NCBI GenBank assembly: GCA_016125455.1
Contig: WGLS01000001.1
Span: forward strand, 558,001-622,000
From: Alphaproteobacteria bacterium
GTDB taxonomy: Bacteria > Pseudomonadota > Alphaproteobacteria > Caulobacterales > Parvularculaceae
Direction of reading: 5' to 3'
Length of the DNA stretch: 64,000 bases
Position numbers and translations under genes: made by a program. Below the pieces are notes generated by a model. That model was given only the letters and a program-made list of their open reading frames with translations. It was not told where the DNA came from and did no database searches. Positions within the stretch are counted from its first letter, which is position 1; every line of letters starts with the position of its first letter. This document shows, piece by piece, positions 1 to 64,000 of the stretch.

Positions 1-1
1 G

Positions 2-79
2 TGGCACGGCACGGTGCCGTTCGGGACCGGCGAGCCGCGCCTCACAATCGCCGCGGATATTGTCCCCTCAGCGACCTGA
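2..79 (+). CDS. C-terminal fragment of a probable 2OG-Fe(II) oxygenase
   Basis: An open frame enters from the left edge and stops with TGA at 77-79. The 25 visible residues read as a double-stranded beta-helix end: WHGTVPF, then PRLTIAADIVP. In the 2OG-Fe(II) oxygenases of the TIGR02466 or PKHD type, the distal iron-binding His (here in WHG) is followed about ten residues later by an Arg that binds 2-oxoglutarate (here in PRLTIA). Such genes are often found next to TonB receptors in Caulobacter-like bacteria, which fits the next gene. Only the tail is visible, so the family is an inference from one short motif. Confidence 0.42.
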   Translation, partial: WHGTVPFGTGEPRLTIAADIVPSAT

Positions 80-425
80 ACGGGGTCTGCGACCACTCGG
101 GGCGATGAAATGACGCGAGCCGCCGATGCAGCTTTGTTGCGATGCGGCGTCGCCTCCCCAACAGGTTGAGCCGCCAAGATTAATCTCGCCTTAACCATGG
201 TTAAGAAGGGGTGAACAAATTTGTGTTCGTTAGGTCACAGTCGTGACGAGAGTATGACACGCGGCTGCTTGATTGTTGACGATACATAGATAGCGACCCT
301 AGCGTCCGCTCAGCCGGCAGATCGCGTCGGCGATCGCCGTACCTTTTGGGCTCCTGCCGAAAAGGGGGGGCGTCCCGCTCGTGCGTAGCAACGGGCGGCA
401 ACTCGTTAACTCGGAGGGAAATCCT
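80..425. other. Long leader/promoter region of the TonB receptor gene
   Basis: About 346 bases without a convincing gene separate the upstream oxygenase tail from the receptor start. The region is less GC-rich around 180-290 than its surroundings and holds a CtrA-type site with an overlapping palindrome (180-205). No sigma-70 promoter could be assigned with confidence. Short open frames on either strand here have no ribosome binding site or recognisable protein character. The distance from the CtrA-type site to the start codon (about 220 bases) implies a long 5' leader if that site marks the promoter. Confidence 0.5.
180..205. promoter_or_regulatory. CtrA-type binding site overlapping a 16-bp palindrome
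   Basis: TTAA at 180-183, seven bases, then TTAAC at 191-195 match the full CtrA consensus TTAA-N7-TTAAC exactly. The second half is also the left arm of the perfect palindrome CTTAACCATGGTTAAG (190-205), which carries the TTAACCAT half-motif on both strands. CtrA is the cell-cycle response regulator of Caulobacter-like alphaproteobacteria. The site lies upstream of the TonB receptor gene. The match is seen directly; the regulator is inferred. Confidence 0.6.
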
Positions 426-3416
426 ATGTCGACCAAGCGTCTTTCCAGACGTTTTCTGCGCTCCGCGCTGATGACGGGCGTTGCGGCTGCCGCCGCGGCT
501 CCGGCGTTCGCGCAGGACGAAGCTGAAGACACCATCATCGTCACGGGTTCGCGCCTGAACCAGGCCAACCTGAATTCTTCCAGCCCGGTCTTCCAGGTCG
601 AAGCTGGCGAGGTCGACACGCGCGGCGCGGCGCGCATCGAAGACCTTCTGAACATCCTGCCGCAGGCCCTGCCGTCGCAGACGTCGGAACTCGCCAACGG
701 CGCGACCGGCACCTCGACCCTCGACCTGCGTGGCCTTGGCTCACAGCGCACGCTCGTCCTCGTTGACGGCAAGCGCCTGCCCTATGGCCTCGGCAACGGC
801 ACCGGCGTCGGCGCCAACCTCGACTTCATTCCGGCCCAGCTCGTTGAGCGCGTCGACATCGTCACCGGCGGCGCCTCGGCCGTTTACGGTTCGGACGCAC
901 TGTCGGGCGTTGCCAACTTCATCATGCGCCGCGACTTTGAAGGTCTCGAACTGGACGGCCAGGTCGGCTTCTTCCAGGACGGCAACGGCAACGACTTCGC
1001 CAACCAGCTGAACGCTAACTTCGGCGTGCCGATCCCGGACGCTGCCCTTGACGGCCGTGGCGTCAACGTGTCGGCAATCTTCGGCGCGAACACCGCCGAC
1101 GGCCGCGGCAACGTGACGGCGTTCATCCAGTACCAGGACCAGAACGAGGTCCGTCAGGGTGCCCGCGACTATTCCGCTTGCGCCTACGGCATTGGCGGGT
1201 TCGCCGATCCGCGCGCTCTCCAGGGCGTGGCTTGCGCCGGTTCGTCCACGTTCCGCCGCCTCGGCGTCGGCAACGCGAACGGCGACCTGTTCGTCGCGGA
1301 CGACGGCTCACTCGTGCCGTTCACGGGCGCGCCTGACCAGCTCTTCAACTTCGCGCCGGACAACTTCCTCCAGCGCAACAACGAGCGCTTCAACCTGACC
1401 GCGATGGCCCGGTATGAAGTCGCGCCGAATGTCGAGGCGTTCCTTGACCTCGGCTTCGTCGAAAACGTGACGGACTCGCAGATCGCGTTCTCGGGCACCT
1501 TTGGCCGTGAATTCCAGATCAATTGCGACAACCCGTTCCTCGACGCGGCGCATCCGGCCGGCGGCACCCTTCGCGACACCTTCTTCGGCTGTACGCCGGC
1601 GCAGGTCGCGGCGGGCGAGGACGTTCGCTTTGCGGGTCCGACGGGCACGCTGTACCGGAACGTCGGCGGCGATCCGCGGTCGTCCTTCATCGGTATCCAG
1701 ACCTTCCGCACGGTTGGCGGTCTTCGCGGCGTGATCGACGAGCGTTGGAACTGGGAAGTTTTCGGCCAGTTTTCGCGAACGAATCTTACCACAGAATCGT
1801 CCAACGACCTCAACTTCGCGCGGGTCCAGGACGGCTTCTTCGCGGTCGATGACGGCATGGGCAACGTTGTCTGCCGGTCGGGCAATGCGGGCTGTGCCCC
1901 GATCAACCTGTTCTCGCAGGCGTCCCTTCCGCTCGATCAGTCGCGCGCCCTCCAGGGCACGGGCATCGTGCGCGGCGTCACCGAACAGATCGTGCTCGGC
2001 GGCAACATCGGCGGCGACCTCGGGTTCGGCACGCCCTGGACGGAAAACAACGTCCAGGCGCTGGTCGGCGTCGAATACCGCCGCGACAGCCTAGATCGTC
2101 GCCCTGACGAAATCTCGCGGATCCCGAGCGGTCTCGGTCTGACCGGCACCGGCGGCGCCACCCTGCCTGTCGCGGGTGAAGTCGAAGTGGCCGAGATCTA
2201 CATGGAAGCCTCGATCCCGCTCGTTCAGGATCGGCCCTTCTTCGAAGACCTCACCATCAACGGCGCGTTCCGTTACTCCGACTACTCGACGGACGGCAAC
2301 GGCATTCAGAACTCGTTCTCGACCGAAACGTTCGCGGCTGGCCTCGCCTGGTCGCCGGTTTCGGACATCCGCTTCCGCGCCCAGTTCCAGCGCGCGGTCC
2401 GGGCGCCGAACGTGTTCGAACTTTACACGGGCCAGAACACCGGCCTGTTCAACCAGCAGGAGCCGTGCCGTCCTGGCACGACCTTCACGGCGGCGCAGTG
2501 CGCGTTCACCGGTCTCCCGGCGGCGCAGTACAACGTGATCTCCGACAACCCGGCCGGTCAGCTAAACTCGGTGACGGGCGGCAACCCGCTCCTCGTCGCG
2601 GAAAGCTCCGACACCTACACCTTCGGCGTCGTTCTCCAGCCGCGCTGGATCGACGGCCTCGCGATCGCGGTCGACTACTACGACATCTCGATCGACGACG
2701 CGATTTCGACGGTGCCGCCGGCTACGGCCCTTGGCCAGTGTCTCACGACCGGTGCGGCGCAGTTCTGCGACCTCATCGTTCGCGACCTCGACGGTTCGTT
2801 GTGGTCGAGCAACACCCCGCCGGCAGGTTCGCCGTTCCAGTTTGCTGGCGTTCAGGCCACGAATGCGAACATCTCGAACCTCGCCACGCGCGGCATCGAC
2901 GTGTCGGCCAACTATGGCTTCGATCTCGACCAGATCGGGATCGGCGGCATGGGGTCGATGAACTTCAACTACGTGTCGACCTTCCTGCTCGAGCAGTCGT
3001 CGATCCCGGTTCCGGGCGTCACGTCAGTGATCGAGTGTAAGGGCCTGTACCGTGGTTCGCCGGGCTGCGGCGGTCCGCAGGCTGAGTACCGCCACCGCTT
3101 CCTCGCCACCTGGCAGTCGCCATACAATGTCGACGTCACGGCGACCTGGCGCTACACGAGCGGCGTGGACGTCAATCGGGCCGTTCCGCAGACGCTGATC
3201 GACGCGCAACTCGACAGCGCCAACTACCTGGACCTCGCGGTCCAGTGGTACCTGAAGGAAAACCTCACGATGCGGGCCGGCGTTCAGAACGTCATGGGTC
3301 GCGATCCTGAACTCTCGCAGGAAGCCGGCACCGCGCCGGGCAACGGCGATACCTTCCCGGCGTTCTATGATCCGCTCGGCCGGTTCATCTTCGTCGGCTT
3401 CAACTGGTCGCTCTAA
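426..3416 (+). CDS. TonB-dependent outer-membrane receptor
   Basis: A 996-residue outer-membrane receptor for energised uptake of an unknown ligand. The start at 426 follows a good ribosome binding site (GGAGG, seven bases upstream); an in-frame ATG-like start at 381 would only extend the leader. A signal peptide (about 1-29, ending APAFA) precedes a TonB-box-like DTIIVTGSR at 35-43. A plug domain follows, with a typical LRGLGSQRTLVLVDGKR segment, then a long beta barrel ending in aromatic NWSL, as expected for BAM-dependent insertion. Two cysteine-bearing extracellular-type loops are rich in Gly, Asn and Asp. It resembles the large receptors of Caulobacter and Sphingomonas relatives that take up saccharides or peptides. 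A CtrA-type site lies upstream and a strong terminator follows directly, so it is likely monocistronic. Substrate unknown. Confidence 0.93.
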   Translation: MSTKRLSRRFLRSALMTGVAAAAAAPAFAQDEAEDTIIVTGSRLNQANLNSSSPVFQVEAGEVDTRGAARIEDLLNILPQALPSQTSELANGATGTSTLDLRGLGSQRTLVLVDGKRLPYGLGNGTGVGANLDFIPAQLVERVDIVTGGASAVYGSDALSGVANFIMRRDFEGLELDGQVGFFQDGNGNDFANQLNANFGVPIPDAALDGRGVNVSAIFGANTADGRGNVTAFIQYQDQNEVRQGARDYSACAYGIGGFADPRALQGVACAGSSTFRRLGVGNANGDLFVADDGSLVPFTGAPDQLFNFAPDNFLQRNNERFNLTAMARYEVAPNVEAFLDLGFVENVTDSQIAFSGTFGREFQINCDNPFLDAAHPAGGTLRDTFFGCTPAQVAAGEDVRFAGPTGTLYRNVGGDPRSSFIGIQTFRTVGGLRGVIDERWNWEVFGQFSRTNLTTESSNDLNFARVQDGFFAVDDGMGNVVCRSGNAGCAPINLFSQASLPLDQSRALQGTGIVRGVTEQIVLGGNIGGDLGFGTPWTENNVQALVGVEYRRDSLDRRPDEISRIPSGLGLTGTGGATLPVAGEVEVAEIYMEASIPLVQDRPFFEDLTINGAFRYSDYSTDGNGIQNSFSTETFAAGLAWSPVSDIRFRAQFQRAVRAPNVFELYTGQNTGLFNQQEPCRPGTTFTAAQCAFTGLPAAQYNVISDNPAGQLNSVTGGNPLLVAESSDTYTFGVVLQPRWIDGLAIAVDYYDISIDDAISTVPPATALGQCLTTGAAQFCDLIVRDLDGSLWSSNTPPAGSPFQFAGVQATNANISNLATRGIDVSANYGFDLDQIGIGGMGSMNFNYVSTFLLEQSSIPVPGVTSVIECKGLYRGSPGCGGPQAEYRHRFLATWQSPYNVDVTATWRYTSGVDVNRAVPQTLIDAQLDSANYLDLAVQWYLKENLTMRAGVQNVMGRDPELSQEAGTAPGNGDTFPAFYDPLGRFIFVGFNWSL

Positions 3417-3442
3417 CCAGCGCTCCATTTGCTCCGAGTTGG

Positions 3443-3478
3443 ACGCCGCGGACCTCAGGGTCCGCGGCGTTTCCTTTT
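3443..3478 (+). terminator. Rho-independent terminator after the TonB receptor
   Basis: A perfect 12-bp stem (3443-3454 with 3459-3470) encloses the loop TCAG and is followed by a T-rich run (TTTCCTTTT). It lies 27 bases past the receptor stop codon. Confidence 0.9.
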
Positions 3479-3578
3479 GTGGGCACACTGAACTTTGCCA
3501 CGGCCGCGGCGATCGGCTAGGCTGTCATCGGCCCGGTTGGCCCGCCGTGTTGCCGTCCCGGACTCTAGTGAGGTTTAC

Positions 3579-4214
3579 ATGTCCCAACCGACGATACGCC
3601 TGCGCCGTCTCGGGGGCTGCGCCGCCGTGCTCATCACGCTGGCCGCGGCGTCGACGCTTGACGCAGCAGTTGCGCAGCCGACGGAAGGGCAGGCAATGAT
3701 CGACGCCGTTGCGGCCTGCGCATCGATCGCAGCCGCTGCGCCGCGTCTTGCTTGCTATGATCGGGCAGTTGGACGCCCGCAAGAGGCCGCGGTCTCCGCG
3801 TCGGGTGCGCCCGTGGATGAGGGTTCATCGGGGTCGCTGTCGGCGGTCGATCCTGACGTCACCCTGGCGACGCGCGGCGCGGCGCAGGATCCGCGCGAGA
3901 GCGAGCCTCGGTCGGCCGAAGCAGCTTTCGGCGCGGAAGACCTGCCGAAGACCTTTGAGGCGCGCAAACGCGAGGCGGGGCCCGACAACATCGTTGCGGG
4001 CATTGTTGACATCGCTACGACCGGATACGGCAAATATCTGATCGTGCTAGATAATGATCAGGTCTGGCGGCAATTGCAGGCGGATACGAGCCGTCTCAGG
4101 ACGCCTCGCGATCTCGGCGATATTCAGGCAACCGTCACCAGGCGGAGCCTTGGCGGATACAGCCTGTCGCTCTCGACGGGCAATCGCTCTATCCGCGTGG
4201 AACGCGTGAAGTAA
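3579..4214 (+). CDS. Exported protein of unknown function (VasI-like N-terminal motif)
   Basis: A 211-residue protein with an N-terminal signal peptide (hydrophobic residues about 11-30). The mature part begins with a CASIAAAAPRLACYDRA motif, the Cys-Ile-Arg-Leu-Cys-Tyr-Asp pattern found in many short proteobacterial exported proteins and in VasI-like proteins. The middle is low-complexity and rich in Ala, Ser and Glu. The C-terminal 90 residues form a small beta-rich domain (VWRQLQADTSR and SIRVERVK) seen in alphaproteobacterial proteins of unknown function. The start at 3579 was preferred because the signal peptide follows at once; an upstream in-frame start at 3495 would add an arginine-rich extension. 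Function unknown; no type VI secretion genes are nearby. Confidence 0.75.
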   Translation: MSQPTIRLRRLGGCAAVLITLAAASTLDAAVAQPTEGQAMIDAVAACASIAAAAPRLACYDRAVGRPQEAAVSASGAPVDEGSSGSLSAVDPDVTLATRGAAQDPRESEPRSAEAAFGAEDLPKTFEARKREAGPDNIVAGIVDIATTGYGKYLIVLDNDQVWRQLQADTSRLRTPRDLGDIQATVTRRSLGGYSLSLSTGNRSIRVERVK

Positions 4215-4314
4215 GCGCCGATCGAAAACCCGATCAAAAACGGGCAATGCGGAGTTTTGCTGCGGCGGCCTGACCAACGAAGGTGGACATAATAGACGTT
4301 AAACGTCTGACGGT

Positions 4315-5280
4315 TCAGCCGCCGAACTCGGCGACGGACTGGAAGATTGTTTGCACAAACCGGCGTTCATCTTCGGTGAGTTCCGGTCGCCAGATGTCAA
4401 ACAGCAGCACGACACGTTCCTTGTCCGAACGGTTCCAGGCTTCATGCTCGATGGAATCGTCAAATATCAGCATGTCGCCCGGCCGCCACTGGCGGGTTTG
4501 GGATCCGACGCGCAAGGCGCAGGCGTCCGGCGTGATAATCGGCAAATGGCATATGAGCCTCGTATTGACGAGGCCGTGGTGCGGCGGAATGTGCGTGCCG
4601 GGCCGCAGGCGCGAGAACAGGGCCGTCGGCGAAAGCGTCGGGACATCCGGCCGGGGCGCATGGGATAGCGCCTTCATCGTGGCGGGGAACCGCTCAATCA
4701 GGTCGTAGTCGGGCGTCCCGTCCCGGTAAAAGTGAAGCGCGCCCCAGTCGCGATTGCCGGTCAGCGGCGACACGCCGGCGACGGCGGTGCGCGCCTGAGC
4801 CGGCACATAGGCCTCGAACGCATCGCCCTCCTTCGACAGGTAGGCCGCAAGCTCCGCAGCGATGTCATTCGTCGCCTCAATGAGCGCCTTGGTCCACTCA
4901 AACTCCGCCGGGTCGTAGAACTCCGTCTGCGGAAGGTCCGGAAAGTAAAACTTCTGAGGCTGCTGGAAGTAAAGCTGGCGGCGACCGAAAAGAACATCGA
5001 GCGCCCGGTCGCACCGAGACGCTGCATCCGCCGCGCCGTCCGTTCGCTGCGCAGCGGCAAGACGCGCCCGCAGATATGCTTCCATTGATCCGCTCGTTTC
5101 GGCGAGCGTCCTTCGCGCGCGCGCCAGTTCCGCCGCGTCCGTCGACGGAAGATCCTGATCTGGCGGCGCGAGGGACAACGACCGGGCGTAAACGGTCGCG
5201 GCGGCGGCGCGCTCGCCGCGCGACATCAGTTCGTCAGCCCGCGCCAGTTGTGATCTCCAGCTCTCGCTTTGGTCCGCCAC
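4315..5280 (-). CDS. Aspartyl/asparaginyl beta-hydroxylase-domain protein
   Basis: A 321-residue protein whose C-terminal 100 residues match the aspartyl/asparaginyl beta-hydroxylase family of 2OG-Fe(II) oxygenases. HIPPHHGLVNTRL (230-242) holds the first iron-binding His with the family's typical HxG context, H245 follows, FDDSIEHEAWN (274-284) holds the second iron-ligand His (H279), and R289 is the probable 2-oxoglutarate-binding Arg. The family typically lacks the Asp ligand, so two His are expected. Residues 10-70 look like a degenerate TPR pair. The substrate in bacteria is generally a protein or peptidyl residue but is unknown here. It is convergent with the VasI-like gene, and together with the oxygenase tail at 2-79 it brackets the TonB receptor. 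Confidence 0.87.
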   Translation of the reverse strand: MADQSESWRSQLARADELMSRGERAAAATVYARSLSLAPPDQDLPSTDAAELARARRTLAETSGSMEAYLRARLAAAQRTDGAADAASRCDRALDVLFGRRQLYFQQPQKFYFPDLPQTEFYDPAEFEWTKALIEATNDIAAELAAYLSKEGDAFEAYVPAQARTAVAGVSPLTGNRDWGALHFYRDGTPDYDLIERFPATMKALSHAPRPDVPTLSPTALFSRLRPGTHIPPHHGLVNTRLICHLPIITPDACALRVGSQTRQWRPGDMLIFDDSIEHEAWNRSDKERVVLLFDIWRPELTEDERRFVQTIFQSVAEFGG

Positions 5281-5510
5281 GTCAATTTCCCGATCTACGC
5301 CCTAAAGGTCGCCGCCCGGACGATGCCGACGCGCCCGCTACGCGTCAAACGCGATTTTCCGCCCGATTTGCCCGGATCATTCAATAGTCGGGTCGTTTTG
5401 GTCATTGAATTGAATGAAATTGCTCGTCAGTCTCGCATTTTGCCGGCGCAAAACTTGCGGTCGCCGGGCCGCTTCGATAGCGTGACAAGAGTAGCAAGGG
5501 GATAAGAGGC

Positions 5511-5831
5511 ATGATGAGACTGTTGATGGCCGGGGCGCTGCTGGCGGCCGCCGCATGTACGACGACCGAGACATCGTCCGTCGCCGACGCGACGCCCGCA
5601 AAGGCGGCCGAGGAAGAGGCGCAGGTCGTCGAGGCCTCCGCCACTGAAGAAGAATCCCAGTTCAGCGACAGCGACATGATCTGCAAGGTGCAGAAGGTGA
5701 CTGGTTCACGGTTCGGTCGCAAACGCTGCATGACGCGCTATGAATGGCGCATACAGATGGAGCAAAGCCAGGAAGGTTTACAGAACCTGCAGCGGCGCTC
5801 GCTCCAGCAGGACGTTCCGAATAGCGGTTAA
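5511..5831 (+). CDS. Small lipoprotein of unknown function
   Basis: A 106-residue protein that starts with a short charged end, a hydrophobic stretch and a lipobox LAAAAC (lipidated Cys at 16), so it is probably an outer-membrane or periplasmic lipoprotein. A Ala/Glu-rich linker leads to a conserved-looking core, MICKVQKVTGSRFGRKRCM followed by TRYEW. This Cys-Lys-x-Thr-Gly-Ser-Arg-x-Cys-x-Thr-x-x-Glu-Trp pattern recurs in small proteobacterial proteins of unknown role. A purine-rich ribosome binding site (AAGGGGATAAGAGG) precedes the ATG. A hairpin follows at 5864-5890. Confidence 0.78.
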   Translation: MMRLLMAGALLAAAACTTTETSSVADATPAKAAEEEAQVVEASATEEESQFSDSDMICKVQKVTGSRFGRKRCMTRYEWRIQMEQSQEGLQNLQRRSLQQDVPNSG

Positions 5832-5863
5832 GATACTTGTTCGCCGAAACAGTATGTCGAAAG

Positions 5864-5890
5864 TTCAGGCCACGTTGATCGTGGCCTGAA
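5864..5890. terminator. Bidirectional hairpin between convergent genes
   Basis: A perfect 11-bp stem (5864-5874 with 5880-5890) with loop TTGAT lies 33 bases after the small lipoprotein gene and 59 bases after the ahpD stop on the other strand. It has no long T-run, so it may be a weak or rho-assisted terminator, or protect the 3' ends of both transcripts. Confidence 0.6.
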
Positions 5891-5892
5891 AC

Positions 5893-5964
5893 TTGTTCGG
5901 CGCCAGAACGCCTTGTTCGGCGCCAGAACCTTATTCGGCGCCAGAACCTTATTCGGCGATAGCC
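5893..5964. repeat. 18-bp tandem repeats across the ahpD stop codon
   Basis: Three near-identical units (5893-5909 plus three bases, 5913-5930, 5931-5948) of TTRTTCGGCGCCAGAAC are followed by a degenerate fourth (5949-5964) that contains the ahpD stop. Read on the minus strand, the 18-base unit keeps frame and repeats the end of the gene: GAE-stop, GSGAE-stop, GSGAEQ. An imperfect further copy may lie near 5836-5852. The repeats look like slipped-strand duplications of the gene end. Confidence 0.8.
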
Positions 5965-6482
5965 GCTTCTGCGTCGAGCACCGTTGCCGCTGCGTGGACG
6001 ACCGCCGCAATTCTCAACGCGGCCTGAACCTGGTCAGTGCTAAGCCCGCCCTTGCGGACGACTTTTTCGTGGGCGTCGAGACACATGCCGCAGCCGTTGA
6101 CGGCCGACGCGGCCAGCGACCAGAGTTCGAAATCGACCTTGTCGACGCCCGGATTGCCGATGACGTTCATCCGCAGTTTCGCCGGTAGAGTCGCATAGTC
6201 CGGCACCGCCATCAGGTGCGTCGCGCGGTAATAGACGTTGTTCATTCCCATGATGGCCGCGGCGGATTTTGCCGCCGTGGTCGCCTCAGGCGACAGCTTG
6301 CCGTCAACTTCCGCCATGATCGATCGGATCACCGCCGCATTTCGCGAGGCTAGCGCCGAGGTCAGGAACGCGCCCCATTTCTGCTGATCCGACAGCGACG
6401 TTTCGCTTGCGAGCGTTCCGAGGTTAAGCCGGATATCCTTTGCATAATCCGGAATGCGGTCCCTCAGCGAATCGATGCTCAT
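5949..6482 (-). CDS. ahpD: Alkyl hydroperoxide reductase AhpD
   Basis: A 177-residue protein of the carboxymuconolactone decarboxylase/AhpD family. The active site is [12 protein letters not shown], with redox cysteines C131 and C134 and proton-relay H138. AhpD passes electrons from lipoyl-bearing proteins to AhpC, which then reduces peroxides in the cytoplasm. The start at 6482 has an AGGAGA ribosome binding site, and [20 protein letters not shown] is the usual AhpD beginning; a longer start at 6527 was rejected. It is second in a two-gene operon after ahpC, and its stop codon lies in a set of 18-bp tandem repeats. Confidence 0.95.
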
Positions 6483-6593
6483 TGCATGTCTCCTGTAATT
6501 TCGGTCGCGCAGCGGCGGCATCCGCATGGCGAATGCGAAAGCCGCCGCATGTTAAGCGTTGCGGGGAAGGCGCCGGGGCGCCCGCGCGTCAGA

Positions 6594-7139
6594 TCAAAGC
6601 GTGTCGCCGCCAACCGGACGATTGCACGGGCAAAGTTCGTCTGTCTGCAAACCATCGAGGACGCGAAGCGTATCCTGAGGGTTGCGGCCGACATTCAGAT
6701 TGTTGACATAGACGTGCTGGATCACGTTGTGCGGGTCCACGATGAATGTCGCGCGGTAGGCGACGCCCTCCGGCGAGCGGATGCCGAGGCCATCGATCAG
6801 CGCGCCTGTGGTGTCCGCGAACTGCCAGGCCGGGTGGCGGTCAAGATCCGGGTGGTCGCGACGCCAGGCGAGCTTGACGAACTCATTGTCGCTCGACCCG
6901 CCCATGACGATTGCGTCGCGGTCCTCGAATTCTTTCGCGAGGCGGCCAAATTCCGCGATTTCGGTCGGGCAAACGAACGTGAAGTCCTTCGGGTAGAAAT
7001 AGATGACCTTCCATTTGCCGCTGAAGCTGTCCTGAGTGATCGGTTCGAACGCCGACGCGCCCTTTTCTTCATGGGCATTGAAGCCGGGCTTAACGCCTAC
7101 GACTTCGAAGTCCGGAAGTTTGTCGCCTACACCGAGCAT
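6594..7139 (-). CDS. ahpC: Peroxiredoxin AhpC
   Basis: A 181-residue typical 2-Cys peroxiredoxin that reduces hydrogen peroxide and organic hydroperoxides. The peroxidatic site is DFTFVCPTE (C57). The C-terminus has CPC (C170, C172), so the resolving cysteine sits in the CxC arrangement of AhpC proteins that use AhpD rather than AhpF as donor. Length and layout are normal. The gene is first in an ahpC-ahpD operon, 111 bases upstream of ahpD, and divergent from oxyR, the classic arrangement for OxyR control. Confidence 0.96.
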   Translation of the reverse strand: MLGVGDKLPDFEVVGVKPGFNAHEEKGASAFEPITQDSFSGKWKVIYFYPKDFTFVCPTEIAEFGRLAKEFEDRDAIVMGGSSDNEFVKLAWRRDHPDLDRHPAWQFADTTGALIDGLGIRSPEGVAYRATFIVDPHNVIQHVYVNNLNVGRNPQDTLRVLDGLQTDELCPCNRPVGGDTL

Positions 7140-7339
7140 GTAAATCTCCTGTTCTGAAAGAATTTCGTCGTGACCACCGTGATCGCGTGGGACGATATCG
7201 CCACCACGGCTTCTACGCGCCGTGATGTAGCGAGGATGAGAAATAGTTCAAATAGATAATGGTGGACGAGGTGATCGATCCGGTCGATGTATTGCGTATC
7301 AGGGATCGATGTGGACGCCAGACAGGGGATCATTTCGTC
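7140..7339. promoter_or_regulatory. Divergent ahpC/oxyR control region
   Basis: The 200 bases between ahpC and oxyR are the expected OxyR operator zone. An AT-rich stretch near 7236-7259 (AAATAGTTCAAATAGATAAT) has ATAG/LysR-like character (T-N11-A spacing), but it does not give the full tandem ATAG-N7-CTAT pattern, so the exact site is uncertain. Confidence 0.4.
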
Positions 7340-8251
7340 ATGTTGGCCTTGCCGACCATTCGTCAGCTCCAGTTCTTCAACGCTCTCGTTCGAAGAAGGT
7401 CATTCTCAAAGGCGGCGGAGGATTGTTTCGTTTCCCAATCGACGCTTTCGTCGGGCGTAAAAGAGCTTGAGACTTTGCTAGGCCAGCAGCTGGTCGACCG
7501 ATCGACCCGGAGCTTTTCACTGACGCCTGCGGGCGAAGAAGTCGCCTCCCGGTCCCTCAAATTGCTTGCGATCGCCGAGGATATCGCCCGCAGCGCCGGC
7601 GCCCGCCAGCCGCTCGAAGGCCATTTCAGGCTCGGGGTCATACCGACAATCGCGCCGTTCCTGCTGCCTGTCGCCACGCCGATCCTGCGCGAACGGTACC
7701 CCGAACTGGAGCTCTACCTTCGCGAAGATCTGACCGCGAAACTGGCGGATCAATTGGCCTCCGGGCAGTTGGACGCGGTCATACTCGCGCTGCCTTACGA
7801 CCTGCCGGGCATCGAGGCGATTGATGTGGCAGACGATGCTTTTGTCGTCGCCGCGGCGCCAGGCCATACCCTGTTGAACGATCGGGTAGTCCCGTTCGAC
7901 GCCCTCAATGACGTTCGCCTGCTGCTCCTGGAAGACGGGCATTGCTTGCGCGACCATGCGCTCGCCGCCTGTAAACTTCAGGATCCGCGATCTGCCGCTG
8001 CATTTGGCGCAACAAGCTTGTTTACCTTGGCGCAAATGGTCCAGGCCGGCCTCGGGGCGACCCTTCTGCCGCAAATGGCGGTGAACGCCGGCTTCGCGGC
8101 CGCTTCCGGCCTTGAAACGCGGCCGCTGGAGCCGCCAACGCCGTCCCGCCGGATCGGCGTCGCCTGGCGCAAAGGGTCGGGGCGCGCCGAAGAAGCCGGA
8201 CTGATTGGCGAGGTTGTTCGCGAGGCCTTGCTCGGCGTCGCAGGGCAATAG
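7340..8251 (+). CDS. oxyR: Peroxide-sensing LysR regulator OxyR
   Basis: A 303-residue LysR-type regulator. An N-terminal winged helix (residues 4-63, SFSKAAEDCFVSQSTLSSGV) precedes the substrate-binding-like sensor. The two OxyR redox cysteines are present at C202 and C211 in LLLEDGHCLRDHALAAC, matching C199 and C208 of E. coli OxyR by position and context. Oxidation joins them in a disulfide that switches on antioxidant genes. The start at 7340 gives the normal length; a longer in-frame start at 7259 was rejected. It is divergent from ahpC-ahpD, its likely main target. Confidence 0.94.
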   Translation: MLALPTIRQLQFFNALVRRRSFSKAAEDCFVSQSTLSSGVKELETLLGQQLVDRSTRSFSLTPAGEEVASRSLKLLAIAEDIARSAGARQPLEGHFRLGVIPTIAPFLLPVATPILRERYPELELYLREDLTAKLADQLASGQLDAVILALPYDLPGIEAIDVADDAFVVAAAPGHTLLNDRVVPFDALNDVRLLLLEDGHCLRDHALAACKLQDPRSAAAFGATSLFTLAQMVQAGLGATLLPQMAVNAGFAAASGLETRPLEPPTPSRRIGVAWRKGSGRAEEAGLIGEVVREALLGVAGQ

Positions 8252-8486
8252 GCCGGCCATCCGGGAACGACTGCGCGCGCTCCTAGCAATTCTGTTGCTT
8301 GGATCGCCTTCAGAAGCGCCGATCGTCACCAATCTGAATCGGTTCGGCGCATCTTTCGGCCAGCGTGTCGCAACATCGCCTCAAAGTGACACCCAAAGGC
8401 CTTACTTTCCCGCCGCGACCGCCCCATTTCGATTTCATCTTGATGGCGTCGAATAGCCGACGATCGAACTCTGGGGAGAGGTTGGA

Positions 8487-8588
8487 ATGACTGGCACCGA
8501 ATTAATCACCGCTTTCATCGGCGCATACATGGGGATCATCTCGACAGTTGCATTGTCGAGCCTGTTGACGTTGAAAAAAGCTCGTTGA
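8487..8588 (+). CDS. 33-residue single-pass membrane peptide
   Basis: A short frame encodes MTGTELITAFIGAYMGIIST followed by VALSSLLTLKKAR. It begins seven bases after a strong ribosome binding site (GGGGAGAGG), has one hydrophobic helix and ends with a basic tail, which predicts an inner-membrane peptide with its C-terminus in the cytoplasm. It is isolated: oxyR ends 235 bases upstream and the next gene is convergent. I do not recognise it. The ribosome binding site and the clean membrane segment support it more than chance would suggest. Confidence 0.55.
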   Translation: MTGTELITAFIGAYMGIISTVALSSLLTLKKAR

Positions 8589-8624
8589 AAGGGCGCTGGC
8601 GCCGTCGCGGGGAGAGCGGCGGCG

Positions 8625-9800
8625 TCAACCCGTTTCCGAGCCGTCTTCCGCAGACGCCGCAGGTCGACCATGTCGGATAGGCGCGATGTTGCCGTTCTCC
8701 GACATCAGGATGGCGATCGGGCGAGTTGCGGGCAGCTGGGTCAGGATGATCATGACGGTAACGGTCATCGGCACGGCGAGCAGCGCGCCGGCGAAGCCCC
8801 ATAAAGCGCCCCATACGCCCAACGACAGCAGGATCACCAGCGGGCTGAGATTGAGGCTGCGGCCGATCAACCGCGGTTCAATCACAGAGCTCATTGTCTG
8901 CTCCAGCGCGACGAGCGACACCAGCGTCATTGCCGCTTTCTGTAGCCCGCCACCCTCGGGCTGCACCAGCGCCAGGACGACCGGCAATGCGTTCGCGGCG
9001 ATCGCGCCGACGATGGGGATGTAGTTCAGGAGGAAGATCAAGAGCGCCCAGAAGCCGGCGAACTGGACGCCGATCAGTTTCAGGACGCCAAAACTCGCCG
9101 CGGCCGTTGTCAGGTTCGTCAGTGTCTTGACGGTGATGTATTGGCGCACCATCGCGGCGATATCGGAAATGGTCTCGTTCACTGCTTCGCGTCGTCCGTC
9201 ATCGTGGCTTAGCAGCGCGATCTTCCGGAAAATCCGCCCGCGTTCGAGCAACATGAATACCGTATAAAGAAGGACCGTGATCGAGTTTGACGCGAGCGAT
9301 TGCGCGACCGCGCCGATTTCGCGCAGAACTGGCTGTATGAGGCTCAACGCGCTCGCGCGCACCTGTTCCACGCCGCCGACAAAATCATCCGCGATCAGCC
9401 CGTTGCCGCGCAGCCAGGTAATCCCGGTTTCGGAGATTTCTTTCAGCGCCTTTTCGTATTGCGGCCATGCTTCAATGAATTCGTTGACGTTGTCGCGCAC
9501 GATTTCGATAAACAAGATCGTCGCCGAGACGATAAGCCCGAATGCAAAAATATAAGCGAAGAAATTCGGCAGATGCTTGCCGACGAGGGGCGTTTTGCGC
9601 ACCAGCTCCTTCAGCGTGAAGATCAGGAAGCAGGCGAAGCCCGCGACGATCGCCGGAATCAGAATGCCGCGCGCAACGTGCCCGAAATAGAAAAGCAAGC
9701 CAGCGGTCGCCACGAAATAGAACACGCGCCCGGCGCCGCCAGTGCGGATGACCGGCGGCGGCGTTCTTCGGTCGCCATCTTCAAACTCGTTGACCTGCAT
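8625..9800 (-). CDS. AI-2E/PerM-family membrane transporter
   Basis: A 391-residue inner-membrane protein of the AI-2E transporter (PerM, formerly UPF0118) family. Three hydrophobic helices lie at about 28-75 and 82-103, a long soluble amphipathic stretch at about 105-190 (NVNEFIEAWPQYEKALKEI), then five more membrane segments; the family's glycine-rich stretch (LNYIPIVGAIAANALPVVLAL) and the QTMSSVIEPRLIGRSLNLSP motif are clear. Substrates in the family range from autoinducer-2 export to sodium/proton exchange, so none is assigned. It is divergent from the AMP-ligase-like gene. Confidence 0.88.
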   Translation of the reverse strand: MQVNEFEDGDRRTPPPVIRTGGAGRVFYFVATAGLLFYFGHVARGILIPAIVAGFACFLIFTLKELVRKTPLVGKHLPNFFAYIFAFGLIVSATILFIEIVRDNVNEFIEAWPQYEKALKEISETGITWLRGNGLIADDFVGGVEQVRASALSLIQPVLREIGAVAQSLASNSITVLLYTVFMLLERGRIFRKIALLSHDDGRREAVNETISDIAAMVRQYITVKTLTNLTTAAASFGVLKLIGVQFAGFWALLIFLLNYIPIVGAIAANALPVVLALVQPEGGGLQKAAMTLVSLVALEQTMSSVIEPRLIGRSLNLSPLVILLSLGVWGALWGFAGALLAVPMTVTVMIILTQLPATRPIAILMSENGNIAPIRHGRPAASAEDGSETG

Positions 9801-9946
9801 CGCAATCCCGACATTAGTTGTCAGCGTCTATTCCAATTCGCCCTGTTGCGCCACTTGGCGACGTCGGCTTTTCGATCTGCGGCGCGACAGGATATCGTGC
9901 GTGCGGCGTCAGGCGTTTTCATGCCCGTCAAAGGACTGGAACTTCG

Positions 9947-11116
9947 ATGAAGGCGTTCGAGCTATTCCCGGAACAGGTGGCCGCAATTGTCGGGGCGCTA
10001 ACGCTGGACGAACTTGCGTTCCGGTTTCGCCGTCAGATCGACGGCATGTCATTCGCCTCGACGTTGTTTGACGCGCCTCTTGGCGCTGACGGCCTGAATC
10101 TCAATGATGCCGAGCGCGACGGCTGCGCCCTGCGCGCAAAGGAATTTTTCGGATGGCGCGATCTCGACATGGCGCACGGCCCGACGGCCACGCTGGGCGG
10201 GTGGAGCGCGGCGCTCGCGCACGCCGGTCGCCGCCGCTTGACCGAGTTGACCTTTGTGGCGGCCGGTCGCGGCGACCAGCGCGTTGTCGCCCGCCACGCC
10301 GCCTCCGACATCTTTGCGGACGCCGCCGCCGTCTCGAGCCTGACCTATGGCCGCCGTCGACTTCTTTCGTTCGTGTCGCCGCATTCGCTGCTGGGCTTCA
10401 CCCTGACCGTTCTGACGCCGAACCTGCAACAGATCGAAGCGTTGGATATGCGCGGCATGTCGCCCGAAAAGTTGAACAAGACGCTAAGCTTTGGCGACGT
10501 CGTCGTCGCGACGCCGTCGCTCTGGCGATATCTCATTCAGGAAGGCGCCCGCGCGCCGGATAATGTCATGGCGGTCTATTTTGGCGAAGCTATGAGCCGC
10601 GAGCTTGCCAAGGACATGCGCGACAAAGGCTTTAGCGCGCAACGAGAAGTCTACGGATCAACTGAGACGGGGCTTATCGGGTGGCGCGACTCGCCGGGCG
10701 AACCCTTTCGTCTTTTTGAGGCAATGCAACGCGAAGGCGACGCAGTGGTACGACGTTTCGCTGATGGGCGCTCGGCGCCAATCGAAACGCCGGACCTTAT
10801 AGAATGGCAGGAAGCGCGCACCTTCAATCTTGGCGCGCGCCGCGATGGCGCGGTGCAGATTGGCGCCGTGAACGTTTTTCCCGACAGGATCGCAGCGGTT
10901 ATCGGCGCCCATGAGGACGTTTCGACCTGCCGCATAGAAGTGGGACGGCATTCGGGCGGCTTCGATCGACTGATCGCGCATATTGAGCTGAAGGAGGGAT
11001 CGCCGCTCAATGAACGTCGAGCGCGATCCATCGACCGGCATTGCCGTGACATGCTGCTGCCTCACGAACGGCCGCGAATTTACCGGTTCGCGGACGGCGA
11101 GGCCAAAGACCGATAG
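9947..11116 (+). CDS. AMP-ligase-like protein with degenerate P-loop (4-coumarate ligase-like)
   Basis: A 389-residue protein related to adenylate-forming acyl-CoA ligases. The clearest motif is YGSTETG (236-242), which binds the adenylate. GAVQIGAVNVFPDRI (about residues 302-316) matches the hinge region, and PHSLLGFTLTVL (145-156) fits the acyl pocket. Length and layout recall the 4-coumarate-CoA ligase family that activates photoactive yellow protein (TIGR02372). The ATP-gripping P-loop, normally TSGSTG-like, is replaced by VAAGRGDQR (104-112), and I cannot find a catalytic lysine motif near the C-terminus. No photoactive yellow protein gene is present. It may be a ligase of altered activity or an inactive paralogue. 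The start at 9947 has AAAGGA upstream. Confidence 0.68.
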   Translation: MKAFELFPEQVAAIVGALTLDELAFRFRRQIDGMSFASTLFDAPLGADGLNLNDAERDGCALRAKEFFGWRDLDMAHGPTATLGGWSAALAHAGRRRLTELTFVAAGRGDQRVVARHAASDIFADAAAVSSLTYGRRRLLSFVSPHSLLGFTLTVLTPNLQQIEALDMRGMSPEKLNKTLSFGDVVVATPSLWRYLIQEGARAPDNVMAVYFGEAMSRELAKDMRDKGFSAQREVYGSTETGLIGWRDSPGEPFRLFEAMQREGDAVVRRFADGRSAPIETPDLIEWQEARTFNLGARRDGAVQIGAVNVFPDRIAAVIGAHEDVSTCRIEVGRHSGGFDRLIAHIELKEGSPLNERRARSIDRHCRDMLLPHERPRIYRFADGEAKDR

Positions 11117-11136
11117 AGCACAGCGCGAAGGACGAA

Positions 11137-11592
11137 CTAGTTGTTCGCGCCAACCGACGCCTGCTGGAACTTCTGGTTGATCTGGCCGGAGGTCTGAATG
11201 AACGCCTCGCCATCGCCGATCGTGACGGTGGTTTCGCAGACGGTCATGCAATTGAAGGTCGTGCGTTCGGCCGCGCCCTCCTGAAGCACAAGGACGTTTT
11301 CGCCCAGCGCCTGCACACGGACGATCAAGTTGTCGAGGCGCTCGCCGTTTGCATCATAGATGTACATGTTTGTCGTGCCCGGGCTCTTCCCGTAAAGGAG
11401 AAGATGGGTGGAGTCCTGAACCTGGACGTCGGCGATCCCCGGATTTCCGACGATGATCTGGCCGGCCTCGCGCGTCAGTTCGAACGGCTTGACGTAATCC
11501 ATCGTTAGCCAGACCTCGCCGGCGCTCGCGCCGCCTCCGAGGCAGATCGCGGCGCATGCGGCCGAGCGAACGAGATTCTTGCGAAGCGTCAT
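11137..11592 (-). CDS. Secretin N-terminal-domain (pilus assembly) protein
   Basis: A 151-residue exported protein (signal peptide about 1-24, ending GGASA) consisting almost entirely of the pilus/secretin N-terminal domain found at the start of CpaC and type II/III secretins: LTREAGQIIVGNPGIADVQV, then LLLYGKSPGTTNMYIYDANG. There is no secretin pore region. A Cys pair (CMTVCET) near residue 117-121 is unusual. The ribosome binding site (AGGAGA, seven bases before ATG) sets the start at 11592. Being divergent from a Crp-like regulator and next to the cpa operon, it is probably a periplasmic accessory of the pilus machine. Confidence 0.8.
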   Translation of the reverse strand: MTLRKNLVRSAACAAICLGGGASAGEVWLTMDYVKPFELTREAGQIIVGNPGIADVQVQDSTHLLLYGKSPGTTNMYIYDANGERLDNLIVRVQALGENVLVLQEGAAERTTFNCMTVCETTVTIGDGEAFIQTSGQINQKFQQASVGANN

Positions 11593-11782
11593 TTGGCGTC
11601 TCCTGGCCGAATACTTGGTCGGAGTATCGCCATTTCCCGTCAACGAACGCTTAAGAGCGATGCGAAGGGTCGTCGGACCGGTCTTCCATTTCCCGCATTT
11701 TGATACGCGCGCCTTTACCTGCGTGAAACAAGAACAAGCAATGATTGCATCACGAACCGCAACGCAACACGGGAAACGGGAC

Positions 11783-12493
11783 ATGACCGCCCTCGGCGAA
11801 GTTGATTTGCCGCCTGACGCCGAGATTGCCGATGGCGTTCGATCCATTGAAGCTTTCTCGAGCATTCCGGAAGCGACCCTGGAGACTCTCATCAGCGCCG
11901 CGGTCATTCATGAGTACGCGGATGGCGAAACGATCTCCGCCCATGGGCAGTTTGACGGCGCCGAGTTCTTTATCGTCATCGCCGGCGGAATCAATGCCGC
12001 CCGCGTCGATGGCGATAGCGGCTCCATGATCGTCGAGCGCAGCCGGGCGGGCGACCAGTACGGTCTTGCAATCGCCATCAGCGGAATGAACCCCGCTGAC
12101 GGCGCCGTCCTTACCGCGGATGGCGAAACGAAAATCGCTGCGCTCGAAACATCAGCGCTGAAGGGCGCAATCAACCAGGACGCAGAGCTGGCGCGCGAAC
12201 TGCTAGTCTATTTCGCCCGCAAGGCGGCGGAGCGGCACATCGGCCTCATCGCGCCGGAAGCGTCCGCGCGGCAACGAATTCATGCCGCATTGCTCGACTG
12301 GGCCGAGGTGCACAAGGGCCAGTGGCGAATTGCGAAGATGCCCAAGCACCGGGAGCTTGCCGAGCGAGCAAGGGTCGACGAAAGCCAGACCGCGGCGGCG
12401 ATTGCGGCGCTGATCGCTTCGGGCGTCGCTCGCCGCGATTACCCGGGGTTAGCAATCACGGATATTGACGAACTCCGACGATTGGCAAGCTGA
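11783..12493 (+). CDS. Crp/Fnr-type regulator with atypical effector pocket
   Basis: A 236-residue protein with a cyclic-nucleotide-binding beta-roll (about 20-130) and a C-terminal winged helix (about 155-225; HRELAERARVDESQTAAAIAALI is the likely recognition region). The phosphate-binding cassette residues of true cAMP receptors (Gly-Glu and Arg-Ser/Thr) are missing: the matching stretch is YGLAIAISGMNPADGAVLTA. It therefore probably senses another ligand or none. The start at 11783 is a choice; 11741 is also open. It faces the secretin-domain gene and lies just before the pilin gene, so it may regulate the pilus locus. Confidence 0.75.
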   Translation: MTALGEVDLPPDAEIADGVRSIEAFSSIPEATLETLISAAVIHEYADGETISAHGQFDGAEFFIVIAGGINAARVDGDSGSMIVERSRAGDQYGLAIAISGMNPADGAVLTADGETKIAALETSALKGAINQDAELARELLVYFARKAAERHIGLIAPEASARQRIHAALLDWAEVHKGQWRIAKMPKHRELAERARVDESQTAAAIAALIASGVARRDYPGLAITDIDELRRLAS

Positions 12494-12521
12494 TAATTCA
12501 ATCAATTTTATTTCACGTTCG

Positions 12522-12553
12522 TTAAGGACGTTCTTTCAGCGCCGTTTAAGGAC
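12522..12553 (+). promoter_or_regulatory. Direct repeat TTAAGGAC upstream of the pilin gene
   Basis: TTAAGGAC occurs at 12522-12529 and 12546-12553, 24 bases apart (about two helical turns), 85 bases before the pilin ATG. A close copy, TTGAGGAC, lies at 13522-13529 before cpaB. Repeated spacing on one face of the helix suggests a dimeric activator site; the regulator is unknown. Confidence 0.4.
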
Positions 12554-12637
12554 TTTCGGTCATTGTCGACCACGCCAGAAAGGGGGAGGCCCCTGTAGGC
12601 AGCGCAAGCAAGCAACTAGCTAGTTCAGGAGTCGACC

Positions 12638-12808
12638 ATGAAAGCTCTGATTAAGAAGTTCCTCGAGGAAGAAAACGGCGCCACGGCGATCGAATACGGC
12701 CTCATCGCCGCGCTCGTCGGCGTCGCCGTCATCGCCGGCGTTCGCGCGCTCGGCACCGAGCTGAACGAAACCTTCTCGTCAGTTTCCTCGACGCTCGACA
12801 AGCGTTAA
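12638..12808 (+). CDS. pilA: Flp/Fap-type major pilin (PilA)
   Basis: A 56-residue class IVb prepilin. After the basic leader MKALIKKFLEEENG comes ATAIEYGLIAALVGVAVIAG, the Flp hallmark with Glu at +5 of the mature protein. CpaA is expected to cleave after the leader glycine. The ribosome binding site is AGGAG, seven bases upstream. It starts the pilus block, with its own strong terminator at 12857-12881, so pilin can be made in excess over the machine. Confidence 0.95.
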   Translation: MKALIKKFLEEENGATAIEYGLIAALVGVAVIAGVRALGTELNETFSSVSSTLDKR

Positions 12809-12856
12809 TTGCGACACGGAGCGGAGTGGCCGAAAAGCCGCTCCTGCTTCTCAAGA

Positions 12857-12881
12857 GGGGCCCGTTCGGGCCCCTTTTTTT
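12857..12881 (+). terminator. Rho-independent terminator after the pilin gene
   Basis: The stem GGGGCCCG/CGGGCCCC (12857-12864, 12867-12874; a loop of TT, or GTTC with seven pairs) is followed by TTTTTTTG. It lies 48 bases past the pilin stop. Confidence 0.95.
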
Positions 12882-12994
12882 GTTTGCCGTCAAGCGCCAA
12901 CGGCCGATTGGCCGATCGTGTCTAACTAATTCTTAAAGGGCCGCACCCTAGTTTCGGCGACGCCAAGGGACGGGACAAGGCGTGGAGGTGGGTT

Positions 12995-13501
12995 TTGGCA
13001 AGCTATCTGTTTCTGGCGGCGTTTCCCGCCGCGCTTCTTATTGCGGCGGCCACTGATCTTCACGATTTCAAGATCCCGAACTGGGTCTCTGCGTCGCTTC
13101 TGTTTGCCTATGTCGCGGCGGGCGTCTCACTCGGCGCGCCGGCGTCTGTCATGGTCGAGGGTCTGATTCTCGGGGCCATCGTTCTCGTCGCGGGCTTCGC
13201 CCTCTTCGCAGCAAGATTTTTCGGCGGCGGCGATGCAAAGCTCTTCGCCGCATGCGCGCCATGGATCGGCCTTCATCAGTATATCGAATACTTGACGGCG
13301 ACCGCAATTGCGGGCGGCGCATTCGCCTTGATTATCCTCGCGTTTCGTCGAACTCCGGTGCTGCCGGTCTATGCGCATGCGCCCTGGATCCTTCGCATGC
13401 ACCAGAATCAAAACGAACTGCCCTACGGCGTCGCCATCTCGATTGGCGGATTGATGACCTTTTCGCAAACGCCGTTCTTCAAAATGGCATTTGCTGGTTA
13501 A
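12995..13501 (+). CDS. cpaA: Prepilin peptidase CpaA (TadV)
   Basis: A 168-residue inner-membrane aspartyl protease that trims Flp prepilin leaders. The two catalytic aspartates are in ATDLHDFKIPN (about residue 21) and FFGGGDAKLF (about residue 75), the GxGD-type site. Several hydrophobic helices cover the whole chain, and the short TadV form without a methylase domain is as expected. Translation starts at TTG (12995) behind GGAGG. It precedes cpaB by 97 bases. Confidence 0.92.
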   Translation: MASYLFLAAFPAALLIAAATDLHDFKIPNWVSASLLFAYVAAGVSLGAPASVMVEGLILGAIVLVAGFALFAARFFGGGDAKLFAACAPWIGLHQYIEYLTATAIAGGAFALIILAFRRTPVLPVYAHAPWILRMHQNQNELPYGVAISIGGLMTFSQTPFFKMAFAG

Positions 13502-13521
13502 CGGGTCAGGTTAACGCGTTC

Positions 13522-13529
13522 TTGAGGAC
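13522..13529 (+). promoter_or_regulatory. TTGAGGAC motif before cpaB
   Basis: TTGAGGAC followed by TTTC resembles the TTAAGGAC copies before the pilin gene. It sits 70 bases before cpaB. Two TTAAC words occur nearby (13498-13502 and 13511-13515) but are nine, not seven, bases apart, so this is not a canonical CtrA site. Confidence 0.3.
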
Positions 13530-13598
13530 TTTCCTTAAGAGTGGCGCCGGGAAAAAGCGCCTTTCGTGCGGCGCGATTGAAACAACGGTTGTGTCGAT

Positions 13599-14339
13599 AT
13601 GAACGCTCCTCGATTAATCGGTCTTGCTGTTGCGCTCATCGCCGGAGGCATCGCCTTTTTTGTTGCGATGAACCAGTCCGAAGATGCGCCGGTGGAAGTC
13701 ATTCAGCGCATCGAAGAAAAGACCGTTCGCGTTCTTGTCGCCGACGCCGAACTGCATCGCGGCGATAGATTGAACCCGGATAATCTGAAATGGGTGGAAT
13801 GGCCTGAAAAGACTCTTTCGCCGCTGTACCTCAAGGAAGGGTCGGTTTCGATGGAAGAGCTGACCGAAGCGGTTGCGCGTACACTGATTGTTGAAGGCGA
13901 GCCGATCATCGACGGCAAGATCGTTCGGCCCGGCGCTGGCGGCATGATGTCGGCGTTGCTCGCGCCCGGCATGCGCGCCATCACGACCCGCGTAACCGCC
14001 GAAACAGCTTCCGGCGGGTTTATCCTGCCGGGCGACCGGGTCGACGTCTATTACACGGCGCCCAATGAAATCACCAACGATACGGAATTCGACCTCCTGC
14101 TTGAGGACGTAAAGATTCTCGCGATCGACGCTTACTACTCGGAAGACGCCGAGACGCCGCACATAGCCGGCGCGACGGCGACCCTGGAGCTGTCGCCGGA
14201 CGCCGCGGCATATTTCATCACAGCACGGAATTCTCGCGGACAGATCTCGTTGGCTCTCAGAAGCGCGTTTGAGCCGAAAGAGCCGATCACGGAACGCAAG
14301 AACACGAATGTGGACGTAATTCGCTACGGACGATCGTAG
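13599..14339 (+). CDS. cpaB: Flp pilus assembly protein CpaB (RcpC)
   Basis: A 246-residue periplasmic protein with one N-terminal membrane anchor (about 5-24, LIGLAVALIAGGIAFFVAM). A SAF-like beta-clip domain follows (about 45-110, VRVLVADAELHRGDRLNPDN), then the RcpC/CpaB domain with GDRVDVYYT near residue 145. It assists the CpaC secretin and sits in the usual cpaA-cpaB-cpaC order. Confidence 0.93.
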   Translation: MNAPRLIGLAVALIAGGIAFFVAMNQSEDAPVEVIQRIEEKTVRVLVADAELHRGDRLNPDNLKWVEWPEKTLSPLYLKEGSVSMEELTEAVARTLIVEGEPIIDGKIVRPGAGGMMSALLAPGMRAITTRVTAETASGGFILPGDRVDVYYTAPNEITNDTEFDLLLEDVKILAIDAYYSEDAETPHIAGATATLELSPDAAAYFITARNSRGQISLALRSAFEPKEPITERKNTNVDVIRYGRS

Positions 14340-14389
14340 GCGGATCTGGGAAGGATTTTTGCGCGATGAATGATCGCGGGAGAAACTGC

Positions 14390-16024
14390 ATGAAGAACTC
14401 TGGCCATTCATCGTCCCTACATGGCGCCGTCCGGGCGGCGTGCGCCGGCCTTGGCGGCTTGTGGATTGCATTCGCCGGCGCGGCGAGCGCGCTCGCGCAG
14501 TCCGGATCGGTCATTGATTTCGGCGGTGACGCGGAGACTTCCCGGTCGATCGTGCTGCCGTTGAACAAAGCCGCGGTGGTGACGCTGCCTCGCGCGGCGG
14601 CGGACGTGCTCGTTTCGCAACCGTCTGTCGTCGACGCCGTCGTCCGGTCCTCTCGCAAGGTTTACCTTCTCGGGCTCGATGTCGGTCAGACAAACGCCTT
14701 CTTCTTTGATGGGCAGGGCCGTCAGATACTGAACCTCGAAATTCAGGTCGAGCGGGACGTCGATGTGCTGAACGACCTGCTCGCTCGCCTGCTGCCGGAC
14801 TCGCGCATTACCGCCGAAGCGATCAACGACAACATCATCCTCAAAGGGTCGGTGAAGTCGAGCGCCCAAGCGGCGACGGCGGCGGACATCGCCGGCCGCT
14901 TTGTCGACGACGAGGAAAAAGTCATTCCGATGATGTCAATCCGCCAGCGCGAGCAGGTAATGCTGAAAGTGCGCGTTGTTGAGATGCAGCGCTCGGTGAT
15001 CAAGCAACTCGGCGTCGACGTGAACGGCATTGCCGCTCTCTCGAACGCCGCCATCAATGCAACCGCGTCGACATTCGGCGCCGGCGTTGCGTCGTCCGGC
15101 CTTGCGCTGAACGCCCTGCGCCAGATTGGCTCGAACGGATCAAATGTAGGCCTGACCTTCCGCGCACTCGAACAGATCGGCCTTGTGAAGACGCTTGCCG
15201 AACCTACCTTGACCGCGGTCTCCGGCGAGTCGGCGAACTTCCTGGCTGGCGGCGAGTTCCCGATACCAATCAATCAGCGTGATGACGTCATCACCATCGA
15301 ATTCAAGCAGTTTGGCGTCGGCCTGGGCTTTACGCCGCTCGTGCTCGACAAGGGCCGCATCAACATCAAGGTGTCGACCGAAGTAAGCGAGATTACGTCG
15401 GCGAACAATTTCAGCCTGTCGAGTCAGTCTATTACTATTCCTGGGACGCCTGGAACGCCGGCGCCGCAAGATGACTTCCAGCTGATCGACAGCAATGGCG
15501 ACGGCGTGCCGGACCAAGTGGTCAACCTTGCTTCGGTCGCGGCCGGCGAAGTGCCTGGCATCCCGATCGTCGGGGATCCGGTGGCGCGCGAACAGGGTAC
15601 GCCCCCGGGGGACCCGGTGATCATCAACAATGGCGGCCTGACAATTCCGGCATTCACCGTGCGGCGCGCGGAAACAACGGTCGAACTACCTTCAGGCGGC
15701 AGCCTTGTGATGGCCGGACTGCTGCAGGAAAACATGCGCCAGACAATGAACGGCATCCCCGGAATCATGGACGTTCCCATTCTCGGGCAGCTGTTCCGGA
15801 GCCGCGATTATCAGAATTCCGAAACCGAACTGGTCATCATCGCGACGCCCTACATCGTCTCGCCGACCCAGGAAAGCAAGCTGACGGATCCGTCAAAAGG
15901 CTTTGTCGTTGCGACGGACGCGCAGTCGATCCTGCTCGGAAAACTATCGGCAACCTATGGCCTGGCCGGATCCGGCGTAGAGGAAAAGACGCTTCAGGGC
16001 CCGCTCGGTTTCATTCTTGATTGA
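14390..16024 (+). CDS. cpaC: Flp pilus secretin CpaC (RcpA)
   Basis: A 544-residue outer-membrane pore for the pilus. A signal peptide (about 1-37, ending ALAQ) leads to the secretin N-terminal domain (RSIVLPLNKAAVVTLPRAAA), a BON-like domain (about 115-175) and the secretin core (about 240-510) with the conserved VPILGQLFRSRDYQNSETELVIIATPYIV. The 14390 ATG has GGGAGA eight bases upstream; the in-frame ATG at 14366 would lengthen the leader by eight residues. A Pro/Gly-rich insert (about 355-425) interrupts the core and may be a surface loop. Confidence 0.94.
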   Translation: MKNSGHSSSLHGAVRAACAGLGGLWIAFAGAASALAQSGSVIDFGGDAETSRSIVLPLNKAAVVTLPRAAADVLVSQPSVVDAVVRSSRKVYLLGLDVGQTNAFFFDGQGRQILNLEIQVERDVDVLNDLLARLLPDSRITAEAINDNIILKGSVKSSAQAATAADIAGRFVDDEEKVIPMMSIRQREQVMLKVRVVEMQRSVIKQLGVDVNGIAALSNAAINATASTFGAGVASSGLALNALRQIGSNGSNVGLTFRALEQIGLVKTLAEPTLTAVSGESANFLAGGEFPIPINQRDDVITIEFKQFGVGLGFTPLVLDKGRINIKVSTEVSEITSANNFSLSSQSITIPGTPGTPAPQDDFQLIDSNGDGVPDQVVNLASVAAGEVPGIPIVGDPVAREQGTPPGDPVIINNGGLTIPAFTVRRAETTVELPSGGSLVMAGLLQENMRQTMNGIPGIMDVPILGQLFRSRDYQNSETELVIIATPYIVSPTQESKLTDPSKGFVVATDAQSILLGKLSATYGLAGSGVEEKTLQGPLGFILD

Positions 16025-16035
16025 GGTTATGTCGC

Positions 16036-16710
16036 ATGCTGAATGAACGTCATCTTCGTAGCGCGACCGTCATGTTGGCGCTCCTGGCAGGCGCGGGATG
16101 CGCGGCCTACAAGAACACGGCGAGCGACGCCATCACGGTCGCCGAGCAGCACCCGATCAGCGTCGACAGCCAGACCGTAACGCTGACGCTGTCGCCATCC
16201 GCCGGCGGCCAGCTGTCCCAGGTCGATCACGCGCGCATCCGCGCCTTCGCCGCGGCCTATCAGGACAAGGGGCATGGCCCTATCGCGTTGACCTCGCCGG
16301 TCGGGGTTGACGACCGGGCGGTCGACGCATTCGCCGCCAAGGTGGAAAAGTCACTTTATGAAGCCGGCTTGCCGGCCGGATCCACCCAGCGCTCGGGCTA
16401 TGCCCGCTCCGCCGGGGCCCAGGATTCGTACATCCTTTCGTATACCCACTATATTGCTACGCCAAGCGCCTGCGGCGTGTGGGAGGGCATTCGTGAGCGC
16501 GACTACAAAAACCTGCGATCGCCCAATTTCGGCTGCGCAACGCAGAACAATCTGGCGGCGATGATCGTCGACCCGCGGGAACTCTATGTTCCGGCGGACA
16601 TGACCGAGCCGGATTCGGCAATTCGGATCCGTGGGGTGCGCGCGTTCCGTGCGGGCGAGGACACGTCTTCTGAGAAGAGCGCCGACATCGAAGCGCAGGT
16701 TTCACAGTAA
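16036..16710 (+). CDS. cpaD: Pilus assembly lipoprotein CpaD
   Basis: A 224-residue lipoprotein with signal ending LLAGAGC (lipidated Cys at 19). The CpaD/RcpB signature follows: HPISVDSQTVTLTLS, then the OmpA-like fold to about 130 and the C-terminal GVWEGIRERDYKNLRSPNFGC, typical of the family. It is believed to pilot or stabilise the secretin. It begins 12 bases after cpaC ends, with GAGG upstream. Confidence 0.9.
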   Translation: MLNERHLRSATVMLALLAGAGCAAYKNTASDAITVAEQHPISVDSQTVTLTLSPSAGGQLSQVDHARIRAFAAAYQDKGHGPIALTSPVGVDDRAVDAFAAKVEKSLYEAGLPAGSTQRSGYARSAGAQDSYILSYTHYIATPSACGVWEGIRERDYKNLRSPNFGCATQNNLAAMIVDPRELYVPADMTEPDSAIRIRGVRAFRAGEDTSSEKSADIEAQVSQ

Positions 16711-16753
16711 GGGCGAGGCGCCCGTCGAACGCGGGTTTGCGAAGGAGAAAGGC

Positions 16754-18466
16754 ATGACGAATGCCGCAAAGTATCTGGTCAAGCTGACTGGCGCCCGCGC
16801 AAAGCGGGACGACAGCGCCGTGACCGCAAGCAAGGCGGCCGGGGCCGAGGACTTCGAGGGGCTGGAGGACGACTCCTGGTTCGACGAGGAGCTGTCCGAC
16901 GAAGAGCTCGCGGCCCTCGGGGAGGAGGCGTTCGACGATCTCGATGATCTCGACGATCTTGAAGACCTGGATGATCTCGGGGACGATTTCCCATCGGACG
17001 ACCTAGACCTCGCAGAGGACGAAGCTGCTTCGGCCGATCGCGCCGATGCCCTCGCCATTCGCGATGACGAAGATCCGTACAGCCACGCAATGGCCAACAT
17101 GATTGAGCGCGGCGCATCGGCGAATGCCGATCGTTCGCCGGTGCCATCGGCAAGCGAAGCGGCGACGGAGTTCGATACCCTTCGCGCCACAGCGGCGGCG
17201 AATGTCTCGCGGTCAACGGCGACAGTCGTTGCGCCGAACCACGGCATCGAGGAAATCGTCAGCTCCGACGCCGATCATTTGCCGGTGCCGCGGATTTCTA
17301 TCCACGCCTTTTGCGAATCCGATGAGACGACCGCCTTGCTTGAGCAAGCCGCGATTGATCGGCGCCTTTCCAAGACGCACCTGACGATGCACATGGGCGG
17401 CATCCCGAAGGCCGTCGACCACTTCCAGACGAATGTAACGCCGAACCTGATCATTCTTGAAACGCTGTCCGGCGGCCAGGAGCTCCTGTCCCTCCTCGGC
17501 CAGCTAGCTGAAGTATGCGATCCGTCGACGAAAGTGATCGTAATTGGCTGCGTGAACGACATCACTCTGTACCGGGAGTTGATCCGTACCGGCATCAGTG
17601 AATACATTGTCAATCCGCACTCTCCTCTCCAGATCATTCGCGCGGTTTCGTCCCTCTACGTTGATCCATCGGCGCCGCCGATCGGCAAGACGCTGGCGTT
17701 TGTCGGCGCACGCGGCGGCGTCGGTTCCTCGACAATCGCGCACAATGTCGGCTGGTGCGCGGCCGAAAGGCTCGAAAGCGATACGGTTATCCTCGACCTC
17801 GATCTGCCGTTCGGCACGGCAAGCCTTGACTTCGAACAGGACCCCACGTCCGGCCTGCTCGAAGCGCTGGCTTCGCCAGAGCGCCTCGATGCGGTGCTGC
17901 TGGACCGGCTGCTTCAAAAGCATACGGATCGCCTGAGCCTGTTTACGGCGCCGAATCTCCTCGACCGGGACTACGAACTTTCCGACCAGGCGTTCGAAAC
18001 GGTCGTCGATGTCGTGCGCAGCGCGGCCCCGACGATCGTTGTCGACATTCCGCATGTGTGGACGGCCTGGTCGAAGCGACTGTTGCAGACCGCTGACGAA
18101 ATCATCATCACGACAACGCCGGACCTTGCGGCGTTCCGAAACACGAAGAATCTTGTTGACGTGATCTCCAGCGCCCGTCCGAACGACGGCGCGCCAAAGC
18201 TGGTGATCAATCAGTACGACGCAAAGAACTCGTCCGTCCAGCCGGAGCAGTATGCTGAACATGTGGGACTCGATCCGATCTGCGTCGTCAACTGGGAGCC
18301 CCAGCTCTTCCATACGGCGGCGACGAACGCCGCGCCAATTCAGGAAGTAGGCCCCAAGACGAAGGCCGCGCAGGGGTTGAGCCATCTGACGCAGGTCCTT
18401 CTTGGGCGGACGGAAACGCTCCAGAAGCGAAGCGGGTTTGACTTCGCCAAATTGTTCAAGCGTTAG
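16754..18466 (+). CDS. cpaE: Pilus assembly/localisation ATPase CpaE (TadZ)
   Basis: A 570-residue cytoplasmic MinD/ParA-like protein that places the pilus machine at the pole. Residues 32-91 are extremely acidic, with a tandem DDL array (61-78; DNA 16934-16987 built of about 9-base repeats). An atypical receiver-like domain comes next (about 175-300). The ATPase domain starts at 311; its P-loop is GARGGVGSS (318-326), without the usual lysines of KGGVGKT, as often in TadZ proteins. DLPFGTASLDF contains the likely Walker A' partner. AAGGAGAAAGG before 16754 sets the start. The acidic tract is longer than I would expect. Confidence 0.92.
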   Translation: MTNAAKYLVKLTGARAKRDDSAVTASKAAGAEDFEGLEDDSWFDEELSDEELAALGEEAFDDLDDLDDLEDLDDLGDDFPSDDLDLAEDEAASADRADALAIRDDEDPYSHAMANMIERGASANADRSPVPSASEAATEFDTLRATAAANVSRSTATVVAPNHGIEEIVSSDADHLPVPRISIHAFCESDETTALLEQAAIDRRLSKTHLTMHMGGIPKAVDHFQTNVTPNLIILETLSGGQELLSLLGQLAEVCDPSTKVIVIGCVNDITLYRELIRTGISEYIVNPHSPLQIIRAVSSLYVDPSAPPIGKTLAFVGARGGVGSSTIAHNVGWCAAERLESDTVILDLDLPFGTASLDFEQDPTSGLLEALASPERLDAVLLDRLLQKHTDRLSLFTAPNLLDRDYELSDQAFETVVDVVRSAAPTIVVDIPHVWTAWSKRLLQTADEIIITTTPDLAAFRNTKNLVDVISSARPNDGAPKLVINQYDAKNSSVQPEQYAEHVGLDPICVVNWEPQLFHTAATNAAPIQEVGPKTKAAQGLSHLTQVLLGRTETLQKRSGFDFAKLFKR

Positions 18467-18474
18467 AGGTGAGT

Positions 18475-19923
18475 ATGTTCGGTCGCAGAACCGGCGAGGG
18501 CGCCATCGAGGCGCAGCCGAAACCGGCTGCGAAAAAGGCGGCTGAACCCAAGTCAGAAAAAACGAAATCGACCCCGCCGCCGAAAACCGGCGCGCCGCCA
18601 AAGAAGCAGGCGGCGCCGAAGCTGGAAACCATCGCGGTGGCCGACCGTTCGGACGACTACTACCGGACGAAATCGGCGGTCTTCAATGCACTGATCGACA
18701 CGATCGATCTGTCGCAACTTGCGCAGCTCGACACAGAAGCCGCCGGCGACGAAATCCGCGACATCATCAACGAGATCATCTCGATCAAGAACGTTCAGAT
18801 GTCGATTGCGGAACAGGAAAACCTGATCCAGGACATCGTCAACGACGTTCTCGGCTATGGTCCGCTTGAGCCATTGCTTGCGCGTGACGATATCGCCGAT
18901 ATCATGGTCAACGGCGCCAACCGCGTCTTCATCGAAGTCAGCGGCAAGATCCAGCTTACGAACGTAAGATTCCGCGACAATGCGCAGCTGATGAACATCT
19001 GTCAGCGAATCGTCAGCCAGGTCGGCCGCCGGGTCGACGAAGCGAGCCCGATCTGCGACGCGCGCCTGCCTGACGGGTCTCGCGTCAACGTCATCGCGCC
19101 GCCGCTCGCCATCGACGGGCCGGCCCTCACGATCCGGAAGTTCAAGAAAGACAAGTTGACGATGGGCAATCTCGTCGACTTCGGTTCAATATCGCCAGAG
19201 GGCGCGCGGGTGCTTGAAATTATTGGCGCCTGCCGGATCAATACGCTTATCTCGGGCGGAACCGGCTCCGGGAAGACCACGCTTCTGAACTGCATGACCG
19301 GATTCATCGAACTCGACGAACGCGTCATCACCTGCGAGGACGCGGCGGAACTTCAGTTGCAGCAGCCGCATGTCGTCCGTCTTGAAACCCGGCCGCCAAA
19401 CCTTGAAGGACAGGGCGAGGTCACAATGCGCGACCTCGTCAAGAACTGTCTCCGCATGCGTCCTGAACGCATTATCGTCGGCGAGGTGCGCGGCCCTGAG
19501 GCTTTCGACCTTCTCCAGGCGATGAACACGGGCCACGACGGCTCCATGGGCACGCTGCACGCAAACAGCCCGCGTGAAGCGCTGCAACGCATTGAATCGA
19601 TGATCACGATGGGGGGCTACAACCTTCCGTCAAAGACAATTCGTGAAATGATTGTTGGTTCAATTGACATCATCGTTCAGGCGGCGCGCCTTCGCGATGG
19701 TTCGCGCCGGATTACGCACATAACCGAAGTGCTCGGAACCGAAGGCGAAACCATCATCACGCAAGACCTGTTCGTGTACGATATGTCTGGCGAGGATGCC
19801 GCTGGAAAAATCATCGGTCGTCACAAGTCGACCGGCATCGCCCGTCCCGCGTTCTGGGACCGCGCTCGCTACTATGGCCGCGACCAGGATCTCGCTGAAG
19901 CGCTGGATGCGGCGCAAGGGTAG
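18475..19923 (+). CDS. cpaF: Pilus secretion ATPase CpaF (TadA)
   Basis: A 482-residue hexameric type IV secretion-like ATPase that powers pilus extension and retraction. A basic, Lys/Pro-rich tail (1-55) precedes the N-terminal domain, then Walker [10 protein letters not shown] (261-269), an Asp-box stretch ([19 protein letters not shown]) and Walker B/His box ([33 protein letters not shown]). The ATG at 18475 has GAGGTGAG upstream; a GTG two codons earlier is possible. It overlaps no neighbour and lies eight bases after cpaE. Confidence 0.95.
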
Positions 19924-19931
19924 GGCTCGCG

Positions 19932-20924
19932 ATGGATCAGCAGGCCATAATTCTCGGCGGTCTCATTCTGCTGGCGGTTGCGGCCGTCGCTGGCGCGATG
20001 TTCGCGCCAACCCCGAAGGAGCGCTCCAACAAGCGCCTTGCCGCGCTCGACAGCCGCGGCAACGCCAAGCGCGCGTCGGCTTCGGCCGCAAATGAATCCA
20101 TCCAGCGCGAGAAACGCCGGAAAGTGGCCGAGGCGCTGTCGCGCGTCGAAGAGCAGAACCAGAAAGCCAAGAAGAAGAAGCGCTATTCGCTTGAGCAACA
20201 GTTCGAGCAGGCGGGCCTGACGTTCACGGTGCCGCAATTCTACATTGGATCGGCGGTTCTTGCGGCGGCGCTTGGACTGATCGGCGTCATTTCCGGCCAG
20301 CAGATCTATGTGACGATTGGATTCATCTTCATCGGCGGCCTCGGCCTGCCGCGCTGGTTCATCGCGTTCGCACGGAAACGCCGCCAGAAAAAGTTCGGCC
20401 AGGAATTCTCGAATGCGATCGACGTCATCGTTCGCGGCGTGAAATCCGGCCTGCCGGTCAACGAATGCCTCAAGATCATTTCAACCGAGGCCCCGAAGCC
20501 CGTCAGCGAGGAATTCCATCAGCTGACAGAAGGAATGCGCATCGGCCTGACGCTGGAGCAAACGCTCGACCGGATGCACGAACGCATGCCGCTCCCGGAG
20601 GTGCGGTTCTTTGGCATCGTCCTGATGATCCAGCAACAGACAGGCGGCAACCTCGCCGAGGCGCTTGGCAACCTTGCCAGCGTGCTGCGCGGCCGAAAGA
20701 ACATGGAAGGCAAGATCAAGGCGCTGTCCGCCGAAGCGAAGGCGTCAGCGATGATCATCGGCGCGCTGCCGTTCCTGGTCATGGGCGCCGTCAAGGTCGC
20801 CTCGCCGGACTACCTTGATCCTCTCTTCGTGACGAAGCCTGGCAACTTTATCCTGCTCGCGGCCGGCTTCTGGTTTACCCTCGGCATCGTCGTGATGCGG
20901 AACATGACGCAAATCAAGGTATAG
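19932..20924 (+). CDS. tadB: Pilus inner-membrane platform protein TadB
   Basis: A 330-residue inner-membrane protein of the type II secretion F family. An N-terminal helix (5-25) is followed by a basic coil (30-85), two helices (about 100-140), the F-domain (FSNAIDVIVRGVKSGLPVNECL to GNLASVLRGRKNMEGKIKALS, about 160-265) and two final helices. With TadC it forms the platform driven by CpaF. It begins eight bases after cpaF. Confidence 0.94.
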   Translation: MDQQAIILGGLILLAVAAVAGAMFAPTPKERSNKRLAALDSRGNAKRASASAANESIQREKRRKVAEALSRVEEQNQKAKKKKRYSLEQQFEQAGLTFTVPQFYIGSAVLAAALGLIGVISGQQIYVTIGFIFIGGLGLPRWFIAFARKRRQKKFGQEFSNAIDVIVRGVKSGLPVNECLKIISTEAPKPVSEEFHQLTEGMRIGLTLEQTLDRMHERMPLPEVRFFGIVLMIQQQTGGNLAEALGNLASVLRGRKNMEGKIKALSAEAKASAMIIGALPFLVMGAVKVASPDYLDPLFVTKPGNFILLAAGFWFTLGIVVMRNMTQIKV

Positions 20925-20928
20925 CGCG

Positions 20929-21894
20929 ATGGGCGGCTTCATTGATCTCGTAACCGATCGCCAATTCCAGATTTCGCTTCTCGTGGCGCTGGCCGCGATT
21001 GCGACGGTCTATACGCTCGTTGAACCGTTCCTTGTGAAGGACCGACTCGCCGAGCGGATGAAGAATGTCGCCGACTATCGCGAGCGGCTCCGCCAGCAGC
21101 AACGGGCGAGCTTTGCGAAAAAGACGAGCCTTCGCTCAACGCCCCAGGGCGCCCTGAAACAGATTGCCGAAAACCTTCGCTTTTTCGAAATCATGGATGC
21201 AGGCGAGGCGCGTAAATCGCTTATGCAGGCCGGCTTTCGCGGCGAAAAGGCGGTTATCACCTTCATGGCGGTGCGGCTTGGCCTTCCATTCCTGACTGCG
21301 ACCCTGACCGGTATATACGTGTACGTCGTTGGCGCGATGAACCTTGACAGTTTTGGCAAGCTGATTGCGACATTCTTCGGCTTTTTCGCGGGTTTCTACC
21401 TGCCTGTGATCTATCTCCAGAACATCAAGCAAAAGCGCCAGCAGGTGATTAAGCTCGCCTGGCCGGACAGCCTCGACCTGCTGCTGATCTGCGTTGAATC
21501 GGGCATGTCTATCGAACTCGCGCTGGCGAAGGTGAGCGGCGAAGTCGGGCAGGGGTGCTCGGATCTGGCCGAAGAGCTCGGCCTGACAGTGGCTGAGCTC
21601 TCATATCTGCAGGAACGCCGCCAGGCCTACATGAATCTTGCGGAACGGACCGGCCTTGAGTGCGTCAAGGCGGTGACAACTGCGCTCGTCCAGTCTGAAA
21701 AATACGGCACGCCGCTCGGCCAGTCGCTGCGCGTGCTGGCGGAGGAAAGCCGGATCGAACGCATGCAGGAAGCGGAGAAGAAGGCGGCTGCATTGCCGCC
21801 GAAGCTCACCGTGCCGATGATCGGCTTCTTCATGCCTGTGCTGTTCTCGGTGATCCTGGGGCCGGCGATCCTTGGCGTGATGGGCCTCGAATAG
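20929..21894 (+). CDS. tadC: Pilus inner-membrane platform protein TadC
   Basis: A 321-residue partner of TadB, also with a type II secretion F domain (LDLLLICVESGMSIELALAKV to LAEESRIERMQEAEKKAA). Two helices lie near 10-27 and 105-165 and two more at the C-terminus (LTVPMIGFFMPVLFSVILGP). It starts four bases after tadB and ends the visible tad operon: no tadD, tadE, tadF or tadG follows; the next gene is on the other strand. Confidence 0.94.
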   Translation: MGGFIDLVTDRQFQISLLVALAAIATVYTLVEPFLVKDRLAERMKNVADYRERLRQQQRASFAKKTSLRSTPQGALKQIAENLRFFEIMDAGEARKSLMQAGFRGEKAVITFMAVRLGLPFLTATLTGIYVYVVGAMNLDSFGKLIATFFGFFAGFYLPVIYLQNIKQKRQQVIKLAWPDSLDLLLICVESGMSIELALAKVSGEVGQGCSDLAEELGLTVAELSYLQERRQAYMNLAERTGLECVKAVTTALVQSEKYGTPLGQSLRVLAEESRIERMQEAEKKAAALPPKLTVPMIGFFMPVLFSVILGPAILGVMGLE

Positions 21895-21905
21895 GCGTCG
21901 CTCGC

Positions 21906-23678
21906 CTAACGCGCATCCTCGATCAGCTTGTCGAGCGCTTCGTAGACAGGCGCCTCGCCTGCCGCGACACGGTCGCGCGAAGGCGTCGGCTGTCCCAGGC
22001 GCTGACGGTAGATCCATATGTTCGTCAGGACCTTTTCCACATAGTCGCGACTTTCCGAATTCGGAATGCTCTCGATAAAGAGCAACGGATCGTCTATCCC
22101 GAGTTGCGCCTTCCAGCGGCGAAGATTGCCAGGGCCGCCATTATACGCCGTCGCCACTTCAAACAGGTCGCCATCGTCGATCGCTTCCAGCAGGTAGTTT
22201 ACGTACATCTGGCCGATCTTCAGGTTGAGGCCCGGATCGAAAAGAAGGTCGCGCCCGGCGCTGGTCGCCAGCCGCCGGTCCTTTGCGACATAACTTGCGG
22301 TGCGCGGCATCACCTGCATCAGGCCGCGGGCGCCGACCCTGCTCTTGGCCTCGGGCTTGAACTTCGATTCCTGGCGGATAAGCGCATAGAGCACTGCGCG
22401 GTCCGTTTTGAAACCGTCAGAAGGCTGAAAACTCGGCACGGGAAACAGGCCTGCGGCATACGTTGCATCGTTCTCCGCGAGCGCGATATCGATCTGGGCG
22501 GCCGGCAAATCGAGTGCGGCGGCGAGCGCGAGAAGCGTCGCGTTCGATGCGTCCTTGGCCCGGCCATGCAGCCGTCGCAGCTCCAGGTCGGCGTCGGCGT
22601 CGCGGCCCGCGTCCTTCAAGGCGACGATGCGACGCGTTTCCGGAAAGTCGGCGGCGAAGACCGTGAACTGACTTTCCGTCATTGATGGCGGGGTCCAGTC
22701 GAATACGTGATCGCGACCAAGCTGGGACAGCGCCAGCTGCCCATAAAACGTCAGCGGTCGCGCTGCGGCGATTTCAAGGTTCGGCGCGACCCGGTCGAGC
22801 GCGCCGGCCGCGAGGGCTGCCCTTGCCGCCCAGAAGCCCGCCGCGGCGCGCAGCGAGTCTTCCTGGTGCTCGATTGCGGCCATTGCATCAAAGGCCGACA
22901 GCGCCCCTCGAACATCGCCCTCGCGATAGGCGATCAGTCCTTCAATCCAGTGGGCGAGTACGGCGACCTCGCCATTTTGGGCTGCTGCTTCGATGGCGAT
23001 CTCGCGCGCTTTCGCCAGGTACCCCTGGAAGTAAAGGCTCGCCGCGATCCACGAGCGCATGCGGTCGTACTGCCTCACCGTAATGCGGCGGGCCCGCAGG
23101 TGACCGTCGATTTCGTCCAGCGCTGTCAGCGCTTCTTCGCGCTTGCAGAGGTACCGAACCCGACCTTCAATTCGCTTCGCCTGGGGTTCGCCGACCTTGG
23201 CGTAGTCTTCAACCAGCGACGGCGGCAGCTCCCAATCCGGCGCGGCGCGCCAGCTGCGCGCAATCGGCCGCACCGGGGCGTTCGCGCCCCTCGGCCGCCG
23301 TTTAAGGGCCAGCCGGTATATCCCGTCAGCTTGCGGATGGTCGGCATAGGACGACAGCCATGCGCGCAACTCGTCATATGTCGAGCGATAGGCCGTCGGA
23401 TGCATGTAGCGCTGTTCGAGGACGTAGCCCATCAGGACGCGATCGGTGAGCGCCTTGATCTTGGCGTCGGCGGCGCGCCAGTCCCCGTCGACTTGCAAGT
23501 CGAAAATGTCGCGGTAGAGGTCGGCGTCGGCCGCGCTCAACACCTTTGGCGTAAACGTTTCATTGGCCGCCGCATCGTTCTGGACAGCGACCCCGAAGGC
23601 GAGAGCGACGCCGATCGCGACTCCAGGGGCAAACCGGGCAAACCGACGAAGCTGGGTGGTGAAGAACGTCGAGACCAT
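21906..23678 (-). CDS. Soluble lytic transglycosylase (Slt family)
   Basis: A 590-residue exported murein hydrolase. A signal peptide (about 1-37) leads to an alpha-helical superhelix of about 370 residues, as in Slt70, then the SLT lysozyme-like domain. The catalytic Glu is E437 in LIRQESKF; the family motif GARGLMQVMPRTA and AYNGGPGNLRRW are intact. The enzyme cleaves the glycan backbone to release anhydromuropeptides. A CtrA-type site lies 64-79 bases upstream of this start. MEYSRP at 23696 is an alternative start; MVSTFF at 23678 was preferred because the signal peptide follows at once. Confidence 0.9.
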   Translation of the reverse strand: MVSTFFTTQLRRFARFAPGVAIGVALAFGVAVQNDAAANETFTPKVLSAADADLYRDIFDLQVDGDWRAADAKIKALTDRVLMGYVLEQRYMHPTAYRSTYDELRAWLSSYADHPQADGIYRLALKRRPRGANAPVRPIARSWRAAPDWELPPSLVEDYAKVGEPQAKRIEGRVRYLCKREEALTALDEIDGHLRARRITVRQYDRMRSWIAASLYFQGYLAKAREIAIEAAAQNGEVAVLAHWIEGLIAYREGDVRGALSAFDAMAAIEHQEDSLRAAAGFWAARAALAAGALDRVAPNLEIAAARPLTFYGQLALSQLGRDHVFDWTPPSMTESQFTVFAADFPETRRIVALKDAGRDADADLELRRLHGRAKDASNATLLALAAALDLPAAQIDIALAENDATYAAGLFPVPSFQPSDGFKTDRAVLYALIRQESKFKPEAKSRVGARGLMQVMPRTASYVAKDRRLATSAGRDLLFDPGLNLKIGQMYVNYLLEAIDDGDLFEVATAYNGGPGNLRRWKAQLGIDDPLLFIESIPNSESRDYVEKVLTNIWIYRQRLGQPTPSRDRVAAGEAPVYEALDKLIEDAR

Positions 23679-23741
23679 CGGGCGGGAGTACTCCATGACT
23701 GGGGTCGCTGGCGCGATCGGCGGACTATCGAGCCTGTCTCG

Positions 23742-23757
23742 TTAACCGCCGTTTAAC
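23742..23757 (-). promoter_or_regulatory. CtrA-type binding site upstream of the lytic transglycosylase
   Basis: TTAA, seven bases (CCGCCGT), TTAAC: an exact TTAA-N7-TTAAC match; because of the flanking G it is also an exact match on the minus strand, the strand of the downstream gene. It overlaps the stop codon of the uracil-DNA glycosylase gene. A cell-cycle regulator acting on a murein hydrolase would make sense. Confidence 0.6.
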
Positions 23758-24611
23758 TTCGCGTCGAGGGCCTGCAAGTCCGCCCATGCGAGTCGCTTCT
23801 GTTCAGGTCGACGCAAGAGGAAGGCCGGGTGGAACATCGGGATCGCGGGGCGCGTGGCGCCGCCAAGCTCAAGGTCGCGCCAACGGCCGCGGGCGCGGGT
23901 GATCCCGGTTTCGCCGGAAAGTCCCTTAAGGGCGACGCCGCCCATGACTGCAATCGCCTTCGGCTCTGCAATCGTGATGAACCGCTCGACAAACGGGCGG
24001 CAGACCAGGATTTCCGCGTCGGTCGGCGTCCGATTGCCTGGGGGACGCCAGTAGATCACGTTCGTGATGAGCGTGTTGTCCGCCCGCGTTCGGCCAATCG
24101 CCGCCAGCATCCGATCCAGGAGCTGTCCGGCGCGTCCGACAAAGGGTTTGCCGATGCGGTCCTCGTCTCGGCCCGGCGCTTCGCCGATCACCAAGAGGTC
24201 CGACCCGATGACCCCGTCGCGCACGACCGTCGATCGCGCGCCCTTCTTGAGCGGGCACCCGTCGAAACCGGCGATCGCCTCTTCGAGTTCGTCAATGGAG
24301 GCGCAAGCTGCGGCGATCCGTTCAGCTTCGGCTGCGGCTTCATCCGCGCTGGGCGTGGAGGTCGTGACAATCGTGCTTGGCCGCGCCGTCGTCCGGCTTG
24401 GCGGCTCGACGTCTTCTTGCGCTATGCCGGGACCAAAGCTTCGCCCGATTGTCGCCGCTGGCCGCTGGTCCCGGGCGCTGAGAGCTGCTTTCTCGGCGCC
24501 GGATCGCGCGAACGCGTCTTGCGGCGCGTCGGCGATTGCCTCGTCGAGCCCCATTTCCGCGTACCACCGCAGGAGCGCGACCGCGCCGTTTTGCTTTGCT
24601 GATTCAGTCAA
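23742..24611 (-). CDS. Family 4-type uracil-DNA glycosylase
   Basis: A 289-residue base-excision repair enzyme that removes uracil from DNA. The family signature GEAPGRDEDRIGKPFVGR lies at 143-160, TNVIYWRPPGNRTP at about 183-196 and the C-terminal HPAFLLRRP near 268. The alphaproteobacterial form carries an unstructured Ala/Pro/Thr-rich N-terminal part of about 100 residues, as here. Cysteines at 103, 119 and in ILVCRPF can supply part of an iron-sulfur site; a fourth is not obvious. The start is TTG at 24611 with no good ribosome binding site, so the N-terminus is uncertain. Confidence 0.87.
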   Translation of the reverse strand: MTESAKQNGAVALLRWYAEMGLDEAIADAPQDAFARSGAEKAALSARDQRPAATIGRSFGPGIAQEDVEPPSRTTARPSTIVTTSTPSADEAAAEAERIAAACASIDELEEAIAGFDGCPLKKGARSTVVRDGVIGSDLLVIGEAPGRDEDRIGKPFVGRAGQLLDRMLAAIGRTRADNTLITNVIYWRPPGNRTPTDAEILVCRPFVERFITIAEPKAIAVMGGVALKGLSGETGITRARGRWRDLELGGATRPAIPMFHPAFLLRRPEQKRLAWADLQALDAKLNGG

Positions 24612-24787
24612 CTAGGATGGTCGTTGCTGTGCGGCCGAGCGCCCTTTGCGAACTTTCCCCGGGGCGGGCGCGTCTACCCGCGGCGTCGCGCATCATGGCG
24701 CTCGCCTCGCGAATTTGCCAGACAGGGCGGCCGGAAAAGGACAGGCAGGGCGACGGCGCTTGGCGCGCGACATAAACGGGAGGCGAC

Positions 24788-26476
24788 ATGGACGGCGGCG
24801 ACGGCATGGAAATCGAGCGGGAAAGCATGGAGTTTGACGTCGTCATTGTCGGCGCCGGTCCGGCGGGTTTGTCGGCGGCGATCAGGCTCAAACAGCTCGC
24901 CGAACAAAACGGCGCTGAAATAAACGTCGTCGTTGTCGAAAAAGGGTCCGAGGTCGGCGCGCATATCCTTTCAGGCGCTGTGCTCGATCCAGTTGGCATG
25001 AACGCGCTTTTCCCCGACTGGAAGGCGCGCGGCGCGCCGCTGGAAACTGAAGTCGTCTCCGAGTCGATCTCGCTGCTTGGGCCGGCTGGCGTCTTGCCTA
25101 TGCCCGCCTGGGCGCTGCCGCGGGAGCTTCAGAACCACGGCAACTATATCGTCTCTATGGGGAATGTTTGTCGCTGGCTTGCCGAACAGGCCGAGGCGAT
25201 GGGCGTTGAGATCTATCCGGGCATGGCCGCCTCGGAATGCCTGTTTCGCGGCGACGGCTCGGTGAAGGGCGTTGTCGTCGGGACGGTCGGCGTCGGCAAG
25301 GACGGCGAGCCAAAGCCGTCTTTTGAACCGGGCATGGAGCTTCTGGGAAAATACGTCCTGATCGCCGAAGGCGTCCGCGGTTCGCTGTCGAAGCATCTCA
25401 TTGCCCGATACGAGCTGTCCCATGGCCGCGAACCCCAGAAGTATGGCATCGGACTGAAGGAACTCTGGGAAATCGCGCCTGAAAAGCGGCGACCGGGCCA
25501 TGTCGCCCACACATTCGGCTGGCCGCTCGACGACGCGACCGGCGGCGGATCATTTATCTACCACTACAATGACGGCACAGCCGCCGTCGGGTTCGTCGTT
25601 CACCTCAACTACCGGAACCCTCACATCTATCCGTATGGAGAGTTTCAGAAACTGAAAACGCATCCCGCTATCTCGGAGCTTCTCGAGGGCGGCAAGCGCA
25701 TCGCCTACGGCGCGCGGGCGATAACCGAGGGCGGCTTCCAGTCGGTGCCCAAGCTCGCCTTTCCGGGCGGCGCGCTGATCGGATGCTCCGCAGGATTTGT
25801 GAACGTGCCGCGCATCAAGGGCAATCACAATGCGATGCTGACCGGCATGATGGCGGCGGAAGCCGCCTTCGAGGCGCTCGCCGCCGGACGCGAGGGCGAC
25901 GTGCTCGAAGGCTACGAACGACGCTATGAAAACTCGCCGGTGCGCGCGGAGTTGATGCGGGCGCGAAACTTCAAGCCCCTGTGGTCGAAATTCGGCACGC
26001 TGGCCGGCGCGATCAGCCTTGGCGGCTTCGATATGTGGACGAACAAGCTCATTTCCGGCCTGTCCCTTTTCGGGACGCTAAGGCACGGAAAGACTGACGC
26101 GGCTGCGACCGAACCGGCCGCCAACCACAAAAAGCCCGCCTACCCGAAAGCCGACGGCGTCCTGACCTTCGACCGGCTGACCAACCTCTCTTTCTCGGCG
26201 ACCAATCATGAGGAAGACCAGCCCAGCCATCTGAAGCTTAAGGACGCTTCAATTCCAATCGCGGTAAACTTGCCTGAATATGACGAGCCGGCCCAGCGCT
26301 ATTGCCCGGCAGGCGTGTACGAGGTGCTGACAGATGACGACGGGTCAAACCCGCGATTCCAGATTAATGCGCAGAACTGCGTTCATTGCAAAACCTGCGA
26401 CATCAAGGATCCGTCGCAAAACATTCTTTGGACCGTCCCTGAGGGCGGCGGAGGCCCTAATTACCCCAACATGTAG
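24788..26476 (+). CDS. Electron-transfer flavoprotein:ubiquinone oxidoreductase
   Basis: A 562-residue membrane-associated flavoprotein that passes electrons from ETF (fatty-acid and amino-acid oxidation) to ubiquinone. The FAD-binding motif DVVIVGAGPAGLSAA lies near 17-31; the central quinone-binding domain includes GAYGIGLKELW-type and SAGFVNVPRIKGNHNAM motifs; the C-terminal [4Fe-4S] domain has CPAGVYEV and CVHCKTCDIKDP. The ATG at 24788 has GGGAGG upstream. Length and layout are typical. Confidence 0.95.
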   Translation: MDGGDGMEIERESMEFDVVIVGAGPAGLSAAIRLKQLAEQNGAEINVVVVEKGSEVGAHILSGAVLDPVGMNALFPDWKARGAPLETEVVSESISLLGPAGVLPMPAWALPRELQNHGNYIVSMGNVCRWLAEQAEAMGVEIYPGMAASECLFRGDGSVKGVVVGTVGVGKDGEPKPSFEPGMELLGKYVLIAEGVRGSLSKHLIARYELSHGREPQKYGIGLKELWEIAPEKRRPGHVAHTFGWPLDDATGGGSFIYHYNDGTAAVGFVVHLNYRNPHIYPYGEFQKLKTHPAISELLEGGKRIAYGARAITEGGFQSVPKLAFPGGALIGCSAGFVNVPRIKGNHNAMLTGMMAAEAAFEALAAGREGDVLEGYERRYENSPVRAELMRARNFKPLWSKFGTLAGAISLGGFDMWTNKLISGLSLFGTLRHGKTDAAATEPAANHKKPAYPKADGVLTFDRLTNLSFSATNHEEDQPSHLKLKDASIPIAVNLPEYDEPAQRYCPAGVYEVLTDDDGSNPRFQINAQNCVHCKTCDIKDPSQNILWTVPEGGGGPNYPNM

Positions 26477-28451
26477 ATCATCCGTATACCGTGCAATCGC
26501 CGTTGTCGCCGCGATCGCATTTGCGGCGGCGTGCGCCTCGACGCCTCCGGGCGCTCCGATTGACGCGAGTTTGTCGTCGATCAATGCCGGGGCGGCGCTG
26601 CCCGTCGCGCCGATTGAGCAGCCCACTGCCGGCCGCTACCTGGTCGGCCGCATTGCGGCGCGCGAGAACGACGTGCCCGACGCGGCGACGGCGTTCGATG
26701 CGGTCGCCGGTGCCCATGACGACGATCGCAAACTTGCGCGACAGGCATTTTTTTACTCCCTTGCGGCTGGCGACATTGACGCAGCGCTCGGACACGCCAA
26801 TCGCCTGCGCGCGTTGAATGAGTCGGATCCGGAATGGGACCTTGAGATCGACGAGTCGCCGGAGGACACCGACGGGCTGGCGCGGCTCGCGATCGCCGCG
26901 GAAGAGCTGTTGCAGGGCGACTATCCGGCCGCCGCGGCCTCGCTTGAATTTTCGTCGAACGAGCCATTCGTGGCGTCGATGGCGCATATCATTCGCGCCT
27001 GGGCCGCTGTCGGCGCAATAGACGCTGACGCGGGCCTTGAAGCGCTCCAGACCGATATCGACGGCCTTTTTACGGGGTTTCATCCTCTTCATGCCGCATT
27101 CATGGCGGACCGCGGCGGACGGACGTCGCTGGCGATGGATGCTTACAGAAATTCCGTGTTCGGACTTGGTGGGCCAATTGGCCGCGCCGCTTATGGCGCG
27201 TTCCTGGAACGCTCGGGCGATCCGAAGGCCGCTGAAGGCTACTACGAATTGCTCACGCGACAGCCAGGGCCGGATCGCCGCCTTGCCGCCGCCGGCCTTG
27301 CGAGGCTGAAGAAAGGCGTTGCGAGCGATGAGTATTCGAACGTCACGCCGCAAGAGGGCGCGGCAATCGCATTTTATTCCTTCGCTGCGTTCCTGCTCGA
27401 GCAGTTCGCCGAGCAGCGCGAGCAGGCCGACGCCGCCGGCTTCAATGTCGGCGAGCCAAGGTACAATCTGCCGCTCGCGCTGGCGCAGGTGGCGTTGCGC
27501 CTCGATCCAGGCCTTGCCGAGGCGCGTCGCCTCGCCGGCGTGATATACAACATCTATGACGATGCGCCGTCCGCCGTCGCCGCGCTGGAGCCGATTCCTC
27601 AGTCATCGCCTCATTACGTCCAGGCGCAGATCGAAATCGCTGGCGGCCTTGCGCGGCAGGGCCGCGATCGGGAAGCAATGAGCCGCCTTGAACAGGTCGC
27701 ACGGCGTTATCCGGATGCGGAGGAAGCGCGCTTTGCCCTTTCGAACCTAGCCGCCGGAAACGGCGACTTTGAAGGCGCCGTGCGCCACCTGACGAAACTG
27801 ATCGACCAGCTCGGCGCGTCGCCGACGCCTGACGCCTGGCGGTATTTCGTCGCCCGGGCTGACGCGCTCCTGAAACTCGACCGCTGGCCGGCTGCGGAGG
27901 TCGACCTGAAGAAGGCGGTGGAGCTCTCTCCGGAGGAGCCGACGGCTTTGAACTATCTCGGATATCTCTGGGCTGAGCGCGGCGTCAATCTGGATCAGGC
28001 GTTCGAGCTGATTGAGAAGGCTGTGGAGGCGGATCGCACGTCGGGCGCGATTATCGACAGCCTTGGCTGGGCGCACTACCAGGTTGGCGATTATCAGGAG
28101 GCTGTAGATCATCTTGAGACCGCCGCGGCGCTGGAGCCGGCTGATCCAACGATTACGGAACATCTGGGCGACGTGTACTGGCGCCTTGGCCGGCGCATCG
28201 AAGCGAGGTTCCAATGGGATCGTGCGCTTGAACTTGACCCTGCGGACGGCCACGCGGAAAAGATAAAGGCAAAACTGGCGTCCGGCCTCCCGGGCATAGA
28301 CGCAAGGTCCGAAAGAACGCCGTCCGATCGCCCGGCGAGCGACGCGGCGACGTCGCCAATCATGACGTCCGCGCCGATCAACGCGCCAGTGAACAGGCCA
28401 GTCATCGAGCCAGGCGACGCCCCGGCGCGACGCGAGCCGCCGGACCTGTAA
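26367..28451 (+). CDS. TPR-repeat lipoprotein
   Basis: Up to 694 residues. A hydrophobic segment with a lipobox, VYRAIAVVAAIAFAAACAS, lies at about residues 37-55 from the 26367 ATG, so this is probably an outer-membrane lipoprotein with a large periplasmic TPR solenoid; the last third has regular TPRs (LGYLWAERGVNLDQAFELI, LGWAHYQVGDYQEAVDHLE). Such proteins sit beside ispE in many alphaproteobacteria. The start is unresolved: every ATG in frame lies inside the ETF-QO gene, which ends at 26476, and no ATG, GTG or TTG lies just before the hydrophobic segment (only CTG). Confidence 0.8.
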   Translation: MRRTAFIAKPATSRIRRKTFFGPSLRAAEALITPTCRSSVYRAIAVVAAIAFAAACASTPPGAPIDASLSSINAGAALPVAPIEQPTAGRYLVGRIAARENDVPDAATAFDAVAGAHDDDRKLARQAFFYSLAAGDIDAALGHANRLRALNESDPEWDLEIDESPEDTDGLARLAIAAEELLQGDYPAAAASLEFSSNEPFVASMAHIIRAWAAVGAIDADAGLEALQTDIDGLFTGFHPLHAAFMADRGGRTSLAMDAYRNSVFGLGGPIGRAAYGAFLERSGDPKAAEGYYELLTRQPGPDRRLAAAGLARLKKGVASDEYSNVTPQEGAAIAFYSFAAFLLEQFAEQREQADAAGFNVGEPRYNLPLALAQVALRLDPGLAEARRLAGVIYNIYDDAPSAVAALEPIPQSSPHYVQAQIEIAGGLARQGRDREAMSRLEQVARRYPDAEEARFALSNLAAGNGDFEGAVRHLTKLIDQLGASPTPDAWRYFVARADALLKLDRWPAAEVDLKKAVELSPEEPTALNYLGYLWAERGVNLDQAFELIEKAVEADRTSGAIIDSLGWAHYQVGDYQEAVDHLETAAALEPADPTITEHLGDVYWRLGRRIEARFQWDRALELDPADGHAEKIKAKLASGLPGIDARSERTPSDRPASDAATSPIMTSAPINAPVNRPVIEPGDAPARREPPDL

Positions 28452-28585
28452 GCTTCGCCCCCGAGACCGCCATGCGCTGGCCTGGCTTCAGGGGGAATGG
28501 GGGCGCTTGGCGCGCCACGGCCCTTCCGCTATCCCCCGCGGCGTCGCTGACGCCGTATCGGCGCGGCAAGTCGAGGGAGCTGGTC

Positions 28586-29449
28586 ATGCTGGTCGTCGAA
28601 CGCGCCCCGGCGAAGGTGAACCTCTACCTCCACGTCGGGCCCCGGCGACCGGACGGCCTCCACGATCTCGCCAGCCTGTTCGTCTTTGCCGACTGCGGGG
28701 ATGTTGTAACGGCCGAGCCCGCGGATGCCCTGTCCCTGCGCGTGACCGGCGAATTCTCGAACGAACTCGCCGGCGCTGACCCCGAGCGAAATCTTGTCAT
28801 GCGCGCCGCGCGTGCGCTTGCCGCGACCCGGGGCGGCATCGCAGGCGCGCGGATGACTCTCGAAAAGCGCTTGCCGGTGGCGGCGGGCGTCGGCGGCGGA
28901 TCGGCCGATGCCGCAGCGGCGTTGCGGGCGCTTGCGAAAATCTGGCGGCTCGACATCGGCGCGGCAGGTCTGCGTCGGTTGGCGTTTTCGCTGGGCGCTG
29001 ACGTGCCAGCCTGCCTCGCCGCCACGCCGGTTGACGTCGCGGGCGCGGGGGAACGACTGGCGCCGGGGCCGGCGTTGCCGCCTCTGTGGATCTGCCTGGC
29101 CAATCCACGCGTCGCAACGCCGACGGGGCCGATTTTCCGTGCGTTCGATCACGTCAATCCCACGCCGGCCGCACCGAACCTCGCGCGGCGGCCGCCGCGA
29201 ACAATTGCTGGCGTCGCGCGCCTTTTCGCCGAAACGCGCAACGATCTGGAGCCGGCGGCGATAGCGCGGGCGCCGGCGGTCGGCGAGGCGATCGAGTTCC
29301 TGCGCCGCCAGCGTGGCGCGATCGGCGCGCGAATGTCGGGCAGCGGCGCAACCGCGTTCGCGCTTTTCGCTTCCGCCGCGGCGGCGGGCCGCGCCGCCCG
29401 GGCGGGCGCCGCCAGGGGGTGGTGGACCGCCGCGGCAAAGCTCCTTTGA
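28586..29449 (+). CDS. ispE: 4-diphosphocytidyl-2-C-methyl-D-erythritol kinase IspE
   Basis: A 287-residue GHMP-family kinase that phosphorylates the 2-hydroxyl of CDP-methylerythritol in the MEP pathway of isoprenoid synthesis. The PAKVNLYLHV motif (8-17) holds the substrate-binding Lys, and the ATP-binding glycine loop PVAAGVGGGSADAA lies at 97-110. The start has GGGAG nine bases before ATG; an in-frame start at 28472 would add a non-conserved leader. The TPR lipoprotein gene ends 134 bases before; a polyprenyl synthase lies close by, matching the isoprenoid theme. Confidence 0.93.
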   Translation: MLVVERAPAKVNLYLHVGPRRPDGLHDLASLFVFADCGDVVTAEPADALSLRVTGEFSNELAGADPERNLVMRAARALAATRGGIAGARMTLEKRLPVAAGVGGGSADAAAALRALAKIWRLDIGAAGLRRLAFSLGADVPACLAATPVDVAGAGERLAPGPALPPLWICLANPRVATPTGPIFRAFDHVNPTPAAPNLARRPPRTIAGVARLFAETRNDLEPAAIARAPAVGEAIEFLRRQRGAIGARMSGSGATAFALFASAAAAGRAARAGAARGWWTAAAKLL

Positions 29450-29547
29450 GAAGCGGTAAGCCAAGCATCGGGAATTCCTGAACTTTCGACAACTTGAAGC
29501 CAGCGCAGCGACGGCGCATGCTGCGGGCGCGCAACAGGGCGGACTGC

Positions 29548-30789
29548 ATGTTCGGACTCATTATCGATCGTCCGGTCGCGACGGTCGCCTTTGTCCTCGC
29601 GACGCTGGCGGCGACGACCGTTGTCGCCTTCGCGCTCGCCCGCCGGCTGGCGGTGTCCGATTTCCTGATGGATGCGCCGAGCGGAAGATCGAACCATCGC
29701 CGCCCGACCGCCCGTTCGGGCGGCGTCGCCGTGTTTCTTGCCTGGCTACTCGCCTGTTACGCCTTGTCTTTCCTCGGCCGACAGTCTCCCTGGCCGGCAG
29801 CGTTCGGCGCTTTCGCGTCGGTCGCTATTCCCGCATTCCTTCTTGGCCTGGCGGACGACTGGCGTCCGATTTCGGCGAGCCGCCGACTGTTCTATCAGGT
29901 CGCCGTCGCGTCGATGTTCGCCCTGACGTTCGGCGCCCTTGAAGTCGCGCCTTCGCCCTTTGGCGGCACTGTGGAACTCGGCGTTTTCGGCCCTGTCCTG
30001 ACAGTCTTCTGGATTGTGGCGTTCATGAACGCCTACAATTTCATGGATGGGGCGAACGGACTGGCCGGCTTCGCAGGCCTTGTCGGCGCGTGCGCCATTG
30101 CGGTCGGCGCCGGCCTTGGTGGCGACGGGTCGACGGCGTTGCTGGCGCTCGCGCTCGCAGCGGCGATTCTTGGCTTCCTGCCGGTGAATTTTCCATCTGG
30201 CCGGATTTTCCTTGGCGACGGCGGCTCAATGTCGATCGGATTCGCGCTGGCGGCGCTCGCCGTCATGGCCGCGCGAATCGACGGCGCCCTGATGTCGCCG
30301 CTGTTCGCGCCGATCGTCTTCATGCCGCTATTGTTCGACGTCGCCCTGACTCTCGTGAGCCGCGGGTTGCGCGGGCAACGCCTGTCCGAGGCGCACAGCG
30401 AACACGCCTATCAAGTCCTCATTAGGTCCGGACTTTCCCACGCGAAAGTCGCCACGCTCTATTTCGCATTGACGGCGATGTGCGCGATCTGCGCCTTCGC
30501 CGCGCTCAGGCTGCCGGCGCAGGGTCAATGGGCGGTCGTCATTGTCGTGGCCATCGCGCTCGCGCCCGCCCATCTCGGCTTGCAGGCGCTTGGCGTCAGG
30601 CGCGGCCTGATCGCCGTCCCTGCGGGACGGCCGGCATGGCGGACGCGGCGTCGTCGCCGACGAACGACCGTGATAGCTACGGCCCCGGTGGAGCTTGCCG
30701 CTGCTTCGCCCGGCTTCCGGAATGGCGATCTGCATGCCGATGAAAGCGATATGGCGGAGCGAGGCGCCTTGCAGCGCGCCGCGGAATAG
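29548..30789 (+). CDS. MraY/WecA-like glycan-1-phosphate transferase
   Basis: A 413-residue inner-membrane protein of the UDP-GlcNAc/MurNAc-phosphate: polyprenyl-phosphate transferase family (glycosyltransferase 4). Eleven or so hydrophobic segments are visible; GLADDWRPISASRRLFYQ (loop with the DD motif) and NAYNFMDGANGLAGFAGL (the DxxD-type catalytic loop, about 167-184) match the family. It loads the first sugar on undecaprenyl phosphate for an O-antigen-like or exopolysaccharide chain; the exact sugar cannot be told. The last 40 residues are soluble and of low complexity. ATG at 29548 was chosen over TTG at 29494. Confidence 0.88.
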   Translation: MFGLIIDRPVATVAFVLATLAATTVVAFALARRLAVSDFLMDAPSGRSNHRRPTARSGGVAVFLAWLLACYALSFLGRQSPWPAAFGAFASVAIPAFLLGLADDWRPISASRRLFYQVAVASMFALTFGALEVAPSPFGGTVELGVFGPVLTVFWIVAFMNAYNFMDGANGLAGFAGLVGACAIAVGAGLGGDGSTALLALALAAAILGFLPVNFPSGRIFLGDGGSMSIGFALAALAVMAARIDGALMSPLFAPIVFMPLLFDVALTLVSRGLRGQRLSEAHSEHAYQVLIRSGLSHAKVATLYFALTAMCAICAFAALRLPAQGQWAVVIVVAIALAPAHLGLQALGVRRGLIAVPAGRPAWRTRRRRRRTTVIATAPVELAAASPGFRNGDLHADESDMAERGALQRAAE

Positions 30790-30849
30790 GCCGACTGGCG
30801 GGGTTTTTCGGTAAAGGGCGCCGTCGTCGCCCGGGCGACGTTCCGACGA

Positions 30850-31899
30850 CTAATGGCCCCGTTCAATTGACTGTTTGGCAAGCTCGCTCAGCGCGTCGCG
30901 CATGGGCCCCGCAGGCGCCAGCTCAAGCGCGCCGAGCGCGGTTGCGGCGTAGCGTTCCGCCTCGCGTCGAGTGCGCTCAATTGCGCCGGACGAATGGACA
31001 AGTCGAGTCGCCTCGGCGAGATCTTCCGGCTGCTGATCGCTGCCGCCGATCGTCCGTCGCCAGAATGTCCGGGCCTCGTCGTCCGCGTTCTCAAGGGCAA
31101 ATACGACCGGGGCCGTCATCTTCCCTTCGCGGAAATCATCGCCGACCGTCTTGCCGATTGACGATTCAACGCCGGAGTAATCGAGCGCGTCGTCGATCAG
31201 TTGAAATGCAACGCCAAGGTTAAGGCCATAGCGGCGCAGCGCTTCGACTTCCGCGGCCGGCGCGCCGGCAATTGCGGCCCCGACATGGGCGGCTGCGGCG
31301 AAGAGCGCCGCGGTCTTGGCTTCGACGACAGCGAGGTACATGTCGAACGTCGTCGCGACGTTCTTCTGGGTGCCGAGCTGCAGGACTTCGCCTTCGGCGA
31401 TCACGCCCGCCGCTCGCGACAAAATGCCGAGCACGGTGAGATTGCGCGTCGCCACCATCAATTCGAACGACCTGGAAAAGATGAAATCCCCAACGAGGAC
31501 GCTTTCCTTGTTGCCCCAGATGACGTTCGCGGTTGAGGCGCCGCGGCGCAGCGCGCTTTCGTCGACCACATCGTCATGGAGCAGCGTGGCGCCGTGGATA
31601 AGCTCCACGGCGGCGGCGAGGCGCACATGGTCGCGGCCGTCGTATCCGTAGAGGCCGGCCGCAGCGAGCGTGAGAAGCGGGCGCAACCGCTTGCCGCCTG
31701 ACTTGATCAGGTGCCCGGCAACGGCCGGGATCATGTCCACGGGGGACTGAAGGGCGTCGAGGATCTGGTCGTCAACGCGCTCGAGCCCGTCGCCGCACGC
31801 GGTGCGCAGGTTCTGTACGGAAGCGATGAACCGATCGCTATCGGCGTCGTCCGCGCGTACGACCGAAGCCGCTTCGTCAGTTCGAAAGGCGAGCGCCAA
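30850..31899 (-). CDS. Polyprenyl diphosphate synthase
   Basis: A 349-residue trans-prenyltransferase that extends farnesyl diphosphate with isopentenyl diphosphate, probably for the ubiquinone side chain. The two aspartate-rich motifs are LLHDDVVDESALRRG (first, D109-D113) and QLIDDALDYSG (second, D236-D240). A GGKRLRPLL motif precedes. The residues before the first Asp motif suggest a long-chain product, but length cannot be assigned by eye. It converges on the preceding transferase and diverges from the S49 peptidase. Confidence 0.92.
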   Translation of the reverse strand: MALAFRTDEAASVVRADDADSDRFIASVQNLRTACGDGLERVDDQILDALQSPVDMIPAVAGHLIKSGGKRLRPLLTLAAAGLYGYDGRDHVRLAAAVELIHGATLLHDDVVDESALRRGASTANVIWGNKESVLVGDFIFSRSFELMVATRNLTVLGILSRAAGVIAEGEVLQLGTQKNVATTFDMYLAVVEAKTAALFAAAAHVGAAIAGAPAAEVEALRRYGLNLGVAFQLIDDALDYSGVESSIGKTVGDDFREGKMTAPVVFALENADDEARTFWRRTIGGSDQQPEDLAEATRLVHSSGAIERTRREAERYAATALGALELAPAGPMRDALSELAKQSIERGH

Positions 31900-32027
31900 G
31901 CTTCCGTCTCCTTAATCGGCGTGACATTGGTGACTGCCTCACTTGCGGTCAAGTCGCGGCATTTGCGACTAAAAGGCGACCCGCCGCGCTCCTTCGGCGC
32001 CATACAATTCCCTTACAGGCCAAAACC

Positions 32028-32930
32028 ATGCCCGGATTACCAAGCCAAGCCCGGCAAGCCATCTCGCGATTGCCCTTCGTCGGGCCGAAGCGCCCCCTCA
32101 TAAACGTGATTGATCTCAATGGACCGATCGGCGCCGCCAGTCGCGGGCGCGGGCTGTCGTTCGCCCGGGTTCGGCCACTGATCGAAAGCGCGTTCAAGCC
32201 ATCAGGGCTGACGGCGGTTGCGCTTTCGATCAATTCGCCCGGCGGGTCGCCGGTTCAGTCCCGCCTGATCTTCGCCGCCATCCGGCGGGCGGCGGAAAAG
32301 AAGAAGGTTCCGGTCCTTGCCTTCATCGAGGATGTCGGCGCGTCTGGCGGCTATATTCTTGCGCTTGCGGCCGACGAGATTATTGCGGACGAGTCCTCGA
32401 TCGTCGGTTCGATTGGCGTGATTTCAGCGGGGTTCGGCTTTGCCGCCGCGATCGCCCGCATAGGGATCGAGCGAAGGGTGCATACGGCCGGCGCCGCAAA
32501 GAGCCAGCTTGATCCGTTTGTCGCTGAAGACCCGGAAGACGTGGCCCGCCTAGAAGCCATCCTGTCGGACCTTCACGAGCAGTTTATCGACCTGGTGAAG
32601 GAGCGCCGGGGCGATCGCCTTGACGGCAGCTTCGAGGATACCTTCACAGGCGCGTTCTGGACGGCGTCCGACGCGCGGACCCGGGGTCTCGTCGACGAGA
32701 CGGGGCGCCTCGACGATTTCCTGAAGACCCGCTTTGGGGAAAAGGCTAGGATAAAGAGGCTATCGCCACGCGGTTCCCCCTTGTTGCGGGCCCTTGGCGG
32801 CGCCGGTGCGGCGGCGATCGGCCGGCCGGCGCCAGTCGTCGCGATTGATGCTGGCGCAATTGATGTTGGCGCGGCGATCGACGCGCTGGAGGAACGGGCG
32901 CTTTGGGGCCGGTTCGGGCTCGGCGGCTAG
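32028..32930 (+). CDS. S49-family (SohB/SppA-like) serine protease
   Basis: A 300-residue protease of the ClpP-crotonase-fold S49 family. The nucleophile Ser is S106 in EDVGASGGYIL and the general-base Lys is K158 in AGAAKSQLDPF, a Ser/Lys dyad. SINSPGGSP lies at 68-75. There is no N-terminal hydrophobic helix, so this short form is likely peripheral or cytoplasmic; it may degrade cleaved signal peptides or membrane proteins. Confidence 0.9.
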   Translation: MPGLPSQARQAISRLPFVGPKRPLINVIDLNGPIGAASRGRGLSFARVRPLIESAFKPSGLTAVALSINSPGGSPVQSRLIFAAIRRAAEKKKVPVLAFIEDVGASGGYILALAADEIIADESSIVGSIGVISAGFGFAAAIARIGIERRVHTAGAAKSQLDPFVAEDPEDVARLEAILSDLHEQFIDLVKERRGDRLDGSFEDTFTGAFWTASDARTRGLVDETGRLDDFLKTRFGEKARIKRLSPRGSPLLRALGGAGAAAIGRPAPVVAIDAGAIDVGAAIDALEERALWGRFGLGG

Positions 32931-32966
32931 CGGCGCTGAAGCAAACTGGCGGATTGGAGGCGACAG

Positions 32967-33167
32967 ATGGGTGGAATGGCTGGAATTCTCGCCGGGATCG
33001 CGACCATCGGCGCCGGCGTTGCGCTCTACCGCTTCCTTGACCGGAAGACCCGGGAAGCGACGGTCGCGCTAGAGGAAATCCGGCGTCGCGGCCATGGCGG
33101 CGCGCAAGGGGCCGTGCTCGATTATTGTCGCGATCCGGCCGACGGGGTCTATCGCCCGAAACCCTGA
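32967..33167 (+). CDS. Small membrane-anchored protein, unknown
   Basis: A 66-residue protein with one hydrophobic helix (MGGMAGILAGIATIGAGVAL) and a basic/acidic amphipathic tail (RKTREATVALEEIRRR), ending CRDPADGVYRPKP. A clear GGAGG lies eight bases before the ATG. It follows the protease gene by 36 bases on the same strand and could be cotranscribed. Family unknown. Confidence 0.7.
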   Translation: MGGMAGILAGIATIGAGVALYRFLDRKTREATVALEEIRRRGHGGAQGAVLDYCRDPADGVYRPKP

Positions 33168-33320
33168 ACGGCGCTGCGCCAGGGTTGCTCAAAAAAAATC
33201 TATCGAACAGTTCAACGCCTTGCGCCGTGCGGGGTTGAGGCCTTTTCAGCAAAATCTCATCGAACACGTTCGCAACGGCCGTATCCTTGCGCGCAGTTAG
33301 GGTTCGCAAAGGTCCCGAGA

Positions 33321-33851
33321 ATGGATGAACCGGCCGCGCGGATTGCGTTTCTTGATTTCGAAGCCTGCGGGCTCGGCCCGAAGTCCTGGCCGATAGAAGT
33401 CGGCTGGGCAATTCTCGGCGGCGACGCGGGCGCAACGCTGATCCGGCCGGCGCCGGATTGGCCAATCGGCGCATGGGACCCGCGCGCCGAGGCTATCCAC
33501 GGCCTCTCGTTTGAGGCGCTCGTGGACGGGGGCGTCAGCTGCATCGAGGCTTGCGACCAACTGGAGGCGGCGATCGGCGACGCAGACGTCTACGCCGACG
33601 CGCCCGCCTGGGACGAGTTCTGGCTGCATCAGCTTTACAGTGCGGCAAGGCGGCGCCCGTCTTTTCGACTCCTCGATTTCGCGCGCCTGATGCGGCCGAT
33701 TGCGCCGGGTCGCGAAGCCGAGATCTTTGTTATCGCCGACGGCCATTCCCCTCGTCGTCACCGCGCCGAAGCGGACGCCCGCCACTTGCGCGCGCTTTTC
33801 CTTGCCGCGCGGGCGCTTGCCGCAGGTCGGGAAGGCGCCTCGGACGCGTAG
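33321..33851 (+). CDS. DEDDh-family 3'-5' exonuclease-like protein
   Basis: A 176-residue RNase-T/DnaQ-like protein. Exo I is FLDFEACGL (D12, E14), Exo II near EAIHGLS and YADAPAWDEFWL (D93 or D98), Exo III is HRAEADARHL with H147 and D152, so the four acids and the His of the DEDDh class are present. It is shorter than epsilon subunits and lacks an attached polymerase-binding tail. The role (DNA or RNA trimming) is unassigned. Confidence 0.83.
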   Translation: MDEPAARIAFLDFEACGLGPKSWPIEVGWAILGGDAGATLIRPAPDWPIGAWDPRAEAIHGLSFEALVDGGVSCIEACDQLEAAIGDADVYADAPAWDEFWLHQLYSAARRRPSFRLLDFARLMRPIAPGREAEIFVIADGHSPRRHRAEADARHLRALFLAARALAAGREGASDA

Positions 33852-33882
33852 TGGACAAGTGAACTTACTGGCGGACAGGACG

Positions 33883-34869
33883 ATGAGAACGGAACGGCAA
33901 TCCCCTGGCGATCCGTCGCCCAATGGCGGCGGCGGCGGCAGCGACCAGCGCCCCTGCGAGAGGGTGCGGCTGGCAACTCCCGAAGGTGATATCGCCGGGA
34001 TCTGGTACCCCGCGGAGACGCCCGGGACGCGGCTGTTGTTCTGCCATGCAAACGGTTTTTGCGCATCAACCTACCGCCGCACCTTCCAGTTGACGGATCG
34101 ATCGGTCGAGATCCTGGCCCTGGACTTGCGCGGACATGGACGGACCAGCCTGCCGATTGAGCTGCATGGGCATCGTTCGTGGGACGTTTATGCTGACGAC
34201 ATCGCTCTCGCCCTGGAGGCCGCCGAGGACCGCTTCGGGCCCGGCCCCTGGGTCTTTGCCGGCCACAGCCTCGGCGCGACCGCAGCGGTTCTGGCGGCGG
34301 CACGGGCGATGGCGCGGGCGGTGAACGGCGCGGAGAGCGTCGTCGCCGTGCGGCTGATCGAGCCGGTGATCCTTCCCGGCGTGCTCCGGATGCTGGCCCG
34401 GACGCCAATCCTGCGGCCGGCAATGGCCCGCAGCGCGCTCGTGCGTGGGGCGCGCAACCGACGTGCGACTTTTGGCTCGCGCGCCGAGGCAATCTCCGCC
34501 TATGGCGCAAAGCCGTTGTTTGCCGCCTGGGCCGATGGCGTCCTCCACGACTATCTGGAGGACGGGCTTGTTTCTCAGGACGGCGGCGTTCGCCTCTCTT
34601 GCACGCCCGAGTGGGAAGCGGCCAACTTCCTCGCTCAGGCGCATCGTCCGTTCGCCGCCCTGGAATCCCTCGCCAGAGCCGGCAAGCCGATTTCGGTTTT
34701 GTGCGGCGCCAGGGGCTCGACAGTGGCCGATGGCGCCCGCAGAGGCCTTTCCTCGCTCGGGGCCCACGTGCGCACGCTGAATCAGGCCGGCCACCTCATC
34801 CCGATGGAACGCCCCATCGATGCGGCTGGCTTCCTCGCCGGCGCCGGGCCGCGCGAACGGAGGACTTGA
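33883..34869 (+). CDS. Alpha/beta-hydrolase
   Basis: A 328-residue hydrolase with nucleophile motif GHSLG (127-131, Ser129), oxyanion-hole region CHANGF (54-59), DLRGHGRT after strand 4 and a C-terminal His in AGHLIPMERP (near 300). The first 25 residues are Ser/Gly/Pro-rich. It probably cleaves an ester or similar small bond; the substrate is unknown. ATG at 33883 was preferred; GTG at 33858 is possible. It starts 31 bases after the exonuclease gene. Confidence 0.87.
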   Translation: MRTERQSPGDPSPNGGGGGSDQRPCERVRLATPEGDIAGIWYPAETPGTRLLFCHANGFCASTYRRTFQLTDRSVEILALDLRGHGRTSLPIELHGHRSWDVYADDIALALEAAEDRFGPGPWVFAGHSLGATAAVLAAARAMARAVNGAESVVAVRLIEPVILPGVLRMLARTPILRPAMARSALVRGARNRRATFGSRAEAISAYGAKPLFAAWADGVLHDYLEDGLVSQDGGVRLSCTPEWEAANFLAQAHRPFAALESLARAGKPISVLCGARGSTVADGARRGLSSLGAHVRTLNQAGHLIPMERPIDAAGFLAGAGPRERRT

Positions 34870-34988
34870 ATGGCGCGCGCATCTGTGGCGAAACGCCCGC
34901 CAGACCCGTCACCGAGGGGCGCGGTCGATCGCCAGTGGGCGGCCGGCCGGCGTTTCACGATCACATCGAATTCAAGGAAGCTCGACCC

Positions 34989-35783
34989 ATGAGCCAGACG
35001 TCAACAACGCCGCAAGTTACTGGCAAGATGTTCCTTTACGAGCGTCCTGTCCTGCTCAATCCCGAAGAACATGGCGCCCTCGGCATCAAGGCGCTCGATC
35101 GGGCCTTCGATTTCTGCGCGAAGATCAGGGCCGCGCCGATCACCATTTCCGAAGTGTCCGTCGCGTCGAAGAATTATCCGATCATCTTTGCCTCGGTGGA
35201 GCAACCGATGCCGCTGGCGGTGCTCGGCCTCGTGGATGACGTTAACCTTTTCGTGGACGAAGACGGCAAATGGGAACAGTACGCCTACATTCCGGGCTAC
35301 ATCCGCCGTTATCCATTCGGCGTCGCGCGCGACGAGCAAAGCGACAGGTACGCGATCGTTCTTGATGCCGGCTTCGAGGGGCTTTCCGCTGATGCCGAAG
35401 GCAAGCTGTTCGAGAACGGCGAAGCGTCGCAATTCACCAAGGACGCGATCGAATTCAGCAGGAACTACGAGGATGACCGTCGCATGACGGATCGGTTCGT
35501 TGAGCTGCTGAAGAAATTCGACCTGCTCGCGCCGCAGACCGCTCAGTACACGCCTTCAACGGGCGGCGACCCGGTCACTTTCGCTCAATATGTCGGCTTT
35601 GAGGAAAAGCGCCTGCAGGAAATGAACGATGCTGATTTCCTCGAAGTGCGCAAAGCCGGGATCCTGCCGATCCTGTACGCTCAGCTACTGTCGATGACCA
35701 ACTGGCGCCTCCTGATGAACAAGCGCGCCAATCGTCTGAACCTGACAGAAGATCAGCTCCTGACGTCCGGCGCGGGCGCATGA
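34989..35783 (+). CDS. SapC family protein
   Basis: A 264-residue protein of the SapC family. PVLLNPEEHGALGI and FASVEQPMPLAVLGLVDDVNLF and YIRRYPFGVARDE are the typical SapC blocks; there is no signal peptide. The family is named after a Campylobacter S-layer locus; in Caulobacter-like bacteria its members sit with TonB receptors and tryptophan halogenases and their role is unknown. AAGGAAGC precedes the ATG. The nearest TonB receptor is far upstream at 426. Confidence 0.85.
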   Translation: MSQTSTTPQVTGKMFLYERPVLLNPEEHGALGIKALDRAFDFCAKIRAAPITISEVSVASKNYPIIFASVEQPMPLAVLGLVDDVNLFVDEDGKWEQYAYIPGYIRRYPFGVARDEQSDRYAIVLDAGFEGLSADAEGKLFENGEASQFTKDAIEFSRNYEDDRRMTDRFVELLKKFDLLAPQTAQYTPSTGGDPVTFAQYVGFEEKRLQEMNDADFLEVRKAGILPILYAQLLSMTNWRLLMNKRANRLNLTEDQLLTSGAGA

Positions 35784-35912
35784 CGCCGCTATCGGACGCC
35801 GCCGCCTGTTGAGCGGCGGCGTCGCTCACATTGATCACATCATCGCGAAATGGAGCCATGAAGACGCCTGTTCGCATTGGCCGGGGCGGACGGCGAGGAT
35901 AGAACAGCGGGC

Positions 35913-38132
35913 ATGTTTGAAAGAATAGCCTCAGCATTTGCGGCCGTCGCCGGGCTTGCGGCAATGTCCATTGCGCCGGCCCATGGCCAGGCTAGCGACC
36001 GGGTTGTGACGGACCACGCCAACTCCGTCCTCGAATTGACAATGGACGGCATCGCGCCGGGCGGATCGGTCGATCTTGTGCTTCGCCAGAAGCTCCAGGA
36101 CGGTTGGCATGTATACTGGCGCAATCCGGGCGATAGCGGCTTGCCGCTTGAGCTGTCCTGGGAATTGCCGTCTGGGTTCACAACCGGCGAAACAATCTAT
36201 CCGGCGCCGCACCGGATTCCCGTCGGACCATTCGTCAACTACGGCCATGAGGGCGAGCCCGCTTTCATCACGACACTGACGGCCCCGGCGGACGTCCGGC
36301 CAGGCGACGAGGTCCGCATCGCGTTGTCGGCGTCGTGGCTCATTTGCGAAGAGACGTGCGTTCCCGAGGACGGCGCTTTCGAGATTGTCGCGCCGATCGT
36401 TGACGATCCCCGGCCTGTCCCTGCCGTCATTGCCCATGCCCGGAAGACCCGCGACGAAGCGCCGGCGCCGTGGTCCGGCTCGCTCGCCGTCCATGCCGAG
36501 CCGGATGGCCCCGCGCTCGTCCTGAGGAGCGACGATGGCGTCCAGTTGCGCGAGCCTTTCCATTTCTTCGCCGACGCCGAAGGCCTGACCGAACCCGCCG
36601 CGCCGCAAACGGCGGCGAGGACGTCGGATGAGGCGGAGGTGCTGCGGCTTGAAGGCGGCGTCGCCTACAAGCCTGAAGCGCTCCGTGAACTGACAGGAAC
36701 CCTCGCCATTGGCGAAGGCGCCGCCCGTCGGGATTACAGGATCGTAGCGGCGAGAGCCGACGGGGCGGCGCCGGCTGCCGCTTCGGCGACCCCCTCCTCT
36801 GCGGCAGCGTCCGGGTCCTCAGCGTCATCCTCATTCCCGCCGGGCGAGGCCAGCGGCGGTTCCGCCGATATGGGCGTCGGCGGCATCGCGGCGCTGCTGG
36901 CCTTTGCGTTCGTCGGCGGCGCTATCCTGAATGCCATGCCGTGCGTCTTCCCGATCATTTTCGTCAAGGCGGCGTCGCTTGTATCGTCCGCGCACGACAC
37001 GGCGCTCGTTCGTCGCCAGGGCGTCGTCTACGCCGCTGGGGTCGTCGCCACGTTCGTCGCCCTTGGCGGCGCGCTTCTGGCGCTGCGCGCTGGCGGCGAA
37101 CAGCTCGGCTGGGGGTTTCATTTGCAGTCGCCGGCATTGGTCGCAATGTCCGCTGCGCTCCTGTTCGGTGTCGGCCTCAATCTCGCCGGCGTGTTCGAGG
37201 TCGGGTCGTCATTGCAGAATGTCGGCGGCGGGCTTGCCGGACGGCGCGGCGACGCGGGCGCATTTTTCACCGGCGCGCTCGCGGTGTTTGTTGCGGCGCC
37301 CTGCGTCGGTCCTTTTCTGTCGGCGCCATTGGGGGCCGCGGCTTTCCTGCCGCCGGTCGTTGGTCTGCTGATCTTTGTCGCGATCGCCCTCGGCCTCGCG
37401 GCGCCCTACGTCGCGATCTCTTTTTCGCCGGCCCTCGCCAGACGGCTGCCTCGCCCCGGGCCATGGATGTCGACGTTCAAGCAGGCGATGTCGTTCCCTG
37501 TTTTCGCTGCATCGGCATATTTCATCTGGGTACTGTCGCAACAGGTCGGCGGGGAAGGTCTCGCGATTGCGCTTCTTGGGCTTGTCGCCCTCGCGTTCGC
37601 GGCTTGGCTCGTTGGGCTTGGCCAGCGCGCCGGCGATGAGCGTTCAGGCCGTCGGATGTCGATTGCCGCGGCCGTTATCGCCTTTGTGGCGGTTGCGCCG
37701 ATCTTCACGCTGGCGCCGTCCCCGTCGGCGGACGGCGCGTTGGCGGCAAAAGGCGGCTACGGCGAATTGACGCCGGTGGCGTTCGACCCGTCGGCGATCG
37801 CGTCGGCCCGCGCCGAGGGCGGCGTGTTCGTCGACTTCACGGCCGCCTGGTGCGTCGTCTGCCAGTTCAACAAGCGCACGATTCTGGCGCGGCCCGCGGT
37901 TCGAGACCTGTTTCGCTCGCATGACGTCACGTTGATGGCGGCGGACTGGACCCGGCGCGACCCCGCGATTACGACCGCACTCGAAGCGTTTGGCGCGAAC
38001 GGCGTGCCGCTCTACGTCTACTATCCGCCCACGGGCGCGCCTCAGGTTCTGCCCCTGCCGCTCAGCTTTCGGGACATCGAAAGCGCGATAGAAAATGCAC
38101 AAGCCCGAACCGTCGCAGCGCGCCGCCCGTAA
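35913..38132 (+). CDS. DsbD/ScsB-like thiol:disulfide reductase
   Basis: A 739-residue envelope protein. A signal peptide (about 1-27) leads to a periplasmic DsbD/DsbC-like N-domain (about 28-285; LICEETCVPEDGAFEI holds its Cys pair), then the DsbD membrane domain with C344 (NAMPCVFPI) and C464 (AAPCVGPF) and a C-terminal thioredoxin domain with WCVVC (C647, C650). It carries reducing power from cytoplasmic thioredoxin to periplasmic partners. The organisation is that of the ScsB/alphaproteobacterial DsbD group. Start ATG 35913; 35877 (TTG) was rejected. A redoxin lies 30 bases downstream. Confidence 0.92.
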   Translation: MFERIASAFAAVAGLAAMSIAPAHGQASDRVVTDHANSVLELTMDGIAPGGSVDLVLRQKLQDGWHVYWRNPGDSGLPLELSWELPSGFTTGETIYPAPHRIPVGPFVNYGHEGEPAFITTLTAPADVRPGDEVRIALSASWLICEETCVPEDGAFEIVAPIVDDPRPVPAVIAHARKTRDEAPAPWSGSLAVHAEPDGPALVLRSDDGVQLREPFHFFADAEGLTEPAAPQTAARTSDEAEVLRLEGGVAYKPEALRELTGTLAIGEGAARRDYRIVAARADGAAPAAASATPSSAAASGSSASSSFPPGEASGGSADMGVGGIAALLAFAFVGGAILNAMPCVFPIIFVKAASLVSSAHDTALVRRQGVVYAAGVVATFVALGGALLALRAGGEQLGWGFHLQSPALVAMSAALLFGVGLNLAGVFEVGSSLQNVGGGLAGRRGDAGAFFTGALAVFVAAPCVGPFLSAPLGAAAFLPPVVGLLIFVAIALGLAAPYVAISFSPALARRLPRPGPWMSTFKQAMSFPVFAASAYFIWVLSQQVGGEGLAIALLGLVALAFAAWLVGLGQRAGDERSGRRMSIAAAVIAFVAVAPIFTLAPSPSADGALAAKGGYGELTPVAFDPSAIASARAEGGVFVDFTAAWCVVCQFNKRTILARPAVRDLFRSHDVTLMAADWTRRDPAITTALEAFGANGVPLYVYYPPTGAPQVLPLPLSFRDIESAIENAQARTVAARRP

Positions 38133-38162
38133 GAATTCTCAATCGTCCAGGAGGCTGAAGTC

Positions 38163-38768
38163 ATGATTATCCGCGCCGCCGCCCTATCGCTCGCTTTGTT
38201 CGCAACCGGCCCGGTCGCCGCCCAGCCCGCCATCGGCGCGCCTGCGCCGGCTTTTGAGGGCGTCACGAGCGCCGGTGCAACAATCACCCTCACTGATCTT
38301 GCCGGCAAGACCGTTGTGCTTGAGTGGACCAATGACGGCTGTCCGTTTGTCCAGAAGCATTACGGTTCCGGCAACATGCAGGCCGCAATGGACGCCGTGA
38401 CCGGCGCCGATGGCGTATGGATCAGCGTGATCTCCTCAACGCCAGGCTCGCAGGGGCATGTCGACGGGCCGACCGCCGACGCGCTTAACGAAGAGCGGGG
38501 AGCCGCCCCGACCTACGTCGTTCTGGATCCGGAAGGAACGATCGGCCGGGCGTACGCCGCCAAGACGACGCCGCACATGTTCGTCATCGATGCTGACGGG
38601 GTGTTGCGGTATGACGGCGCAATCGACGACCGGCCGTCACCGGCGCTCGACAGCCTGGAAGGCGCCCAGAACTATGTGCTTGCGGCCTTTGGCGCCGTTT
38701 CTGCCGGCGCAGATGTCGATCCGGCCCGGACCAAGCCTTACGGCTGTTCGGTCAAGTACGGTTCCTGA
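38163..38768 (+). CDS. Exported redoxin with a single active-site Cys
   Basis: A 201-residue periplasmic AhpC/TSA-thioredoxin-fold protein. The signal peptide ends VAAQ (about 1-21). The active site is NDGCPFVQKHY (C60), which lacks the second Cys of a CxxC; the only other Cys is C195 (YGCSVKY), so a one-Cys or long-range mechanism is likely. A DsbD-type reductase 30 bases upstream is the probable electron donor. Similar exported redoxins with CPFV are known in proteobacteria without clear function. Confidence 0.85.
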   Translation: MIIRAAALSLALFATGPVAAQPAIGAPAPAFEGVTSAGATITLTDLAGKTVVLEWTNDGCPFVQKHYGSGNMQAAMDAVTGADGVWISVISSTPGSQGHVDGPTADALNEERGAAPTYVVLDPEGTIGRAYAAKTTPHMFVIDADGVLRYDGAIDDRPSPALDSLEGAQNYVLAAFGAVSAGADVDPARTKPYGCSVKYGS

Positions 38769-38980
38769 CCGACGATCGCCGCGCCGCGTTGGTCCGCTGA
38801 CGTGACTGCCGCGAAAGCGAAGATCGCCGAAATGGCCGCGCCGGCGATCAGGTTTCGGGCGATGAGCCGCGCAAAACGCGACAGTCGCCTGGCGACAACG
38901 GCGGACCGCGCCGCCTTGGCGGGGTCGGTCTCGTTTGTGGGCTCGAGGGCCGCTGAAAAGGCTTCTGAGTACGCTACCAT
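38738..38980 (-). CDS. Small membrane protein candidate
   Basis: An 80-residue frame with a polar N-terminal half (VAYSEAFSAALEPTNETDPA), an Arg-rich helix and a hydrophobic segment (LIAGAAISAIFAFAAVTSA). It overlaps the 3' end of the redoxin gene by 31 bases on the other strand. AAGG lies about twelve bases before its ATG, a weak signal. It fills the otherwise empty gap before pgi. The family is unknown; it could be real or chance. Confidence 0.4.
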   Translation of the reverse strand: MVAYSEAFSAALEPTNETDPAKAARSAVVARRLSRFARLIARNLIAGAAISAIFAFAAVTSADQRGAAIVGQEPYLTEQP

Positions 38981-39023
38981 GGGGCTTCGATACCTTGCGG
39001 GCCTTTAAGGACCGTTGAGGGGA

Positions 39024-40760
39024 ATGAGCAAAATCCCTATCAACCTCGCAAAATCGTTCGCATTCGAGGATCCCGAGATGACCGGCATCGCCGATACAGC
39101 CGAATGGCGCGATCTCGTTCGGCACGCCGAGACGCTGAAGGCCCGGCGCACGACGGACCTTTTTGCGGCGGATCCGCAACGCGCGGCGGATTTCTCGGTC
39201 GAAGCTGCCGGCGTTTTTCTCGACTTCTCCAAGAACAAGATTTCCCGCGAGGCGCTGGCGGCGCTTCTGGCGCTTGCGAATGCAGTTGACGTCGCGGGCG
39301 GCATCAAGCGGATGGTGTCCGGCGAGCGGATCAATGCGACCGAGAATCGCGCCGTGCTGCACGTGGCGCTGCGCGACTTCGCCAACCGCGCCTATGATCT
39401 TGATGGCGAAAATCTCGCTCAGGCGGTCAGGGCGGAACGCGCGCGCATGGTCGCGTTTGCAGACGCCTACGCCAAGGGCGACCTCCTGGGATTCACGGGC
39501 GAACCGCTCGACACGGTCGTCAACATCGGGATCGGCGGATCGGACCTCGGGCCCCGGATGGTTGTGGACGCGCTGAAGCCTTACTGGCTTGAAGGCAAGC
39601 GGACATTTTTCGTGTCGAATGTCGATGGCCGCGATCTTGGCGATGCCCTGGATCGCGTCGACCCGGCGCGAACGCTGTTCGTTATCGCTTCGAAGACCTT
39701 TACGACGCAGGAAACCATGACCAATGCCTCCTCGGCCAGGGCCTGGTTCCTCGCGAATGGCGGCGCCGAGGAAACCGTCGCCCGTCATTTCGTCGCCCTT
39801 TCGACCAACGAACGAGCCGTCACGGCGTTCGGGATCGATCCGGCCAACATGTTCCGGTTCTGGGACTGGGTTGGCGGTCGCTTTTCGCTTTGGTCGGCGA
39901 TCGGCTTGTCGATTGCGCTGCAGGTCGGGTCGGCGAATTTTGAACGGTTGCTTCGTGGCGCCCATGCGATGGACGAGCACTTCCGCTCGGCGCCGCCAGC
40001 CGAAAACCTGCCGGTTCTGCTTGCTCTGGTTGGCGTGTGGACCCGGAATTTTCAGGGCGTCGGCGCCCACGCGGTGCTTCCCTACGATCAGCGGCTCGCT
40101 CGATTGCCGGCGTTTCTTCAGCAGGCGGACATGGAGTCGAACGGCAAGTCGGTCTCCCTGTCTGGCGCGCCGGTCGGCGTTTCGACGGGCCCGATCGTCT
40201 TCGGCGAGCCCGGCACCAATGGTCAGCACGCATTCTATCAGCTGCTGCATCAGGGAACGGACATCGTATCGGCGGACTTCATCGCCGCCGCGTCGACCCA
40301 TAACCCGATCGGCGACCATCACGAGAAACTGCTGGCGAATTTCGTCGCGCAGCCGGAAGCGCTGATGGTAGGGAAGACCGAAAAACAGGTGTGGGCTGAA
40401 CTCGAAAAGCAGGACTTTCCCGCCAACGAGATCGAGCGGATCGCGCCCCACCGGGCATTTCATGGCGACCGGCCGTCAAATTCCATTCTGGTCGACCGGC
40501 TGACGCCCGAAGCCTTGGGCGCCGTTATCGCAATGTACGAGCACAAGATATTCGTACAAGGACTGATCTGGGGCGTGAATTCCTTTGACCAGTGGGGCGT
40601 CGCGCTCGGCAAAGAACTCGCAAAGAGGATACTGCCGAAGATTTCGCCCTCTGCGCCTCCGTCTACGGACCATGATGCGTCCACGAATCAGATCATTGAC
40701 CGTATCAATGCGCTGCGGTCCGCAGGAACAGAGTCGGAAAATCAGAAGGACCGTCCATGA
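39024..40760 (+). CDS. pgi: Glucose-6-phosphate isomerase
   Basis: A 578-residue cytoplasmic enzyme interconverting glucose-6-phosphate and fructose-6-phosphate. IGGSDLGPRMV (sugar-phosphate site), VGGRFSLWSAIGLSIAL (family signature) and GTNGQHAFYQLLHQGT (with catalytic Glu and His) are intact. The length is slightly above the usual 550; the C-terminal 30 residues are a short variable tail. GAGGGGA sits directly before the ATG. The stop overlaps the start of the cyclophilin gene (ATGA), suggesting translational coupling. Confidence 0.96.
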   Translation: MSKIPINLAKSFAFEDPEMTGIADTAEWRDLVRHAETLKARRTTDLFAADPQRAADFSVEAAGVFLDFSKNKISREALAALLALANAVDVAGGIKRMVSGERINATENRAVLHVALRDFANRAYDLDGENLAQAVRAERARMVAFADAYAKGDLLGFTGEPLDTVVNIGIGGSDLGPRMVVDALKPYWLEGKRTFFVSNVDGRDLGDALDRVDPARTLFVIASKTFTTQETMTNASSARAWFLANGGAEETVARHFVALSTNERAVTAFGIDPANMFRFWDWVGGRFSLWSAIGLSIALQVGSANFERLLRGAHAMDEHFRSAPPAENLPVLLALVGVWTRNFQGVGAHAVLPYDQRLARLPAFLQQADMESNGKSVSLSGAPVGVSTGPIVFGEPGTNGQHAFYQLLHQGTDIVSADFIAAASTHNPIGDHHEKLLANFVAQPEALMVGKTEKQVWAELEKQDFPANEIERIAPHRAFHGDRPSNSILVDRLTPEALGAVIAMYEHKIFVQGLIWGVNSFDQWGVALGKELAKRILPKISPSAPPSTDHDASTNQIIDRINALRSAGTESENQKDRP

Positions 40761-41359
40761 AGGGATTTCTCGCACTGGCGGCGATCGCATTCCTGTCAGG
40801 CAACGCGCTGGCCCAACCTGCGGATAAGGCGGCCGCCGGGGCGCATGTACGCGTCGAGACAAGCATGGGCGAGTTCGTCATTGAGCTCGATCCGGCCGCT
40901 GCGCCGAAAACGGTCGAAAACTTTCTTCAGTACGCAAAGGACGGGCACTACTATCGGACGATTTTTCATCGCGTCGTCCCCGGCTTTGTCGTTCAGGGGG
41001 GCGGGTACAGCCGCTATTTGAACGAACGGCCGACGCGCGATCCGGTCTCCTATGAGGGCGACAATGGCCTGAAGAATGTTCGCGGCTCGGTGGCGATGGC
41101 GCGCACCCTCGATCCCGACAGCGCTACGTCGCAGTGGTACGTCAATCTGCGCGATAACCCCAAGCTCGATCACCTTGAGAACGACCTCGGGGTCCGGCCC
41201 GGATATACCGTGTTCGGACGGGTCGTGGAAGGCATGGGCGTCGTCGACGCCATCGCCGCTGTTGAAACCGGGCCCGGCGGCCCGTTCGAGTCGGAGGTTC
41301 CCGTTGAGCCGGTTATCCTTGAGGATGTCGTTATCCTCGACGCGTCGGCCTCGGAGTAG
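40757..41359 (+). CDS. Exported cyclophilin-type peptidyl-prolyl isomerase
   Basis: A 200-residue periplasmic cyclophilin. The signal peptide (about 1-19, ending ALAQ) is followed by the cyclophilin fold: FHRVVPGFVVQGGGYSR holds the catalytic Arg-Phe region, and GSVAMART lies at about 109. It speeds proline isomerisation in exported proteins. It overlaps pgi by four bases and precedes hisS by six. Confidence 0.92.
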   Translation: MKGFLALAAIAFLSGNALAQPADKAAAGAHVRVETSMGEFVIELDPAAAPKTVENFLQYAKDGHYYRTIFHRVVPGFVVQGGGYSRYLNERPTRDPVSYEGDNGLKNVRGSVAMARTLDPDSATSQWYVNLRDNPKLDHLENDLGVRPGYTVFGRVVEGMGVVDAIAAVETGPGGPFESEVPVEPVILEDVVILDASASE

Positions 41360-41365
41360 TCCGCA

Positions 41366-42850
41366 ATGGCGAAATCGAAGAAAGAGTTCCGGCCAAAGGC
41401 GCGCGCGCCGCGAGGGTTTCCCGACCGCTTCGGCGCGGGTCTCAAGGCTGAGCGCGAAATGCTCGCGCGGATTTCAGACGTGTACGAAAGCTATGGGTTT
41501 GACCCGCTGGAAACGTCCGCGTTCGAATACACCGACGCCCTCGGCAAATTCCTGCCCGACGTCGACCGCCCGAACGAGGGCGTTTTTTCGCTGCAGGACG
41601 ATGACGGGCAATGGATGAGCCTGCGCTATGACCTGACGGCCCCGCTCGCGCGCTACGTCGCCGAGCACTATGACGCCCTGCCGAAACCGTTCCGGCGCTA
41701 CGCCATGGGGCCCGTCTGGCGCAATGAGAAGCCGGGACCAGGCCGTTATCGCCAGTTCACGCAAGTTGACGCGGACACCGTCGGCGCGCCGGCGCCCCAC
41801 GCGGATGCGGAAATGTGCGTCCTGTTCGCCGAGGTCATCGAGGCCGCCGGCATCCCGCCCGGCGACTTCGTGATTCGCGTCTCCAACCGGAAGATCGTGG
41901 ACGGACTGTTCGAGCGGCTCGGCCTCGCCGCCGAAGAGGACGCTGGCCGGCGGCTCAACGTCATGCGGTCGATGGACAAGTTCGATCGTCTCGGCGAGGA
42001 GGGCGTGCGGCTGCTGCTCGGCCCCGGCCGCAAGGACGACAGCGGCGACTTCACCGAAGGCGCCCGGCTAGGGAACCGGGAAATCGATGCGGTGATCGCG
42101 TTTCTTGCCTCGACGGTCTCGGGCGATGACGCCGCCACCCTCGGTCGGCTAGGCGCGATTGTCGGCGACTCGCCCGCCGGCGCTGCTGGAATTGCCGAAC
42201 TGGAGGCGATCATCCGGCAGGCGCCAGAGGAGCGTCGTTCATCGATCGTCGTCGACTGCTCGATCATCCGTGGGCTGGAATATTATACCGGACCCGTCTT
42301 CGAAGCCGATATTCTGTGGCGGCCGGATGAGGAGCCCGTCCGGCTGGGCTCCGTCGGCGGCGGCGGACGCTATGACGGGCTCGTCAAGCGGTTCAAGGGC
42401 GTCGAGGTCCCGGCCGTCGGCATTTCCGTCGGCGTGTCGCGCCTTCTCGCGGCGCTCGAATTCAGGACTGACGCCTTTGAGCCATTGACACGTCCGGTGG
42501 TCGTTCTCGCCCTCGAGAACGATCGGATGCCGGAATATCAAGCGTTGGCCGCCGAGCTCCGCGCCGCCGGCCTGCGCGCCGAGGTGTATCTCGGGGGCGC
42601 GAATTTCGCCAAGCAACTGAAATACGCCGACAAGCGCAATGCGCCGGTCGCCGTCATTCAGGGAGAGGACGAACGGGCCAAGGGCGTCGTCACCATCAAG
42701 GACCTTGTCCTGGGCGCGCAGCTATCCCGCGAGATCGAAGACAACGCTGAGTGGCGCGAGGCGCAGCGGGCCCAGGTCGAGGTCGCGCGCTGCGATCTTG
42801 TCGCAGAAACGATGAATGTCCTCGATCGCCACAAATCGCGCCGTGGTTGA
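41366..42850 (+). CDS. hisS: Histidine-tRNA ligase
   Basis: A 494-residue class II synthetase. Motif 1 region (PRGFPDRFG), motif 2 WRNEKPGPGRYRQFTQVDADTVG, the histidine-A loop GLEYYTGPVFEAD and motif 3 with SVGGGGRYDGL are complete; the C-terminal anticodon-binding domain (from about 385) starts RPVVVLALEN. The chain is the long alphaproteobacterial form. Its end overlaps the methyltransferase gene by 35 bases. Confidence 0.95.
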   Translation: MAKSKKEFRPKARAPRGFPDRFGAGLKAEREMLARISDVYESYGFDPLETSAFEYTDALGKFLPDVDRPNEGVFSLQDDDGQWMSLRYDLTAPLARYVAEHYDALPKPFRRYAMGPVWRNEKPGPGRYRQFTQVDADTVGAPAPHADAEMCVLFAEVIEAAGIPPGDFVIRVSNRKIVDGLFERLGLAAEEDAGRRLNVMRSMDKFDRLGEEGVRLLLGPGRKDDSGDFTEGARLGNREIDAVIAFLASTVSGDDAATLGRLGAIVGDSPAGAAGIAELEAIIRQAPEERRSSIVVDCSIIRGLEYYTGPVFEADILWRPDEEPVRLGSVGGGGRYDGLVKRFKGVEVPAVGISVGVSRLLAALEFRTDAFEPLTRPVVVLALENDRMPEYQALAAELRAAGLRAEVYLGGANFAKQLKYADKRNAPVAVIQGEDERAKGVVTIKDLVLGAQLSREIEDNAEWREAQRAQVEVARCDLVAETMNVLDRHKSRRG

Positions 42851-43454
42851 GGCGCCGGGCGCCGCCGGCTATGGCGCCGCCCATGCTCCTCGCTTCGATG
42901 CGCTAGATCCGGTCGCCGTGCACGGAGAATTCCTTCGGCTCGCGACCGCGGTCGGCCTTTCGGGCGTCCGCGTGCTCGACGCAGGCGCGGGGTCGGGGCG
43001 CGATGCGCGCTGGTTCGCCGGCCGCGGCGCGCAAGTGACGGCCGTCGAGCCGGGCGCTGACCTCTTCGCCCACGGATCGGCGCGGGGCGGCGGACCCAGA
43101 TGGCTACGAGACGCCTTGCCGGACCTCGCCTCGCTTCGCGAAGGCGCACGGTTCGATCTCATCTGGTGCTCCGCCGTCCTTGCTCATCTGTCGCCGGCCG
43201 ATCAGGACCGCGCGCTGGCCCGCTTCGCGGGCCTCCTTGCGCCAGGCGGCCGCGTTTTCATGTCGCTTCGCGACGGTCCGTACCCGGCGGGCCGCACGTC
43301 ATATCCTTGCGACCCGGACCGACTATCGAGCCTCGCGCGGCGTCTCGGGCTCCTCGTCCTGCGGCGTCGGCGCACGCCATCGGCGCAGCAGGCGAACCGC
43401 GAACGTGGCGTCGAATGGACGAAGTTGCTGTTCGCGATGCGCATCCGCCGTTGA
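42816..43454 (+). CDS. Class I SAM-dependent methyltransferase
   Basis: A 212-residue protein with VLDAGAGSGRDARWFAGRG (motif I, about 51-69), VTAVEPGADLF (acidic residue binding the SAM ribose) and FDLIWCSAVLAHLSPADQ (motif for substrate-facing loop). The fold is complete. It overlaps hisS by 35 bases. The substrate cannot be told; it resembles small-molecule or quinone-type methylases. Confidence 0.87.
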   Translation: MSSIATNRAVVEAPGAAGYGAAHAPRFDALDPVAVHGEFLRLATAVGLSGVRVLDAGAGSGRDARWFAGRGAQVTAVEPGADLFAHGSARGGGPRWLRDALPDLASLREGARFDLIWCSAVLAHLSPADQDRALARFAGLLAPGGRVFMSLRDGPYPAGRTSYPCDPDRLSSLARRLGLLVLRRRRTPSAQQANRERGVEWTKLLFAMRIRR

Positions 43455-43507
43455 TTGCCGCGGCGCATTGCTTCACGCTCGCAGCGCGCGACACCATGGA
43501 GGGGCGG

Positions 43508-44746
43508 ATGCCTAAGCTACCTGTAGCGGCCTTGCTGGCGGCGATGATCGGATCTGGCGGCGCCATCGCGCAGCCGCTCGAGGACCCCGCCGAGGAAGCC
43601 GCCGCCCGGGCGATCCATGAGCGGGTGATGGCGCTCGACACCCATGTCGATATCCCGCTCGAGTTCGCGACCGCCGAGGTCGATCCAGGCGGGTTCACGA
43701 AGTCGCAGGTCGACCTGCCGAAAATGCGCGCCGGCGGCCTCGACGCCGCATTCTTCATTGTCTTTACGCCCCAAGGTCCGATGACGGATGAAGGCCTCGC
43801 CGCCGGCCGAAAGATCGCGTTCACGCGCCTCGCTGCGATCCGCCGCTTCGTCGCCGCCTATCCGGACGAGATCACGCTCGCAATGTCGGTCAAGGAGGCG
43901 GAAAGGGCGGCCGCCGCCGGCCGCAAGGTTGCTTTCATCGGCATGGAAAACGCCTTTCCCCTTGGCACGAGCCCGACGCAGGGCGATCTTGACCGACTCG
44001 CCGGCGATGGCGTGCGCTATGCCGGGATCGCCCATTTCGGCCACAACCAATTCGGCGATTCATCCAACCCGAACCCCGCGCTCGGCGACGAGGCGGAAAA
44101 ATGGGGCGGCCTGTCGCCGCTCGGCGTCGAGCTTGTCGCCATGCTGAACAACGCCGGCATCATGGTCGATGTCTCCCATTCGGCGAAGACGACGATGATG
44201 CAGGCGATCGAGGCGTCGAAGGCGCCGATCATCGCCTCGCACTCGGGCGTCAAGGCTATCGCCGACAGTCCGCGCAATCTCGACGACGAGCAACTGAAAG
44301 CTCTGGGCGAAAGCGGGGGCGTGGTGCAGATAGTCGCGCTCGACGCGTATGTAAAACCGTTCAGCGAGGCGCAACTCGCCTTCCGTGACGCGCTGCGTAA
44401 GGAGCTCAAGCTCGACACGCCGGCGGGCCAGGCCGCCGCGACGGCCGATGTCATCAAGGCCTATGAACAGCGCGTCAAAGGCATGTGGGAAATCGAACCG
44501 CGCGCCAACGTCGCTGACCTCGTCGACCATATCGACCATGCAGTCGAAGTCGCCGGCATCGACCATGTTGGCATCGCGTCCGATTTCGACGGCGGCGGCG
44601 GCATCGCCGGCTGGGAAGACGCCAGCGAAACGCTGAATGTCACGCGCGAACTGGTGAGGCGCGGATACTCGGAGAAGGACATCGCCAAGATCTGGAGCGG
44701 CAATCTGCTCCGCGTCCTCGCCGAAGCGGAAAAAGCGGCGGACTGA
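43508..44746 (+). CDS. Exported M19-family (membrane-type) dipeptidase
   Basis: A 412-residue zinc dipeptidase of the M19 family. A signal peptide (about 1-21) precedes LDTHVDIP (zinc-binding H46, D48), IGMENAFPLG (bridging Glu), VDVSHSAKTT and IIASHSGVKA (further His ligands) and IGIASDFDGGGG (Asp). All metal ligands are visible, so it should be active on D- or L-configured dipeptides in the envelope. ATG at 43508 has GGAGGGG upstream. Confidence 0.93.
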   Translation: MPKLPVAALLAAMIGSGGAIAQPLEDPAEEAAARAIHERVMALDTHVDIPLEFATAEVDPGGFTKSQVDLPKMRAGGLDAAFFIVFTPQGPMTDEGLAAGRKIAFTRLAAIRRFVAAYPDEITLAMSVKEAERAAAAGRKVAFIGMENAFPLGTSPTQGDLDRLAGDGVRYAGIAHFGHNQFGDSSNPNPALGDEAEKWGGLSPLGVELVAMLNNAGIMVDVSHSAKTTMMQAIEASKAPIIASHSGVKAIADSPRNLDDEQLKALGESGGVVQIVALDAYVKPFSEAQLAFRDALRKELKLDTPAGQAAATADVIKAYEQRVKGMWEIEPRANVADLVDHIDHAVEVAGIDHVGIASDFDGGGGIAGWEDASETLNVTRELVRRGYSEKDIAKIWSGNLLRVLAEAEKAAD

Positions 44747-44813
44747 GCGTCGCGCCGGGCTTGCGTCGGAATACAGGGGGGGGTGAGGGCCTCTCATAGG
44801 GGAGAACGCGGGG

Positions 44814-45512
44814 ATGTTTGTCGGACACTATTCGGCGGCCCTGGCGCTGAAGGCCGCGAGGCCGCCGGCGCCGCTCTGGGCGCTGTTCGTTGCGGTGCAG
44901 CTCGTTGATTTCGCGTGGGCCGGCCTCGTCATGGCGGGGGTCGAGAAAGTCAGGATTGTCCCGGGCTTTCTCGCCGCATCGAACCTCGACCTCTATTTCA
45001 TGCCGTATACGCATTCCTTGCCGGGGGCCTTGGCATGGTCCGCGGCGGCGGGCGGGATCGTCGCGATGATCTGGCGTAACGGGCGGGGTTTGGCGGCTGG
45101 CGCAATCGTCGGTGCCGCGGTTTTTTCCCATTGGGCGCTCGATTTCATCGTCCACGCGCCGGACCTGCCGCTCTATCCCGGCGGCCCGAAGGTCGGTCTG
45201 GGCTTGTGGAATTCACTCGTCGCCTCGCAGGCGATCGAGATCGGCGCCCTTGCAGTCGGGATGCTGATCTACCTCGCCGCCACGAAAGCGAAAACGAGCG
45301 GGGGACCGGGCGGGTCGTCCGGCCGGACTTCTGCGATGGGCCTCATTGCGCCCCTCGGTCTGTTCGCGGCGCTGGTCGGGCTTCAGGCGTACAGCCTGTT
45401 CGGCGCGCCGCCGCCGGCGTCCACTTTTGAGTTCGCCGCCACAGCGCTCTTCGCCTATGCAGCGCTGGCGGTTCTCGCGGGGCTTGTCGACCTTACGCGG
45501 CGCGCGAAATAG
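44814..45512 (+). CDS. Polytopic membrane protein (YdjM/metal-dependent hydrolase-like)
   Basis: A 232-residue membrane protein with about six hydrophobic helices. The start FVGHYSAALALKA plus LYFMPYTHSLPGALAWS and HWALDFIVHAPDLPLYPG resemble the LexA-regulated YdjM/membrane-bound metal-dependent hydrolase group, whose His/Asp residues would be H5, D33, H114 and D117 by sight. Role unknown. It converges on the marC-like gene with a four-base gap. Confidence 0.75.
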   Translation: MFVGHYSAALALKAARPPAPLWALFVAVQLVDFAWAGLVMAGVEKVRIVPGFLAASNLDLYFMPYTHSLPGALAWSAAAGGIVAMIWRNGRGLAAGAIVGAAVFSHWALDFIVHAPDLPLYPGGPKVGLGLWNSLVASQAIEIGALAVGMLIYLAATKAKTSGGPGGSSGRTSAMGLIAPLGLFAALVGLQAYSLFGAPPPASTFEFAATALFAYAALAVLAGLVDLTRRAK

Positions 45513-45516
45513 CTAT

Positions 45517-46149
45517 TCAGACGGCGTTGAGGACGCCCTGCCGGACGCCATCGAAAATATACTGCGTCGACAACGCCATGAGGATCATGCCGAGCAGGCG
45601 GGTGATCGCGTTCATGCCCGTGCGCCCGAGAACGTCGCCAATCCGGCTCGCAAAGGCCATCATCAGGACGGCGATCGCAAGGACCACGATCGCCGCGGCG
45701 AAAGCCGCGATTTTCGCGGGCAGGGGTTCGCTTGGGCCCATCATGAGCATTATCGTCGCGATCCCGCCTGGCCCCGCCAGCATCGGCATCGCCAACGGAA
45801 AGAACGCGATATTGTCGCGCGCCGCGGCCTTCGGCCCGGGCGTCTTCATCTGGGTTTCGGCATCCGGATTGAAGAACATTCGGTATCCCATCACGAACAG
45901 GATAATGCCCATCGCCGCGCGAAACGCGTCAAGCGACACCCCTAAATGGTGCAGGAGCACATTGCCGCCAACGCCGAAAAACCCGAGGATTCCCGCCGAC
46001 CACAGCGCCGCGGCGAACGCCGTCGCGAGGCGGCCTTTCGCGTCATCGCCCTTTGTGAGCGCCGCAAAGATCGGCGTCACCATGATCGGGTCGATCACGA
46101 TAAAAAGGGTCGCGAACGCGGCGGAAAAAGGGGCGAGAAACGCTTCCAT
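45517..46149 (-). CDS. MarC-family integral membrane protein
   Basis: A 210-residue protein of the MarC (UPF0056) family with six predicted helices. FIVIDPIMVTPIFAALTKG and FFPLAMPMLAGPGGIATIM are the two inverted-repeat signatures of the family. The family was once linked to antibiotic resistance but has no proved substrate. ATG at 46149 was chosen; an upstream in-frame start at 46272 would place an unrelated polar leader before the first helix. Confidence 0.92.
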   Translation of the reverse strand: MEAFLAPFSAAFATLFIVIDPIMVTPIFAALTKGDDAKGRLATAFAAALWSAGILGFFGVGGNVLLHHLGVSLDAFRAAMGIILFVMGYRMFFNPDAETQMKTPGPKAAARDNIAFFPLAMPMLAGPGGIATIMLMMGPSEPLPAKIAAFAAAIVVLAIAVLMMAFASRIGDVLGRTGMNAITRLLGMILMALSTQYIFDGVRQGVLNAV

Positions 46150-46272
46150 ATCGCGCTCGCCTATCCCATTCCCCCTACGCCGCCAAGTGGCGGTCCCCGG
46201 CGGCGATTTGGCGTGCGTGCGCCGATCGTTTAGGTTAACGTGCAGTCGTGAAACAAAAGGGGAGTTTCGCAC

Positions 46273-47367
46273 ATGACGAGTTCAGTTCTGCCGATCGCCG
46301 GGGCGGTCGCAATCGTTACGGCGCTTGCCGGGTGCGCCTCGGTGCCCGTCGTCAGCGACGCTGATCCATATGCGAAACTAGCTTATGTCGGGGCGGAGCA
46401 GCTTTACCGGCACGATGTCGTCGCGCCCCTTGAGCGGCCGGCGCAATATGTCGGGGCCGAAGGCGTGCCATTGCGCGCCGTCGCCTACGGCGGCATTGAC
46501 GGCGCTCGTGAGGCGCACTCGCTCTATCCGCGCGAGATCGCGGAGAAGCTCGACGGCAGATGCGAGCCCTATGTTGAAGTAGCGGTGGGGGAGACGCTCG
46601 CGAACATGGCGGACCTCTGCGATGTCGATATCGCCAAGCTCGTTGCGTACAATCCGGGAGTCGCCGATCCCTATGACGTGCCGATCGGCCTCGCATTGAA
46701 AATGCCGGGCGCAGATCGCCTAGGCGCCGGCGTTGGCCTTGCCAGTCTCTCAGGGGACCTGATTGGCCTCTATGAGATTGATCGCGGCGAAAACCTGAGC
46801 GATGTGGCCGCCCGGTTCGATGTATCCCTTACGCGGATGATCGACATGAATCCCGAGGCGCGTTGGCGTTCGCCGTCGACAGGCGACCTCGTGCGTGTCC
46901 CGGTTGGCGGTTCAGCGAACGGCTCAGTCGACGCTGCGACCGCCCAGTGGGTCGGTTACAGCGAAGTGACCGGCGCCGGCGTGGCTGATGAAACCGATGC
47001 GTCTACGGCGTTTGTCGAGGCGCATATGCCATACGGCCAGCGACCGGTTGGCAGCCCCGACCCGAAAGAAGCATCTGCGCTTGGCGTCGGCCTGTGGACG
47101 AGCACGTCATTCGTCAAAGCCGGTGGCTATGTGACCGTGCGCCTCTCGGGCGCGAAGGCCGGCGAACGGGTAACATTCTATCGTGGCAAGACGACAAAGG
47201 ATTCCGACGCCAGCGTGACGGTAGTCGCCGGCGCAAACGGGGTCGCGGAAGCGACATTCCGGACGCCAACGGAAAGCTCGGACCTCGGCGGTTATGTCTT
47301 CCGCGCCGTCCGGCAGTCTTCGTCGACGCCCTACTACAGTCGCCGCGTCGGGGTCGCCAAGCTGTAG
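46273..47367 (+). CDS. LysM-domain lipoprotein
   Basis: A 364-residue lipoprotein with lipobox LAGC (Cys at 21). Two LysM domains lie at about 98-140 (YVEVAVGETLANMADLC ... YNPG) and about 165-210 (YEIDRGENLSDVAARF ... MNPEARW), likely binding peptidoglycan. The C-terminal 120 residues form a beta-rich Ig/Big-like domain (VTVRLSGAKAGERVTFYRG). It is probably an envelope anchor or murein-remodelling accessory. AGGGGAG lies ten bases before the ATG. It diverges from marC. Confidence 0.85.
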   Translation: MTSSVLPIAGAVAIVTALAGCASVPVVSDADPYAKLAYVGAEQLYRHDVVAPLERPAQYVGAEGVPLRAVAYGGIDGAREAHSLYPREIAEKLDGRCEPYVEVAVGETLANMADLCDVDIAKLVAYNPGVADPYDVPIGLALKMPGADRLGAGVGLASLSGDLIGLYEIDRGENLSDVAARFDVSLTRMIDMNPEARWRSPSTGDLVRVPVGGSANGSVDAATAQWVGYSEVTGAGVADETDASTAFVEAHMPYGQRPVGSPDPKEASALGVGLWTSTSFVKAGGYVTVRLSGAKAGERVTFYRGKTTKDSDASVTVVAGANGVAEATFRTPTESSDLGGYVFRAVRQSSSTPYYSRRVGVAKL

Positions 47368-47457
47368 ATCGCGGACGCGTGCCCGCAGGCGGGTTGCATT
47401 GCCGGGTGCGAGTCGGATCGACTCTGGTCCGATCCGCAACCCATATCGAATTGGCGC

Positions 47458-48705
47458 CTACCCGCTGACGAGGCTTGAATATATGGCGAGCATTTTTCTC
47501 GCCTTGGCCGACCAGCTGAAGTTTTGTTCTGCGCGCAGCCTTGCCGCATAGCCCATTGTCTCGGCGAGCGATGGATTGGCGCCCATTCTCGACATGGCCG
47601 CGGCAAAGCCTTCGACCATCGCCGTGCGACTTTCCGGCTTCACCAGGATTCCTGTTTCAGGCGTAATGTAGTCCTCCGGCCCGCCCCAGGCGGTCGCGAT
47701 TGCAGGCCGGGCGCAAGCGAAGGCTTCCAGCACCACAGCGCCTCCGCATTCGTACAAGGACGATAGGACCAGCGCCGTTGCATCGTGCAATGCGTCGCGG
47801 ATTTGCGGCTGAGGGAGAAATCCGGTGAACGAAACGCGGTCGGCGACCCCGAGTTCAACTGACAGCCTTTCGAGGAATGCGCGCTCCGGCCCATCGCCGA
47901 CAATTGAAAGACGCGCATGGCCGTCAACTCTTGCGAAGGCTTCAAGCAGGATGTCCACCGCCTTCCACTTGATCAGCCTGCCAACGAAAACGAAATGTAG
48001 TCTGGTCGGGGGCGGTTTCGCCGCTGGCGTCCAGAGATTGAGATCGACGCCGTTTTCGACGAGGATTCCAACATCCGTCGCGCCTGTTGCCTGATGCAGC
48101 GCATTGCGCGTCCTTGCGTTGGCGGCAAGCAATCGAACGGCGTTGCGCTTCCCCGCAAAGACCTTGTTTCCAAGCCTGGCGAACCGCCTGCCAGCTGCAA
48201 CGACCGCGGGCGCGCCGCCGCCATAGTCGCGTTCGAACGCTGGCGGATAATTCATGCCGCCGTTCATTGGGCCAATAACGACTGGTGCGCCGAGGTCGTC
48301 GAGCGGGCTCGGCATCTGCGGCGATACTGGCGTAGGTTGGTGCACGATCTGGACGTCAAGGCGTTGGACGAGCGACTTCGCTTCTGATCTCAGTCGCTCC
48401 ATTGTCAGGAGGCCAAGCGCCATGCCGAAGGTCGCGTCGCTGAGGGAAGCGGGGACAAGACGCCCGGTCCGGTAGATCAGCCTTTCGGCCGAGCTGTCCT
48501 CAACAAAATGGATGCGTGATGGATCGAGCGATGGTTCCGCCTCGAGCTCTTCGCGCACGCGCGCATGCGTCAGTGCGTGCGCCTCAACGCCAAGCGCGGA
48601 AAGTTCGCGCACATAGTGAAACGGGATAACGGCCTCGCCGCCCATCCGTCGCGAGATGTTCGGCGCCACGATCAGCACCCGCATATTTTCCGGCTCCGCC
48701 GCCAT
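47458..48705 (-). CDS. Glycosyltransferase (GT4-type, GT-B fold)
   Basis: A 415-residue retaining glycosyltransferase. The C-terminal half has FVFVGRLIKWKAVDILLEAF and the nucleotide-sugar EX7E motif ECGGAVVLE, followed by FACARPAIATAWGGPEDYI. The N-terminal half (PNISRRMGGEAVIPFHYVREL) binds the acceptor. ATG at 48705 was chosen; TTG at 48738 overlaps the exosortase stop. The partnership with an exosortase/EpsI gene points to exopolysaccharide synthesis. The sugar is unknown. Confidence 0.88.
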   Translation of the reverse strand: MAAEPENMRVLIVAPNISRRMGGEAVIPFHYVRELSALGVEAHALTHARVREELEAEPSLDPSRIHFVEDSSAERLIYRTGRLVPASLSDATFGMALGLLTMERLRSEAKSLVQRLDVQIVHQPTPVSPQMPSPLDDLGAPVVIGPMNGGMNYPPAFERDYGGGAPAVVAAGRRFARLGNKVFAGKRNAVRLLAANARTRNALHQATGATDVGILVENGVDLNLWTPAAKPPPTRLHFVFVGRLIKWKAVDILLEAFARVDGHARLSIVGDGPERAFLERLSVELGVADRVSFTGFLPQPQIRDALHDATALVLSSLYECGGAVVLEAFACARPAIATAWGGPEDYITPETGILVKPESRTAMVEGFAAAMSRMGANPSLAETMGYAARLRAEQNFSWSAKARKMLAIYSSLVSG

Positions 48706-48734
48706 TCGTGTGTCGCCGCCTGCCGGAAACGCAA

Positions 48735-50309
48735 TCAATGGGGCACGTACGCGGGGAGAATGCCTTGAACGTCCAGCAATGTCCGGCTCAGGAACTTTTC
48801 GGCGTCCTCAATGCTCTCGTCTTCGTTGACGATGGTCATCAGGCGCACCATTGCCCCGTCAGAACGATTGCGGATGACCGCGTCATGGATGAGCCAGAAC
48901 TTCATGACGAATTCGTTGGCGATCTTTCTGCCGCGCTGGTCATAGTAGTAGTAGACGAGCTGGCGGACGCCGCGGTTCTCGATGATCATCCGGTTGTAGT
49001 GATACTTCGATCCATCCGGCGCGAGGCCCTCCTGCACGGAACGGTCCGTGATTTGCCAGCCGCCGCCTGGTATGCACTGCCGCGGACTATGCCATGACCG
49101 GCCGTCCCGCTGCGCTTCCAGATACGCAATATAAAGGTTGAATGCCGACTCTTCTGGCCTGGCGACATCGACGACGATGGCGTCATCCGCACCAAGTGTT
49201 TCGGCGACCTCGGGATCAATTGGGCGCACCATCGTGACCGCGTCGCCAAACTCCGCCGGCAGTGCAGCGAATGGCGTTCGGTCCGGAATGGTGAGGGCGT
49301 CGATCTTGATGACCTGGCTAAGTCCGAGCGCAGCTGCAAAGACGGCCGCCATCGCCAGCGCCGCGGGGACGGGTTGCGATGTCCGGCTGCTCGGCGTGAC
49401 GGTCGGCAAATCGGGCGTTGCAAGGGAATTGAACGCGGTATCGCGGGGCGTCTTCAGCCGCGCGAGGATCGCAACGACGGCGAACAATTCGACAAGGCAA
49501 AGCGCAAAAACGACCCAACCTTCGAAGAAGTGCAATGCGCCTTCCGCATGCTGTGTGCCGTACGCCTGAACGAGCGCGCCGGTGACGGCGATCCGAAAGC
49601 TGTTCATCAGGATTGTAATCGGCACTGTCGCTGCGGCGATGGCGATCCGGTGCCACATCGGACCGCGATAAATGTAGCCGGCCATCACGCCAATCGACAG
49701 AAACGGGAACAGGTACCTAAGGCCGCTGCAGGCTTCGGCGACCTGTAGCTTGTAATCGCCGAGATCGATGATGTTGCCTTGCAGGAATACCGGGATGTTC
49801 ATCGCCTCGATCATCGCTACGCCGAGTATCGAAGACCATTCCTGGAAATTCCACGAAAGGACCGTGATCACCCAGAAGGGCGGCGGCACGGCGAAAAAAA
49901 GGAAGGCGATTGGCGCCGCGAGGCACCTCAGCAGCGAAACGCCGCCAAACGCCGCAACGACGCTCGCAATGGTGATGACGAGACCAAGCTGTTGGATGAG
50001 GTAGATGCTGCTAAGCCGCCCCGTGAGAAGGAATGCGAGCCCGACCGCCGCGATCGCGACGCCGGCGAAAGATGGCGCGCCGACGCTCGCCTTCACGGCC
50101 TGACGATTCTCCCAGATCAGCCAAGCAGACACGAGCGGAATAAAATAGCTGTGACTCAATTCGTCCTGGGCGCCCCAGCGGAAGAACAGATTCCCGATTG
50201 CGTCCCAGTAGAGGACTGCGCCGACGCCCATTGTCGCCAGTAGGGCCGCAATCATCGCCTTGCCGTCGTTCGACGTCATGTTGAATGTCATTCGTTCCGC
50301 GACGGTCAT
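48735..50309 (-). CDS. Exosortase fused to an EpsI domain
   Basis: A 524-residue inner-membrane transpeptidase-like protein. About eight helices form the exosortase core with catalytic C194 (EACSGLRYL), R239 (NSFRI) and H260 (ALHFFEGW). A periplasmic EpsI domain follows (about 330-520), including HSPRQCIPGGGWQI (407-420). Exosortases cut and anchor proteins with a C-terminal PEP-CTERM-type signal; the fused form resembles XrtD/XrtE groups of alphaproteobacteria. No PEP-CTERM substrate is in this window. The ATG overlaps a preceding short frame by four bases (ATGA at 50306-50309). Confidence 0.9.
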   Translation of the reverse strand: MTVAERMTFNMTSNDGKAMIAALLATMGVGAVLYWDAIGNLFFRWGAQDELSHSYFIPLVSAWLIWENRQAVKASVGAPSFAGVAIAAVGLAFLLTGRLSSIYLIQQLGLVITIASVVAAFGGVSLLRCLAAPIAFLFFAVPPPFWVITVLSWNFQEWSSILGVAMIEAMNIPVFLQGNIIDLGDYKLQVAEACSGLRYLFPFLSIGVMAGYIYRGPMWHRIAIAAATVPITILMNSFRIAVTGALVQAYGTQHAEGALHFFEGWVVFALCLVELFAVVAILARLKTPRDTAFNSLATPDLPTVTPSSRTSQPVPAALAMAAVFAAALGLSQVIKIDALTIPDRTPFAALPAEFGDAVTMVRPIDPEVAETLGADDAIVVDVARPEESAFNLYIAYLEAQRDGRSWHSPRQCIPGGGWQITDRSVQEGLAPDGSKYHYNRMIIENRGVRQLVYYYYDQRGRKIANEFVMKFWLIHDAVIRNRSDGAMVRLMTIVNEDESIEDAEKFLSRTLLDVQGILPAYVPH

Positions 50310-50731
50310 CCGTGACTCCAGTTTCGCGCCTGCAACCCCAGCCGCCGAAGCATTCTTGCGCCTAGACGGTCGGCGTCGCCGTTCCAGCCAAGGACTGGCC
50401 GGTCAAGCTCTCCCGTCGTCGCTACCATGCAAGATTTAGTCAATTCACAACGTCGCAATCGACGGAGAAAGGTCAATAGCGGTTGGAGCTCGTTTCGAAA
50501 GCAAAAGAAGGCGGGAAGAACAGCCCGTCGGACGCGCCATCGCGAGTTTCGGGACTGCAAGGCGACGCGGCAGTCCACAATCGTCCCTGCCGCGGCTGAG
50601 AGGGCTTGCGACGGCGCGTGCGATTGGACCGATCTGTACCGCGGTCGTCATTGGCGCGCGCTGGAGAAATCGCCACGGCGAATAGTTTAGCGGTCCCTGC
50701 GCCGGTTCTCCGGCAGTTGCCGTTCGCCGCA
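50310..50731. other. Promoter region of the exosortase operon, no firm gene
   Basis: About 420 bases with no convincing gene. On the minus strand a 40-residue frame (50306-50428) ends in an ATGA overlap with the exosortase start, with residues such as GWNGDADRLGARMLRR; it has no ribosome binding site and could be a leader peptide or a relic. The opposite strand holds only arginine-rich chance frames. No terminator was recognised after the exported-protein operon that ends at 50732. Confidence 0.45.
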
Positions 50732-51439
50732 TCATCGCGCCTCGATTTCCTCGACCTCGTTGGCGCAGGGCTTCTGCGTCACGGTCGGGCCAGTACCGGT
50801 CGCCGCCGTCCGAAGGGGCGGCGGCCGACGGGTCGCCGATGGCGCGATCCGCGGTGTCGGCGGCCTCGACGACGACTGGATATGCCTGACGTTTTCGATC
50901 CCTGAAGATGTCTCGGTTGAGCCAGCCGTAGGGGACCGCGTCGGCGAGACAGGTTCTGCGGCGTGCGGCCCGCCGTAGGCGCCGCTGACTGTCCCGGCGG
51001 GGCTCATCACTTCTGTCGGCATGCCGAGGCGCATTACCTGCAGTTCCATTTTCAGGCGCGCGATTTCCAGCTCATACAGCGATGAGCAGTCGATCCTTTC
51101 GGGCCGCTTGCCGAGCGGCATCACGACCCGTCCGTAGACGGCATTGGTCTGCCTGTTGAACACATCATCGGAACTGATGACGCCGACGTCGAGATAGGGC
51201 CCGCTTGAGGCAACTGACGACTGACAAGTCACGCCGCTGGCGCTTCGCACAATATCCTGACCATACGGCGTTGGCGCCGCCGGCAGGCTGACGCTGTTCT
51301 GGTTGAATATGGAGCTTTGCGACGGCGGAATGTAGCCGACCGGATAGATCCCCTGGTCTTGCGCCTCGACTGTCCCTGCAAGTGTCAACGACGCCGTGAG
51401 GGTCGCTATTGCAAGCGGTGCGCAACGTATTTCCCGCAT
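50732..51439 (-). CDS. Exported protein C of a three-gene operon
   Basis: A 235-residue protein with a signal peptide (about 1-27, ending VEAQ). The mature part begins DQGIYPVGYIPPSQSSIFNQN. A core with Cys residues (SGVTCQSS, ERIDCSSLYELEIARLKMEL) and NAVYGRVVMPLGKRPERIDC may be a small beta domain followed by an amphipathic helix; the last 75 residues are Pro/Ser/Thr-rich and look like a flexible surface tail. It is the third gene of an operon, overlapping the second by 34 bases. I do not recognise a named family. Confidence 0.72.
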   Translation of the reverse strand: MREIRCAPLAIATLTASLTLAGTVEAQDQGIYPVGYIPPSQSSIFNQNSVSLPAAPTPYGQDIVRSASGVTCQSSVASSGPYLDVGVISSDDVFNRQTNAVYGRVVMPLGKRPERIDCSSLYELEIARLKMELQVMRLGMPTEVMSPAGTVSGAYGGPHAAEPVSPTRSPTAGSTETSSGIENVRHIQSSSRPPTPRIAPSATRRPPPLRTAATGTGPTVTQKPCANEVEEIEAR

Positions 51440-51807
51440 ACCTGCCCCTTGATCGTCCGGCCGTTGCCCGATGCAATTGCGCTTGCGGCGCAAATGTAGA
51501 CCCGCCGCCGTTGGCTATCCGCAAACGGCACCAGTGCGGTGACTGCCCGTCGTTCTCCCGCGCCGATAAGGTACTCCGCCGGGAGCGCGCGGGCGCCCTG
51601 AACTGGCCGCCAATCCTCATCAAAAATCTCGACATTCTGCCGCGTCGCGACGGTATACGGATTATATGCCGTCAGCGTGATCAGGAACGCTTCGCCGAAT
51701 GACGCGAATTCTCCCTTCATCGGCGACAGCGACTGGGCAGGCGCCGGCGTAAAGGTCGCCTGCGCCGCTATTGCGGCCATGATGAAAACGGTCAGGACGA
51801 GACGCAT
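51406..51807 (-). CDS. Exported protein B of a three-gene operon (Ig-like, chaperone-like)
   Basis: A 133-residue protein with a signal peptide (about 1-25, ending APAQ). The mature part reads as a single beta-sandwich: FLITLTAYNPYTVATRQNVE, then IFDEDWRPVQG, and RRAVTALVPFADSQRRRVYI, ending with CGKYVAH. The NPY/DxxW pattern recalls adhesin- or fimbria-associated Ig-like domains and periplasmic chaperones, but no classic chaperone signature is present. Overlaps with both neighbours (16 bases upstream, 34 downstream) imply strict co-expression. Confidence 0.72.
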   Translation of the reverse strand: MRLVLTVFIMAAIAAQATFTPAPAQSLSPMKGEFASFGEAFLITLTAYNPYTVATRQNVEIFDEDWRPVQGARALPAEYLIGAGERRAVTALVPFADSQRRRVYICAASAIASGNGRTIKGQVCGKYVAHRLQ

Positions 51808-52304
51808 CGGATTGTCGTCTGCAATTGATAGGCGCCGGCGGGAAACGCGCCGCTTGATTTTATGGCCGCTGCGTCGACGGTGGCGAATGTGATGCCGAAA
51901 CCAAGCGGCGAGCCGACGCCAGCGAGGATGTCGGAAAGAATCGTGACCCCGGCGAGGGAATAGTCGACTGAAAAGGAAACGTTGGTTCCGCCACCGGTCG
52001 GCTCGACTGAAAAAGCGGAAGCTGGGTCGACCTGGACCTCGAAGTTCGTGCTTGTGGTCGTCAACGTCGCGAGGGCGGGCGACCCGCCTGTCTCCTGCGA
52101 GGACAACTCGGTATTGGTCGCGTTAGGCGCGAGCACGCCAGGGGTGGTAATAAGCAGAATGCAGGCGTCGGGGATCAGCCCGTTAAAAATCAGGCTGCCT
52201 GAACCCTGCGCCTGGGCGGCAGGCGGCGCCGCCGCCGCGAAAGCAGCTGCGGTAGCCAATAAACGCGCCGGCAATCTGCGTTGCGCTCGTCGGGTCATCT
52301 TCAA
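51792..52304 (-). CDS. Exported protein A of a three-gene operon (pilin/spore-coat-U-like)
   Basis: A 170-residue protein with a signal peptide (about 1-33). The mature part is Ser/Thr/Gly-rich with strands (SGSLIFNGLIPDACILL, then TTTSTNFEVQVDPASAFSV) and ends FPAGAYQLQTTIRCVSS. A Cys near 48 and another three residues from the end could form a disulfide. The Gly-Ala-Tyr-x-x-x-Thr-(Ile)-x-Cys ending resembles pilin-like beta-sandwiches such as spore coat U or chaperone-usher subunits. It is first in the operon. No usher gene is present. Confidence 0.72.
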   Translation of the reverse strand: MKMTRRAQRRLPARLLATAAAFAAAAPPAAQAQGSGSLIFNGLIPDACILLITTPGVLAPNATNTELSSQETGGSPALATLTTTSTNFEVQVDPASAFSVEPTGGGTNVSFSVDYSLAGVTILSDILAGVGSPLGFGITFATVDAAAIKSSGAFPAGAYQLQTTIRCVSS

Positions 52305-52432
52305 CAGCCCCAGGTTGCTTTGGATCTAGAGAGCAACCATGTCGGGAAATTGATAACGTTCCCTAAACCAACGCCGCATTCAGCGGGTTATAGTGCCGCG
52401 TGCGCATTGATGCAGGACAGGCGACCGCGACG

Positions 52433-52465
52433 CAAAAAAATGGGCGGTCAAAAGACCGCCCATTC
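52433..52465 (-). terminator. Rho-independent terminator of groESL
   Basis: On the minus strand an 11-bp perfect stem (52454-52464 with 52439-52449) with loop TTTT is followed by seven T (complement of 52434-52440). It lies 34 bases after the groEL stop. Confidence 0.95.
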
Positions 52466-52498
52466 CAACGCAACTGAAGTGTTTCAACGGTAAAGGAC

Positions 52499-54154
<1,656 letters not shown>

Positions 54155-54203
54155 TCATTCTCCAGAAAATCGGATGGTTTCTGCTACGAAAAAGACCGCG
54201 GAT

Positions 54204-54488
54204 TTACTCGACGATGCCGAGGATGTCCGACTCCTTCATAATCAGAAGGTCTTCTCCGTCGATTTTCACTTCCGAGCCCGACCATTTGCCGAAGAGGATC
54301 GTGTCCCCCTTCTTGACGTCGAGCGGGATGATTTCGTTGTCGTCGCCCCGGGCGCCTTTGCCGACGGCCAGGACTTCGCCTTGCTGCGGCTTTTCCTTCG
54401 CGCTGTCGGGGATGATGATCGAGCCGACCTTTTCGTCTTCCTCGATACGGCGGACGAGGACCCGGTCGTGCAGCGGTCGAAACGCCAT
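54204..54488 (-). CDS. groS: Co-chaperonin GroES
   Basis: A 94-residue co-chaperonin. [16 protein letters not shown] and the mobile-loop region [20 protein letters not shown] are typical, and [17 protein letters not shown] is the usual ending. It caps the GroEL ring. The start at 54488 follows GGGAGAT; a longer start upstream is not needed. CIRCE lies 63 bases before the ATG. Confidence 0.98.
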
Positions 54489-54550
54489 TTTGGTTATCTC
54501 CCGTAATGTTTTCAAACAGATAGCCAGCAACGCAGGCTGCGCGACTGGCG

Positions 54551-54577
54551 TTAGCACTCTCTCTTGAAGAGTGCTGA
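54551..54577 (-). promoter_or_regulatory. CIRCE operator of groESL
   Basis: TTAGCACTC (54551-54559), nine bases, then GAGTGCTGA (54569-54577): the CIRCE consensus TTAGCACTC-N9-GAGTGCTAA with one mismatch in the second arm. HrcA binds CIRCE to repress chaperone genes until heat shock. Confidence 0.93.
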
Positions 54578-54752
54578 TGGCGAGCTAGGCAGCGTGCGGG
54601 CCGGCGTCAAGCCGAGCGACTCGAAAAATTTTTCTGCGTCGATGTGGGTGATGGGCCCTTTAGCGCATCTGGCAACCGGCGATTTCATGTTTCGCGGTCG
54701 GGTTGCAGTCGCTATCGTTAATGGCGTGTCGACAACCATCGGGGGAAGGTAG

Positions 54753-56456
54753 GTGGGGATCAATTTTACAAGCGGCAAAACCGAGCGCCCAATCGCGGGC
54801 CTCCAATCATTGTCGCCGAGCAGATCGGCGGTCATGCAGGCCAATGAAGGTGACGGAGGTCATGCGAAGACGGCTCATGGACGACGCCGGGCCAATCCGC
54901 CTGTCGGCCCCCATCCCGACTCGCTTGTCAAAATCTCCTTTTGGGAGAGATTCAACTTCTACCGCGACCTTCTATTCTGGCTGGACTACAAAAAGACGCT
55001 CTCGCAATTAAAGCCAACGACCTGGGTCCTCTGGCTGATTTTTGCGGCGGCTATTGGATTGTCGGCCCGATTTGTTGCAGCGATTGCTGGCGTATGGCCC
55101 CTTGACGGGGTGGCGGGCGAACCATTTGCCGTCAGCTTTGCCGATCGGCGCCCACGCCTGTTTTTCGCCTTTTCGGCAGTCGCGCTCGTTACCGCCTGGT
55201 ACAGTTTCTGGAAGGCGCAGTGGCGGGTTCGGCGCTGGCTGCTGCGCCAGAATGCAATCACCAACAGCAATTGGCCGCCGATCCAGCTGGACGGCGATCA
55301 TGCGGGCGAGATCGGGCAACAGGCGGTCGGATCGATCAAGCAACATTTTGCGGAACGCAAATGGCGTCGAATTGAGTCGCTCAACGCCGATAGAGAAACG
55401 CCGTACAGGGTCATCCTCGGCGCCGCGCTTGTGCCGTTTGGATATCCTCGGGCGCCGGAGGATGAGTTTGAACTACAGCAGGTGGATCATCCCGCCACTG
55501 ATAATCGACGATCCGATGCGCTTGATATCGTCGACGCCCTGGCGGCGGGCGTGTTGCGCCTGCTGGGGTCAAAGCCGCTCGCCCGGTTTTCGGCGCGAGG
55601 CGGCGCGCTGGTGGCAACCAACCGCTATTGGCGTCCGGATCGCCAGGAACTGCCGGATAATCCGCAAGGTGACATTTTTCTAAGGTTTCACCAGAGCACG
55701 GTCGAACGGACATTTCCGCCGATGCCCGACGGGGATTCGGTTTGCACCTACAAGACTTTCGTTGCAGTCAACAACTTCCGGCGAACATCGATTCTTCTAT
55801 TGAGGGTCAAGGACGTCGTGGAGCGTTTGAGAACAGATCCGGAAGTCATTGGCGTTTGGGGTCACGGAACCGGAGACGACCTCATCAAGAAGCTTGGCGA
55901 GCCGCATTTCACGAAAGAGGCGCCGCGGGTTGCATACTACCGACAGGCGGCCGCGGGATCAGCGATCGACGCTCCCATTTTGTTATTCGACAGTGACGAC
56001 GGCGAACCGATCATGTCTTTTGATCCGGGCCGCGTCTGGGACGGGAAATCGGATGCGACCCGAAGCCGTCATGCCGTCATGGCCCTTCGGGTCGCAATAC
56101 ACAACGCCAGCTGCGATAGCGCAATCGCCGTGACGCTGCGTAAGCAGGACGTCCTGGTTGTCGACAACCTTCGCATGCTGATCGGTCGCCGCGAAGACGA
56201 TCCGACCAGCATCCTGCCATGGCGGGATATGGTTGCAGCGGCGTGGCCGCCGCTCAGAGGCCGGTGGTTGCGACAATTGTATGGCTTCCTCACGCCTGAC
56301 GTCACGGCGATGCAAAATGAAATGCGCATTGACGCATCGACCCGCAGCGCGGAAAGCTGCGACCGCCATTCGGATTCAACGCGAGCGTCCGACCGTCGGA
56401 CGGAACCGGCCTCAAGTTCAGCAAATGAACGGCAAAGCGAGAATTTTGCGAATTGA
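54753..56456 (+). CDS. Membrane protein with a degenerate TauD/clavaminate-synthase-like domain
   Basis: A 567-residue protein. Two hydrophobic segments (about 92-113 and 135-152) anchor it in the membrane; the soluble remainder resembles the TauD/clavaminate-synthase-like 2OG oxygenases: FLRFHQSTVERTFPPMPD (309-326) aligns with the HxD/E loop, and VLVVDNLRMLIGRR (467-480) plus RWLRQLYG (504-511) align with the second-His loop and 2OG-binding Arg. But the acid of HxD/E is replaced (H313-Q-S315) and the distal His is Ile (I477), so iron binding looks lost. GTG at 54753 has AAGG before it. The C-terminal 55 residues are polar and disordered. It is divergent from groES; the CIRCE lies between the genes. 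Confidence 0.6.
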   Translation: MGINFTSGKTERPIAGLQSLSPSRSAVMQANEGDGGHAKTAHGRRRANPPVGPHPDSLVKISFWERFNFYRDLLFWLDYKKTLSQLKPTTWVLWLIFAAAIGLSARFVAAIAGVWPLDGVAGEPFAVSFADRRPRLFFAFSAVALVTAWYSFWKAQWRVRRWLLRQNAITNSNWPPIQLDGDHAGEIGQQAVGSIKQHFAERKWRRIESLNADRETPYRVILGAALVPFGYPRAPEDEFELQQVDHPATDNRRSDALDIVDALAAGVLRLLGSKPLARFSARGGALVATNRYWRPDRQELPDNPQGDIFLRFHQSTVERTFPPMPDGDSVCTYKTFVAVNNFRRTSILLLRVKDVVERLRTDPEVIGVWGHGTGDDLIKKLGEPHFTKEAPRVAYYRQAAAGSAIDAPILLFDSDDGEPIMSFDPGRVWDGKSDATRSRHAVMALRVAIHNASCDSAIAVTLRKQDVLVVDNLRMLIGRREDDPTSILPWRDMVAAAWPPLRGRWLRQLYGFLTPDVTAMQNEMRIDASTRSAESCDRHSDSTRASDRRTEPASSSANERQSENFAN

Positions 56457-56546
56457 AGCCGTCAGGCTAAAATCTGCCTGAATTTTCACGTCATTCCGTC
56501 ACCAAACCGGGCTATAGGCCGGCGAAGCACGAGAAGGAGCATTTTC

Positions 56547-57212
56547 ATGCGCAAGGTTATTCTGATCAGCCTGACCGCCGTTGTTGCAGCGGCCGGCTGT
56601 TCCACCAACCCGTACACCGGCCAGGAGCGGCCGAGTCGCGTCGTCACGAGCGGCGCCGGCGGCGCTGCAGCCGGCGCGGCGGCCGGCGCGATTGGCGGCG
56701 CAATTGCGGGGCGCCCGGGCAAAGGGGCCGCGATCGGCGCGGCGGTTGGCGCGGCGGCGGGCGTTGGCATCGGCGTTTATCAGGAACGCCAGATCGCCAA
56801 ATTGCGCGAACAACTGCAGGGAACGGGCGTTTCGGTCACCAAGGATGGCGACAACATCTATCTGAACATGCCTTCCGATGTGACGTTCAACGTCAATCAG
56901 TCGGATATCCGGCCAAGCTTTTACGACGTGCTCAACTCGGTCGCGCTGGTCCTGAAAGAGTACGACAGGACGACCGTCAGCGTGAATGGCCACGCCGATT
57001 CGACAGGCTCTGACGCTTACAACCAGACCCTGTCCGAGAAGCGCGCTTTATCAGTGTCGCAGTACCTCGCCTCGCAGGGCGTCGCTGGCCAGCGGCTGCG
57101 CGCCGTCGGCTATGGCGAAACCCGCCCGATCGCCGACAATGCGACAGCATCGGGACGCTCTGCCAATCGTCGGGTAGAAGTCATCATCGATCCGGTTGAG
57201 AGCCAGTTCTGA
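56547..57212 (+). CDS. OmpA-family peptidoglycan-binding lipoprotein with glycine zipper
   Basis: A 221-residue lipoprotein (lipobox AAAGC, Cys about 18). Residues 35-75 are a glycine-zipper-type membrane segment (AGGAAAGAAAGAIGGAIAG), as in the YiaD/OmpA group, and residues 105-215 form the OmpA peptidoglycan-binding domain (VNGHADSTGSDAYNQTLSEK, RAVGYGETRPIADN). It ties the outer membrane to murein. GAAGGAG precedes the ATG. A terminator follows at 57248. Confidence 0.94.
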   Translation: MRKVILISLTAVVAAAGCSTNPYTGQERPSRVVTSGAGGAAAGAAAGAIGGAIAGRPGKGAAIGAAVGAAAGVGIGVYQERQIAKLREQLQGTGVSVTKDGDNIYLNMPSDVTFNVNQSDIRPSFYDVLNSVALVLKEYDRTTVSVNGHADSTGSDAYNQTLSEKRALSVSQYLASQGVAGQRLRAVGYGETRPIADNATASGRSANRRVEVIIDPVESQF

Positions 57213-57247
57213 TCCTCGCGAATTTTTTGCGAATTCAACATTTGTTG

Positions 57248-57279
57248 AACCCGCTGGCGTTCTTGCGCCAGCGGGTTTT
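57248..57279 (+). terminator. Rho-independent terminator after the OmpA lipoprotein
   Basis: A perfect 12-bp stem (57248-57259 with 57266-57277), loop TTCTTG, then TTTTC. It lies 35 bases after the stop codon. Confidence 0.88.
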
Positions 57280-57288
57280 CGCAATTGC

Positions 57289-57314
57289 GCCGCCTTACGC
57301 ATTCGTAAGGCGGC
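57289..57314. other. Second perfect hairpin, unknown role
   Basis: An 11-bp perfect stem (57289-57299 with 57304-57314) with loop CATT, ten bases after the preceding terminator and about 108 bases before the EAL gene. It lacks a T-tract, so a processing, stability or leader function is possible. Confidence 0.5.
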
Positions 57315-57421
57315 AGCGCGGCCAGATCGTTAAATGGCTGGCAACTTCGCGTCACTAATCGTTAGGGCAACGGGGGCGGGGGCGACCAGGGCGTCGCTCA
57401 CTCCGGGCGAAAGGCGGCGCT

Positions 57422-58300
57422 ATGACGACTGCGGAACACGCTCCGACGCTTCGGGCGTTCGACGACGCCGAGGAAGCCTTCGGGGATTTCGAACTCGGTT
57501 GCGCAACTGTTGACTTTGGCGTTCTGACGCGGGTGAAGGAAGCAATCGCCGCCGGTCGGATCGACCTGTACCTCCAGCCGATTGTCGCCTTGCCGTCGAC
57601 ACAGCCGAAGTTTTTCGAGGCGTTTTCTCGACTCCGTGATGCAGAGGGAGCCGTACTCGCCCCTGTTAGCTATATCGAGGCTGCTGAACGCGCCCACCGG
57701 ATCGGCGTGATCGACAACCTGATCCTGACGCGTTGCATTGACGCCATCCGTCGTCGCGGCCGGATCGATCCCGATCTCACGGTCTTCTGCAACATCTCGC
57801 CGGCCACGCTTTTTGACTCCGAGTTCTTTGATCAGTTCACAGCCTATCTGGAGTCGCACGACGACCTCGCCAGTCGCCTGGTATTCGAGTTTACGCTGCC
57901 GTCAATCCATATGATGCACCCAAGGGTGGAGCGGAACATCGAAGAAATCGCCGAACGGGGCTTCGCGTTTTCGGTCGATCACGTCCACTCGTTTGATTTC
58001 GATTGGGATAGCCTCAGGGCCCGGAATTTTCGTTATGTGAAAATGAGTCGGCGCATGCTCTACGGCGCCCGTTCCTCGCGGCCGTCCCGCGAGCGCCTGG
58101 CGGAGCTGCGCGACATGCGGAACCGACTGGCCGATTCAGGCATCGAAGTAATCGCCGAGAAAATTGAACTTGCGGGCGATCTGGCCGCCATCCAGTCGAG
58201 CGGCATCCGCTATGCTCAAGGGCACTTCTTCGGGGCGCCACGCCCCGCTGACTTCTACCTGCACGAACTGACCGCCGTCGGCGCAACGCCAGGTTCCTGA
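57422..58300 (+). CDS. Degenerate EAL-domain (TipF-like) c-di-GMP protein
   Basis: A 292-residue EAL-fold protein (from about 35 to 285). The EALxR signature is EAFSRL (66-71), NIS (124-126) is kept, but the DDFGTG catalytic loop is VDHVHSF (185-191) and the ETE-type Glu is replaced in FEFTLPS (155-161). These losses predict no phosphodiesterase activity; the protein may bind c-di-GMP or a partner, like Caulobacter TipF, which works in polar flagellum placement. Unlike TipF there is no membrane anchor. No GGDEF domain is present. Confidence 0.8.
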   Translation: MTTAEHAPTLRAFDDAEEAFGDFELGCATVDFGVLTRVKEAIAAGRIDLYLQPIVALPSTQPKFFEAFSRLRDAEGAVLAPVSYIEAAERAHRIGVIDNLILTRCIDAIRRRGRIDPDLTVFCNISPATLFDSEFFDQFTAYLESHDDLASRLVFEFTLPSIHMMHPRVERNIEEIAERGFAFSVDHVHSFDFDWDSLRARNFRYVKMSRRMLYGARSSRPSRERLAELRDMRNRLADSGIEVIAEKIELAGDLAAIQSSGIRYAQGHFFGAPRPADFYLHELTAVGATPGS

Positions 58301-58357
58301 GCCGGCCCGGCGCGATCGCGGTTGACGCCGTTCGTCAGCCCGGCATACCGAACGGCT

Positions 58358-59266
58358 ATGTCGAAAACGCCGTTTATCGAAAACCTCTCGGCCGTCGCGG
58401 ACAGGTACGACGCCCTTCTGTGCGATGCTTGGGGCGTCATCCACGATGGTCGAAACGTCTTCCCTGATGTCGCAGAGGCTCTCCGCCGCTTTCGGCATGA
58501 CCGCGGGCCGGTCATAATTCTCACCAACGCGCCGAAGCCAGCGCACATAATTGGCCCGCAGCTCGACGGCCTCGGCCTTGCGCGTGACTGCTATGACGCG
58601 ATTGTCACGTCCGGTGAAGCGACGCGCGCCGAAATCGAGAACCGCCGCGGCATGTCGGCCTTTCGCATCGGCTGGGACAGCGATTTGATCCTTTACGAGG
58701 GGCTCGACGTCAGGTTCGCTGAGCTCGATAAGGCCGAATTCATTGTGTGCACCGGCCTCAGCGATGTGTTTGGCTTCGATCCTGTCGCCTATCGATCGCT
58801 TCTCGCAAAGGCCGCTGTAGCCGGCAAGGAAATGATTTGCGCCAATCCGGATCTCGTCGTTCGGTGGAAAGGTGACCTGATCTATTGCGCCGGAGCAGTG
58901 GCCCGCGAGTACGAGGCGCTCGGCGGCCCGGTCATCTATGCCGGGAAGCCCTATCCGGCCGTATACGACCTATCATTTCGGCTAATTGAACGGGCGATTT
59001 GCGAACCTGACGGCCCGGTTGGCGACCCGGTTGGCGATGAGGGGAGCGACTCAGGAGGCCCCGCCGTATCCGCCAAACGGGTCCTGGCGATTGGCGATGG
59101 CGCGGGGACGGATATTCTCGGCGCCAATCGCTATGGCGTTGACGCAATCTACGTTACAGGCGACGGGGGCGTCCATCAGGGCGGCGACGATGCAGGGGCG
59201 ATTGACGCCGCATTGGCGGAAGCGGGCGCAACAGCAATGGCCGCCATGCGGAGACTGAAATGGTAA
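58358..59266 (+). CDS. HAD-IIA hydrolase (TIGR01459-like)
   Basis: A 302-residue haloacid-dehalogenase fold protein of the HAD-IIA group. Motif I is LLCDAWGVIHDG (nucleophile D23; the second Asp of DxD is Trp, as usual in the TIGR01459 group), motif II GPVIILTNAP, motif III Lys in YAGKPYPAVYD, motif IV IGDGAGTDILGANRYG. It probably dephosphorylates a small sugar or nucleotide phosphate. ATG at 58358 has a weak ribosome binding site. It overlaps ribF by seven bases. Confidence 0.88.
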   Translation: MSKTPFIENLSAVADRYDALLCDAWGVIHDGRNVFPDVAEALRRFRHDRGPVIILTNAPKPAHIIGPQLDGLGLARDCYDAIVTSGEATRAEIENRRGMSAFRIGWDSDLILYEGLDVRFAELDKAEFIVCTGLSDVFGFDPVAYRSLLAKAAVAGKEMICANPDLVVRWKGDLIYCAGAVAREYEALGGPVIYAGKPYPAVYDLSFRLIERAICEPDGPVGDPVGDEGSDSGGPAVSAKRVLAIGDGAGTDILGANRYGVDAIYVTGDGGVHQGGDDAGAIDAALAEAGATAMAAMRRLKW

Positions 59267-60189
59267 CCGACGACGCAAGCGGAATGGTCGCGGCACTCGG
59301 CAATTTCGACGGCGTCCATCTTGGTCACCGCGTACTGATTTCGGCGGCTGCAAGAGTCGCCGCCGCGCACGGCTCGGCCCCCGCCGTCGTCGTTTTCGAT
59401 CCGCATCCACGACGCTATTTCAGGCCAAATGACCCGCCATTTCTGATCACTGCGCCGGACGATCGCGATGCACTGCTTCGCGAAGCGGGGGCTGCAGCCG
59501 TCGTCCGTTTGCGGTTCAATGATGCGCTTGCATCCCTTTCGCCAGAAGACTTCGTTCAGCACGTCCTTCGCGACCAGCTTCGACTCGCCGGCGCGGTTAC
59601 TGGCGCTGATTTCCGCTTCGGACGTGGCAGGGCCGGCGATGTGGACGACCTTGCGCGCCTTTGCGCGGACGTCGGCCTCGATTTTGCGGCGATCGATCCG
59701 CTCAGGGATGAAACGGAGGCGCATGGCCTGAAAATCGGCTCAAGCGGGGTCCGCGCCGCGATCGCCGCCGGCGAATTGGATCGAGCGACGGCAATGCTTG
59801 GCCGGCGCTGGTCGGTAGCCGGCATTGTTCGGGAAGGCAGGCGGCTTGGCCGAACGATAGGATTTCCAACAGCCAACCTGATTCTGGGCGATCTGATTTC
59901 GCCCGCTTTTGGCGTCTATGCGGTCCTCGTCGCAATTGACGGCAGGAACGGCGCGCGTGCTGGCGCCGTCGCGAATTTTGGCGTCAGGCCGACGTTGGGC
60001 GGCGACGCGACCCCTCTACTGGAGGTCCACCTGTTCGATTTCGACGCAGACATTTACGGGGCAAAGCTTCGGGTGGAGTTTGTCGCCTTCATTCGTGGCG
60101 AGCGAAAATTCGCCGACGTCGAAGCGCTTAGGTCACAGATCGCCCTTGATGCAGACGCGGCGCGCCGCATCCTGCGCGACGGGGCCTAG
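59260..60189 (+). CDS. ribF: Bifunctional riboflavin kinase/FAD synthetase RibF
   Basis: A 309-residue enzyme that makes FMN and FAD. The N-terminal FAD-synthetase domain has GNFDGVHLGHRVLI (about 14-27) and VVFDPHPRRYF; the C-terminal flavokinase domain has GRTIGFPTANL (about 196-206) with the PTAN motif and GVYAVLV. Length is normal. The start overlaps the HAD gene stop. It converges on the DUF2799-like gene with four bases of overlap. Confidence 0.96.
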   Translation: MVTDDASGMVAALGNFDGVHLGHRVLISAAARVAAAHGSAPAVVVFDPHPRRYFRPNDPPFLITAPDDRDALLREAGAAAVVRLRFNDALASLSPEDFVQHVLRDQLRLAGAVTGADFRFGRGRAGDVDDLARLCADVGLDFAAIDPLRDETEAHGLKIGSSGVRAAIAAGELDRATAMLGRRWSVAGIVREGRRLGRTIGFPTANLILGDLISPAFGVYAVLVAIDGRNGARAGAVANFGVRPTLGGDATPLLEVHLFDFDADIYGAKLRVEFVAFIRGERKFADVEALRSQIALDADAARRILRDGA

Positions 60190-60851
60190 TCGTCAGTCGC
60201 AATCATCCCGTTTGCCGCAAGGGCTTCGCGGTACTCTTGCAACGCCCTGTCTGCCTCTTCGGCCGCCGCCTCGAGCTTCGGGATCATCTCATCGAGCCGC
60301 TGGACTTCGCTGCGGTGATACTCGACGTCGCGATGCGCTACGGCAATGTCCGGCCCGGCGGCAAACGTATCCCGAAGGCGCGACAAGGCGTCGTTCAGGC
60401 TGAAAGCGTTGCGATCCCGATCTTTTTTCGCCTGGCTTATATCGCGGCGTGCGTCCTTCGCCTGGGTTTCGAGGCGACGGAGCCGGTCGCCCATTTCGAA
60501 GGCCACTAGGAAGGCCACTTCCGCATCGGCCGGGCAGACCTTCTCGTAGCTGTCATGGTCGAGACCGGCGTGAAACCCGCCTTTTGGGGTGCAATACATT
60601 GCGAGGCCGGCGTCATAACCGTTGCGGTAGGCTTCCTCGTCAACCGGCAGGCCCCTGTCCTCGCAGGCGTCGGCCATGTTCTTGAAACTGCGGTCCTTGT
60701 CGCCGCCGCGGCCGTCTTCCCTGCCAAGCGCGAAGAAATCCGCTGTCGAACACGCGACATCCTTGGGGCTATTGGCGCAGCTGGCCAGCGCCCCGAGTCC
60801 GACGGCAGCCGCCATCGCCGGCGCAACTCTGAGTTTCAGCGGCCAAAACAT
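60186..60851 (-). CDS. DUF2799-like lipoprotein
   Basis: A 221-residue lipoprotein: signal ending LGALASC (Cys about 25), then the DUF2799 pattern of repeated Cys and DF/YxxG words: CSTADFFALGREDGRGG, ACEDRGLPVDEEAYRNGYDAG, LAMYCTPKGGFHAGLDHDSYEKVCPAD. The last 75 residues form a coiled-coil (LRRLETQAKDARRDISQAKKD). The family is of unknown function. ATG at 60851 was chosen because the signal peptide follows; longer starts lie in a region of low coding character. Confidence 0.82.
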   Translation of the reverse strand: MFWPLKLRVAPAMAAAVGLGALASCANSPKDVACSTADFFALGREDGRGGDKDRSFKNMADACEDRGLPVDEEAYRNGYDAGLAMYCTPKGGFHAGLDHDSYEKVCPADAEVAFLVAFEMGDRLRRLETQAKDARRDISQAKKDRDRNAFSLNDALSRLRDTFAAGPDIAVAHRDVEYHRSEVQRLDEMIPKLEAAAEEADRALQEYREALAANGMIATDD

Positions 60852-60983
60852 GGAAGCAGCATGGCGTCCGATTCCCGCGTTTGGCAAGCAGAAGCTTGCC
60901 ACTGCAAGTCCAGGACGAGCGCCACAAAGTCGCCAATCTTGCATCGGATAAATCACGCGTGAATGTTCAGAAAGGCGACCGAC

Positions 60984-62069
60984 ATGGTTGGCGTATTGAA
61001 TGTCTTTGGCTTTTCCACATGGCCGACGCTCAGATCCGTCCTGGTGCGCGGGGCCGCCATCGGCGCGTTGAGCTGCGCGACGCTCGCCGCGGCCCTTTTC
61101 GCCCCGACGCCTGCCGCCGCCGGCCCCGGCTACGTTAACGTCCAGGTCGGCCATGGATTTCGCCACTATCCGAGAGCCGGCTATTACGCGCCGCGGTACC
61201 GGGCTGGGTACCGCTACGGCAGGCACTACGGTCCGCGGCGCTTTCGCGGTCACTACCGTCGAGGCGGCATTGGCCCGGCCGAAGCGTTCGGCATCACCGC
61301 CGGGATAATCGGCGGCGCAATCCTTCTCGATCGCGCGTTTGACGACCGTTACCGGACCGTTGATCGCGAAGTCGTCTACCTGCCCCGGTATCCGGCGGAC
61401 TACGACGCCTGGGGTGACGCCCCGCGCGACCTGCGGCCCGATTACCGACGCCCGGGCGACACGTTTGAGCCGGGGGTTCGCTTTGACCGGGATGATGACG
61501 ACCGGGATGATGGGTGGGACGACGATGGCCTGGAGGATGACCGGGACGATGACGACCGCCGCGAAGAAAACCTGGATGACGCACGGCGGCGCCTGGAGGC
61601 CGAGCGCCGGGCGTTCGAAGACGAGCGAGCGCGCTTCGAGGAAGAGCGTAGGCGGTACCTGGAAGACCGCGATTTCCGCGACAGGGACGACGATCCGGCC
61701 TTCGACGACGACGACTTCGAGCCGGAAGATCTCCGGCCCTCGCCAATCCGGCCGATCCCCGATCGCGAGGCAGGCGGCCGGGCGCTCGACGACGATCCCC
61801 TTGATGAGGAATTGCTCGGCGCGCCTGACGTGCCGGCCCAGCGGATTGCATTCGGCGAATGCGCCGCCGAAGTCCGTTCGCTCGCCGGGGCGCAGGGCCT
61901 GATTGTCTCGCTTCCGGCCACGCCGACCGAGGCCCCTGCGGATTTGGGCGGCGGCGTCGTCCGCCTCAGCGCGGCGTTCACCGCGGCAGGAGAGGATGGC
62001 TATGACTACCGGCGCCTCATGATCTGCGACGTCGACGCACGAGGAGTTAAGCGTCTCGAGGTTGTGTGA
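60984..62069 (+). CDS. Exported Asp/Arg-rich protein with coiled coil
   Basis: A 361-residue exported protein: signal peptide (about 15-46, ending TPAAA), a Tyr/Arg/Gly/His-rich stretch (RHYPRAGYYAPRYRAGYRYG), a helix (GITAGIIGGAILLDRAF), an extremely acidic/basic run (DRDDDDRDDGWDDDGLED), a charged coiled coil (DARRRLEAERRAFEDERARF) and a C-terminal domain ending VDARGVKRLEVV. It resembles alphaproteobacterial RcnB/glycine-zipper-like proteins only loosely. The C-terminal 70 residues look folded. Start at 60984 has AAAGG; ATG at 60963 is also open. Confidence 0.72.
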   Translation: MVGVLNVFGFSTWPTLRSVLVRGAAIGALSCATLAAALFAPTPAAAGPGYVNVQVGHGFRHYPRAGYYAPRYRAGYRYGRHYGPRRFRGHYRRGGIGPAEAFGITAGIIGGAILLDRAFDDRYRTVDREVVYLPRYPADYDAWGDAPRDLRPDYRRPGDTFEPGVRFDRDDDDRDDGWDDDGLEDDRDDDDRREENLDDARRRLEAERRAFEDERARFEEERRRYLEDRDFRDRDDDPAFDDDDFEPEDLRPSPIRPIPDREAGGRALDDDPLDEELLGAPDVPAQRIAFGECAAEVRSLAGAQGLIVSLPATPTEAPADLGGGVVRLSAAFTAAGEDGYDYRRLMICDVDARGVKRLEVV

Positions 62070-62353
62070 TCTACGCGACCAAGCAGGATGATGACGGCGG
62101 GCGATGACGGCGCGGCGTTTGCCTGATACGACGTTTGAATGTCGGTCTTGACGCTCGTTATCGCGCAGGATGCGCGCCTTGCGTCGGTCGGGCGAATTAG
62201 CCGCCCGGCCTGACGGTCGCCGTCGCCGCTAGCCTGCGGCTTGACGCGCGCCGCGGGACCGGGTTTCACCTTCGCCCCAGCGATCGCTGAAAGTTGTCAC
62301 CCACCGGCTGCGCCATCCATGAGGCGGCCGCCGGAAAATTGCGGGAAATCCGA
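62070..62353. other. Intergenic region before ileS, no feature seen
   Basis: About 284 bases between the Asp/Arg-rich gene and ileS. No frame with a ribosome binding site, hairpin with T-run or recognised operator was found; the ileS promoter must lie here. Confidence 0.5.
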
Positions 62354-64000
62354 ATGTCCGACGCTTCGCCGCGCGCCGCGCGCGACTACAAGGACACGCT
62401 GTTCCTGCCCGACACGGATTTTCCGATGCGGGCGGGGCTGCCCAAGAAGGAGCCGGAATTGCTCCGCCGCTGGGCCGAGCAGGGGCTCTATGAGCAGTTG
62501 CGCGCCGACGCAAAGGGGCGCCCGACCTTTGTCCTGCATGATGGGCCGCCCTACGCCAATGGCCATATCCACATGGGCACCGGGCTCACAAAGATCCTCA
62601 AGGACATGATCGTCCGGTCACGTCAGATGACCGGATTCGACGCGAATTTCGTTCCCGGATGGGACTGCCACGGGCTGCCCATCGAATGGAAGGTCGAGGA
62701 GGAGTTCCGCGCCAATGGCCGGGCGAAGCGCGACGTTCCGCCGTCTGAATTCCGGGCGCGCTGTCGGGAGTACGCGCAGGGCTGGCTCGATATCCAGTCA
62801 GCGGAGTTTCAGCGCCTCGGCGGCGCCGGCGACTGGAAGACCCCGTATTCGACGATGGCGTTTTCCTCCGAGGCGACGATCGCAGGCGAATTGCTCAAGT
62901 TCCGCGACCTCGGCCTGCTCTATCGCGGCTCGAAGCCGGTGATGTGGAGCCCGGTAGAACAGACCGCCCTCGCCGAGGCTGAGATCGAGTACCACGATCA
63001 TCAGTCCACGACGATCTGGGTGAAGTTTCCGCTCGCCGGACGAACGTCACGCGGCGGCACCGGTCAGGAAGTTTTTGATCGATCCGACGCCCTATGGGAA
63101 ATGCGTTCCGCCTCCGTCGTGATCTGGACGACGACGCCATGGACGATCCCCGGCAACCGGGCGATCTGCTACGGCCCGGAGCTTTCCTACGGCCTCTACG
63201 AAGTGGCCGAGATGAAGGCCGATCTCGACTTCGAGCCATGGTCGAAGCCGGGCGACAGGCTGATCGTCGGCGACGCCCTTGCGGAAAGCGTTCGCGAAGC
63301 CGGCCTGATCGCGGAGTGGACGCGTGTCGCCGACGTTCCGGCGGCGACGCTCGCCGGCGCGGTCTGCCGCCACCCCCTTCGCGGACTCGAAGGGGGTTAC
63401 GGGTTCGACGTGCCGCTGCTGGCCGGCGACCACGTCACCGATGAGGCGGGCACGGGCTTCGTGCACACAGCGCCAAGCCACGGCGCGGAAGACTTCGACG
63501 CATGGCGCGCCCACGGCCAGCCGCTCGAGGACATTCCGCATACGGTCGATGAATTCGGCGCCTACACAAGGGAAGCCCCCGGGTTTGAGGGCAAGAAGGT
63601 CCTCGTCACAGAAGGCAAGAAGAAGGGCAAGGATGGCGACGCCAACAAGGCGGTGATCGACGCGCTGATTGCGCGCGGCGGCTTGCTCGCGCGTGGACGG
63701 CTGACGCATTCCTATCCCCATTCCTGGCGGTCGAAGGCGCCCGTCATTTTCCGCAACACGCCGCAATGGTTTATCGGAATTGATCGTCCGACCGCGAACG
63801 GCAAGACCTTGCGCGAAAATGCGCTCGCCGCCATTGAGGAAACTGAATTCGTTCCGGCGTCGGGCCGCAATCGGTTGCGCGCGATGGTGGCGACGCGGCC
63901 TGACTGGCTGATTTCGCGTCAGCGCGCCTGGGGCGTGCCGCTGCCATTGTTCGTGAATAGGGATACAGGCGAGCTTCTCGCCGACGCCAGTGTCGACGCC
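62354..64000 (+). CDS. ileS: Isoleucine-tRNA ligase (N-terminal part; cut by the window)
   Basis: The first 549 residues of a class I synthetase; the rest, including KMSKS and the anticodon-binding domain, lies beyond the right edge. The HIGH motif is [21 protein letters not shown] follows. The editing (CP1) domain has [15 protein letters not shown] and [16 protein letters not shown], so post-transfer editing of Val-tRNA should work. [14 protein letters not shown] marks the return to the Rossmann fold. The start is at 62354 behind GCGGGAAA. Residues up to 549 are open without frameshift. Confidence 0.97.

Follow-up and report, generated by a model that had tools for sequence, protein, structure and literature searches.

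A conserved, unnamed three-gene unit of bacteria, plasmids and marine phages with a predicted pilin-type subunit, a chaperone-like partner and no usher

Three overlapping genes for exported proteins, here termed P1, P2 and P3, form a real, conserved and unnamed unit with an unusual carriage by phages. The triplet was analyzed in a 3.6-Mb genome from a GTDB family that includes Parvularcula-type genomes, starting from a window of 64,000 nt (the whole stretch of DNA read). Gene order is conserved among relatives, P1 has a predicted pilin fold, P2 bears a remote likeness to PapD_N chaperones, and no usher was found in the genome. We lean towards a minimal, mobile, usher-less chaperone-pilin system that would build a donor-strand fiber anchored by P3. 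A literature search returned no description of the P1-P2-P3 trio.

Organization of the triplet

The triplet lies downstream of groEL (Table 1). A sequence-only reading of the window had described three genes overlapping by 16 and 34 nt, with signal peptides, Cys-bearing domains and, for the third product, a tail rich in Pro, Ser and Thr, and these coordinates and features were borne out. A signal-peptide-like N-terminal segment was read by eye on each protein, and each has one conserved Cys pair (P1 C48/C167, P2 C106/C124, P3 C72/C118). Translation of P1 probably begins at ATG 52298, two codons downstream of TTG 52304. Starting P3 at TTG 51493, as in the mechanically called ORF, makes it too long, since its relatives begin at the ATG equivalent to 51439. 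The equivalent of the P2/P3 overlap is 31–40 nt in most of those bacterial relatives in which the longest ORF begins at the conserved ATG. The terminator-like stem-loop and T tract behind groEL, absent from the listing of a consensus terminator scan, suggests that the triplet is set apart from groEL as its own transcription unit. Atypical GC content was ruled out, the triplet (0.629) equaling the window mean.

Table 1. Positions of the triplet, its parts and nearby features in the window
Feature	Position	Strand	Basis
P1, exported subunit resembling pilins, 170 aa if begun at TTG 52304	51792-52304	minus	AF2 model and Foldseek
P1 residues 33-47, QGSGSLIFNGLIPDA, the N-terminal extension preceding Cys48 and a candidate donor strand	52164-52208	minus	AF2 model and motif
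P1 predicted beta-sandwich, residues 48-169, containing C48 and C167	51798-52163	minus	AF2 strands; pilin-domain alignment
P1/P2 overlap, 16 nt	51792-51807	minus	common to 29/49 loci, bacterial and viral
P2, exported protein of 133 aa with one Ig-like, PapD_N-like domain	51406-51807	minus	hhalign to PapD_N chaperones
P2/P3 overlap, 34 nt	51406-51439	minus	ORF coordinates and overlaps in relatives
P3, third exported protein, 235 aa	50732-51439	minus	alignments of relatives
P3 conserved core, residues 35-140	51020-51337	minus	alignments; secondary structure from low-confidence model
P3 variable Pro/Ser/Thr-rich tail	50735-51019	minus	comparison of relatives
Stem-loop and T tract, groEL terminator-like: GGGCGGTC-TTTT-GACCGCCC, then T7	52433-52463	minus	direct reading
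XrtD, VPLPA-CTERM-specific exosortase with fused EpsI domain	48735-50309	minus	TIGR04152, 486 bits
GT4 glycosyltransferase gene, overlapping the XrtD gene	47458-48738	minus	

No Pfam or NCBIfam model reached its cut-off for P1, P2 or P3, in keeping with the initial statement that their families are unrecognized. Scans of P1 and P2 against Pfam, NCBIfam and PHROGs gave chance matches only, and the match of P3 in PHROGs was phrog_37374, a family of unknown function. The triplet proteins matched neither the Fimbrial, SCPU and PapD_N family models nor the CsgG, CsgF and curlin families.

P1 has a predicted pilin-type fold

An AF2 model of P1 built from 34 sequences (pLDDT 86.3) contains a beta-sandwich at residues 48–169, with residues 33–47 lying outside the sheet. 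Most P1 relatives carry the pattern h-x-F-x-G-x-h before the Cys, the same alternation as in FimA 'TVHFKGEV'. When the model was searched against the PDB with Foldseek, chaperone-usher pilins or adhesin pilin domains occupied 45 of the 50 top rows (counted by hand), bearing out the earlier pilin-type call for the first gene. The best match was CfaB (E 4e-4, prob 1.00); further matches included Caf1, FimF/A/G, PapA/E/H and CsuA/B. By VIA, P1 residues 43–170 matched pilin domains at Z ∼6, a score that ties with carbohydrate-binding modules, other sandwiches and archaeal cannula subunits, the top match being the cannula protein CanA (Z 7.1); the fold call therefore rests on the Foldseek ranking and on sequence logic. 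The N terminus of the P1 profile weakly matched a type-1-pilin-like chain in the PDB (E 0.0016), and hhalign detected no match between P1 and SCPU. The PDB entry 10ss_a is named 'Ferrous iron transporter B' and has a type-1-pilin-like N terminus (14 chains); its name is apparently wrong. By prediction from the model, P1 is a pilin-type protein with an incomplete Ig fold and an N-terminal donor extension. Its signal segment ends AAQAQGSG and has no lipobox Cys.

Some loci encode more than one pilin-like protein. Rhizobiales-type loci have the order P1a-P2-P3-P1b, with two pilins flanking P2-P3. P1b starts approximately five residues before its Cys and thus lacks the N-terminal extension, as would be expected for a tip versus a shaft subunit. 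At diverged gamma-type loci, P2-P3 precede pilin-like genes, identified by eye, that the P1 model leaves unscored; at one such locus (L124:4947-5929) two follow P2-P3, one with and one without the extension, and the model scores neither. A Vibrio nigripulchritudo plasmid encodes a 262-aa exported two-part protein (L061:6766-7554) with the look of an adhesin joined to a pilin; the P1-like match of its C terminus reached only E 0.38 and was not used. On the same plasmid, a P2 gene at L061:7547-7948 lies unannotated between annotated genes.

P2 resembles the first domain of PapD-type chaperones

The mature length of P2 (∼108 residues) leaves room for chaperone domain 1 alone, and from its sequence P2 appears to correspond to that domain of PapD only. 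Aligned by hhalign with six PapD_N proteins of relatives, the profile of all P2 proteins scored 77.8% and that of bacterial P2 92.8%, probabilities that are not database-calibrated. After removal of signal peptides the values were 84% for bacterial P2, 64.5% for all P2 and 1.7% for phage P2 alone, while the all-P2 profile, column-shuffled or reversed as a control, gave at most 0.4%. These alignments argue for the Ig-like or chaperone-like character first proposed for the second gene. We grade the likeness to the PapD_N first domain as moderate, and as weak for the phage copies alone, because phage P2 by itself went undetected after signal-peptide trimming. Against the PDB, the P2 profile returned insignificant matches only, two of them PapD-like: VAP-A and the chaperone DraB. 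In one relative (L043:9350-10609), P3 ends in a copy of the C-terminal segment of P2 (E 9e-9 to the P2 model).

P3 is a new protein

P3 is a new protein and the most conserved part of the trio, with a core of ∼100 residues and two invariant Cys. The core motifs run SSxxNQN..LP, GQD, Cys72 and YxR..PLG.RxxRxDC118..LYELE, followed by a predicted helix. An AF2 model from six sequences was poor (pLDDT 47). In three relatives the variable tail ends in a SPOR domain (PF05036, E down to 5e-10), a domain that binds septal peptidoglycan; P3 of the source genome lacks it, as do most P3 versions. The P3 profile did not match any of three usher-like ORFs located beside chaperone genes of relatives.

The triplet is conserved across chromosomes, plasmids and viruses

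Loci were first found via P3, and at all 49 of them (18 bacterial chromosomes, two plasmids, Vibrio phages and uncultured viral contigs) P1 and P2 accompany it in the same order. Conserved co-occurrence across genomes, which the sequence-only reading had named as support for the triplet, was thus found; the occurrence on phages and plasmids had been missed. Searching with P2 retrieved relatives in five other genomes, each with adjoining P1 and P3. P3 profile searches were positive in 8/62 genomes of the family, 16/398 of the order and 10/398 of the phylum (each count including the source genome), and the triplet is therefore a scattered accessory trait.

On plasmids, tBLASTn with P3 found Mesorhizobium and Vibrio nigripulchritudo. 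Among phages, it found 180 Vibrio phage records, and a phage P2 query found 179; at least 179 records carry the triplet. The Vibrio phages examined fall into five or more unrelated groups, all with P1-P2-P3 in that order. IMG/VR contributed 18 further viral contigs with a bacterial-like P3 and four of Vibrio type; single proteins from Vibrio phages or Mesorhizobium, used as queries against viral sequences, yielded few or no additional loci. Bacterial and phage proteins align with each other by hhalign (P2 97.8%, E 1e-12; P1 98.2%, E 4e-14).

In three pairs of loci, dN/dS was 0.06–0.29 in seven of nine gene comparisons; in the remaining two, synonymous sites were saturated and pN/pS was 0.34–0.43. 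Gene order, dN/dS and the shared P1/P2 overlap place conservation of the triplet beyond chance. In a concatenated tree, copies from Caulobacterales join the Mesorhizobium plasmid copy and two more distant bacterial ones in a single clade, with the environmental viral contig L069 branching next to it; the Vibrio phages and the pelagic-type phages each make up a group of their own. Because the trio stays intact in scattered bacteria, plasmids and marine phages, it has the look of a mobile fiber-building kit.

Bacterial and Vibrio phage neighborhoods

Beyond clade-level synteny, the 18 bacterial neighborhoods have only the triplet in common. The exosortase and glycosyltransferase genes had been taken to mark a surface-polymer neighborhood, and this idea did not survive comparison: XrtD is real, and the other 17 bacterial loci have no XrtD relative closer than 9 kb to the triplet. 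Only a GT4 homolog recurs, ∼1.9 kb from the triplet in three close relatives (L032, L036, L040), without XrtD. A link between exosortase and triplet was therefore rejected, and XrtD is, as far as the data show, a chance neighbor.

In five Vibrio phage groups the trio stands directly behind two homologous large fiber-like genes. This block of two fiber-like genes and P1-P2-P3 is common to otherwise unrelated phages (L062–L068, sampled in T5-like, Queuovirinae, 60-kb and 79–84-kb groups); most also have a small lipoprotein gene, which then follows the trio. Genes of the block are annotated 'hypothetical', and P3 is unannotated in D93 and D79. In T5-like phages the trio also lies near holin and endolysin genes, a proximity that is not general among phages.

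Comparison with known fiber systems

The triplet shares several features with chaperone-usher pili (type 1, P, CFA/I, Caf1, Csu): the predicted beta-sandwich of P1 with an N-terminal extension of equal spacing, a PapD_N-like partner gene and, at some loci, paralogous pilins that differ in having or lacking the extension. It differs in having no usher, in the single domain of P2 (known chaperones have two), in the P1 Cys pair, which joins the first and last strands, in P3, which is unique to the triplet, in its carriage by many Vibrio phages and in the missing Pfam fimbrial or chaperone match. The absence of an usher noted in the initial reading extends genome-wide: PF00577 found none in this 96% complete genome, with a positive E. 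coli control. PapD_N and SCPU likewise had no match in the source genome, which thus has no standard PapD chaperone, and the triplet encodes no outer-membrane pore. The triplet would work like a chaperone-usher system yet is not a member of that class, since usher and two-domain chaperone were both looked for and are missing.

Usher-free strand-exchange fibers exist in the type V pili of Bacteroidia, in TasA and in archaeal threads and cannulae. The VIA match to CanA is a point of likeness with such donor-strand polymers, from which the triplet differs in lineage and gene set, always including a chaperone-like gene and P3. Type V subunits are exported as lipoproteins, unlike P1. With curli the trio shares the format of an exported multi-gene cassette in marine phages and alphaproteobacteria, but it lacks CsgG, CsgF and curlin and has a pilin-type fold with no amyloid repeats. 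The triplet is neither curli nor a type V pilus; by analogy, it would be a pilin-based counterpart of the phage curli cassettes. For Gram-negative chaperone-type donor-strand pili an usher is thought necessary, and an usher-less set of pilin, one-domain chaperone and P3, shared by carriers as far apart as Parvularculaceae and Vibrio phages, would demonstrate another way of building a fiber.

Proposed mechanism and alternatives

Under the favored reading, P1 would be exported by Sec as an incomplete Ig-type pilin whose N-terminal extension completes a neighboring P1, and P2 would cap P1 as a one-domain, PapD_N-like periplasmic chaperone. P3 would be the base that holds the growing fiber at the envelope, on peptidoglycan when SPOR is present, and may take over the usher's templating of assembly. 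The product would be a cell-surface or envelope fiber; that it polymerizes, that P2 caps P1, what P3 does, how the outer membrane is crossed and what the function is are all inferred. The Vibrio phage records make the trio a candidate phage surface-remodeling kit, which would be made late in infection and alter the host surface, with superinfection exclusion or cell capture as plausible roles. A bolder version, which we put forward tentatively and with some doubt, is a horizontally mobile and hitherto undescribed kind of pilus with P3 in the usher's place, carried by lytic marine phages to coat or bridge infected cells and so exclude superinfection or capture new hosts.

The position behind fiber-like genes in the five Vibrio phage groups, T5-like Demerecviridae and Queuovirinae among them, points to a different account, in which the trio forms no polymer and is a receptor-masking, adsorption-blocking envelope complex for superinfection exclusion, its bacterial copies being domesticated or plasmid-borne. 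In T5, llp adjoins its receptor-binding gene, and the Vibrio phage trio resembles this layout of envelope-directed genes beside fiber or receptor-binding genes; it differs from Llp in comprising three exported proteins rather than one lipoprotein, and in occurring also on chromosomes without phage genes. We consider this account unlikely. The gene upstream of the trio in pelagic-type contigs encodes an exported protein and no virion fiber, bacterial loci have no other conserved neighbor of the trio, and the predicted pilin fold, together with pilin pairs in which one member has the extension and the other lacks it, favors a polymer. If a polymer is formed, it could instead be a periplasmic fiber or scaffold that remains beneath the outer membrane, with P3 holding it to peptidoglycan. 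The SPOR domains of three relatives, the lack of an outer-membrane exit in the locus and of usher or CsgG in the genome, and the nearby lysis genes of T5-like phages are consistent with this, but most P3 versions have no SPOR and lysis-gene proximity is not general, and we rate it as decidedly improbable. A curli-like (type VIII) amyloid system has very little left to recommend it: P3 has an NQN-containing motif and pelagiphages are known with curli-type cassettes, for which 'sibling capture' or exclusion has been proposed (PMC7029224, PMC9599517), but CsgG (PF03783) is absent from the source genome, the trio has no curli family match and the P1 model is a pilin-type sandwich, so this alternative is strongly disfavored. 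Least probable is that three unrelated, ordinary periplasmic proteins merely overlap; the trio has no curated family, as this would allow, but the idea is refuted by co-occurrence at every locus on chromosomes, plasmids and viruses, with order and overlaps kept.

Genes beside the triplet in pelagic-type viral contigs

In pelagic-type viral contigs (L070–L086), the exported protein encoded upstream of P1 has ∼290 aa (e.g., L077:1692-2570) and conserved motifs WVMxxxLP and DW.G.PG, with no match in Pfam or PHROGs. A protein with TM and coiled-coil segments is encoded downstream of P3 in such contigs (L077:3930-4409, L074:6688-7350).
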